Source: a virus. From it: 34,744 nucleotides of DNA. The stretch is from the IMG/VR virus record IMGVR_UViG_3300037493_002050, positions 1 to 34,744 of that record. The stretch is one strand, 5' to 3'. Each line of letters begins with the position of its first letter. Within the stretch, counting starts at the first letter, position 1. Under the pieces are notes generated by a model. The model saw only the letters and a list, made by a program, of their open reading frames with translations. It had not been told where the DNA came from and did not search any database. The position numbers and the translations under genes are program-made. Below are positions 1-34,744 of the stretch, piece after piece.

Positions 1-148
1 TGTTGGTAACATATTGCGCAGGAGTAATCCTGTCTACTGAAGAGTATTGTAACTACCTACATTTTGGTGTGCTAGTGGCCTAACGGTTGATGCATAGAGA
101 TGTAGACTTTCTAACAGGTAGGAAGTTGAGACAGAAATGTCAATAGAA

Positions 149-548
149 AGTGCAATAGGTAACAATAGTACATCTTGCCAAGATGGAAGTTGTTATTAGT
201 GAGATGTTCTGTATGCTACTAGAAATAGTGTGTATTTACATCAAACAGTAAGTAAGCTTGGCAGCTTAAAGCAGAAGGAAGTTGTAACTAAACTACTCAA
301 AAGGTAGCATGTTACATAAAGTTTGGACTACTTCCCTCATTCTCCTGAACCGCTTAACTAAATCTTAAAAGATATGACAAGCAAAAAACGTTCAAACACT
401 TATCAGTGAAAATGCTCTTATCCTACTGCAATATGTAGGTACAGAAGACTCGCAAGGTTTATGTAAAGGGACTGAGTAATATCTAGCTAACAGGGTGCAA
501 CCTGTGTATCTCGCAAGGAAGTTGGTGTGAAAAGAAACTTATTGCACT
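149..548 (+). other. Multibranch domain of the ncRNA, closed by a 12-bp long-range helix
   Basis: Positions 149-160 pair with 537-548, eleven Watson-Crick pairs and one G-U. Inside are the loop-E hairpin 160-195, the GAAA-capped hairpin 203-242, the hairpin 253-268 (six bp, loop TGGC), a nested helix 277-316 (283-288 with 311-316 around 293-297 with 303-307), CACT/AGTG at 397-408, CCTAC/GTAGG at 422-439 and ACAGG/CCTGT at 490-505. The stems were found by eye and some compete with each other. Confidence 0.6.
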
Positions 549-711
549 GGTAAGTAAAAGTATGATGATACTATAAATCATTGAGCATGTTGTTTACTTA
601 TAGAAATATAAGTGTGTATACATAGAGGAAACTCTTAATGATAACAACATGAAAGGTCAAATACTCAGCCTTTCAAATAGTAATGCACCATTTCTACTTC
701 CCAAGGGTAGA

Positions 712-796
712 CAGTTTGTAAATCTTGAGTAGTCCAAGATGTTTGTGATTATGTGGAACGTATGCCATACACACGGACATTAAGTCCTACAAACTG
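712..796 (+). other. Cloverleaf-like 3' domain of the ncRNA
   Basis: A perfect 9-bp helix (712-720 with 788-796) encloses three hairpins. The first is 722-727 with 735-740, with a 7-nt loop. The second is 753-774, with arms GTG/CAC and GTAT/ATAC around an internal loop. The third is 775-778 with 784-787. It is not a tRNA: there is no T-arm sequence and no anticodon arm of normal form. Confidence 0.6.
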
Positions 797-843
797 AGTG
801 CAGAGGGATATTAATCACTTAAAACTAAACTTAAACTATATTT

Positions 844-1083
844 ATGGAAACAGTTTACTGGACTATGCAAAATGGTCAAAAGATTGATATTGATGCTATG
901 GACATCAATCATCTCCGCAATACTCTGAAAATGGTTGTTAGAAACAAAATAAAAGTACAGGCTAATAAACCCATAGAACATAGATTTAAGTTCAATGGAG
1001 AAATAGCGCAAGAAATGCATGACAATGCCATGATTGAAGAGATTATGGGTGATATGCTAGATGAATGGTATAATATCAACTAA
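844..1083 (+). CDS. Small conserved phage protein with HLRNTL motif
   Basis: The product has 79 residues. It begins METVYWTMQNGQKIDID and has an HLRNTLKMVVRN segment at about residues 24-35. This pattern (a short W-T-x-x-G start followed by a his-leu-x-asn helix) recurs in small phage proteins of unknown function. There are no membrane segments and no cysteines. It is the first gene after the noncoding region, starting 24 bases after the last position assigned to the RNA, so the two could share a transcript. Function is unknown. Confidence 0.8.
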   Translation: METVYWTMQNGQKIDIDAMDINHLRNTLKMVVRNKIKVQANKPIEHRFKFNGEIAQEMHDNAMIEEIMGDMLDEWYNIN

Positions 1084-1146
1084 AAAATAACCTTTCTAGT
1101 TATGGTGAAACTAGGTATGATTAAAAATTATGATTAAATTTACATT

Positions 1147-1299
1147 ATGACAAAGAAAATGAGCTTGATTGCAATAACATATCTTATTGTAATCATAACA
1201 GTTAGTATTTTACTAGGAAGTTGTGGAAGTTCACATGCTACATGTGATGCGTATGGTCAAGTGAATATAGAAAAATCAAATGATACTGCATCTAAGTAG
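1147..1299 (+). CDS. Small lipoprotein
   Basis: The 50-residue product has a charged start (MTKKM), a hydrophobic stretch at about residues 6-23 and a lipobox-like LGSC ending at Cys25. A short tail follows containing CGSSHATCDAYG. The sequence predicts export and lipidation at Cys25, leaving a mature peptide of about 26 residues. Small lipoproteins with a Cys-...-CDAYG tail are familiar from Bacteroidota genomes, though I know no function. A terminator follows 29 bases later. A role in superinfection exclusion or lysis is possible but is only a guess from the lipoprotein nature. Confidence 0.75.
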   Translation: MTKKMSLIAITYLIVIITVSILLGSCGSSHATCDAYGQVNIEKSNDTASK

Positions 1300-1327
1300 T
1301 TAATTGGTTTATCTTATAGGGATAGAA

Positions 1328-1361
1328 AGAGCTGAATGTAATCATTTGGCTCTTTTTTTTT
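1328..1361 (+). terminator. Intrinsic terminator after the lipoprotein gene
   Basis: AGAGC (1328-1332) pairs with GCTCT (1349-1353). The stem continues through two G-U pairs and AATG/CATT to a TAAT loop (1339-1342), about 11 bp in total. It runs straight into a T-run at 1353-1361. Confidence 0.9.
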
Positions 1362-1384
1362 CAAACAATTCTAAATGTATAAAT

Positions 1385-1636
1385 ATGTTAAACACAAAAA
1401 TTAAAAAGCTATTAAAGCTAAGGGCAGAAGTACAAGAAAGATTGGATAGTATCCATGATACTGATGCAGATCCCAATGTTAAAGCAATCTATCAATCAGA
1501 TTTACAATTTAAGATTGTACAAATTGAAGATGAAATTAATTTTGAAAAAACAATGTGGCCATTCAAGGCAACATTAGTAGGGTTTGTGATTGCAGTGGTT
1601 GCAATTGCATTATATTTTTTAACTATAAAACAGTAA
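1385..1636 (+). CDS. Coiled-coil protein with C-terminal membrane anchor
   Basis: The product has 83 residues. The frame is open further upstream, to 1304, but that stretch crosses the terminator at 1328-1361, so I take the ATG at 1385 (MLNTKIKKLL). Residues 1-55 are charged and helical, likely coiled coil (KIKKLLKLRAEVQERL). Residues about 60-79 (KATLVGFVIAVVAIALYFL) form one membrane helix close to the C-terminus. This tail-anchored layout suggests a small inner-membrane protein facing the cytoplasm. The next gene starts three bases after the stop. Function is unknown. Confidence 0.75.
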   Translation: MLNTKIKKLLKLRAEVQERLDSIHDTDADPNVKAIYQSDLQFKIVQIEDEINFEKTMWPFKATLVGFVIAVVAIALYFLTIKQ

Positions 1637-1638
1637 AA

Positions 1639-2025
1639 ATGACTGAAAAAAGAAAAGTTGGGAGACCAAAGAAAACATCTACAATTGTTCAAGAACCTAA
1701 GCCAGGTAGTGCTGCTGCTCAAAGACTTGAATTAGCAATGCTATATCAAAGAATTGAGGCATTAGAGTATATGGAAACAGAGTTTGATAGAATGCATGCT
1801 CAAGTTGTTCAAAGTTTAAATGCTCAATTAAATGAGGCATATGATCAACATACTTATATGTTATCTACTATCCGCGGTCAGTTAAACTATGTTATGGAAC
1901 ATTTATCTAACATTGAATACCATGCAGGAAGTTTAACAATGCAAGATGTAGCGGCTTCAATTGATGTATTATCAAGAATAATGCATAATAAGTTTGGTGA
2001 CAAATCACATCAAGAAGAAATTTAA
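1639..2025 (+). CDS. AT-hook coiled-coil protein
   Basis: The product has 128 residues. The frame is open upstream inside the previous gene, but the ATG at 1639 directly follows that gene's stop. The N-terminus, KRKVGRPKK, is a classic AT-hook core (GRP flanked by basic residues), which binds the minor groove of AT-rich DNA. The rest is mostly helical and probably coiled coil (QRLELAMLYQRIEALEYMETE). The predicted protein would oligomerise through the coil and touch DNA through the hook. A nucleoid-like, partition or regulatory role is inference. The stop lies nine bases before the tRNA gene. Confidence 0.8.
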   Translation: MTEKRKVGRPKKTSTIVQEPKPGSAAAQRLELAMLYQRIEALEYMETEFDRMHAQVVQSLNAQLNEAYDQHTYMLSTIRGQLNYVMEHLSNIEYHAGSLTMQDVAASIDVLSRIMHNKFGDKSHQEEI

Positions 2026-2034
2026 TATTTCTTT

Positions 2035-2108
2035 GGTCCTGTAGCTCAGCTGAATAGAGCACTGCCCTTCTAAGGCATAGGTCCTTGGTTTGAATCCAAG
2101 CGGGATCA
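2035..2108 (+). tRNA. tRNA-Arg, anticodon UCU
   Basis: All four arms are visible. The acceptor is GGTCCTG (2035-2041) with CGGGATC (2101-2107), including two G-U pairs. The D-arm is GCTC/GAGC (2044-2047, 2057-2060). The anticodon arm is 2062-2078 with loop CTTCTAA and anticodon TCT; its outermost pair is a C-T mismatch. The T-arm is CTTGG/CCAAG (2084-2088, 2096-2100) with loop TTTGAAT. The discriminator is A2108 and CCA is not encoded. It reads AGA, the arginine codon that dominates this AT-rich phage. Confidence 0.95.
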
Positions 2109-2134
2109 CTTGCGTTCACCTCCATCCGCAGTAT

Positions 2135-2167
2135 GACAGACAAAAGGTGTATAGTCTGTCTTTATTA
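2135..2167 (+). terminator. Weak terminator or processing hairpin after the tRNA
   Basis: GACAGAC (2135-2141) pairs perfectly with GTCTGTC (2154-2160) across a 12-nt loop. TTTATTATT follows rather than a pure T-run. Confidence 0.5.
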
Positions 2168-2186
2168 TTAATTTAAACTCAAAGCT

Positions 2187-2504
2187 ATGTTAGGAAAACT
2201 ATTTAAGAGAAAGAAAACATTAAAGTCTTCAACGGCTTTAAAATTATGTATCGTTGATGATACAACTTCAGACCTATGGATTACTTTAGGTATCACAGAT
2301 GAGAGAAGAGATGAAATTATTGCATTGTGTAAAGATGCATATAACAATCATAACACTAAAACAGGTAGTTATGAACAGATTGTAGACAAGTGTAATCATA
2401 TTAATGAAGTTATCACAGCTTGTATAATCTTTGAAAGATATTGTGATATGCATGAGAATCCCTTAGCAGGTTTAATGAAAGTATTTAGCCGTGAAGATGA
2501 TTAG
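2187..2504 (+). CDS. Hypothetical protein
   Basis: The product has 105 residues. A basic N-terminus (MLGKLFKRKKTLKSS) is followed by a mixed helical domain with three cysteines (about residues 22, 47 and 68) and an aromatic LW pair. No family is recognised. It starts 27 bases after the tRNA hairpin and opens a three-gene run with overlapping ends. Confidence 0.78.
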   Translation: MLGKLFKRKKTLKSSTALKLCIVDDTTSDLWITLGITDERRDEIIALCKDAYNNHNTKTGSYEQIVDKCNHINEVITACIIFERYCDMHENPLAGLMKVFSREDD

Positions 2505-2706
2505 TAATGTACTAGGTTTTGATTTTAATCTAGAACTTATTGACCAGGAAGGTCAGTTAGTTAAGACAGGTATTAGAAGCACCTGTCTACCTAAAACTGA
2601 TGAACTACCAAAAATTGGTAACAATTTTGGAAATACTAAGTGGTTTACTAATTTTAATAACGGTCTATTACAAAAAATTAAAGACTATAAAAGATTAAAC
2701 ACATGA
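2497..2706 (+). CDS. Hypothetical protein
   Basis: The product has 69 residues from the ATG at 2497 (MISNVLGFDFNLELIDQEG). A GTG two codons upstream is also possible. The start overlaps the preceding gene by eight bases, suggesting translational coupling. The protein has a short beta-like N-terminus, a central NFGNTKWFTNF patch and a basic end. No family is recognised. Confidence 0.7.
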   Translation: MISNVLGFDFNLELIDQEGQLVKTGIRSTCLPKTDELPKIGNNFGNTKWFTNFNNGLLQKIKDYKRLNT

Positions 2707-3122
2707 AAGTATCAGTAAACTATGAAGACACTGATGTTGCAACAGCACTAGCAAAGATTATTAAAGATCCTAATAGTGCAGAGTTTGTGAAGTTACTTAC
2801 TCCTATGCTATGTAGTAGTAGTGAAGGTATACAACATTTCTTTAAGTTAATGATAGGTAATAAGTTACCATACATAATTCCAAATAGCACATTATGCTGG
2901 ATGGAGGTTACTAAGTTAAGTTATGGTGCAAACCAAGATCTACTTATAGAAAGTGATTTATGTGTTGATGGTAATATTATGGTATCTGTATTTAACTTTA
3001 GAGGTTATCATGAGTACAGTCCATATGTAGTAGAGTATACTAATATTCTACCTGATGGTACAAGAAAAAGAGATACAACATATACTTCTGTTGAATATCT
3101 TGAAGTTATAGAGGAAATTTAA
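2703..3122 (+). CDS. Hypothetical protein
   Basis: The product has 139 residues and starts with an ATGA overlap on the previous stop. A helical N-terminal half (residues about 10-60) is followed by a beta-rich half with many tyrosines (YHEYSPYVVEYTNILPDG). It looks like a compact soluble protein. No catalytic motif or family is recognised. A strong terminator follows 40 bases after its stop, so it ends a transcription unit. Confidence 0.78.
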   Translation: MKVSVNYEDTDVATALAKIIKDPNSAEFVKLLTPMLCSSSEGIQHFFKLMIGNKLPYIIPNSTLCWMEVTKLSYGANQDLLIESDLCVDGNIMVSVFNFRGYHEYSPYVVEYTNILPDGTRKRDTTYTSVEYLEVIEEI

Positions 3123-3161
3123 GACAGTATATCTCAGGATATGCTTTTCCTAACAAATAAC

Positions 3162-3185
3162 AAGGGGTTTTAGGACCCCTTTTTA
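3162..3185 (+). terminator. Intrinsic terminator
   Basis: AAGGGGT (3162-3168) pairs with ACCCCTT (3175-3181) over a 6-nt loop, with Ts from 3180 to 3184. Confidence 0.92.
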
Positions 3186-3275
3186 TTGTTTTAGCTATAT
3201 AATGTAAAAATTTAAACATGAGGATAATTTAGTTATGATATTATATAATACATTTACTAAACTTTATGCATAAAA

Positions 3276-3545
3276 ATGTTATATCAGCTGCCAAATGGCA
3301 AAGTAATTTACTTATCAATTGAGCAATTCTTAGAGCTTACAGATGAAGATGTGCAATACTTGATGTCATTAAATGCTGGTGAATATGCAATAAATCCTTT
3401 CACTGACTCTGCAATTGCAGAAAATACTAAAGAAAAATATTATGACTTTGATTATCTTTCTGATGATGAAAGCATAGATGATGTTATATCAGATGATGAA
3501 CCATTTGATGATATAATAGACCTGTCGGGCCCACTAGATATATAG
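3276..3545 (+). CDS. Small acidic protein
   Basis: The product has 89 residues. Residues 1-45 form an ordered part (MLYQLPNGKVIYLSIEQFLEL) in which a short beta pair precedes a helix. Residues 55-89 are extremely acidic (DDESIDDVISDDEPFDDIID). Small phage proteins with a 'LPNGK-IYLSIEQFLELTD' start are common in Bacteroidota phages and uncharacterised. The acidic tail could mimic DNA or bind a basic protein; this is inference. It lies between a terminator and the abundant-looking gene at 3669. Confidence 0.8.
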   Translation: MLYQLPNGKVIYLSIEQFLELTDEDVQYLMSLNAGEYAINPFTDSAIAENTKEKYYDFDYLSDDESIDDVISDDEPFDDIIDLSGPLDI

Positions 3546-3570
3546 TATTGCTAATTGCAATATGCAATAC
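3545..3570 (+). other. Stem-loop in the 3545-3668 intergenic gap
   Basis: GTATTGC (3545-3551) pairs perfectly with GCAATAC (3564-3570) over a 12-nt loop. No T-run follows, so it is not a standard terminator. The rest of the gap is AT-rich, with a (TTTA) run just before the next start. Confidence 0.5.
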
Positions 3571-3668
3571 TTACTGAATTATCACTTAGAATGAGTAACT
3601 AACTGATAGTATTAAAATCTACTCAAAAAATCTATTTATTTATTTATTTACCTTTTAAATTCAAAATT

Positions 3669-4145
3669 ATGAATACTAAAGTTGTTGTGTTATCTGATGA
3701 AACTACTGGAGCAGTAGTTAATATTTCTGAGAATAATCCTGATTGGGGTTATATCCGTGTAAAACAAACAAGAATCCTTGCTGATGAGAAATCAGGATTC
3801 TTAAGAGCTAAAACTGTAACTGCGCTTATGCCAGGTCTTGTAGAAGATTTGCAAGCTGCAGATTTTTATGCAGGTCAAGCTATTACTGGTAAAATTGTTA
3901 TAGAGGAGGGATTAACTCCATTTAACAAAAAGAGCCCTGAGCGTGATTTAAAAGTTGCTGGTAAAACTGGTATTGTTTGCCGTGTAGATGGTGAACCAAT
4001 TTACCGTAGAACTAGATTCTCTTTTAATTCTGAAGCTGAGGATACTTACAAGCAGCATGATAATGTTGAAGAATTGCGTACTGCATATGCAAATGAGCAA
4101 GTTTCAGCAATGAGTCCTAATGAAGATTTCTCAATTGGGAAATAA
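3669..4145 (+). CDS. Conserved phage protein, possibly nucleic-acid binding
   Basis: The product has 158 residues and is beta-rich and soluble. It contains VVLSDETTGAVVNIS, then a basic strand set (GYIRVKQTRIL) and a central ITGKIVIEEGLTPFN. The C-terminus is disordered and moderately acidic, ending NEDFSIGK. The small beta-domain-plus-tail layout and its isolated, terminator-flanked transcription unit with a strong AAATTATG start suggest an abundant early protein such as an ssDNA-binding protein. No diagnostic motif proves this, and another gene (15923) is a better SSB candidate. Confidence 0.75.
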   Translation: MNTKVVVLSDETTGAVVNISENNPDWGYIRVKQTRILADEKSGFLRAKTVTALMPGLVEDLQAADFYAGQAITGKIVIEEGLTPFNKKSPERDLKVAGKTGIVCRVDGEPIYRRTRFSFNSEAEDTYKQHDNVEELRTAYANEQVSAMSPNEDFSIGK

Positions 4146-4167
4146 TCATTATTGACAAATAGTTATA

Positions 4168-4198
4168 AGAGGGGATAGGTAACTGTCCCCTTTTTTTT
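4168..4198 (+). terminator. Intrinsic terminator
   Basis: AGGGGA (4170-4175) pairs with TCCCCT (4186-4191) over a 10-nt loop, followed by T4191-4198. The next start codon is only 26 bases downstream. Confidence 0.92.
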
Positions 4199-4224
4199 AT
4201 GGATTAAACAAATTGTATAAAGTT

Positions 4225-4701
4225 ATGGAAAAGTTAAAACAAGATGTAAGAAATTACCAGATGAGATCACAAACTGTGATGTCATATGAAACAGATAAGT
4301 ATTCTACTTATCAAAATTATTTGTACAAGAGAGCCTTGTACGGTCTTGATGCATTAAGCCAAGAAGAATTAGCTACAATGTGCAGTAAAAAAAGACAAAG
4401 GATTGTAAATGTTTACAAAAAAGCACAGATTGTGCTTAATAAATTTAAACAAAGATTGACTATTGCTTATAGCAATAACTTCTTTGAAACATTCTTTCCT
4501 AAAAGCCCTATCACACAATTTTTAGTATCTGAGAGTGAGGTTGATGAGAAGTTTAAAAATACTTTAACTTTTAAAGATTTAAACATCACTAAAGACCAGA
4601 TTATCAGTATCTTTATTGCTGAAGGTGTGTTACCTAAAAACTTTTTAAGTTTAGAACACAGCTTAAATCAATTACCAAGACTAAAAAATGATAAAGCTTA
4701 A
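4225..4701 (+). CDS. Hypothetical protein
   Basis: The product has 158 residues from the ATG at 4225, preceded by AAAGTT, the start context used repeatedly in this phage. It is basic and helical, with many lysines and tyrosines (KKRQRIVNVYKKAQ at about residues 54-67). The C-terminal half carries hydrophobic helices. A basic helical protein directly upstream of a nuclease and a helicase could bind nucleic acid, but no family is recognised. It overlaps the HNH gene by 14 bases. Confidence 0.78.
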   Translation: MEKLKQDVRNYQMRSQTVMSYETDKYSTYQNYLYKRALYGLDALSQEELATMCSKKRQRIVNVYKKAQIVLNKFKQRLTIAYSNNFFETFFPKSPITQFLVSESEVDEKFKNTLTFKDLNITKDQIISIFIAEGVLPKNFLSLEHSLNQLPRLKNDKA

Positions 4702-5095
4702 AACATGTGATGGGTGCGGAAAACAACGGCCCATTTGGAAGAGTAGCGGAACCGGGGGATTAAAATTATGCCAACAATGCTGGAGTTGCCACAAAAGCGG
4801 AGAGGATATACAGAAACCAACAAGTTCTAATATCCCCCGCGTTTCTGCCAAAAGAGCAAAGAAGGATGCGGAATACGCTAAATTAAGAATAAGATACTTA
4901 ACTGAAAATAATCTCTGCCGGGTAATGGTGAACGGATGTGGCAATGCTGCCACTGATGTTCATCATACTTTTGCTGGGTCAAACAGAGATGCATTTTATT
5001 TAGTACAAAGTACATGGATACCAGTTTGTAGAAACTGCCATGACTGGATACATTCCCACCCAAGTGAAGCTAGAACAATGAATTGGTTAAAATAA
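4688..5095 (+). CDS. HNH endonuclease with N-terminal zinc finger
   Basis: The product has 135 residues. The N-terminus holds a four-cysteine zinc ribbon (CDGCG at 7-11 and CQQCWSC at about 28-34). The C-terminal half has the HNH layout: Cys-x-x-x-x-x-Cys (CRVMVNGC), then DVHHTFAG with the catalytic His pair, then PVCRNCHDWIH with a metal-site Cys pair and the final His. HNH enzymes cut DNA with one metal ion. The two-zinc arrangement is reminiscent of NinG/Rap-type recombination nucleases, which would fit the helicase next door. A homing nuclease is the alternative. Base composition is odd: bases 4741-4800 are 50% GC. Confidence 0.85.
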   Translation: MIKLKTCDGCGKQRPIWKSSGTGGLKLCQQCWSCHKSGEDIQKPTSSNIPRVSAKRAKKDAEYAKLRIRYLTENNLCRVMVNGCGNAATDVHHTFAGSNRDAFYLVQSTWIPVCRNCHDWIHSHPSEARTMNWLK

Positions 5096-5100
5096 AAATT

Positions 5101-6192
5101 ATGACAAAAGATGATATTCAATTAGAAGCATTAGCTGCAACTGATGGAAGACAAAGATGTAGTGTAGTATTAGGAACTGGTGTTGGTAAGACTTTAGTTG
5201 GTCTTAACCATATGGATAGAAATACTACTCCACTAATGAAGTGTCTTGTTGTTGCACCTAAAAGATCTATCTTTACCTCTTGGAAAGATGATGCTGAAAA
5301 GTTTGATAAGCAATACCTAATAGGGAGAATGGTGTTTACCACATATTTGAGCTTAAATAAACATAACCCGGCTGATTATGATGTACTCTATTTGGATGAA
5401 TCTCATAGTTTACTTGACAGTCACCGGTCTTTCTTGGAAAACTATAAAGGAAAAATACTAGGTCTTACTGGTACACCACCTAAACATAAGAACTCAGAAA
5501 AAGGTAGATTATGTCAAGAGTTTTGTCCAACAATATTTACATTTAAAGCAGATGATGCTATTGAGAATGGAATATTGAATGACTATAAAATTATAGTACA
5601 TGAAATTGAACTTGGAACAGCTACAAACTACCAGGTAACCATGAAGAATAAGTCTTTCCTTACAAGTGAGCAACAGAACTATACTTATTGGTCTAGAAGA
5701 ATTGAAGCAGGTTCCGGAAATATGCACATGCTCAGAGTAATGAGAATGAAAGCTATGATGGAGTATCCTAGTAAGGAGCGCTATGCAAAGATTCTATTTA
5801 GCAGTATCAATAGTAAATGTATTCTTTTTGCAAATACACAGGATCAAGCAGATAGATTATGTGATTACAGTTACCATAGTAATAATAGCAGATCAGATGA
5901 GAACTTAGAAAAGTTTAAAACCGGTAAAATTTTAAAACTTTCTACTGTATTGCAGTTAAATGAAGGTGTTAATATATCTAACCTTAGACAAGGTATTATT
6001 ATGCATGCATATGGTAATGAAAGAAAAGCTGCTCAAAGAATTGGTAGATTACTCCGTCTTAATCCGGATGACAAAGCAGTTGTACATATACTATGTTATA
6101 TAGGTACAATAGATGAAAAATGGGTTAAAGAAGCCTTAGAAGGATTTGATCAGACTAAGATTATGTGGAAGGATTATGGCATAAAACTATAA
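5101..6192 (+). CDS. Superfamily 2 DNA helicase
   Basis: The product has 363 residues from the ATG at 5101 (context AAAAATTATG). SF2 motifs occur in order: a Q-like Gln at residue 7, Walker A GTGVGKT (25-31), motif Ia VVAPKRS (50-56), motif II LDESH (98-102), motif III LTGTPP (122-127), motif V LNEGVNISNL (286-295) and motif VI QRIGRLLR (312-319). The spacing matches the compact phage DEAD/SNF2-type helicases found in replication modules. It would use ATP to move on or remodel DNA, for instance at replication forks or recombination intermediates. It follows the HNH gene by five bases, and the two may act together. Confidence 0.93.
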   Translation: MTKDDIQLEALAATDGRQRCSVVLGTGVGKTLVGLNHMDRNTTPLMKCLVVAPKRSIFTSWKDDAEKFDKQYLIGRMVFTTYLSLNKHNPADYDVLYLDESHSLLDSHRSFLENYKGKILGLTGTPPKHKNSEKGRLCQEFCPTIFTFKADDAIENGILNDYKIIVHEIELGTATNYQVTMKNKSFLTSEQQNYTYWSRRIEAGSGNMHMLRVMRMKAMMEYPSKERYAKILFSSINSKCILFANTQDQADRLCDYSYHSNNSRSDENLEKFKTGKILKLSTVLQLNEGVNISNLRQGIIMHAYGNERKAAQRIGRLLRLNPDDKAVVHILCYIGTIDEKWVKEALEGFDQTKIMWKDYGIKL

Positions 6193-6194
6193 TT

Positions 6195-6449
6195 ATGGAA
6201 ATCATAAAAGATTATAAACTAATTTTGTTAAATGATGAAGTAAATAGTTTTTCATATATCATGGCTTGTTTAATTAGATTTTGTATGCATGAACCAATCC
6301 AAGCTGAACAGTGTTCTTTAATTGCTCACAGTGTGGGTCAATGTACTATAAAGTATGGTTCATACTATGCTATGGAAAATATGAAGGATCAACTTGCTGG
6401 TTTAAATATTAAAGTAAAATTAGAAATTAATGAAAGCAATTTGTATTGA
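6195..6449 (+). CDS. ClpS-like adaptor of the Clp protease
   Basis: The product has 84 residues from the ATG at 6195. It matches the ClpS core: the YKLILLNDE strand (residues 7-15), a helix, then AEQCSLIAHSVGQ (37-49), a helix with Tyr/Met and a final IKVKLE strand. Residues that hold the N-degron in ClpS are visible as N13, D14, E15 and H45. The gatekeeper methionine position is F19. In bacteria ClpS binds proteins with destabilising N-termini and hands them to ClpAP. The phage protein starts about six residues before the core and so lacks the N-terminal extension that E. coli ClpS needs for delivery. It could redirect or block host Clp; that is inference. It overlaps the next gene by 20 bases. 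Confidence 0.85.
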   Translation: MEIIKDYKLILLNDEVNSFSYIMACLIRFCMHEPIQAEQCSLIAHSVGQCTIKYGSYYAMENMKDQLAGLNIKVKLEINESNLY

Positions 6450-6699
6450 TGACAAAAACCGTCCTGCTAAAGTTCCACAATATGAGTGGATTGTTGAAGG
6501 AGAAACATATACTATAACTAAGATAGTAAGAATGGGACTCCAGGATAACAAATTTGGTGTATTACTAAAAGAAGTTCAGTTAAGTTCTCAATCTTTTCCT
6601 TATGAATTATATGATGCTGATAGGTTCATTCCATTAGACATTAAAATATATGAAAAAGAAGAAGAAACTGTTAAAGAAGCTGACTTTGAATTAATTTAA
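6430..6699 (+). CDS. Small conserved phage protein
   Basis: The product has 89 residues and is beta-rich, likely a small barrel: MKAICIDDKNRPAKVP, then EWIVEGETYTITKIV and the strand VLLKEVQL. It ends in an acidic tail. Proteins with this 'CIDDKNRP-x-x-P, W-x-x-x-G-x-x-Y' pattern are common small genes in Bacteroidota phages and have no assigned role. It begins inside the ClpS gene (20-base overlap), so translation is probably coupled. Confidence 0.8.
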   Translation: MKAICIDDKNRPAKVPQYEWIVEGETYTITKIVRMGLQDNKFGVLLKEVQLSSQSFPYELYDADRFIPLDIKIYEKEEETVKEADFELI

Positions 6700-6703
6700 A
6701 TTT

Positions 6704-7138
6704 ATGGAAGATTATAAAGTAGAAGAAGTTGTTGAAGCTCTTAAAAGCTTAAATAAAAACTCTAGACAAAGATCACTTGTAGATCAAAGAAGTTATCTAT
6801 TTGGTTTATTACACCAAAAATTTGAGTTATCTGAGAAGAAAATAGCTCACCTTACAGGGTTTACTAGGTCTAGAGTTAACTATGCAAGAAGAATGCCTAT
6901 TCAGTTTATAGCTGATGAGTCTTATCAGCAAAATGTTTATGTGTATGCACAATTGTTTCCACATGACTTTGCAAAGTCTTATGCTTTGAAATCTCATAGA
7001 CATCATACTATTAAAATAATAATTGATGATAAGACAGGAAGAAAGCTAAAAAGAATTAAAGGTATTCTTAATCATGGTGACATAAGAGATACTGTAAAAC
7101 ATTTATTAGACAAAAGTTTAAAATTATGGGAAGAGTAA
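6704..7138 (+). CDS. Helix-turn-helix DNA-binding protein
   Basis: The product has 144 residues. Residues about 42-64 (ELSEKKIAHLTGFTRSRVNYARR) read as a helix-turn-helix, with the second helix TRSRVNYARR rich in DNA-contacting side chains. The C-terminal half is basic and helical (HRHHTIKIIIDDKTGRKLKRI). It could be a phage transcription regulator or a replication initiation factor. Context does not decide: it sits in a run of small overlapping genes and overlaps the next gene by 13 bases. Confidence 0.78.
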   Translation: MEDYKVEEVVEALKSLNKNSRQRSLVDQRSYLFGLLHQKFELSEKKIAHLTGFTRSRVNYARRMPIQFIADESYQQNVYVYAQLFPHDFAKSYALKSHRHHTIKIIIDDKTGRKLKRIKGILNHGDIRDTVKHLLDKSLKLWEE

Positions 7139-7377
7139 AAGAATTATTCATGCAAATGTATTATGCTAACAATGAAAGCATCCCTGAAGAAGCTACTATA
7201 GCTGACTTACAAAGAATGGAAGATTTAAAAATATTTGAATGGAGAGAATATGAAAGAGCTAGAAAACTCAAAGAAGAGAGAGTTAAGATTGATCAACATA
7301 ACCTTGAAATACAAGAGGATCAAGCTGAGAGACAAAGTCAGCAAAAGGAAATTATTAAGCAATATAAAAATAAATAA
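7126..7377 (+). CDS. Small coiled-coil protein
   Basis: The product has 83 residues. The N-terminus is short and ordered (MGRVKELFMQMYYANNES). From residue 30 on it is one charged helix with coiled-coil character (RKLKEERVKIDQHNLEIQED), ending in lysines. The start context is AAAATTATG and it overlaps both neighbours. Function is unknown. Confidence 0.72.
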   Translation: MGRVKELFMQMYYANNESIPEEATIADLQRMEDLKIFEWREYERARKLKEERVKIDQHNLEIQEDQAERQSQQKEIIKQYKNK

Positions 7378-7577
7378 TGAAGAAGGAGATTAGTATAAGA
7401 GGATCTCTTTTATTTGCTGGTGGTTTACTTGTAGGAATGCTTATTGTAGGCTTCACAAAACCAACCTATATGCATATCAAAAGAGTAAGTATAAACCGTT
7501 ATTTAAAAGTAAATGATTGGAAATCAGAAACCAATCCTAAAAAGGTTAAGTACCTTGAGCATTTATACAATAAATGA
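7377..7577 (+). CDS. Small membrane protein
   Basis: The product has 66 residues. One membrane helix lies at about residues 9-27 (GSLLFAGGLLVGMLIVGFTK), followed by a basic tail with KVNDWKSE. It shares one base with the preceding stop and four with the next start. It is the first of a cluster of tiny membrane-protein genes. Function is unknown; a holin-like or exclusion role cannot be judged. Confidence 0.7.
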   Translation: MKKEISIRGSLLFAGGLLVGMLIVGFTKPTYMHIKRVSINRYLKVNDWKSETNPKKVKYLEHLYNK

Positions 7578-7765
7578 AACACTTTGTAAAGTATACATTG
7601 GTATGGATAAGCCAAAACTTGTCCATACCATTTTGGATGGTGGGTCATGTACACTTGAGTGTGAATGTTTATGAAGACATACATGAGATACTCATGTCCC
7701 TTGGTATGAATATTATTGTAGCAGTAGGATTTATTATTGATTATAAAGAAACAAGAAATAAATAA
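7574..7765 (+). CDS. Small membrane protein
   Basis: The product has 63 residues. A first amphipathic or hydrophobic part (FVKYTLVWISQNLSIPFW) is followed by a clearer membrane helix near the C-terminus (about 40-57, LMSLGMNIIVAVGFIIDY) and a charged end. It starts inside the last codons of the preceding gene. No family is recognised. Confidence 0.65.
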   Translation: MKHFVKYTLVWISQNLSIPFWMVGHVHLSVNVYEDIHEILMSLGMNIIVAVGFIIDYKETRNK

Positions 7766-7796
7766 CTTACTATATGGTAAGTTACTGTTTAGTAAC
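7763..7796 (+). promoter_or_regulatory. Two mutually exclusive hairpins
   Basis: TAACTTAC (7763-7770) pairs perfectly with GTAAGTTA (7777-7784). GTTACT (7781-7786) pairs perfectly with AGTAAC (7791-7796). Both need 7781-7784, so only one can form. The arrangement begins at the stop codon of the membrane-protein gene and precedes a GC-rich hairpin. An attenuator-like switch is possible. Confidence 0.45.
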
Positions 7797-7811
7797 ATCC
7801 CTGTAAAGGAA

Positions 7812-7838
7812 AAGGGGTAAAAGTTGCCCCTTATATTA
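7812..7838 (+). terminator. Probable terminator hairpin
   Basis: AAGGGG (7812-7817) pairs with CCCCTT (7827-7832) over a 9-nt loop. The following bases, ATATTAAAT, are AT-rich but lack a good T-run, so it may be weak. Confidence 0.6.
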
Positions 7839-7845
7839 AATAGAA

Positions 7846-8088
7846 ATGATAAATCAAAATAAGATGACAGCAGTAGAAAAAGCACAGGAACTAGTAAATA
7901 AAATGTATGATGAAATGTTTTATTATAAAGATGGATATAGTTCAAGTGATGCAATTGGTGCAGCCAAAAAATGTGCATTGATTGCAGTTGATGAGATATT
8001 AGATGTTATATCAACTGTTTATGAACACGATTGGAATATATTATATCCATATTGGAATCAAGTTAAACAAGAAATTATTAACCTTTAA
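7846..8088 (+). CDS. Small conserved phage protein
   Basis: The product has 80 residues and is all helical. The motif AIGAAKKCALIAVDEILDVI (residues about 36-55) is followed by YPYWNQVKQEI. This 'AKxCALIAVDEI ... YWxxVKxEI' pattern is widespread in small phage proteins of Bacteroidota and uncharacterised. It starts eight bases after the hairpin region at 7812-7838. Function is unknown. Confidence 0.8.
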   Translation: MINQNKMTAVEKAQELVNKMYDEMFYYKDGYSSSDAIGAAKKCALIAVDEILDVISTVYEHDWNILYPYWNQVKQEIINL

Positions 8089-8099
8089 ATCTGAATAAA

Positions 8100-8240
8100 A
8101 TGAAAAAGAAACCTGCAAAACTTTGTAAACTTCAAACTAAAGAAGAAAGAAGAGAAGAAGCAAATGGTATTTCTATTATACTTTTGATAGGAGGTATACT
8201 AATATTGGTAGTTTTATCATTTTTTGTATATTTAACATGA
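8100..8240 (+). CDS. Tiny membrane protein
   Basis: The product has 46 residues. The N-terminus is very basic and charged (MKKKPAKLCKLQTKEERREE). One membrane helix at about residues 26-45 (ISIILLIGGILILVVLSFFV) ends the protein. The charged head should face the cytoplasm. The start follows the previous stop by 11 bases. The reading frame is short but its composition is clearly that of a membrane protein. Confidence 0.65.
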   Translation: MKKKPAKLCKLQTKEERREEANGISIILLIGGILILVVLSFFVYLT

Positions 8241-8277
8241 TTATAATGGAAAATTTCATGCAATTAATACCTTTATT

Positions 8278-8367
8278 ATGGAAAATTATCCTAAATGGGT
8301 AAACAATCTTGTTTACTTTATGGCCGGAATTGGCTTTGGTCATGTATTACTTAATTACTTTTTATAA
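8278..8367 (+). CDS. Miniature membrane protein
   Basis: The product has 29 residues, MENYPKWVNNLVYFMAGIG followed by FGHVLLNYFL, and is almost all one membrane helix. Its stop overlaps the next start (TAATG at 8365-8369), the coupling used by neighbouring genes. That supports it as a real gene despite its size. Confidence 0.5.
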   Translation: MENYPKWVNNLVYFMAGIGFGHVLLNYFL

Positions 8368-8591
8368 TGGCTGATATCACATGTTGTCCGGGCACAAATT
8401 GTCCGGTTAAAGAAAAATGTTATAGATTTACAGCTCCTAAGAGTGATTTTGGACAAAGTTATTTCTTTGAAGCTCCTGGTAAAACAGAAGATGATAAGTT
8501 TACTTGTGAGATGTACTGGGGAGAAAACTCTGAATCTATATGGAATCAATTAAAAGATATAACAAATGGGAAAGATAATTCTGGAGTTTGA
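8367..8591 (+). CDS. Cysteine-rich small phage protein
   Basis: The product has 74 residues. Its N-terminus has the pattern CCPGTNCPVKEKCYRF (four Cys within residues 6-18), with another Cys at about residue 47. This suggests a metal-bound knuckle or small zinc site. It also has QSYFFEAPG and a tryptophan-rich end. The 'C-x-G-x-x-C-x-x-K-x-x-C-Y-R' start is typical of a small conserved family in Bacteroidota phages with no known role. Its start overlaps the preceding stop by one base; its end overlaps the next gene by 26 bases. Confidence 0.8.
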   Translation: MADITCCPGTNCPVKEKCYRFTAPKSDFGQSYFFEAPGKTEDDKFTCEMYWGENSESIWNQLKDITNGKDNSGV

Positions 8592-8802
8592 CTCCGATGA
8601 AGAAAAAGATGAAGCCAGAATGGCCTTAGATGGTTATAGATGGAAAGGTGTTGTTTGGGACATTGACCAAGAGCTTAGGAAAATAACTAAGTATGGTTTT
8701 GTTGGTCAAAAAGAAGCTACTGAAGAAGAAAGAGCATTAGCTGAACTTATTAGAGAAGATTTAAGAAGAATATTAGATGAATTTAATTTAAACCTAGACT
8801 AA
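8566..8802 (+). CDS. Small conserved phage protein
   Basis: The product has 78 residues. A beta strand (KIILEFDSDEE) is followed by a helix (DEARMALDGYRW), a second strand (GVVWDIDQELR) and a long helix (EERALAELIREDLRRILDEF). The pattern 'leFd..eE..ea..AldG..w..v..dld..LR' is shared by many small phage proteins. Function is unknown; the fold looks like a small alpha/beta binding domain. Confidence 0.8.
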   Translation: MGKIILEFDSDEEKDEARMALDGYRWKGVVWDIDQELRKITKYGFVGQKEATEEERALAELIREDLRRILDEFNLNLD

Positions 8803-8978
8803 TGAAAAAAAAGAAAGACTACAAAGTAGTAGATGTACAGTATGGTTATGAAACCAGATATGTTGTAAAAAAAAGATTTTTATGGTTCTTTTGGAAGACC
8901 ATTAAAAATCATTCAGGTTTTGATATGGAGTACTCAAGTAAAAGAGGTGCTCAAGCATATATCAACTTTCTAAAGTAA
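8802..8978 (+). CDS. Small basic hypothetical protein
   Basis: The product has 58 residues. It starts MKKKKDYKVVDVQYG, has an aromatic basic centre (KRFLWFFWKTIK) and a C-terminal SSKRGAQAYINFLK helix. Its ATG overlaps the preceding TAA by one base. The size and layout suggest a small alpha/beta protein rather than a membrane one. No family is recognised. Confidence 0.65.
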   Translation: MKKKKDYKVVDVQYGYETRYVVKKRFLWFFWKTIKNHSGFDMEYSSKRGAQAYINFLK

Positions 8979-8981
8979 TTT

Positions 8982-9569
8982 ATGCGTGTTAGGAAAAGTG
9001 TAGGTGAGAAAAGAAATGACACTTTAGAAAGATTTTTACCAACATTATTTGGTATTAAAAGAAGATCACATGATAAGAAGAAGGAGCTGGTATATTCACA
9101 CAAGGCTTATACCAGTCCTGTTTATAGTGTAGTAAAAAAAATGGTATTTTTCTATATGGAAAAAGATATTAGATTAGAAATAGAATCTCTGACAGCAAAG
9201 ATTGCAGCAGAGCATTATGAGATTACAAAAGATGTAGATAGTAATTTAAACTATCTATGGTATATGTACCATATGGGTACTAAAGCAGGTACATTCAAGC
9301 CATTTGTTTATATGGCTGAGTTACAGTTGCTAAAAAGAATGGGTTACACAAATGATAAAGAGGTACAGAACATGATTAAGATGCTTGAATCTGATGATGA
9401 GGAGAATGTACATCTTGTTACTCTTGCTATCAAGAACTTTAGAGACCTAAGAATTCAAGAATATGGTGAGTATAGTAAAGTAAGTAAGCATTATGCAGAT
9501 ATTGCAAAAAACTATGCATTTGAGGTACTTAATCATGAAGTATTTATGACTACAATGGCTGTTAAGTAA
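8982..9569 (+). CDS. Hypothetical helical protein
   Basis: The product has 195 residues. The N-terminal 40 residues are strongly basic (RFLPTLFGIKRRSHDKKKE). The rest is helical with many Tyr and Met residues (YLWYMYHMGTKAG) and an acidic linker at MLESDDEEN. There are no membrane segments or catalytic motifs. The start context is TAATTTATG. It shares its last base with the next start. Confidence 0.75.
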   Translation: MRVRKSVGEKRNDTLERFLPTLFGIKRRSHDKKKELVYSHKAYTSPVYSVVKKMVFFYMEKDIRLEIESLTAKIAAEHYEITKDVDSNLNYLWYMYHMGTKAGTFKPFVYMAELQLLKRMGYTNDKEVQNMIKMLESDDEENVHLVTLAIKNFRDLRIQEYGEYSKVSKHYADIAKNYAFEVLNHEVFMTTMAVK

Positions 9570-9736
9570 TGTCTAAAATACTAAAAGAGTTTGTCATCAA
9601 GGAGATGAGACTTAAAAATAAAGACATTGCAATTATGCTACCTAAAGCAGTAGCTGGGTATATTAGAGTTAAATACAAATGCTCTGCTCATTTAGCAAGA
9701 GAAATAACTAAAGAACTAACTAATGACAGAAAATGA
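9569..9736 (+). CDS. Small basic protein
   Basis: The product has 55 residues: MSKILKEFVIKEMRLKNKD, then AIMLPKAVAGYIRVKYKCSAHLAREITKEL. It is helical and basic. The arrangement resembles a small DNA- or RNA-binding helical protein, but no family is recognised. It overlaps the preceding stop by one base and the next start by 14. Confidence 0.6.
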   Translation: MSKILKEFVIKEMRLKNKDIAIMLPKAVAGYIRVKYKCSAHLAREITKELTNDRK

Positions 9737-9989
9737 TTTAACAGACTTAGGCTTTAATAAAGTGGAAGTCAAAGACTTAGAGAGTCAGAATGGATATGAT
9801 TACTATTATTATACCTTTGAAGTATTTAATAATCTTACACTGATCTCAATAGACAGTGACAGAGTAGAGAATGGTAATTGGTATGTATATAACTTAGAGT
9901 GGCCGGATAAGTTCAGAATGAATGATAAAGAACATGTCATTCATTTTCTTGAAACTGTAAATCTTCATCTACATCCTCATCATGCTTAG
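9723..9989 (+). CDS. Small conserved phage protein
   Basis: The product has 88 residues and is beta-rich: MTENDLTDLGFNKVEV, then YDYYYYTFEVFNNLTLIS, a DSDRVENGNWYVYNLEWP strand and a final helix with HLHPHHA. Proteins starting 'MTE-N-LTDLGF-kV' with this strand pattern are frequent in Bacteroidota phages and bacteria; no function is assigned. The last 53 bases overlap the oppositely oriented gene ending at 9937. Confidence 0.78.
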   Translation: MTENDLTDLGFNKVEVKDLESQNGYDYYYYTFEVFNNLTLISIDSDRVENGNWYVYNLEWPDKFRMNDKEHVIHFLETVNLHLHPHHA

Positions 9990-10242
9990 ACATGACCTTA
10001 GCTTTTTCAGCTAGAACATTAAAGATAACAAGGGTAGCAGCTGATCTCCAGCATTCATCTATCTTTTCAGAAATTATATCCATAGGAGCAGGGGTAGTTA
10101 ACACTTCTCCTGTTCTTAAATGGATTTTTGTACCAGCATCAGGATTCATGATATTGACAAAAGATACTCTAGTTATGTGAGTTACATTAAGGTGCTCAAT
10201 ATATGGGCCCTCTTTGTCTCTGAATTCTATAGGTAGAAACAT
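9937..10242 (-). CDS. Hypothetical protein
   Basis: The product has 101 residues. The first two thirds alternate strands and turns (NVTHITRVSFVNIM, GTKIHLRTGEVLTTP) and then run into a helix (IDECWRSAATLVIFN). The layout is like small FlbD-type beta-hairpin proteins, but similarity is weak. The acidic C-terminus (KHDEDVDEDLQF) is encoded in the 53-base overlap with the convergent gene. Its start shares one base with the upstream phosphoesterase stop, so the two form an inverted pair. Confidence 0.7.
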   Translation of the reverse strand: MFLPIEFRDKEGPYIEHLNVTHITRVSFVNIMNPDAGTKIHLRTGEVLTTPAPMDIISEKIDECWRSAATLVIFNVLAEKAKVMSKHDEDVDEDLQFQENE

Positions 10243-11282
10243 TATAGTATGGTATTACCTTCTATTTTGTAATTTTTTACTGATACTTTATCTTTAATTC
10301 TTTTCATTATAGCAAACCCATGGTTCCATTCATTTATTTCCATGTACTCAGGAGCAAGATCACACATGCATCCTAAACTATATGCTTTAATTGAAGTTGG
10401 CTCACCTACTCCATAAACTCTCTGTGAGCTTTCACTAGACTTATGGAAGTGATTCACTATGGAATTAGACTTAAGTCTCATTAGAAGTGTCCTAGCGGGT
10501 ACTACACCACCAGCTCCAGGGATTTTATCTCCGTGCTCTATGGTATAGTCACCAAATACTACTTTACTCCTAAAAGGTATGAATTCAATTTTGTATTCTG
10601 CAACATGTAGAATAACATCTAATCTGAACTCATCCATGTCTAATAGTTCTGATGCCTTAATTCTTAGGTATCTTTCAAATCTATTCTCATGGTTACCTGT
10701 AATGTAATAGATGGGAATATCAGGGAACCTTTCTCTGATGTAAGCCAGGAATTCTTTTCCTGCCTCTATCTCATCTTTAAAATGTACTACTCTTGGGTCT
10801 TTCTCATGAAATGATAGCTGATAGAAGTCTAATAAGTCTCCGTTAATTAAAATAGAGTCTACTTTTTCTTCTTCAAACTTAGTAAACATAGTTTCTAAGG
10901 CTGTATTATCATGAAATGGTATGTGGACATCACCAAATATACCTAATTTCATACATCCTGTAGGGAAAGTAAATTGGTTGCGTGTTTTTGTGTGTGATTC
11001 TGGTAAACTAAGCTTATTTTGCATAACTTTGGTCTTTAGTTCTTTTAAGAATTTATTGTGGGGACCCTGACTCATGTGAGTTCTTTGTTTTTTACCTGTT
11101 TGTCCTCTATAGTATCTTACTCTAGTATAGACAACTTCAAATGAAGCAAAGAATGCAGTATTTTCTGCATAAATTTTTCTGGCTAAGGTTTTAGAAGGAG
11201 CTTCTGGGAATTTTTCCAAGTACTCAAAAACAATTTCTGTGGTTTTCAGAACAGTGTTTCTTTTAGTAACGGCTTTTGTCAT
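10242..11282 (-). CDS. Calcineurin-like metallophosphoesterase
   Basis: The product has 346 residues. I take the ATG at 11282 (MTKAVTKRNTV) rather than a more upstream one that would run through the divergent gene. The metallophosphoesterase motifs are all present: GDVH (117-120), NGDLLDF (147-153), GNHEN (196-200), IEHGD (249-251) and NHFH (277-280). Together they bind two metal ions. Residues 1-100 are basic and helical and may bind nucleic acid. The enzyme hydrolyses phosphoesters; relatives in phages process nucleotides or DNA ends. Crassvirus-type genomes commonly carry such an enzyme. It is divergently arranged from the gene at 11311. Confidence 0.92.
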   Translation of the reverse strand: MTKAVTKRNTVLKTTEIVFEYLEKFPEAPSKTLARKIYAENTAFFASFEVVYTRVRYYRGQTGKKQRTHMSQGPHNKFLKELKTKVMQNKLSLPESHTKTRNQFTFPTGCMKLGIFGDVHIPFHDNTALETMFTKFEEEKVDSILINGDLLDFYQLSFHEKDPRVVHFKDEIEAGKEFLAYIRERFPDIPIYYITGNHENRFERYLRIKASELLDMDEFRLDVILHVAEYKIEFIPFRSKVVFGDYTIEHGDKIPGAGGVVPARTLLMRLKSNSIVNHFHKSSESSQRVYGVGEPTSIKAYSLGCMCDLAPEYMEINEWNHGFAIMKRIKDKVSVKNYKIEGNTIL

Positions 11283-11310
11283 ATATATTAATATACAAAA
11301 AATAATCAAT
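11283..11310. promoter_or_regulatory. Divergent intergenic region with 12-bp palindrome
   Basis: Two start codons face away from each other 28 bases apart. The gap contains the perfect palindrome TATATTAATATA at 11284-11295. It may hold promoters for both genes and an operator. The region is nearly all A/T, so the palindrome has limited weight. Confidence 0.35.
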
Positions 11311-11685
11311 ATGTTTACTGTAAAACTAATCAAACAGGATGGCAAGTTAGTTTATCCTAATGATAAATCAAAGTTAAATTATCAAATATTTCTTGATAAA
11401 CTTCCTGAAGGACAGGAGGTAGAAGTATATATGGGACCTACATCAAGTGATAAAAGTGTAGCCCAGCTTGCAAAAGTGCATGCATGTATAAGAGCATTAG
11501 CCTCAGAATCTGGCTATACTTTTGATGAGATGAAAACTCTAGTAAAACAACAATCTGGTCTATGTTATGATGGAGGAGATGCAATTATGTGTAAATCCTT
11601 TGCAGAATGTAGTAAAGATGAATTAGTACTAGCTATTGAAGCTTGTATAGAAATTGGTCAGATGTATAATATGAACCTTACTTAG
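11311..11685 (+). CDS. Conserved phage protein, NinB/YbcN-like pattern
   Basis: The product has 124 residues from the ATG at 11311; the frame is open upstream but only through the divergent gene. The N-terminus is beta-like (MFTVKLIKQDGKLVYP). The helical C-terminal part has AQLAKVHACIRALASESGYTF, then KSFAECSKDEL and AIEACIEIGQMYN. This is the pattern of a phage family in which some members are labelled NinB or YbcN (recombination helper); I am not certain of the match. It converges on the gene at 11678 with an eight-base overlap. Confidence 0.75.
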   Translation: MFTVKLIKQDGKLVYPNDKSKLNYQIFLDKLPEGQEVEVYMGPTSSDKSVAQLAKVHACIRALASESGYTFDEMKTLVKQQSGLCYDGGDAIMCKSFAECSKDELVLAIEACIEIGQMYNMNLT

Positions 11686-11995
11686 AAAGTGTAGGTGTTA
11701 CATATCCTTCATCACCAGGTTCAAGAATTTCTTTTTCTGTATATAAATTTTCAGTTTTAAACTGAGCTTCTATTTCAGCTAACAAAAGAGCAACTGTATA
11801 AAAAGATCTTTGAAGATCATCAAGATCAACATATGACTTTGTCATTATATCTTTAAGATATTCTTCTGTTTGATTATTTTTACCAATGTTTTGGTAAATA
11901 TAAAAAGACAGAGCCTTGGTCATCATATAAAAACTTTTGTTGACTTGGATTGATACAACTGCATCATCTTTAATTTCTTTTACTGTGATTGCCAT
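11678..11995 (-). CDS. Hypothetical protein
   Basis: The product has 105 residues starting at 11995 (MAITVKEIKDDAVVSIQVN). A short beta N-terminus is followed by helices rich in aromatic residues (FYMMTKALSFYIYQNIG) and an acidic end (EPGDEGYVTPTLSK). No family is recognised. The frame is open farther upstream, but that would overlap the UDG gene. It is divergent from UDG with 22 bases between starts. Confidence 0.72.
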   Translation of the reverse strand: MAITVKEIKDDAVVSIQVNKSFYMMTKALSFYIYQNIGKNNQTEEYLKDIMTKSYVDLDDLQRSFYTVALLLAEIEAQFKTENLYTEKEILEPGDEGYVTPTLSK

Positions 11996-12017
11996 AAACT
12001 TAATTTTAAACAAAAAT

Positions 12018-12728
12018 ATGAAACAAAAATTAGATATAGAAGAAATTAAACAAAAAATGTTTGAAAAGTTAGAACCCTCAGGATGGGGTAAGGTTTTTAA
12101 ACCGTTTATATTTAGTGGAGACTTTGATAATATCATTACACAGTTAGCTCAGACAGCTAATGATGGGCAAAGGTTCACTCCTACCCTAAAAGACATATTC
12201 AAAGCTTTTGAAGAATGTCCTTATGATAAACTTAAGGTAATCCTTGTAGGGCAAGATCCATATCCCCAATTTGGTGTAGCTGATGGTATTGCATTTAGTT
12301 GCAGTAAAACAAATCAACTGCAGCCTAGTCTAAGATATATGTTAAGTGAAGTTAATGTTACTTTATATGGTGGTCATCCTGTATCAACTGATGTTGATTT
12401 AACCAGGTGGGCAAACCAAGGTATACTAATGCTTAACACTGCTCTTACAACTACAGTTAATAAGATTGGTCAACACTATAAGATATGGCAACCATTTATA
12501 GCATATCTGTTTGACTATCTTACATTGAATCATAATGGATTAGTCTATGTTTATCTTGGTAAACAAGCTAAAGAATGGGCTGATGCAATAAGTGAAAACA
12601 ATTATAAGTTTTTCTTATCTCATCCTGCAAGTGCTGCTTATAATGGTAGCAAGTGGGATTCAAAAAATGTATTCTTAGAAACTCAAGTAATTATTAAACA
12701 AAATTATAATGAAGACTTAATCTGGTAA
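12018..12728 (+). CDS. ung: Uracil-DNA glycosylase, family 1
   Basis: The product has 236 residues from the ATG at 12018. Family 1 motifs are clear: the water-activating loop GQDPYP (79-84, Asp80), the uracil-stacking GIAFSC (90-95, Phe93), the uracil-reading Asn in GILMLN (Asn140) and the active-site His in SHPASAA (201-207, His202). The enzyme removes uracil from DNA, leaving abasic sites. In the last motif the usual HPSPLS is HPASAA, so the intercalating leucine is missing; the GQDPYH histidine is also Pro. Both changes could lower activity or shift specificity. The gene opens the main replication module. Confidence 0.92.
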   Translation: MKQKLDIEEIKQKMFEKLEPSGWGKVFKPFIFSGDFDNIITQLAQTANDGQRFTPTLKDIFKAFEECPYDKLKVILVGQDPYPQFGVADGIAFSCSKTNQLQPSLRYMLSEVNVTLYGGHPVSTDVDLTRWANQGILMLNTALTTTVNKIGQHYKIWQPFIAYLFDYLTLNHNGLVYVYLGKQAKEWADAISENNYKFFLSHPASAAYNGSKWDSKNVFLETQVIIKQNYNEDLIW

Positions 12729-12729
12729 C

Positions 12730-13317
12730 ATGACAGAAATATTTAATAGACTTATACAGGAGAACATTACTCCTAATGCTTACTATATCTTGCATTGCAT
12801 TAAAGGAAAGGTTGTACCAAAAAAATTTGTAAACAAAGAGCTTGAATGTAAAAGATTACAAAATGATGAATGGTTAACTGAAAATTTGCAACTTACTAGT
12901 AAAAGTATTATCTTTATGGAAGAAATTAGTGGATTCTTTAATAGAACTACTAAAAAGGTCTCAAAAGATTTAATGGGTGCAGAATTTATGCAAAAGATCC
13001 AGGAATATGTTAACATATTTCCTAACAGGAAACTGTCCTCTGGAAAATATGCAAGAACAACTGCAAAAAATCTTGAAGGTGCCTTCAAATGGTTTTTTAT
13101 AACATATGACTATGATTGGGAGCTTATTCTTAAAGCTTCTGAAAAATATGTAAAAGACTATGAACTTAGAAATTTTGAATATATGAGAACATCACAATAT
13201 TTTGTGAGAAAACAAAGCCTTGATAAATCATTTGAATCTGAATTAGCAAATTACTGTGAGTTACTTAAAACTACACCAGATGTTGATCATGTTTATTTTA
13301 GTGAAGATGTAGTATGA
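12730..13317 (+). CDS. Conserved phage protein, possible replication factor
   Basis: The product has 195 residues and is all helical. The central basic stretch NRTTKKVSKDLMG and the GKYARTTAKNLEGAFKWFF segment (about 115-133) end with YMRTSQYFVRKQ (about 156-167). Proteins with 'LPSGKYAR...KNLE-AFKWFF...YMRTSQYFIRK' occur beside helicases in Bacteroidota phages. It lies two genes before the DnaB-type helicase and could load it, as replisome organisers do. That role is inference from position. Confidence 0.78.
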   Translation: MTEIFNRLIQENITPNAYYILHCIKGKVVPKKFVNKELECKRLQNDEWLTENLQLTSKSIIFMEEISGFFNRTTKKVSKDLMGAEFMQKIQEYVNIFPNRKLSSGKYARTTAKNLEGAFKWFFITYDYDWELILKASEKYVKDYELRNFEYMRTSQYFVRKQSLDKSFESELANYCELLKTTPDVDHVYFSEDVV

Positions 13318-13505
13318 GAAGTAAAACAGAGTTTAGTACCTTTTTGTTATTTATAGCAATCATAGGTACAATATCAGCTTGGTGTATAACTGATCTATTC
13401 ATTATAACAATTTCTTTTTGGCAGTTTTTTCTAATTGAACTTGTTATAAGTATATTCCATGCTTTTTACAATAAAGCAAAAAATCAGTATAAACCAGTAA
13501 AATAA
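13314..13505 (+). CDS. Small two-helix membrane protein
   Basis: The product has 63 residues. Two hydrophobic segments span about residues 9-29 (TFLLFIAIIGTISAWCITDL) and 32-52 (ISFWQFFLIELVISIFHAF), with a short turn between and a basic tail. It begins with an ATGA-type overlap on the previous stop. It sits between replication genes and has no recognised family. Confidence 0.68.
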   Translation: MRSKTEFSTFLLFIAIIGTISAWCITDLFIITISFWQFFLIELVISIFHAFYNKAKNQYKPVK

Positions 13506-13510
13506 ATACA

Positions 13511-14515
13511 ATGGCTGAATTATTTAATGGAGCAAGAGCTCTGATTCCTGTAAGTGAAAGACAAGCATTAGAGAAAGCTCTAATAAAGATGCGTGCAAGA
13601 AGGAACGGAGAAGTAAAATCTCTTAAGAGTGCTTGGCCTAAGTTTAATGATGCTTTTTGTGATGGATTGGAATGGAGAACTATCACCGTAGTTGGTGCTA
13701 GACCGGGAACAGGTAAAACTTTATTCATGGAACAGTTGATTAGTGATATTATAGAACACAATGCTGACCAAGAATTTAGAGTTTTAAAGTTCCAGATGGA
13801 AATGGTTGATGAAACCAGTGGTGTAAGAAAATTTAGTCTGAAAACAGGTTCTGATTACAATACATTAATGAGTAAGGGAAAACAAATAGACAAACATGTC
13901 TATGAAAAATGTGTAGAGTATTATCAAAAAACTGCTGCTAAAGATATAGTAGAAGTAGTATATGATGCATGTACAGTAGATGAAATGTGTGCAACTATTC
14001 ATTATCATATGAATAAACACAAGAAAGAAGATGGGACTTACCCAAACATGCTAGTTGCAATTGATCACTCTGCACTATTCAAAAAATCTAGAACTGAAAA
14101 AGACAAGTTTGATATGCTTGGTTCATTAGGTGAGGCACTCACTATGATGAAGAAGCATTATCCTGTTGCCTTTGTAGTTCTTAGTCAATTGAATAGAAAC
14201 ATTGATGACCCTAAAAGGTCTGAAGAAGGAACTTACGGTAATTATGTATTAGATTCTGATATATATGGTTCTGATGCGTTGTTGCAACATGCTGATGTAG
14301 TATTAGGTATTAATAAACCTTCAATAAGAAAGATCAGAAATTATGGTCCAGAAAAGTATATTATTAGTGACACAGATGTATTAGTCTTTCACTTTTTAAA
14401 ATCAAGAAATGGTACCACAAGAATAAGCTTCTTTAAGCTTGATCGGACTACAATGAGAATTATTGAGATTGATACTCCACCAACAGCAACAAAACAAAAA
14501 ATAAGTACAAATTAA
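13511..14515 (+). CDS. DnaB-family replicative helicase
   Basis: The product has 334 residues. The RecA-like core shows Walker A GARPGTGKT (62-70), Walker B LVAIDH (181-186) and the DnaB signature VVLSQLNR (222-229), followed by an SDIYGSDALLQHADVV segment. The N-terminal collar domain of bacterial DnaB is missing; only about 55 residues precede the core. It should form a hexamer that unwinds DNA at the fork, working with the TOPRIM primase at 16668 and PolB at 25183. The start follows the membrane-protein stop by five bases. Confidence 0.93.
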   Translation: MAELFNGARALIPVSERQALEKALIKMRARRNGEVKSLKSAWPKFNDAFCDGLEWRTITVVGARPGTGKTLFMEQLISDIIEHNADQEFRVLKFQMEMVDETSGVRKFSLKTGSDYNTLMSKGKQIDKHVYEKCVEYYQKTAAKDIVEVVYDACTVDEMCATIHYHMNKHKKEDGTYPNMLVAIDHSALFKKSRTEKDKFDMLGSLGEALTMMKKHYPVAFVVLSQLNRNIDDPKRSEEGTYGNYVLDSDIYGSDALLQHADVVLGINKPSIRKIRNYGPEKYIISDTDVLVFHFLKSRNGTTRISFFKLDRTTMRIIEIDTPPTATKQKISTN

Positions 14516-14524
14516 AAAAAAGTT

Positions 14525-15187
14525 ATGAGTTTAAGACAACAAAAAACATCTGAATTCTATGTGCAGCACATGGAAACATTCAGGAAGTTGGGGATTATGG
14601 ATCCATTCTTTGTAATTAAGACTGCATTCTTCCAGAAAGGTAAGTATGGAAGACAGGTTCAATTCTTTGAATGGGAATTAAAGAAAGATGAGGACATTTA
14701 TGTTGAATTTTATGACAATGTAACTGATGCAAGTGGAAAGACAGTAGATCATATACCTTTTCATGATGACAGAATACTTTGTAAATATAAAGTCAACCCT
14801 CATTTTGCTGAAGAGTATGAGAAAAAAGAAAATACCAATCAAAGTACTGGTGAGTCTTATTTTACTTATACTGTTCCATTAGCCGAAATGATTACTATTA
14901 ACTTAGATGGAAGAGAAATGGCTTATCCGATGTATGAGAAAGCTAAAGAGTCTCCTTCTAAGGAAGATGCTGGTATGCCGAGATTACAGAACAGTTTAGT
15001 TTTCCCAAATTTTGAGGAAGACCTGATTAAGAAACCTGAAGAAGTAAAAGAACCAACCCTAGAAGATTTACTAGTGGGAGATGATACAGCTATTTCAGAT
15101 ATGACTATCAGAGATGTTGCTGCTATTCTATGGAAAAAGCCGGTAAGTAATAAATTATGGTTAAATTCTTTAATTGATAGACAATGA
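14525..15187 (+). CDS. Conserved phage protein of the replication module
   Basis: The product has 220 residues. The N-terminal two thirds are beta-rich with aromatic strands (GRQVQFFEWELKKDEDIYVEF). A proline- and glutamate-rich linker (KKPEEVKEPTLEDLL) leads to a C-terminal helix with TIRDVAAILWKKPVSNK, which looks like a small protein-binding tail. No family is recognised. The start context is AAAAAAAGTTATG. It lies between DnaB and the Sak4-like ATPase and overlaps the latter by four bases, so a role in replication or recombination is likely. Confidence 0.75.
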   Translation: MSLRQQKTSEFYVQHMETFRKLGIMDPFFVIKTAFFQKGKYGRQVQFFEWELKKDEDIYVEFYDNVTDASGKTVDHIPFHDDRILCKYKVNPHFAEEYEKKENTNQSTGESYFTYTVPLAEMITINLDGREMAYPMYEKAKESPSKEDAGMPRLQNSLVFPNFEEDLIKKPEEVKEPTLEDLLVGDDTAISDMTIRDVAAILWKKPVSNKLWLNSLIDRQ

Positions 15188-15903
15188 GTATAATACTGCC
15201 AACAAACAAAGTAAAGGGAGGACGTGTAAATCCCAAGAGAATAGTTATCTATTCTAAACCAAAGACTGGTAAAACCACAGCGTATGCTGGTCTTGAAAAT
15301 AATCTAATATTAGATTTAGAAAATGGAACTGATTATGTAGAAGCTCTGAAAGTAAAAATTAATAATCTACAGGAATTACTTGATACTGGTAAAGCTATTA
15401 AAGAAGCTGGTTGTCCTTATAAATTTGTTACTATAGATACAGTAACAGCATTAGAGGAAATGATTATGCCTTTAGCAATTAAGCTTTATAGACAAACACC
15501 AATGGGTAAGAATTTTGATGGCACTAGTGTTATCACTCTTGCAAATGGTGCAGGATATTTATATATCCGTCAAGCATTCTTTCAAGTTTTAGATTTTATT
15601 GATACCTTAGCGCCCCACATTATTTTATCTGGTCACATTAAGGACAAACAGGTAGATGATAAAGGTGAAATGGTTATGTCAGCAAACATTGACTTAACTG
15701 GTAAAATTAAATCTCTTATCTGTGCACAAGCTGATGCTATTGGCTATATGTACAGAAAAGGAAACAAGACTATTTTGTCTTTCAAAACAAATGAAGAAGT
15801 TACTTGTGGTGCTAGGCCAGAACACCTTAGAAATGAGGAGATAGTAATAAGTGAAATGGTAGATGATGTCCTGACAACAACATGGGACAAAGTATTTGTG
15901 TAA
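15184..15903 (+). CDS. Sak4-like RecA-type ATPase
   Basis: The product has 239 residues. Walker A is SKPKTGKTT (24-32). Walker B is FVTIDTVTAL (81-90). A conserved ILSGHIKDK segment sits at about residues 146-154. This fits the AAA_24/Sak4 family of phage single-strand annealing or RecA-like recombinases. Such proteins bind ssDNA and work with a phage SSB; the next gene, 19 bases downstream, looks like that SSB. It would act in repair and recombination-dependent replication. It begins in an ATGA overlap with the upstream gene. Confidence 0.9.
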   Translation: MSIILPTNKVKGGRVNPKRIVIYSKPKTGKTTAYAGLENNLILDLENGTDYVEALKVKINNLQELLDTGKAIKEAGCPYKFVTIDTVTALEEMIMPLAIKLYRQTPMGKNFDGTSVITLANGAGYLYIRQAFFQVLDFIDTLAPHIILSGHIKDKQVDDKGEMVMSANIDLTGKIKSLICAQADAIGYMYRKGNKTILSFKTNEEVTCGARPEHLRNEEIVISEMVDDVLTTTWDKVFV

Positions 15904-15922
15904 CAATTAAAAATAAAATAAA

Positions 15923-16606
15923 ATGGGATTAAGTACAACTGATTTAAGCACTGGAGGTTCGGGCCTTCCAAAAACATTAGCTCCGGGTAACCACATATTG
16001 AAAATTAATAATATCCATTTGGATGATTATTCATTTATTCCAGGTGCTAAACATTTAATGCTAAATGTTGAAGGTGAACCAATTGAAGGTTTCCAAGGTT
16101 TTATGATTGATAAAGATGATGAAAGCAAGGGACACTATGCGGGTCAAATTGGTAGAGTAAAAGCAAGTCAATATGCATTTGCAGATGGAGAAACTAAAAC
16201 AGGAATTAAGATTCAGAGAGATAGATCTATCATGATGTTCTTACAGAACTTATGTAAGACTATTGGAATCAATGACTGGTTTGTTGCTCAAGATAATTTG
16301 CATGATACAATTGAAGACTTGATTAAAGCATTCAATGAAACTGCACCATTCAAAGACAAGTTTTTTGAATTTTGTATTTCAGGTAAAGAGTATGTTGGTA
16401 AAACAGGTTATACAAACTATGATTTGTATTTGCCAAAATCTGATAAAGGCCGATATGCATATGGTGAAATTGAAGGTGGTAAAGTTTTAACTTTTGATGA
16501 GAAAACACATCTTATCAAAGCTAAAGTAACTGAAGTTAATAACTTTGGTGATGATGATGATATTAGTATTCCAACTAAGACATCTTCTGACTTTTCACTT
16601 GATTAA
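15923..16606 (+). CDS. Single-stranded DNA-binding protein
   Basis: The product has 227 residues. It starts with a flexible region (GLSTTDLSTGGSGLPKTL), continues as a strand-rich OB-like domain (NHILKINNIHLDD, KHLMLNVEGEP) and ends with an acidic tail carrying DDDDIS and a terminal DFSLD. An acidic, hydrophobic-capped tail is the hallmark by which SSBs recruit partners. Its place right after the Sak4-like ATPase matches known Sak4-SSB pairs. Direct motif proof is limited since OB folds carry none. A terminator follows the stop by 15 bases. Confidence 0.82.
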   Translation: MGLSTTDLSTGGSGLPKTLAPGNHILKINNIHLDDYSFIPGAKHLMLNVEGEPIEGFQGFMIDKDDESKGHYAGQIGRVKASQYAFADGETKTGIKIQRDRSIMMFLQNLCKTIGINDWFVAQDNLHDTIEDLIKAFNETAPFKDKFFEFCISGKEYVGKTGYTNYDLYLPKSDKGRYAYGEIEGGKVLTFDEKTHLIKAKVTEVNNFGDDDDISIPTKTSSDFSLD

Positions 16607-16621
16607 TTAATAGTTTAATTC

Positions 16622-16652
16622 AAGGAGGGTCAGCAATGGCTCTCCTTTTATT
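16622..16652 (+). terminator. Intrinsic terminator after the SSB gene
   Basis: AAGGAG (16622-16627) pairs with CTCCTT (16642-16647). The stem extends inward through G-U, G-C, T-G and C-G to an AGCAAT loop, and ends in TTTT. The primase start is only 16 bases after the hairpin. Confidence 0.85.
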
Positions 16653-16667
16653 ATTTACCAAAATGCT

Positions 16668-17648
16668 ATGATTTCAACAAAGAATTTGATTTCCAAAATT
16701 ACTGATGTTCCTGTAGAATGGGTTTTTGAATATTACCTAAATTTAAATGAAAGACTTAGTGGACAAGATATAAAAATCTTATCCGTATTTAATGCAAAAG
16801 ATAAAGTACCTTCAATGTGTATCTACACGGATACAAATAACATTTATAAATTTAAAGATTTCTCTTCTAGCTTTCAAGGTGATAATGTTGAACTAGTAAA
16901 GTATATGTTTAATCTAGAACATAGATGGCAAGCGGCAAATAAAATAACTAGTGACTATCAAGACTATGTTGTAAATAATCATAGAAGATATACAACTGAA
17001 ACAGTAGATCAAGATAGGTATAAAGTTGTTGATTATGAAATGAGACATTGGCAAGAACATGATCAAAAATATTGGACTAAATTTAATATTGGTTCTAAAA
17101 TGCTTGATTTGTATAATGTTGTTCCGCTTTCTTATTATGTAATGGAAAAAAATCAAGCTGATGGTGAAGTAAAGTCTTTTAAGCATGCAAATGGTTATAT
17201 CTATGGTTATTTTAAAAATGATGGTACTCTGTACAAGATTTACAAACCAATGGATAAAGAAAGAAAGTTTACTAAAGTTCAAAACTATATTCAGGGCTCA
17301 GAACAACTAACATTTGATAAGAAGTATCTAATAATCACATCTTCCCTAAAAGATTTAATGACACTCAGAAAACTTCAGATAAATGATGTTGAAACATTAG
17401 CTCCAGATAGCGAGAACAGTATGCTTCCTGAAACTACCATGTCTAAGTTGATCCGTCAGTATAAAAAGATCTTTGTGATATTTGATAATGATGAACCAGG
17501 TATTAAAGCTGCAGAAAGATATCATGTAAAGTATGAGATTCCATATATTATATTACCTATGGAAAAAGATTTATCTGATTCAGTAGCAAAGCATGGAATT
17601 GATGAAGTTAGAAATGTATTATTACCTTTATTAAAACAAAGATTATGA
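16668..17648 (+). CDS. DnaG-type primase with TOPRIM domain
   Basis: The product has 326 residues. The N-terminal third resembles the primase zinc-finger fold without its cysteines: KVPSMCIY, then YKFKDFSSSFQGDNVELV (60-77). The TOPRIM domain shows LIITSSLKDLMTL (221-233) and IFDNDEPGIKAAERY (271-285) with the DxD metal pair, followed by DLSD (301-304). The usual TOPRIM glutamate (EG-x-x-D) is replaced by SS here, which is unusual for an active primase but may be normal for this phage group. It makes RNA primers on the lagging strand with the DnaB-type helicase. Four bases overlap the next gene. Confidence 0.88.
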   Translation: MISTKNLISKITDVPVEWVFEYYLNLNERLSGQDIKILSVFNAKDKVPSMCIYTDTNNIYKFKDFSSSFQGDNVELVKYMFNLEHRWQAANKITSDYQDYVVNNHRRYTTETVDQDRYKVVDYEMRHWQEHDQKYWTKFNIGSKMLDLYNVVPLSYYVMEKNQADGEVKSFKHANGYIYGYFKNDGTLYKIYKPMDKERKFTKVQNYIQGSEQLTFDKKYLIITSSLKDLMTLRKLQINDVETLAPDSENSMLPETTMSKLIRQYKKIFVIFDNDEPGIKAAERYHVKYEIPYIILPMEKDLSDSVAKHGIDEVRNVLLPLLKQRL

Positions 17649-18070
17649 GTTGGATTTATAAAGGTAAGGAGTTTGATGAAACCAGCATACCAAACGGTAG
17701 TATTGGATTTATTTACCGTATGACCGCAATTATACAGCATAAGTCTGTTGCATATATTGGTAAGAAGAACTTCTTTGCTAATATTAAGAAACCCATGGGT
17801 AAGAAAGCCTTAGCTCTAACTACAGATAAGAGATTAAAGAAATATACCCGGGAACTTAAGCCTGACTTTATGAGATATTACAGTAGTAATGCAACTCTTA
17901 AATCTGCTCACAAAGAAGGAGTAGTAATCAAAAGAGAGATCTTGTTGATATGTTACTCAGCTACAGAATTAACTTATCAAGAAGTAAAGCATCAGTTTAA
18001 ATATGAAGTGCTTGAGAAAGAAGAATATCTAAATGCCAATATCCTTGGCAGATTTTACAAAACAAAATAA
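17645..18070 (+). CDS. GIY-YIG-like endonuclease domain protein
   Basis: The product has 141 residues. GFIYRMTAI (21-29) and AYIGKKNFF (36-44) match the two strands of the GIY-YIG fold as seen in T4 Seg-like phage enzymes. They are followed by PDFMRYYSSNATLK (about 73-86), REILLICYSATEL and the closing ILGRFYKT. The helix and strand order matches phage proteins annotated as putative GIY-YIG nucleases. It may be a homing nuclease or a domesticated repair nuclease. It is single-domain, with no DNA-binding extension. It overlaps the primase stop by four bases. Confidence 0.78.
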   Translation: MSWIYKGKEFDETSIPNGSIGFIYRMTAIIQHKSVAYIGKKNFFANIKKPMGKKALALTTDKRLKKYTRELKPDFMRYYSSNATLKSAHKEGVVIKREILLICYSATELTYQEVKHQFKYEVLEKEEYLNANILGRFYKTK

Positions 18071-18072
18071 CT

Positions 18073-18471
18073 ATGACAGAAAATGATATGACAGGCCTTC
18101 TACTTAAGTTGGCTGACCTTGGTGTGACCGGAATTAAAATATTTTATTCAGGTGGTGGAGACAGTGGTGCTCTTGATGATATTGTATATACAACAGAAGA
18201 AATAGCAGATATTGAAGATATTAACTATTTAGAAAATTATGGTGAAGGTGTTCTTAATTTAAAAGATCTTGACTCAGCTCTTAGCAGTAATATAGAAAAC
18301 TTTGCAGAAGAACAAATCTTAAATGATATAGAAGATTGGTGGAATAATGATGGTGGCTATGGGGTAATGCTTATTGCTATCCCTTCTGGTAAATATAAAA
18401 TTAATAACACTATTTATTTTACTAATACTGAAGAATATAATCATGACGGTGATTTAATATCTAAAACTTGA
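18073..18471 (+). CDS. DUF6878-like protein
   Basis: The product has 132 residues. The strand IKIFYSGGGDSGALDDI (21-37) with its glycine-rich GGGDSG turn and the closing YNHDGDL match the DUF6878 pattern, an uncharacterised family in phages and bacteria. The middle is acidic. An IEDWWNNDGGYG segment sits at about residues 85-96. Function is unknown. It pairs with the DUF6915-like gene four bases downstream, and both may belong to one accessory unit. Confidence 0.75.
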   Translation: MTENDMTGLLLKLADLGVTGIKIFYSGGGDSGALDDIVYTTEEIADIEDINYLENYGEGVLNLKDLDSALSSNIENFAEEQILNDIEDWWNNDGGYGVMLIAIPSGKYKINNTIYFTNTEEYNHDGDLISKT

Positions 18472-18475
18472 AGAG

Positions 18476-18817
18476 ATGTCTCATCCGTATCAACACGCAG
18501 TTTCTAGTTCCCGTAAATGGGGCGGAGATCCTGAAGAGTACTTACATATTCATGAGTGGTTTGATGCTACTAAAGCATGGATAGGACATTCTAAACACAG
18601 AATGTTCCGTCACCACAGTGAAGGTATATTTGAATGTGAAAAAACATTTGGACCAAGTTTTATAAATTCAGATAATAAAATTGTCTATACAAGATATGTT
18701 GGAGAACAACATGTAAAGGAGGACTGTAATAACTACATTCCTACTGCTAAAGAATGGGTGGATAATATAAATAAACCCACAGAATGGATGATTAAAACTT
18801 TAAAAATAGAAGACTGA
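18476..18817 (+). CDS. DUF6915-like protein
   Basis: The product has 113 residues. It matches the DUF6915 pattern: HPYQHAVSSSRKWGG (3-17), YLHIHEWFDATKAW (22-35), HRMFRHHSEGIF (41-52) and GEQHVKEDCN. The many conserved histidines suggest a metal site, as in HD-type hydrolases, but no function is known. The family is widespread in phages. It starts four bases after the DUF6878-like gene and ends two bases before the next start. Confidence 0.8.
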   Translation: MSHPYQHAVSSSRKWGGDPEEYLHIHEWFDATKAWIGHSKHRMFRHHSEGIFECEKTFGPSFINSDNKIVYTRYVGEQHVKEDCNNYIPTAKEWVDNINKPTEWMIKTLKIED

Positions 18818-18818
18818 T

Positions 18819-19250
18819 ATGATTTTTGATAAAGAAGAAACAAGAAACTTATTAAACATGCTGCGTTCTGCAGATAAAGAAAATGCTACTGTAGCATTTG
18901 AGGCTCTTAAGGGAGTTGATGCAAAAAAATATTTAGGGGAATTAATTACATTGTATAAGTTTGGTAAACACACCCTTCAAGAATGGAAGACTAATTGTCC
19001 CAAACCTGCTGCTTTAATTATAAAGACAGTAGAGCCTTATGTAAATTCTGATGAATGGGGTGCACTAAGTACTGGTGCATGTCTTTCAGCAATTACAGGC
19101 AATAAACCTAGTAATCAGTCTATTGAACTCTTTATGGAGTTATTTACTGAAAGTATGATGGGATTCCTTGGTCAAATGGGATATCCGGCAGATAAATTTG
19201 ACATAATAGTAAAACTAAAAGAAAATGGACAAAGCACAGAGTCTAAGTAA
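18819..19250 (+). CDS. Hypothetical protein
   Basis: The product has 143 residues and is mostly helical, with ENATVAFEALKGVDAKKYLGEL and a C-terminal ELFTESMMGFLGQMGY helix. There are no motifs of known enzymes and no membrane segments. It overlaps the HELLH/VWA gene by 26 bases and could be part of the same functional unit. Function is unknown. Confidence 0.75.
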   Translation: MIFDKEETRNLLNMLRSADKENATVAFEALKGVDAKKYLGELITLYKFGKHTLQEWKTNCPKPAALIIKTVEPYVNSDEWGALSTGACLSAITGNKPSNQSIELFMELFTESMMGFLGQMGYPADKFDIIVKLKENGQSTESK

Positions 19251-20535
19251 AACAGCCAAAGATTTGATGTTGAAAGAGCCCTATTACGGGTTCTTTCTCA
19301 TTATGTTGAATAAGTTGTGGAGCAATAAAGTGCCTACAGCAGGTGTAGGAAAAAATGGTATTAACTATCAGTTGGTAGTTAATCCTGATTTCTGGGAAAA
19401 GTTAAGTGACCTTAATAGATTAGGTTTACTTAAGCATGAATTATTGCATATTGCTTTTGGTCATCTCACTACTGTATTTAAGTTTAGTGATAGAAGATTA
19501 GCTAATGTTGCTATGGATATGGAAATTAATCAGTATATTGAAAGCTCTTGGCTTCCAGGTGGTGACTTAAGTTCTGATGAATTCAAGCAACTTAAAGAAG
19601 CTGTTAAAGCTGAGATGGAATTAGCCAAAGAAAATAATGCTACTGCAGAAGAACTTCTTGCAATTAGTGAGAAATTACCTTCTAGGGGCATTATGATTGA
19701 TGACTATGAAGAACTTAACCTTGATAGAAAAGCAGGTGCCAGATATTACTATGACAAACTTAAACAAGCAAAAGATGAGAAAGATCAGAACGGCACAAGT
19801 GGCTCTCCGGACTTTGATGATCTTTGTGACCAAATGGATTCTGGTGATGGTGATTCTTTGCCTGACCATAGTACATGGGATGAGTTTGAGAATCTTAGTG
19901 AGGCTGAACAAAAGCTTATTGAGAAACAAGTACAGAAAATACTCTCAGATGCAAAAGAACAGACCGTTAAGAAAAGAGGAACAGTTCCCGGAGAAATTGA
20001 GGGGGTCATTGTAATTGATGAGATAGTTGCACCTAAGTTTGACTGGAGAGGATACATCAGAAGATTTACTGGAATTAGTACTAAAGTCTTTACTAAAAAG
20101 ATTAGAAGAAAAGAGAATAGAAGATTCTCTGACAATCCGGGTCTTAAGATAAAGATGAAACAACACATGTTATTAGCTATTGATACTTCAGGTTCTGTAA
20201 GTAATGATGAGCTATTAGAGTTTATGAATGAGATTCATCATATCTACAAAGCAGGTGTTGATATTACTATAGTACAATGTGATACAAGTATCCGTAGTAT
20301 TGAAGCTTACAGAGGTAAGAATGATCTTAAAGTACATGGTAGAGGAGGAACTGAATTTGATCCTGTCCTAGAATATTATAATGATAATAGTAAAAATTAT
20401 ACAAGCCTAGTATATTTTACTGATGGAGAATGCAATGCAAGTGTAAAACCAAAAGGTAATGTCCTTTGGGTTATATCAGAGAGATCAGAAATGAATAATG
20501 ATCTGCCAGGCAAAGTGATTAAATTAGAACTATAA
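19225..20535 (+). CDS. HELLH metallopeptidase-like and VWA domain protein
   Basis: The product has 436 residues. The N-terminal domain contains HELLHIAFGH (71-80), a zincin site with His71, Glu72, His75 and a likely third ligand His80. An acidic, disordered middle (about 180-230) follows. The C-terminal VWA-like domain has the MIDAS motif DTSGS (320-324) and a later YFTDGE. This is the DUF2201-type layout of putative peptidases that work with MoxR ATPases. The next gene is such an ATPase, so the pair should form a chaperone- or protease-like complex. The target is unknown; virion assembly or host protein maturation are guesses. Confidence 0.88.
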   Translation: MDKAQSLSKTAKDLMLKEPYYGFFLIMLNKLWSNKVPTAGVGKNGINYQLVVNPDFWEKLSDLNRLGLLKHELLHIAFGHLTTVFKFSDRRLANVAMDMEINQYIESSWLPGGDLSSDEFKQLKEAVKAEMELAKENNATAEELLAISEKLPSRGIMIDDYEELNLDRKAGARYYYDKLKQAKDEKDQNGTSGSPDFDDLCDQMDSGDGDSLPDHSTWDEFENLSEAEQKLIEKQVQKILSDAKEQTVKKRGTVPGEIEGVIVIDEIVAPKFDWRGYIRRFTGISTKVFTKKIRRKENRRFSDNPGLKIKMKQHMLLAIDTSGSVSNDELLEFMNEIHHIYKAGVDITIVQCDTSIRSIEAYRGKNDLKVHGRGGTEFDPVLEYYNDNSKNYTSLVYFTDGECNASVKPKGNVLWVISERSEMNNDLPGKVIKLEL

Positions 20536-20546
20536 AAACAAAAGTT

Positions 20547-21716
20547 ATGAGTCAAGTACAATTGAACGTAGAAGAATTAAAAGATTTTATTAAACACATG
20601 GTTGGAAATAACCAGCATATTCAAGCTGAAGGTAAAGTACCTGTAGCAATTAATATTGAGGGTGATGCCGGACTTGGTAAAACTTCTGCTATTATGCAGT
20701 TGGGTAAAGAGATGAATATGCAAGTTGTAAAACTTAATCTATCTCAGTTAGAAGAATTAGGTGACTTAGTAGGTTTTCCTGTTAAAGAATTTGAGATCCA
20801 GAATGCTGAAGGTAAAACAACATGGATTAATGAATCTCAGATAAATGCAGCTACTACAAAAGGATACAAAGTTATTGGTAAGAGAATGTCTCATGCTGCT
20901 CCTGAATGGATTCAAGGTAAAGGTGAGGGTGGTTTCCTAGTATTGGATGACTACACTCGTGCTGACCACAGATTCATGCAAGCAACTATGGAGATCTTAG
21001 ATAGACAAGAATATGTTTCTTGGAAGCTACCTAAAAACTGGCATGTTATTTTGACTACTAATCCAGACAACGGTGACTATAATGTTACTAGTCTAGATGT
21101 AGCTCAGAAGACTAGATTTATTTCTGTTGAGTTAAAGTATGATGTAAATGTATGGGCTAAGTGGGCAGAGACTGCTAAGATTGATGGTAGATGTATCAAT
21201 TTTATGTTGATGAATCCAGAATTGGTAACTCAAAGAGTTAATCCAAGATCTATCACTACATTCTTTAATGGCATAAGTTCTATTCCTAAGTTTGAGGATA
21301 ACTTACCTATTGTTCAAATGATAGGTGAAGGTTCTGTTGGTGTAGACTTTAGTTCTATGTTTACTATGTTTATTAATAATAAACTAGATAGAATTATTTC
21401 TCCGGAAGACATCATGACTAAAGATGAGCAGTATGTTATGAATGCTTTGACAAATGCGGTAGGGCAAGATAATGATTTCCGTGCAGATTTGTCTAGTGTA
21501 ATTGCAACAAGAGTAATTAATTATTCTTTAGTGCATGCAGATACTAAGTCAGTTCCTGATGCAATGATCAACCGTTTGGTTAAACTTACAACAGATTGTA
21601 AAGCATTTACAGATGACTTGAGATATTTCATGATTAAAGAGATTGTTAATGGAAATAAAGTTAAATTTTCCAAACTAATGATGAATAATAGCGTGGTGAA
21701 AATGGCTGTCAAGTAA
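20547..21716 (+). CDS. MoxR-type AAA+ ATPase
   Basis: The product has 389 residues. Walker A is GDAGLGKT (39-46). Walker B is FLVLDD (130-135). Sensor 1 is ILTTNPDN (168-175). The arginine-bearing QKTRF (187-191) matches the MoxR/dynein-branch pattern. The C-terminal 150 residues are helical. MoxR ATPases act with VWA proteins to remodel or activate protein complexes; the upstream gene, 11 bases away, is the VWA partner. A terminator lies 60 bases after its stop, so the pair may close one transcript. Confidence 0.9.
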   Translation: MSQVQLNVEELKDFIKHMVGNNQHIQAEGKVPVAINIEGDAGLGKTSAIMQLGKEMNMQVVKLNLSQLEELGDLVGFPVKEFEIQNAEGKTTWINESQINAATTKGYKVIGKRMSHAAPEWIQGKGEGGFLVLDDYTRADHRFMQATMEILDRQEYVSWKLPKNWHVILTTNPDNGDYNVTSLDVAQKTRFISVELKYDVNVWAKWAETAKIDGRCINFMLMNPELVTQRVNPRSITTFFNGISSIPKFEDNLPIVQMIGEGSVGVDFSSMFTMFINNKLDRIISPEDIMTKDEQYVMNALTNAVGQDNDFRADLSSVIATRVINYSLVHADTKSVPDAMINRLVKLTTDCKAFTDDLRYFMIKEIVNGNKVKFSKLMMNNSVVKMAVK

Positions 21717-21776
21717 ATCTGACATAAAGCATTTTTCCCTTTTATTCTATCCATTTAACTAATCCAATTCAAACAT

Positions 21777-21801
21777 AAGGGGAGATAATACTCCCCTTTT
21801 T
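21777..21801 (+). terminator. Intrinsic terminator after the MoxR gene
   Basis: AAGGGGAG (21777-21784) pairs perfectly with CTCCCCTT (21791-21798) over the loop ATAATA, with Ts to 21801. The next start is 12 bases later. Confidence 0.95.
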
Positions 21802-21813
21802 AAATTATTAAAA

Positions 21814-23127
21814 ATGAAAAATATATTACATTTTGACTGTGATTTAGAATCACATTGGTCATCTACTGATACTAAAGAAGTAAACTTTGGTATTCAGTCT
21901 TGGTTTGGTAGCTTTACTGATGATAGCAGAGATTTATTAAATATTGTTAAAGAACCATATATACCACAAAAAGGAGATAAGATTTATTTCTTACCAGAAG
22001 TAAGTGTTCCAAGAGTAAAGTTTAAGAATGTATCTATAGAATATGGTATTAAAACTGTACGAGATGTTGCACAAGCTAATGTATTCTTTGGTTGTTCTAA
22101 GAGTGCTCATCATATGACTGATACTAAATGGGCTTATAAACTTCCAACTACAGAGCTAAAAGAGTTTATAGAACTTATTGAGCACAGACTAGATGGTCAT
22201 ACTAAAGCTAAAATTGAAACAGCTCTTGAGTTTTATGATAATGATGTTGTTGCAATAAATTGGACTATAATGAATAATATTCATGGAGCCATGTCTAATA
22301 CAACTTGTTCAAAATATAGTGAAAGAATTTTAACTATTGATGATGATTACAAAGAAGAATTTGAGCATTTACAATCTATTAAGATTTATGATGAGTCTAG
22401 TGTTATAGATATACTAAATGGTGAAGAGGCTGCTGTTATAGATAAAGATATGTTTGAGCATATCCGGGAGATGTTTAAAAGTTCAGATAGAGATAACTGG
22501 GTTTTGGCTATGGAAATCATGGCTAATTCTAAGTATACTGAGAGTTTAATTTATCTTGAGTTATTATTTTATTTCAATGCAAATAGAATTGCTGATGTTA
22601 ATAGCAAGAACCATGTAAACTTTAAGTCTCTTGTAAGCTATTTAGGTAAAAATATGAAGTATTTGCATACAGATATTGATGAGGTTGTGGATAGTTTAAT
22701 AAAGAAAAACCAGTTTACTCCTGATAAGTTAGAAATTGTTATGGAGTATTTGAGTGGAGACATACAAAATACTGGAGATAGTAAATATTTTACTGTAAAA
22801 ACTATTACTGTTCATCCTGATCATATTGCGCAGTTGGGTAGTAACTATACTTACAATGTACAAGATGATTTTGTAGGTCCTGAATTACCTATTGAGTTTG
22901 AGGAAGAAGAAGAAAGAGTAGCTGCTCCAAAAATGGAAGCTATCTTTACTGAGGAAGAAGATGAAGCTATGGGAGAGATGATTGCTGTAATTGGAGAAAC
23001 AGAACTAGCTCATGACCTATATGGTGTAGATAATGACAACATAGAAGTTACATTAAAAACCGAACTTTTATCAAATAACCATCAAATAACACAAACTAAT
23101 GAGTCTACAGATATTGACTGGTTCTGA
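21814..23127 (+). CDS. Large conserved phage protein of unknown function
   Basis: The product has 437 residues. The N-terminal 150 residues are mixed alpha/beta (MKNILHFDCDLESHW, GDKIYFLPEVSVPRVKFKN), the middle is helical, and the last 80 are acidic and disordered with EEEEERVAAPK. There are no ATPase or nuclease motifs. It starts right after a terminator and overlaps the nuclease gene by 29 bases, so it probably belongs to the recombination and replication block. Function is unknown. Confidence 0.78.
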   Translation: MKNILHFDCDLESHWSSTDTKEVNFGIQSWFGSFTDDSRDLLNIVKEPYIPQKGDKIYFLPEVSVPRVKFKNVSIEYGIKTVRDVAQANVFFGCSKSAHHMTDTKWAYKLPTTELKEFIELIEHRLDGHTKAKIETALEFYDNDVVAINWTIMNNIHGAMSNTTCSKYSERILTIDDDYKEEFEHLQSIKIYDESSVIDILNGEEAAVIDKDMFEHIREMFKSSDRDNWVLAMEIMANSKYTESLIYLELLFYFNANRIADVNSKNHVNFKSLVSYLGKNMKYLHTDIDEVVDSLIKKNQFTPDKLEIVMEYLSGDIQNTGDSKYFTVKTITVHPDHIAQLGSNYTYNVQDDFVGPELPIEFEEEEERVAAPKMEAIFTEEEDEAMGEMIAVIGETELAHDLYGVDNDNIEVTLKTELLSNNHQITQTNESTDIDWF

Positions 23128-24118
23128 TGAACTAACACACTTTTACAATAAGAAGTTTTATTTTAGTTATAGTAGCATTAATAAGTTACTATTCTCACCT
23201 AGAGCTTTTTACAGTCACTATGTTCTTAATCAAAGGGAGGACAGTACGGATGCGCACCTGGTAACAGGGCGTGTCCTACACTGCCTTTTACTTGATCCGG
23301 ATACATATGATGACCAATTTATGTCCCTACCGGGTAAGTTACCAAGCGGTAACAATAAAACAATTATTGATAATATTTTTAAATATCATTGCACAATTGG
23401 AAATGATTCCTTAAATTTGGATGATTACTCAACCGAGATACTCACACAGCTACTCACAATTAACTTACACCAATCTCTAAAGACAGATGAGCAAAGACTT
23501 GCTAAGATTCTGACTGAGGAACACAAAGATTACTTTACTTTTCTTAAATCAAGTCTAGATAAGACTGTAGTAGATGAACCTACTTTGCATGGCTGCAAAG
23601 AAAGTGTTGAAGTTCTAAGAAGCAATACTTCTGTAAGAGCCCTACTACAACTTGATAGAACTGATGAAGATACTCACATCACAGTTTATAATGAGTTGCC
23701 ATTACAAATTGATGTTGATTATCTACCATTTGGTTTTAAGGGAATCCTAGATAATGTAGTTATAGATTATGATTCTAAAACTATATTTATTAGTGACCTT
23801 AAAACAACAGGTAAGAATCTAGCAGATTTTCCTGATGCTGTTAAATATTATAAATACTGGATTCAAGCAGTAGTATATTATAAGATGGCATACTATAAAT
23901 TTGTTAAAGGATTGATTGATGAGGCTGATTGGAATATAGTAGTTACATTTATTGTAATAGATAAATACAACCAAGTGTATCCATTTCAAGTCTCTCAAGA
24001 GAGTTTAGCCATATGGCAACAAGACTTTGAGGACATAGAAGATGTTGTGAAATATCATTATGAAAACAAAGATTTTACACTGCCATATGAATTAGCAATG
24101 GGTCATGTAAAATTGTAA
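23099..24118 (+). CDS. PD-(D/E)XK nuclease, RecB/Cas4-like
   Basis: The product has 339 residues. The early helix TGRVLHCLLLDPDTY (56-70) matches the G-x-x-x-H-x-x-x-L-x-P motif of phage exonucleases. The active-site strands follow: GILDNV (215-220, Asp218) and ISDLKTT (231-237, Asp233 and Lys235). The QAVVYYKMA helix (256-264) has the RecB-type Gln and Tyr. These features define a PD-(D/E)XK nuclease, likely a single-strand or 5'-3' exonuclease that supplies ends for Sak4/SSB recombination. It starts inside the previous gene (29-base overlap); no later Met is near. Confidence 0.9.
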   Translation: MSLQILTGSDELTHFYNKKFYFSYSSINKLLFSPRAFYSHYVLNQREDSTDAHLVTGRVLHCLLLDPDTYDDQFMSLPGKLPSGNNKTIIDNIFKYHCTIGNDSLNLDDYSTEILTQLLTINLHQSLKTDEQRLAKILTEEHKDYFTFLKSSLDKTVVDEPTLHGCKESVEVLRSNTSVRALLQLDRTDEDTHITVYNELPLQIDVDYLPFGFKGILDNVVIDYDSKTIFISDLKTTGKNLADFPDAVKYYKYWIQAVVYYKMAYYKFVKGLIDEADWNIVVTFIVIDKYNQVYPFQVSQESLAIWQQDFEDIEDVVKYHYENKDFTLPYELAMGHVKL

Positions 24119-24121
24119 ATT

Positions 24122-24694
24122 ATGGTAATTAATGCGCTTTATAAAAAATACTTTCAGAAATCTAAGATATTAATTTATCCGCTCTTAGATATTAAAAGGG
24201 GAACACAGATTGTTCCAAGTGAGACTTATCTCTCTTGGCTTGATGTGCATGAACCTGAGGATAAAAAACTTATTTGTGTATATGAAACTGATGAAGAAGG
24301 ATATGAAGAGTTTGAAAAAACAACTTTGTTAAAACATACTAGATTATGTAACTATAACAAAGTAAATTCACATCAAAGTGTATTTGTATTTGACTTTTCT
24401 GATTTAGGTGTTGATTGGAACCATTTAATAAATGGTAAGTATAGTAGAATAAATGATGATTTAAAGCGCAAAATTGTTAATTTCTATGACAAACATAGTG
24501 GGAATCATGTATATGTAACAAGTTACATGTTTCCTGAAAAGTTCTTTAGTAGATATGCAGAAATCCTAGATGTTTCTGAGTCTATGTTAAAAGATGTAGG
24601 TGAACTTTGTGACAAACCTGATCTTGAAAAAGAAAAATTATTAATTCAAGTTGCAAATTTTGAGAATATTACAAATTCTAGATTATCTTTGTAA
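24122..24694 (+). CDS. Conserved phage protein
   Basis: The product has 190 residues. It has a basic aromatic start (MVINALYKKYFQKSK), a beta-rich centre (KKLICVYETDEEGYEEF) and a helical C-terminus (KEKLLIQVANFENI). The start context is AAATTATG, three bases after the nuclease gene. No family is recognised. Its place between nuclease and polymerase genes suggests a replication-associated role, which is inference. Confidence 0.76.
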   Translation: MVINALYKKYFQKSKILIYPLLDIKRGTQIVPSETYLSWLDVHEPEDKKLICVYETDEEGYEEFEKTTLLKHTRLCNYNKVNSHQSVFVFDFSDLGVDWNHLINGKYSRINDDLKRKIVNFYDKHSGNHVYVTSYMFPEKFFSRYAEILDVSESMLKDVGELCDKPDLEKEKLLIQVANFENITNSRLSL

Positions 24695-24712
24695 TTATTA
24701 AAAACAAAAAAG

Positions 24713-25090
24713 ATGAGTGAAAACACAATGATGCTTGTTCAAGCAACTTGGCAAGAAAGCCAAACTTTTAGAATGATTCCTATTACTGAATCATGTCCAT
24801 ATGTAGAATGTATTTTTGATCCAAAGACTGCAGTTTTTGTTATCATCTCTAAAATTAAAAGAACATCTTTACAGATGCTACCTAAATTAGATGAGTATGG
24901 TCAACCTGTTACAGGAGCAAAAGGACACAAGGAAGAAAGAAATAAACTTGAGGTCTTTCAAGAATTCTATATTGAAGATAAAACAGCTGTTGAAAGTTTA
25001 ATTGAATTATTTGCTGTTAATGCAAAGAAGTTTGATTATAAAAAGTTTATGCTTGTTCCTAAAGATGGAACAGCAGAAGAAGCTAAGTAA
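24713..25090 (+). CDS. Conserved phage protein
   Basis: The product has 125 residues and is beta-rich with a conserved-looking core (ECIFDPKTAVFVIISKIK, EEFN-type KLEVFQEFYIEDK). A loop with KGHKEERNK carries charged residues. The size and strand content fit a small beta domain. No family is recognised. A strong terminator follows 24 bases after the stop. Confidence 0.75.
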   Translation: MSENTMMLVQATWQESQTFRMIPITESCPYVECIFDPKTAVFVIISKIKRTSLQMLPKLDEYGQPVTGAKGHKEERNKLEVFQEFYIEDKTAVESLIELFAVNAKKFDYKKFMLVPKDGTAEEAK

Positions 25091-25114
25091 TTAGTATTTT
25101 TAATTCAATTAATG

Positions 25115-25146
25115 AGGTGGGTAGTTTGACTACCCATCTTTTTTTT
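25115..25146 (+). terminator. Strong intrinsic terminator before the polymerase gene
   Basis: A 10-bp stem pairs 25115-25124 (AGGTGGGTAG, one G-U) with 25130-25139 over a TTTGA loop, followed by T25139-25146. The polymerase start lies 36 bases beyond. Confidence 0.95.
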
Positions 25147-25182
25147 ACACTAAACGGGGGAACAGCTTAACTGAACTAGCCT

Positions 25183-27081
25183 ATGAAAACACATTGGGTA
25201 ATGGATTATGAGACTCTCAGTAACTGTTTTGTTGCTGTATTTGAGTCAGTTAAGTCTACAGAACGTGAGATATTCACAGTCCACAAAGAAAAAAATGAAA
25301 TACTAGAATTTATTACATTCCTTGAAAGAAACATTGCATACAATGAATGGCATGTATCTTTCAATGGTTTAGGTTTTGACAGTCAGATTACTGAACATGT
25401 ACTTAGAAATAAGGAGCAGTTGCTAAACCAAGATGGTGAAACAATTGCTAGATTTATTTATAGTAAGGCACAAGATGTAATTAGCAGACAGAACCGTCAA
25501 GAGTTCCTAGAGTTCAGTTTAAGGGACCTGCAAATAGACCAGGTAGATGTATTCAAACTTAATCATTGGGATAATGCAGCCAAGAGAAGTTCTTTAAAGT
25601 GGATTCAGTATACAATGGATTGGAAGAACATAATGGATATGCCTATTCATCACACTGCTGAGATTACTAGTGAACAGATTCCTGAAATTATAACTTATTG
25701 TATAAATGATGTTAGGTCAACCAAGCAAATCATGCAACTCAGTAAGAGTCAGATTGAACTTAGAAAGACTTTAACTGAAGAATATAATATCAATTTGTTC
25801 TCTGCATCTGAACCAAGAATTTCTAAGGAATTATTCTTACACTTTTTAAGCAGCCACACTGGAATCAGGAAGTGGGACTTAAAGCAGATGAGAACCAATA
25901 GACCAAAGATTGTTGTAAATGATATCATACTACCTTATATAGAATTCAAGACAGCTACATTTCAAAACCTGTTGAAGAAATTTAAAGATGTTATTATCTA
26001 TCCAGGTGAAACTAAAGGAGGATTTAAGTATTCTATACAGTATAGGGGAGTAAAGACTGACTATGGTCTTGGTGGTATTCATGGTGCTAGGGCTAGTAGG
26101 GTGTATGAGTCTACGGAAGATATGGTTATCATGACTTCTGATGTAACTTCATTTTATCCTAATCTTGCTATTAGAAATAAATGGGCACCTGCTCATTTAC
26201 CACAAGAAGAATTCTGTGATCTATATGAATGGTTCTTTGATGAAAGAAAAAAGATACCAAAGAAAGATCCTAAGAATTATGTATATAAGATTATCCTTAA
26301 TTCAACTTATGGTTTGTCCAATGATGAAAATAGTTTCTTATATGATCCGGAGTTTACCATGAGAATCACTATCAACGGTCAGTTAAGTTTAAGTATGCTA
26401 TATGAAATGCTCCTAGAAGGCATTCCTGAAGCTATTCCTCTGTTACAAAATACTGATGGTCTTGAGACTTTAGTCCCTAGAGATAAAGTTGATAAGTACA
26501 TGGATATATGTGCTCAGTGGGAAAAGATAACTAATTTACAACTAGAACATGATAAGTATTCTAAGATCATTCTTGGTGATGTAAATAATTATATTGCTAT
26601 AACTGAAGATGGGATGTCTAAGTGTAAAGGTAGATTTGAGTATAAGGATTTAGCTCTTCATAAGAACAAGAGCTTCTTGATTATACCTAAGGCTATTCAC
26701 GCTTATTTTGTTGACGGGATTAAACCTGAAGACTATTTAGCACAGAACCAAAACATATTTGATTATTGTGGTGGTGTGAAGATTAAAGGAGATTGGGAGT
26801 TTTATGAACATGCAATTGTTGATGGAGAACATTCTATTAAACCTTTACAACATACAATAAGATATTTTGTTTCCAATTCTGGGTCAAAGATTATTAAGAA
26901 AAATAATACTGACGGGAGAGAAATCCAGGTAGAGGCTGGGAAGTGGATGCAAACTACTATGATTAATTATATAAAAAAAGATTTTTCTGAGTATAATATT
27001 AATACAAAATATTATTTAGAAAGTATTTATAAAGAAATTAGGTCTTTAGAACCTATTAATAACCAACTAACATTATTTTAA
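25183..27081 (+). CDS. Family B DNA polymerase
   Basis: The product has 632 residues. The 3'-5' exonuclease motifs are Exo I MDYET (Asp8, Glu10), Exo II NGLGFD (61-66) and Exo III YCINDV (172-177). A YGLGG motif (294-298) links to the polymerase domain. Motif A is SDVTSFYPN (319-327), motif B is KIILNSTYGL (369-378) and motif C is QNTDG (422-426). In motif C the usual D-T-D reads N-T-D: the second, catalytic Asp is kept. The size is that of compact phage PolB enzymes, and no terminal-protein insertion is obvious. It replicates the phage genome with the DnaB helicase, primase and SSB of this module. Confidence 0.95.
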   Translation: MKTHWVMDYETLSNCFVAVFESVKSTEREIFTVHKEKNEILEFITFLERNIAYNEWHVSFNGLGFDSQITEHVLRNKEQLLNQDGETIARFIYSKAQDVISRQNRQEFLEFSLRDLQIDQVDVFKLNHWDNAAKRSSLKWIQYTMDWKNIMDMPIHHTAEITSEQIPEIITYCINDVRSTKQIMQLSKSQIELRKTLTEEYNINLFSASEPRISKELFLHFLSSHTGIRKWDLKQMRTNRPKIVVNDIILPYIEFKTATFQNLLKKFKDVIIYPGETKGGFKYSIQYRGVKTDYGLGGIHGARASRVYESTEDMVIMTSDVTSFYPNLAIRNKWAPAHLPQEEFCDLYEWFFDERKKIPKKDPKNYVYKIILNSTYGLSNDENSFLYDPEFTMRITINGQLSLSMLYEMLLEGIPEAIPLLQNTDGLETLVPRDKVDKYMDICAQWEKITNLQLEHDKYSKIILGDVNNYIAITEDGMSKCKGRFEYKDLALHKNKSFLIIPKAIHAYFVDGIKPEDYLAQNQNIFDYCGGVKIKGDWEFYEHAIVDGEHSIKPLQHTIRYFVSNSGSKIIKKNNTDGREIQVEAGKWMQTTMINYIKKDFSEYNINTKYYLESIYKEIRSLEPINNQLTLF

Positions 27082-27082
27082 G

Positions 27083-28348
27083 ATGCCAAAGAAAATACAA
27101 GATTGTACAAAAGCACATTTGATTAGTATTGATTTACCGGTTCATGGTGATAGCTACACAGTTATTAGCCATGAGTCAGTAATGGATTATGTATTTACAG
27201 AACTTGCAACAGCAGGTTTTGTAGTTACAACAGAAGAATATAGAGCAACTGCAGATGGTCAGATTGCTCAGGGTATTTATAAGTTAAATTATAATAGTGA
27301 CCCAGAATTAAATATGATGTTTGCATGGACTAACAGTTATAACAAGCAAGTAAGATTTAAGTGTGGTGTTGGTGCATATGTGAACCAAACCGGCACCGTG
27401 ATGGTATGTGGTGATATGGGTAGTTGGGCTAGAAAACATACAGGTACAGCAGATGCGGAAACTATTCAAACTATTAAAGATCAGATAACTAATGCTACGA
27501 TGTATTATAATCAGCTTGTAGCTGACAAGGAAGCTATGAAAGGTATATCTATGACTAAGAGAAAGCAAGCACAGATGCTTGGTATCTTATTTGCAGAGTA
27601 TCAGATTCTTACTACTGAACAAGCTAGTATGATTAGAAGTCAAATGGATAGACCTGGTCATGTTTTTGCTGATTCTAATAGCTTATGGGCTTTTTATAAT
27701 TATGTAACTACTGCACTGCAGCATTCTCATCCTAAAACATGGATGGAAGACCAAAGAGTACTACATTATTTTATATCTACTATAAATAACTTTGCTACCC
27801 CCCAAGTCATCCCTCAAGTTACCCCCCAAGTTGAAGCTGTAGTAGATTCATTAACAGCAAATTATGGTCAACCAGAGAATCAGTTAAATATTTTAACAGA
27901 AATTGATAAAATAGAAGCTGAGGAACCTTCATTAGAATTAGAACAAAATGAAGAATACCTTGAGAACCCTGTGAACCTTGAGACCCTTGATGAAATATCT
28001 AGTGAAGCTATAGAAGAAACAGTAAGCTATACTGATCCTATGGGTAATACATTTGAAGCACCAATAGTTATTGAATCTATTGAACCAGAAGAAGAGGAAG
28101 AAGAATTCCAGATTGCTGAAGACCAAGAGTGGACAGGTGAGAATGCATCTAATATGTCATTAGGACTTTCACCGGCTGATTATGAAATGATGGAAGCTAT
28201 TGAATCTTCTGTAGGTATACCTATTGAAGCTGACTTGGACAATGTTCCAACTGAGAAAAAAGAAGAAATAATTGACAATTCATTTGATTTGGATTTTCAA
28301 TTAGATAATGTTGAAGAAACAGATGATAACACACCTGATTTTTTCTAA
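27083..28348 (+). CDS. DUF932-like phage protein
   Basis: The product has 421 residues. Residues about 70-130 (TNSYNKQVRFKCGVGAYV, VCGDMGSWARKHTG) match the pattern of DUF932-type proteins of phages and plasmids, which have an N-S-x-D/N-K core and a G-x-x-x-x-C-x-N/D-x-x-G motif. A helical domain follows. The C-terminal 180 residues are acidic and disordered (PEEEEEEFQIAEDQEW). Function is unknown; such proteins often sit beside replication genes. Three 12-base repeats near 27797 encode TPQV-IPQV-TPQV. A terminator follows 33 bases after the stop. Confidence 0.8.
   Translation: MPKKIQDCTKAHLISIDLPVHGDSYTVISHESVMDYVFTELATAGFVVTTEEYRATADGQIAQGIYKLNYNSDPELNMMFAWTNSYNKQVRFKCGVGAYVNQTGTVMVCGDMGSWARKHTGTADAETIQTIKDQITNATMYYNQLVADKEAMKGISMTKRKQAQMLGILFAEYQILTTEQASMIRSQMDRPGHVFADSNSLWAFYNYVTTALQHSHPKTWMEDQRVLHYFISTINNFATPQVIPQVTPQVEAVVDSLTANYGQPENQLNILTEIDKIEAEEPSLELEQNEEYLENPVNLETLDEISSEAIEETVSYTDPMGNTFEAPIVIESIEPEEEEEEFQIAEDQEWTGENASNMSLGLSPADYEMMEAIESSVGIPIEADLDNVPTEKKEEIIDNSFDLDFQLDNVEETDDNTPDFF
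27797..27832 (+). repeat. Three 12-base tandem repeats inside a gene
   Basis: Copies lie at 27797-27808, 27809-27820 and 27821-27832. The first and third begin ACCCCCCAAGT and the middle reads ATCCCTCAAGT. They encode TPQV, IPQV and TPQV. C-runs of six are rare in this AT-rich sequence. Confidence 0.8.
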
Positions 28349-28381
28349 GAGCCTATAGTTAATATGGGAACAATAATCAAT

Positions 28382-28411
28382 AGGGGTGCAGAAATGTGCC
28401 CCTTTTTTTTT
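28382..28411 (+). terminator. Strong intrinsic terminator with GAAA loop
   Basis: AGGGGTGCA (28382-28390) pairs with TGTGCCCCT (28395-28403), including two G-U pairs, around the tetraloop GAAA, followed by Ts through 28411. The next start is 11 bases downstream. Confidence 0.95.
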
Positions 28412-28422
28412 AACTTTACAGT

Positions 28423-28809
28423 ATGGAAAAACAATTAAAAGCAGTGGAGACATTCCACATAGCATTTGGACAAGAGAATGGTAAATGGCCACAATCAGTA
28501 GATAAAGATGAGTATATATTAAGACATGCTCTTATGGCTGAAGAGAATGATGAGTATCTAGAAGCATGTGATGGTAATTCACTTGTAGAGATAGCTGATG
28601 CTCTTGGTGATCAGTTGTATATCTTATGTGGTACAATTCTTAAACATGGTATGCAACATGTTATTCAAGATGTATTTGATGAGATACAAGCTAGTAACAT
28701 GAGTAAGCTTGGTGAAGATGGTAAAGCTTTACTTAGAGAAGACGGTAAGATATTAAAGGGGCCTGGATTTTTCAGACCTGATTTATCAAAATTTATTAAA
28801 GAAAAATAA
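28423..28809 (+). CDS. MazG-like nucleoside triphosphate pyrophosphohydrolase
   Basis: The product has 128 residues and is all helical. The motif order fits the all-alpha NTP-PPase (MazG/HisE) fold: LRHALMAEENDEYLEA (29-44) carries the E-E-x-x-E metal site, and VEIADALGDQLYILCG (55-70) the downstream D-x-x-x-D pair. The C-terminal region has QASNMSKLGEDGK and a KGPGFFRPDL end, typical of phage members. The enzyme cleaves non-canonical NTPs to NMP and pyrophosphate, protecting the DNA from misincorporation, in line with the UDG gene. One base overlaps the next start. Confidence 0.88.
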   Translation: MEKQLKAVETFHIAFGQENGKWPQSVDKDEYILRHALMAEENDEYLEACDGNSLVEIADALGDQLYILCGTILKHGMQHVIQDVFDEIQASNMSKLGEDGKALLREDGKILKGPGFFRPDLSKFIKEK

Positions 28810-29156
28810 TGGAGGAAAATGAGCCAATATCACAGGATTTAATAACATATGTAACATTATTATCTGCAATGCAAGTTGTACAGAATTGTGCTCTTGAATT
28901 AGAAGGAACAGATTATAACCAGGGAAAAGTTAAACTTAAAGTAAAAGAAGCCATAATAGCTTTAACTAACCTTAATGACAAAAGAAAACTAGTCATGTGG
29001 CAAAATGAATCTTTAATGGCAGCAACTTTTGTAAAAGCCCTTGATGTTATAGGTGAACAGTTAGCAAAAGGAGATGGTACTGCTCTAGCAAATATAGCAG
29101 CATTGACAAGACAAGGTATTGACTTATCAAAATATAAGTTAGTAGAAATAGAATAA
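28809..29156 (+). CDS. Hypothetical helical protein
   Basis: The product has 115 residues, all helical and soluble (YVTLLSAMQVVQNCALELEG, then KVKLKVKEAIIALTNL). There are no catalytic motifs. It is the last plus-strand gene of the replication module; its start overlaps the MazG-like stop by one base and a terminator lies six bases beyond its own stop. Function is unknown. Confidence 0.76.
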   Translation: MEENEPISQDLITYVTLLSAMQVVQNCALELEGTDYNQGKVKLKVKEAIIALTNLNDKRKLVMWQNESLMAATFVKALDVIGEQLAKGDGTALANIAALTRQGIDLSKYKLVEIE

Positions 29157-29162
29157 ATAAAC

Positions 29163-29194
29163 GGGGAGAGTCTAATAGCTTTCCCCTTTTTTTT
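29163..29194 (+). terminator. Terminator ending the plus-strand module
   Basis: GGGGAGAG (29163-29170) pairs with CTTTCCCC (29179-29186, one G-U) over an 8-nt loop, with T29187-29194. It lies between the converging operons. On the minus strand the hairpin is followed by GTTTATTTATT, so it may weakly stop that operon too. Confidence 0.92.
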
Positions 29195-29202
29195 CTGTCT
29201 GA

Positions 29203-29343
29203 CTACCTGCCTTGACCTTTATAGGTCTTGTGATAGTTGCGGGACTTCTTCACCTTAGAAGATTTAGTTTTTGTATGTATTCCCGGACGGGATTTTTTTA
29301 CTGCTTTATAAACCTTTAATGATGCTGTTGCTACTTTTGCCAT
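29203..29343 (-). CDS. Tiny highly basic protein
   Basis: The product has 46 residues. It starts MAKVATASLKVYKAVKKSRP, has HTKTKSSKVKKSRNYHKTYK in the centre and ends GQGR. About a third of residues are Lys or Arg and acidic residues are absent. The first half could form a helix and the rest is extended. Such a protein should bind nucleic acid or pack against the genome. It is the last gene of the minus-strand operon, six bases before the stop of the 1144-residue gene. Similar small basic genes occur in related phages as far as I recall; I cannot verify this. Confidence 0.75.
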   Translation of the reverse strand: MAKVATASLKVYKAVKKSRPGIHTKTKSSKVKKSRNYHKTYKGQGR

Positions 29344-29349
29344 TGTTAA

Positions 29350-32300
29350 TTATTTTGATAGAGTTGATTGAAATGTTTTCCATGCTTGTTCAGGATCCAT
29401 GTTATAACCAGAGAAGCCCATTACTTTTAAAAATGCTGCCCAAGCTTTATTATCTCCTTTTTTCCAAACACCTGTTTCGCGTTTATATTCTTCAGTGATA
29501 TTCCAAGGCATTACTTGACTACTGAATTTGATTAGTCTTTCAAATGTACTAGCCATAGCTGAAGGTGACCTCATTACCCTATAAGCATCAAGCGGATTGA
29601 TGTAAGAAGCTGTTTCAGATCTCATCCTCATTGCCTCATAAAGTATAAAGTTATACCCATATGCATCTTGAATTTCTTCTCTTTCATCATCATCTGGATC
29701 AATTAATAAACGGGTCATTACAAATGCTAATGTACTCAAAGCAAAAATTATACTAAGTTCAGTAAGTACTTTTGTAATCTGAGCTTTTTGATAAGGCGTA
29801 TATGTTGACCAGTTTTTAAGTACATTAAATTTATACTGTTTTATATCTCCTAACATTGTATCTGCAAAAGTTCTATAGAATCCTTCAGTTGGTGCTCCAA
29901 TTTCATGATCCATAGATACACCTTTAACTCTTCTTTTGTACCCCGGTACAACATGCTTTCTATACATTAACACCAAACGGCCAAGAGAATATTTTTGTAA
30001 TGTACCTTTATCAAAGTCATTGTAGACACCATGCATGTATTTATTTAAACCATGTAATCTTGCTTGGATATCTTGTCTTTGGGTTTCTCCAAAAGGAACA
30101 TAAAGAGTATTACCCTGAGCATCTAATTCTATTTCACCTTTACTATTTGTTTTTGCAATTTTAATTTTGCTGTGCGCTTTGTCTGCACCGTAAGTATTAT
30201 AAGCTTGAAGTAATGTGATTTCTTCCTTTGTAGTTGTATCTAATACTTTAATAGCATCAAACATAGCCAACATAGTAGATACTTGGATTTCATATTCCCC
30301 AAAGTGTTGGTTAAAGAATAAAGTATCTGTACGCATTAATTTATTAAGCATGCTCATACTTACTTTCTTACCATAGTTATCTTTGAAGTTACCTTGCATT
30401 GGATCATACATTTCTACTATCTTACCTAGTAGGCTTGTAGGGGCAGGTTTTCCAAAGTCAGCTAAGACTCCCGGAAGATTTTTTGCAAGATAAGCTTTAC
30501 CTCTTCTTAAGTTTTTAGTATTAAAGAACTGACCACCAGCGGCTTCAATAAAAACTTGTATATTAGCTTGTAATGAATTGGCTACACCTTTAAGTAAATC
30601 AGCTGCAATAGTTGTAATTGCTGAAAAGGACATAGCAGTATTGGTAAGTTTAGTAAGAGATAATCCAAAAGCAATCTCTTCAGCTTTTTGCATCTCACCA
30701 TAAATTACCATATCTATAAATGCATCAAGATGTTTTTTAGAATAACTTTCACCATTCTGACGGATAAATTCTTCATAACCAAGTTTCTTTGCAAATGCAT
30801 CCATAACAGCTTGACCTTTACTATTTGTTTCAGGAACTTTACGGGCTCCAACAATAGCTTTCATAAGTGAGATCTCAGCATTTACATTATTCATTGCTTC
30901 ATATTTATTTGCCATAGCACTAAATACAAGAACAGACATTGCAAAATCCAATGTTACATCCTTAGCATCCATCTGCTGGGTATAATAAATTGGTAAGAAC
31001 TTTACATCATCTCCTGATAAATTTGCTAATTGAAATTCAGTATCATATGATTGAACTTTAATAGCTTCTTTTACATTTGTTGTGATAAGATCTTTTAAAC
31101 CATTTTGCATAAGTCTTTCTAAGTCAGACTTAGAAACAGATGGAACACGGAAACCTTTTTGCTGTGATTCAGGAAGTTTAGCTTGAGCTTCAAAGTAAAT
31201 CTTAAGCAATTTAGCATGGTATCTACCTTTCTCATTTTTAGCAACATCATTAGAATCATACATTTGATCCCATTTATTACTCTTATAATAATTAGAAGGG
31301 ATAGCAAGGTCATCAAAGTAAGTTACAACACCATTGTATTCATTGACATTTTTTCTTTGCCATTTGTTGTAGTCATCTTCACTAATGATTTTATTGTCTC
31401 TATCTTTCTGCATCTGGAGAATGATTGCATCTCTTTCAGATTTTGGTCTTGCTTGAGTATTATCTTTATACCATTTGTTACGGGCTTCCCACCAAGCCTT
31501 ACTTTTGGCAGCTTCTGCCCTAGTAGCCTTTTCTCCAACTTTTAATGGTAATGGGCCTAACTTTTCAAAGAACTCTTTCTTTGCTTTGTTAAACTTACTC
31601 ATATCAAACTTCTGAACAAACTGTACTTCTTTTCTTGTTCCAGAAATAGAACCATCCTTTTCATAAACAGGGATTTCTACTTCATCAAATATACCTTCAT
31701 TAAACTTTGCAGTATTATCTTTACCACCGGGTGCAGTAGTTTTATATTTATTAAATGCTTCAACTAATTCATCTCTTACTTTGATATCTTTTTGTCTTGC
31801 AAATTCTATCTGACTTTTAATTAACTTAGCAAATAAAGCTAGAGCACTGTCACCAGATGTAATAAGTGGAGAAATTAAAAAGTCAATAACCCCTTCATCT
31901 CTATTAGCCATCTTAAGAATTCTTTCCATTGATTCTTGATCAACATCAAAGCCTTCAAATAGACTTAGTCTATCTTCAAGTCTCTTGAGTTCTTTTGCTT
32001 TTCTTTTCTCAGACATTCTTGTATTTGCAGTAACAGCAGCAATTTCTTTTTCTAATCTTGCTACTTCTTCAGGAATGGTTTTGTCCTGTAGGGTTGACTT
32101 ATACTCTACTAGGGTTTCTGCCATAAGAGGAATAGCTTCTGTGATTACTTTTTTCTTCACCTTGTCACGGATTTTAATAGCATCCGTTAACATTTTTTGT
32201 GGTGTCATTGGTCCATATACATCATCTACTCCTGCACCTGTTAGAAAATAGTCCATCATATCTTGTGAATCTATTTCATCAAGAATAGAATAACTATTTG

Positions 32301-32784
32301 CAAAATCATTAATACCAGTAAGGTCAATCATGATTTCTTTTGAAGTCATGTTTTGTTTGTTTCTCAGTAAGTTTGCAAATCTTTTCTCTACTTGTTGTGC
32401 TTTATCATATGCATCTTTAACAAACATATTAATTGAAGCTACACCATCCATAGTTTCTATTGCAGAAAGCAATTCATTTAATTTACTTTTCTTGTACTTT
32501 ACATTTGCAATCTTTTTACTATTTAAGATCTCAATCTGTCTATTAAGATAAATTTTAATTCTTTGTACTAGTTTAGAAAAATCATCAGTAGGCTCTAACT
32601 CTTCTTGTCCAGGTTCACCTTCACGCTCATCTTCATAGTTTTCATCTTTAACCTCAACATTTAAGTCAGGATTTAAATCAAACTCTTCTTTAATCCATTG
32701 GACTCTAGCCTCATCTTCATTACCGTGATTTTTTGCAAGAATGTTTTGCCATTCTCTACTTGTTTTTCTTGGACAACTTAACAT
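29350..32784 (-). CDS. Very large helical phage protein, possible virion cargo
   Basis: The product has 1144 residues. It starts MLSCPRKTSREWQNIL, then has an acidic linker (EDEREGEPGQEELEPTDD) and a long helical body with many Lys, Glu and Asn. Hydrophobic helices occur at about residues 715-755 (MSFSAITTIAADLLKG, ANSLQANIQVFIEAAGG) and near 1035-1060 (LSIIFALSTLAFVMTRLLI). No polymerase or peptidase motif is visible. Length, helical content, scattered membrane-like segments and the late-type operon fit an internal virion protein injected with the DNA; this is inference. It overlaps the upstream gene by seven bases. Confidence 0.8.
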   Translation of the reverse strand: MLSCPRKTSREWQNILAKNHGNEDEARVQWIKEEFDLNPDLNVEVKDENYEDEREGEPGQEELEPTDDFSKLVQRIKIYLNRQIEILNSKKIANVKYKKSKLNELLSAIETMDGVASINMFVKDAYDKAQQVEKRFANLLRNKQNMTSKEIMIDLTGINDFANSYSILDEIDSQDMMDYFLTGAGVDDVYGPMTPQKMLTDAIKIRDKVKKKVITEAIPLMAETLVEYKSTLQDKTIPEEVARLEKEIAAVTANTRMSEKRKAKELKRLEDRLSLFEGFDVDQESMERILKMANRDEGVIDFLISPLITSGDSALALFAKLIKSQIEFARQKDIKVRDELVEAFNKYKTTAPGGKDNTAKFNEGIFDEVEIPVYEKDGSISGTRKEVQFVQKFDMSKFNKAKKEFFEKLGPLPLKVGEKATRAEAAKSKAWWEARNKWYKDNTQARPKSERDAIILQMQKDRDNKIISEDDYNKWQRKNVNEYNGVVTYFDDLAIPSNYYKSNKWDQMYDSNDVAKNEKGRYHAKLLKIYFEAQAKLPESQQKGFRVPSVSKSDLERLMQNGLKDLITTNVKEAIKVQSYDTEFQLANLSGDDVKFLPIYYTQQMDAKDVTLDFAMSVLVFSAMANKYEAMNNVNAEISLMKAIVGARKVPETNSKGQAVMDAFAKKLGYEEFIRQNGESYSKKHLDAFIDMVIYGEMQKAEEIAFGLSLTKLTNTAMSFSAITTIAADLLKGVANSLQANIQVFIEAAGGQFFNTKNLRRGKAYLAKNLPGVLADFGKPAPTSLLGKIVEMYDPMQGNFKDNYGKKVSMSMLNKLMRTDTLFFNQHFGEYEIQVSTMLAMFDAIKVLDTTTKEEITLLQAYNTYGADKAHSKIKIAKTNSKGEIELDAQGNTLYVPFGETQRQDIQARLHGLNKYMHGVYNDFDKGTLQKYSLGRLVLMYRKHVVPGYKRRVKGVSMDHEIGAPTEGFYRTFADTMLGDIKQYKFNVLKNWSTYTPYQKAQITKVLTELSIIFALSTLAFVMTRLLIDPDDDEREEIQDAYGYNFILYEAMRMRSETASYINPLDAYRVMRSPSAMASTFERLIKFSSQVMPWNITEEYKRETGVWKKGDNKAWAAFLKVMGFSGYNMDPEQAWKTFQSTLSK

Positions 32785-33701
32785 ATTGCTTTTAATAAGG
32801 TTTCTAATACTTTATTTAATTCTCCTTCAGTTTTTGCATCTCTTAAAGACTCATAAATATCTGTAGTATCAATACCTTTTACAGCAAGATACTCATCAAA
32901 ACTTTGTTCTCTAATCATTTGCATAACAGCTCTAAAGATTCTATCTCTTTTTGCTTCATTAACGGGAACACCTGGATCTATTTCTGGAATCATTTCTCCA
33001 GTTTCCAAATCCATATCTCTAATATAAACATCATTGGTAAACTTATCTACGGAATTGTATAAACCTTTATTGTTTAACTGCCATTTTAAATTTCCAGCCA
33101 TAAACTCAACAGGTTTACGACCATTGTTTGCTTCTACTATAGACTGATAAGTACGTAAACTTTCAGCAATGCTTGGTTCTTCTTCTGTAGGAAGTTCTTC
33201 TTCAAGGTCTTCAGGTACTTCATCTGCTAGAGGTTTAACTCTGGGAGTTATTTCCACTAGAACTCTATTTGTAGTTTTTGTACCACGCAATGTAAAGATA
33301 TCAGGATACAATTCATGCATAGCTTCCATTATACGGATGTTAGGCTTGTAGATTGTTTCCAAAACTTCAGCATTCATAACAGTTGATCCTGAAAATAACC
33401 AACCAGTTGTAACAAAGTAAGCATCTTCATACTTACTAATAACACCTTTAAGCATACTTTTGATTGCTGTCTCTGACATATATGGATTAATCTCCATAGC
33501 TCTCTTAAGATATTTAGGAATGTTTTTCTTTTGCTCTGTAAGCCATTCCTTAACTTCTGTCCTGCTAGGGATATCAAAAGTTGTGTCTTCAGACCTTCCT
33601 TTATTTGTAGGATAGCCACGTACAAAAGCCTCTGCTAGAGTGTCACCATAGACATTCTGCAAAGACTTATATGCTTTATCTGCTTTGTTTATACAACTCA
33701 T
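32778..33701 (-). CDS. Conserved phage protein of the minus-strand operon
   Basis: The product has 307 residues. It begins MSCINKADKAYKSLQNVYGD, a short Cys-bearing start like the next gene's MLSCP. A helical N-terminal domain is followed by an acidic linker (EVPEDLEEELPTEEEP, about 155-170) and a C-terminal domain with QLNNKGLYNSVDKFTND and helices. No family is recognised. One base overlaps the stop of the oxygenase gene upstream and seven overlap the next start, so the operon is translationally coupled. A virion-associated role is likely by position only. Confidence 0.76.
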   Translation of the reverse strand: MSCINKADKAYKSLQNVYGDTLAEAFVRGYPTNKGRSEDTTFDIPSRTEVKEWLTEQKKNIPKYLKRAMEINPYMSETAIKSMLKGVISKYEDAYFVTTGWLFSGSTVMNAEVLETIYKPNIRIMEAMHELYPDIFTLRGTKTTNRVLVEITPRVKPLADEVPEDLEEELPTEEEPSIAESLRTYQSIVEANNGRKPVEFMAGNLKWQLNNKGLYNSVDKFTNDVYIRDMDLETGEMIPEIDPGVPVNEAKRDRIFRAVMQMIREQSFDEYLAVKGIDTTDIYESLRDAKTEGELNKVLETLLKAIC

Positions 33702-34744
33702 TACAACTTACATTTTAAACTCTCAATGTATTCATCTTCTGAATACTCAAAAGGTATGTTTTCAAACTCCGTAATTAAATCTTCTAAGTTACCTAATATT
33801 TTTTTCTGGTCTTCAGTTAGGCCATTGTAAAATTCACTAATTGTAACTGTACTACCTGCAGCTACTGTTTCTACTGGTAACTGTTCAGCATTAATAGCAG
33901 GTACTATTGGCATCCCCGGAAGAAGTGGTTCTACTCTTCTCATAGTAATAGTCACCCTATAAGAGCCAGCTGGATATGTTTTACCATCAATTCTAGTAGT
34001 AAGTTCAGGTAAGAATGTATCTTGTTTAGTAGGGAATGTTCTATGCCATACTTCTCTATTTACACCATCAACTCCAAACACATAACCTGTTCCAGCTTCT
34101 AAACTCAACTCACCTGCTCCAGGTATTCTTTCAATTGAGAAATTACCTTTACCACCAATATTAATTCCAATTACAGGATACTGTATAGCTGATCTACTCT
34201 CATCAACATCATTATGTGAAGAAATAAATGAATCATTTTCATAAAGATTAATGATAGCTCCATCATAATTTGTCATGTCAACTCCTGTAGCTTTTTGCAT
34301 AAGCTCTTTAAATCTTGGTGTAATCTGTCCAAGAGGTTGGTCATTGATAGACACATTATAATAACCATACTTAGTTTTATTACCTGGATTAATTACATCA
34401 GGAATATTGATAGCAGCTCTTCCAACATTATTGTTTTTATAATCCCATCTTAAACCAAGACCGATCATTTTACTTGCATTCTTACCTTTATTAGTTTTAG
34501 CAGCTTGTTCTTCAAGATATGGTTTCAAATAATCAAATAACTCCATTTGTTCATCTTGAGTTAAAGCTCCTTGATTAACATAAACACCTGGTACAACTTC
34601 TTGACCTTTTGGAATACCTTCAGTCTGAGCTACAGGTTCTACAAATTGATTTAATGTATTTTCATAAACATCTCTGATAGCTTGTTTAGCTGCAGCTTCT
34701 ACTTCAGGTCCTTTATATTGTTCTCTTGGTACCCACTTACCTTC
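33701..34744 (-). CDS. AlkB-like 2OG-Fe(II) oxygenase domain protein, 5' end outside window
   Basis: The frame stays open to the right edge: 66 codons precede the Met at 34546, with no stop. That Met is therefore probably internal and the gene is partial at its 5' end. The oxygenase domain shows NLYENDSFISSHNDVDE, with the iron-binding His (codon at 34216) and Asp two residues later. The second iron ligand is the His in EVWHRTFP (34045). The 2-oxoglutarate Arg lies in YRVTITMRRV. This is the AlkB pattern, enzymes that oxidise methyl groups from DNA or RNA bases or hydroxylate protein side chains. About 75 residues of Pro- and Glu-rich tail follow. The substrate is unknown. Confidence 0.85.
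   Translation of the reverse strand, partial: EGKWVPREQYKGPEVEAAAKQAIRDVYENTLNQFVEPVAQTEGIPKGQEVVPGVYVNQGALTQDEQMELFDYLKPYLEEQAAKTNKGKNASKMIGLGLRWDYKNNNVGRAAINIPDVINPGNKTKYGYYNVSINDQPLGQITPRFKELMQKATGVDMTNYDGAIINLYENDSFISSHNDVDESRSAIQYPVIGINIGGKGNFSIERIPGAGELSLEAGTGYVFGVDGVNREVWHRTFPTKQDTFLPELTTRIDGKTYPAGSYRVTITMRRVEPLLPGMPIVPAINAEQLPVETVAAGSTVTISEFYNGLTEDQKKILGNLEDLITEFENIPFEYSEDEYIESLKCKL

Follow-up and report, generated by a model that had tools for sequence, protein, structure and literature searches.

The window, meaning the whole 34,744-nucleotide stretch analysed here (positions 1 to 34,744 of IMG/VR virus record IMGVR_UViG_3300037493_002050), carries a short clpS gene situated between two conserved neighbours (Table 1). 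The helicase matches a PHROG DNA helicase family with an E value of 1.9e-41 and, in PADLOC, resembles helicase-bearing defence proteins. All 14 inspected loci have it ahead of clpS, as do the 73 rows used for the helicase tree. The 20-nucleotide overlap between the end of clpS and the following gene is found in 60 of 79 clade members, and each of the 36 loci located through that gene carries clpS directly upstream. The protein encoded downstream has 13 invariant columns in a 34-member alignment. It matched no Pfam family above the cut-off, and a fold search yielded only weak resemblance to SH3-like structures, with no match reaching E ≤ 0.001. Its C-terminal tail is acidic, reading EADLELI in many members, and is modelled with low confidence. 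PADLOC gave no match for the window ClpS or for this neighbour, and a plasmid search was negative. The conserved C-terminal tail of ClpS itself (ESNLY and similar) was considered as a new functional element and rejected, because it arises where clpS runs into the start of the following gene.

Table 1. Positions of the clpS gene, its pocket codon and its conserved neighbours in the window
Feature	Position	Strand	Basis and remarks
Superfamily 2 helicase, directly upstream; conserved left neighbour of clpS	5083..6192	+	ORF as listed, TTG start; Pfam ResIII and Helicase_C
Core-only ClpS, 84 aa and stop	6195..6449	+	Pfam PF02617, AlphaFold2 model, PDB fold matches; start common to 79 relatives
Residue 45 codon (equivalent to E. 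coli H66)	6327..6329	+	His codon CAC in the window; Asp codon (GAC or GAT) in L001-L003 and in many relatives
Uncharacterized 89-aa protein; conserved right neighbour	6430..6699	+	Start overlaps the clpS end by 20 nt

Elsewhere in the window, a VWA/putative metallopeptidase protein (DUF2201) lies beside an AAA ATPase that matches a PHROG ATPase family (19225-21716), and the pair resembles MoxR-VWA modules. A 2OG-Fe(II) oxygenase (PF13532; 33701-34546), part of a minus-strand stretch at 29350-34546, is adjoined by ORFs of 307 and 1144 residues, the longer of which has no clear PHROG family.

The assignment of the 84-residue protein to the ClpS family rests on profile and fold, since its PHROGs matches are weak and phmmer recovers ClpS chains only weakly from the PDB sequences. 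The PF02617 (ClpS) profile matches the protein with an E value of 6.8e-14 and 51.9 bits, the curated cut-off being 23. All 84 sequences of an alignment that combines the window protein with its viral and bacterial relatives match the same profile at E ≤ 0.001. The AlphaFold2 model computed from this alignment has a mean pLDDT of 93.5 and a pTM of 0.82. Upon searching the PDB with Foldseek, the model finds solved ClpS structures first, with a TM score of 0.86 to mycobacterial ClpS, and the 38 chains at E ≤ 0.001 are without exception ClpS. One Foldseek match, 4o2x, is listed as a malarial protein and is named ClpS in the PDB sequence search. VIA-align superimposes the model onto Arabidopsis ClpS1 with a Z score of 15.3, and annotated viral ClpS proteins are among the BFVD fold matches. 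The sequence-only reading, which had recognized a phage ClpS-like protein here and proposed comparing a predicted structure with ClpS, is thereby borne out. The score of 28.2 bits against the NCBIfam ClpS equivalogs, whose cut-off is 117, was rejected as an argument against membership. Four chromosomal Bacteroidota ClpS also fall below this cut-off, which therefore does not discriminate. The BFVD matches further include, weakly, the Crass-like phage proteins cr50_1 and cr126_1, annotated as bL12 C-terminal-domain proteins; a resemblance between the ClpS fold and the L7/L12 C-terminal domain is also seen with VIA-align.

Of 394 relatives detected by scanning viral contigs, 80 were kept, and a scan of bacterial genomes gave 80 kept loci, almost all labelled Bacteroidota. 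Both scans employed short peptide patterns, which biases the residue statistics; a search via the downstream gene and a profile-based sample of 50 host ClpS served as less biased checks. In the phylum to which G001 belongs (Flavobacterium psychrolimnae, the genome that holds locus L092), 284 of 296 genomes have ClpS. In a tree of 80 columns, many forks of which are unresolved, the phage proteins group together as a single clade (SH-aLRT 100), which branches among the Bacteroidota ClpS. The gene evolves under purifying selection, with a median dN/dS of 0.32 over 1347 pairs within the phage clade. The core would have been acquired from a bacterial ClpS, probably one of Bacteroidota, and kept by one putatively crAss-like clade.

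The portal protein in the contig of one relative (L205) matches PHROG portal 6547 and the portals of crAss-like phages at 23-34% identity, suggesting that the group sits near the crAss-like phages. No structural gene was identified within the window itself, and searches of the relatives with phrog_2 and PF03237 found no terminase. This large clade of uncultivated, putatively crAss-like phages probably infects Bacteroidota, and the upstream helicase has relatives in Flavobacterium and Bacteroides phages. The host is one that we infer, since the best-scoring isolate portal belongs to a Leptolyngbya phage, in which the genes following the helicase are unrelated to ClpS. Eight relatives of 103-118 kb, not certified complete, contain no ClpP, AAA_2 Clp ATPase or L/F-transferase. 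On the basis of these eight, Clp machinery of the phage's own was rejected, so that a Clp role for the protein would depend on host components. All four Bacteroidota genomes read have a ClpC bearing a VGFG-type loop.

The length of the N-terminal extension was gauged by the position of the residue equivalent to E. coli Asn34, which is residue 13 in the window. This gives an extension of about 4 residues in the window, where E. coli ClpS has 25 and a typical Bacteroidota ClpS about 18. When the nearest ATG is taken, the Asn34 equivalent is residue 13 in 77 and residue 14 in two of the 79 non-redundant clade members, while in the sampled Bacteroidota ClpS it is most often residue 27. An in-frame ATG, GTG or TTG farther upstream is absent in 63 of the 79. 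An in-frame GTG does occur in the window, at 6165; a longer protein starting there was rejected because of those 63 relatives and because L002 and L003 have no matching extension. The fetched viral ClpS from outside the clade, including three from phages of 634-642 kb, mostly have longer N-termini and are placed outside the core-only clade in the ClpS tree, so that the truncation belongs to one lineage. The core-only start is not one odd start codon but is fixed in that lineage. The earlier observation that the protein begins at the ClpS core, lacking an extension, thus extends to 79 relatives. Its companion claim, that the extension matters in E. coli for handing substrates to ClpAP, is in agreement with published work: during delivery the extension passes into the channel of ClpA, which pulls on it, and delivery is inhibited when this entry is blocked (PMC9663308). 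An extension able to enter an AAA+ pore, as expected of a delivery adaptor, is not present in the window, where about 4 residues take the place of the 25 in E. coli.

Residues N13, D14, E15, F19 and H45 of the window protein correspond to N34, D35, D36, M40 and H66 of E. coli ClpS. The equivalents of N34 and D35 are present in 100% of both the phage clade and the 80 pattern-found hosts; in the profile-based host sample D35 is found in 50 of 50 and N34 in 44 of 50. The QAEQC helix is also retained in 100% of the phage clade. Pocket drift is seen in a change of the V65 equivalent to Ala, and the host-conserved Pro at residue 62 has been lost. The helix with which E. coli ClpS docks onto ClpA includes E82 and K84 (PMC12493166). 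Equivalents of these residues are conserved in neither phage nor Bacteroidota ClpS, and docking is therefore unreadable from sequence.

The gatekeeper residue is Phe in 49 of the 50 profile-sampled Bacteroidota ClpS, and the phage clade has Phe in 79% and Tyr in 18%. The sequence-only reading had supposed that Phe in place of Met might alter specificity. As Phe is the rule in the sampled Bacteroidota, it would most simply be inherited and not phage-specific, and a phage adaptation at this site was rejected.

All three residues that contact the alpha-amine (equivalents of N34, D35 and H66) are present in the window. However, 45% of the phage clade have Asp at the H66 position, compared with His in 49 of the 50 sampled hosts. 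Residue 45 changes at least six times on the tree of the neighbouring helicase, a count that phage recombination could inflate, and five times on a ClpS tree built with that column omitted. Over the first 76 codons, the protein of the nearest relative, L001, differs from that of the window in this amino acid alone (dS 0.33, dN 0.005 for the pair). The pocket described earlier as intact is so in the window itself, where N13, D14, E15 and H45 are all found, but not among close relatives, in which His45 alternates with Asp. A cellular ClpS-like locus, L257, in a genome with two matches, has Tyr as gatekeeper together with Asp in place of His66, a combination seen in no other of the 50 sampled.

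A core-only ClpS fold in a phage, considered together with the E. coli extension that is pulled by ClpA, leads naturally to the idea of a binder that does not deliver. The idea is strengthened by the truncation being fixed in one clade and by the lack of a Clp partner in the near-full-length relatives. The reading we favour over the others, quite possible though short of probable, is that the phage ClpS binds host ClpC and/or N-degrons with no efficient delivery and so acts as an anti-adaptor. The protein would dock onto the N-domain of host ClpC and/or hold proteins having destabilising N-termini. As it would offer no segment for the ClpC pore to pull, the bound proteins would not be delivered efficiently. 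By competition with host ClpS, phage or host N-degron proteins might be shielded during infection; alternatively, the substrate choice of ClpCP might be altered. The alternation of His and Asp at residue 45 would tune ligand binding. The clade-wide loss of an extension that sampled host ClpS retain counts for an anti-adaptor, as do the ClpS fold, the fully conserved N34 and D35, the low median dN/dS, the ClpC of the Bacteroidota genomes read and the position of the phage clade among Bacteroidota ClpS. The lack of conservation at the E82 and K84 positions of the docking helix counts against it. Asp45, present in nearly half of the clade, might weaken N-degron binding and would then speak against a simple degron trap. 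It is rather doubtful that these proteins constitute a dedicated viral anti-adaptor family, in which the degron-binding core would block the host N-degron pathway and the His/Asp switch in the pocket would be under host-driven diversifying pressure.

A short start might nevertheless suffice for ClpC, in which case the phage ClpS would be a working delivery adaptor steering host ClpCP onto chosen host or phage proteins. Such a role has been suggested for jumbo-phage ClpS (PMC7824862), and it would be consistent with the conservation of N34 and D35 under purifying selection and with the occurrence of ClpC in the Bacteroidota genomes read. We consider it unlikely: an extension of about 4 residues cannot span the double-ring pore as that of E. 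coli does (PMC9663308), and the sampled host ClpS retain one of about 18. The changes of the H66 equivalent to Asp and of the V65 equivalent to Ala, the lost Pro at residue 62 and the tight synteny and overlap with the 89-residue protein gene might instead point to a ClpS core repurposed away from Clp. It would then bind another partner, for example a different N-terminus or a protein of the phage, and could be tied to the helicase or the 89-residue protein. Synteny alone, however, is no proof of interaction, and with N34, D35 and the QAEQC helix all kept at 100%, repurposing seems distinctly unlikely. That clpS is a captured host gene carried as a neutral passenger with no selected role would suit a gene having no known phenotype. 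Conservation makes this disfavoured and very improbable, given the median dN/dS of 0.32 and the presence of clpS in 36 of 36 loci sampled via the neighbouring gene.

If, as the anti-adaptor reading holds, N-degron delivery is blocked by the core-only ClpS, the protein would represent a natural and widespread viral inhibitor of a bacterial N-end-rule pathway and would point to the importance of that pathway during infection. Natural ClpS variants that differ at a single pocket residue are useful for probing alpha-amine recognition. Among the papers listed by an open-access literature search for ClpS together with crAss, none was relevant. A core-only ClpS that is fixed across a putatively crAss-like clade, and whose pocket repeatedly changes between His and Asp, appears to be new.

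The chromosomal ClpS of Bacteroidota, among which the phage clade branches, have the same core pattern, Phe gatekeeper, QAEQC helix and KxG strand. They differ in that N34 is mostly residue 27 and His66 is found in 49 of 50, whereas in the phages N34 is at 13-14 and 45% have Asp. The ClpAP adaptor ClpS of E. coli shares the fold, N34 and D35, but has a 25-residue extension pulled by ClpA, a Met gatekeeper and the ClpA-docking residues E82 and K84. Other phage-encoded ClpS are those of jumbo and huge phages (AMM43882.1; Agrobacterium phage Atu_ph07 gp708; LR756502, LR745206 and LR756504). For jumbo-phage ClpS, the published proposal is that it supplies host ClpAP with targets (PMC7824862). Atu_ph07, in which ClpS has also been reported, differs from the eight relatives checked in having reported ClpA and ClpP-like genes of its own (PMC6102473). 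The three huge-phage ClpS that were fetched differ in their longer N-termini and His66. The ClpS-like domain of yeast Ubr1, an N-recognin, has the same fold (VIA-align Z 9.7), but it lies within a large eukaryotic ubiquitin ligase, whereas the phage ClpS stands alone.
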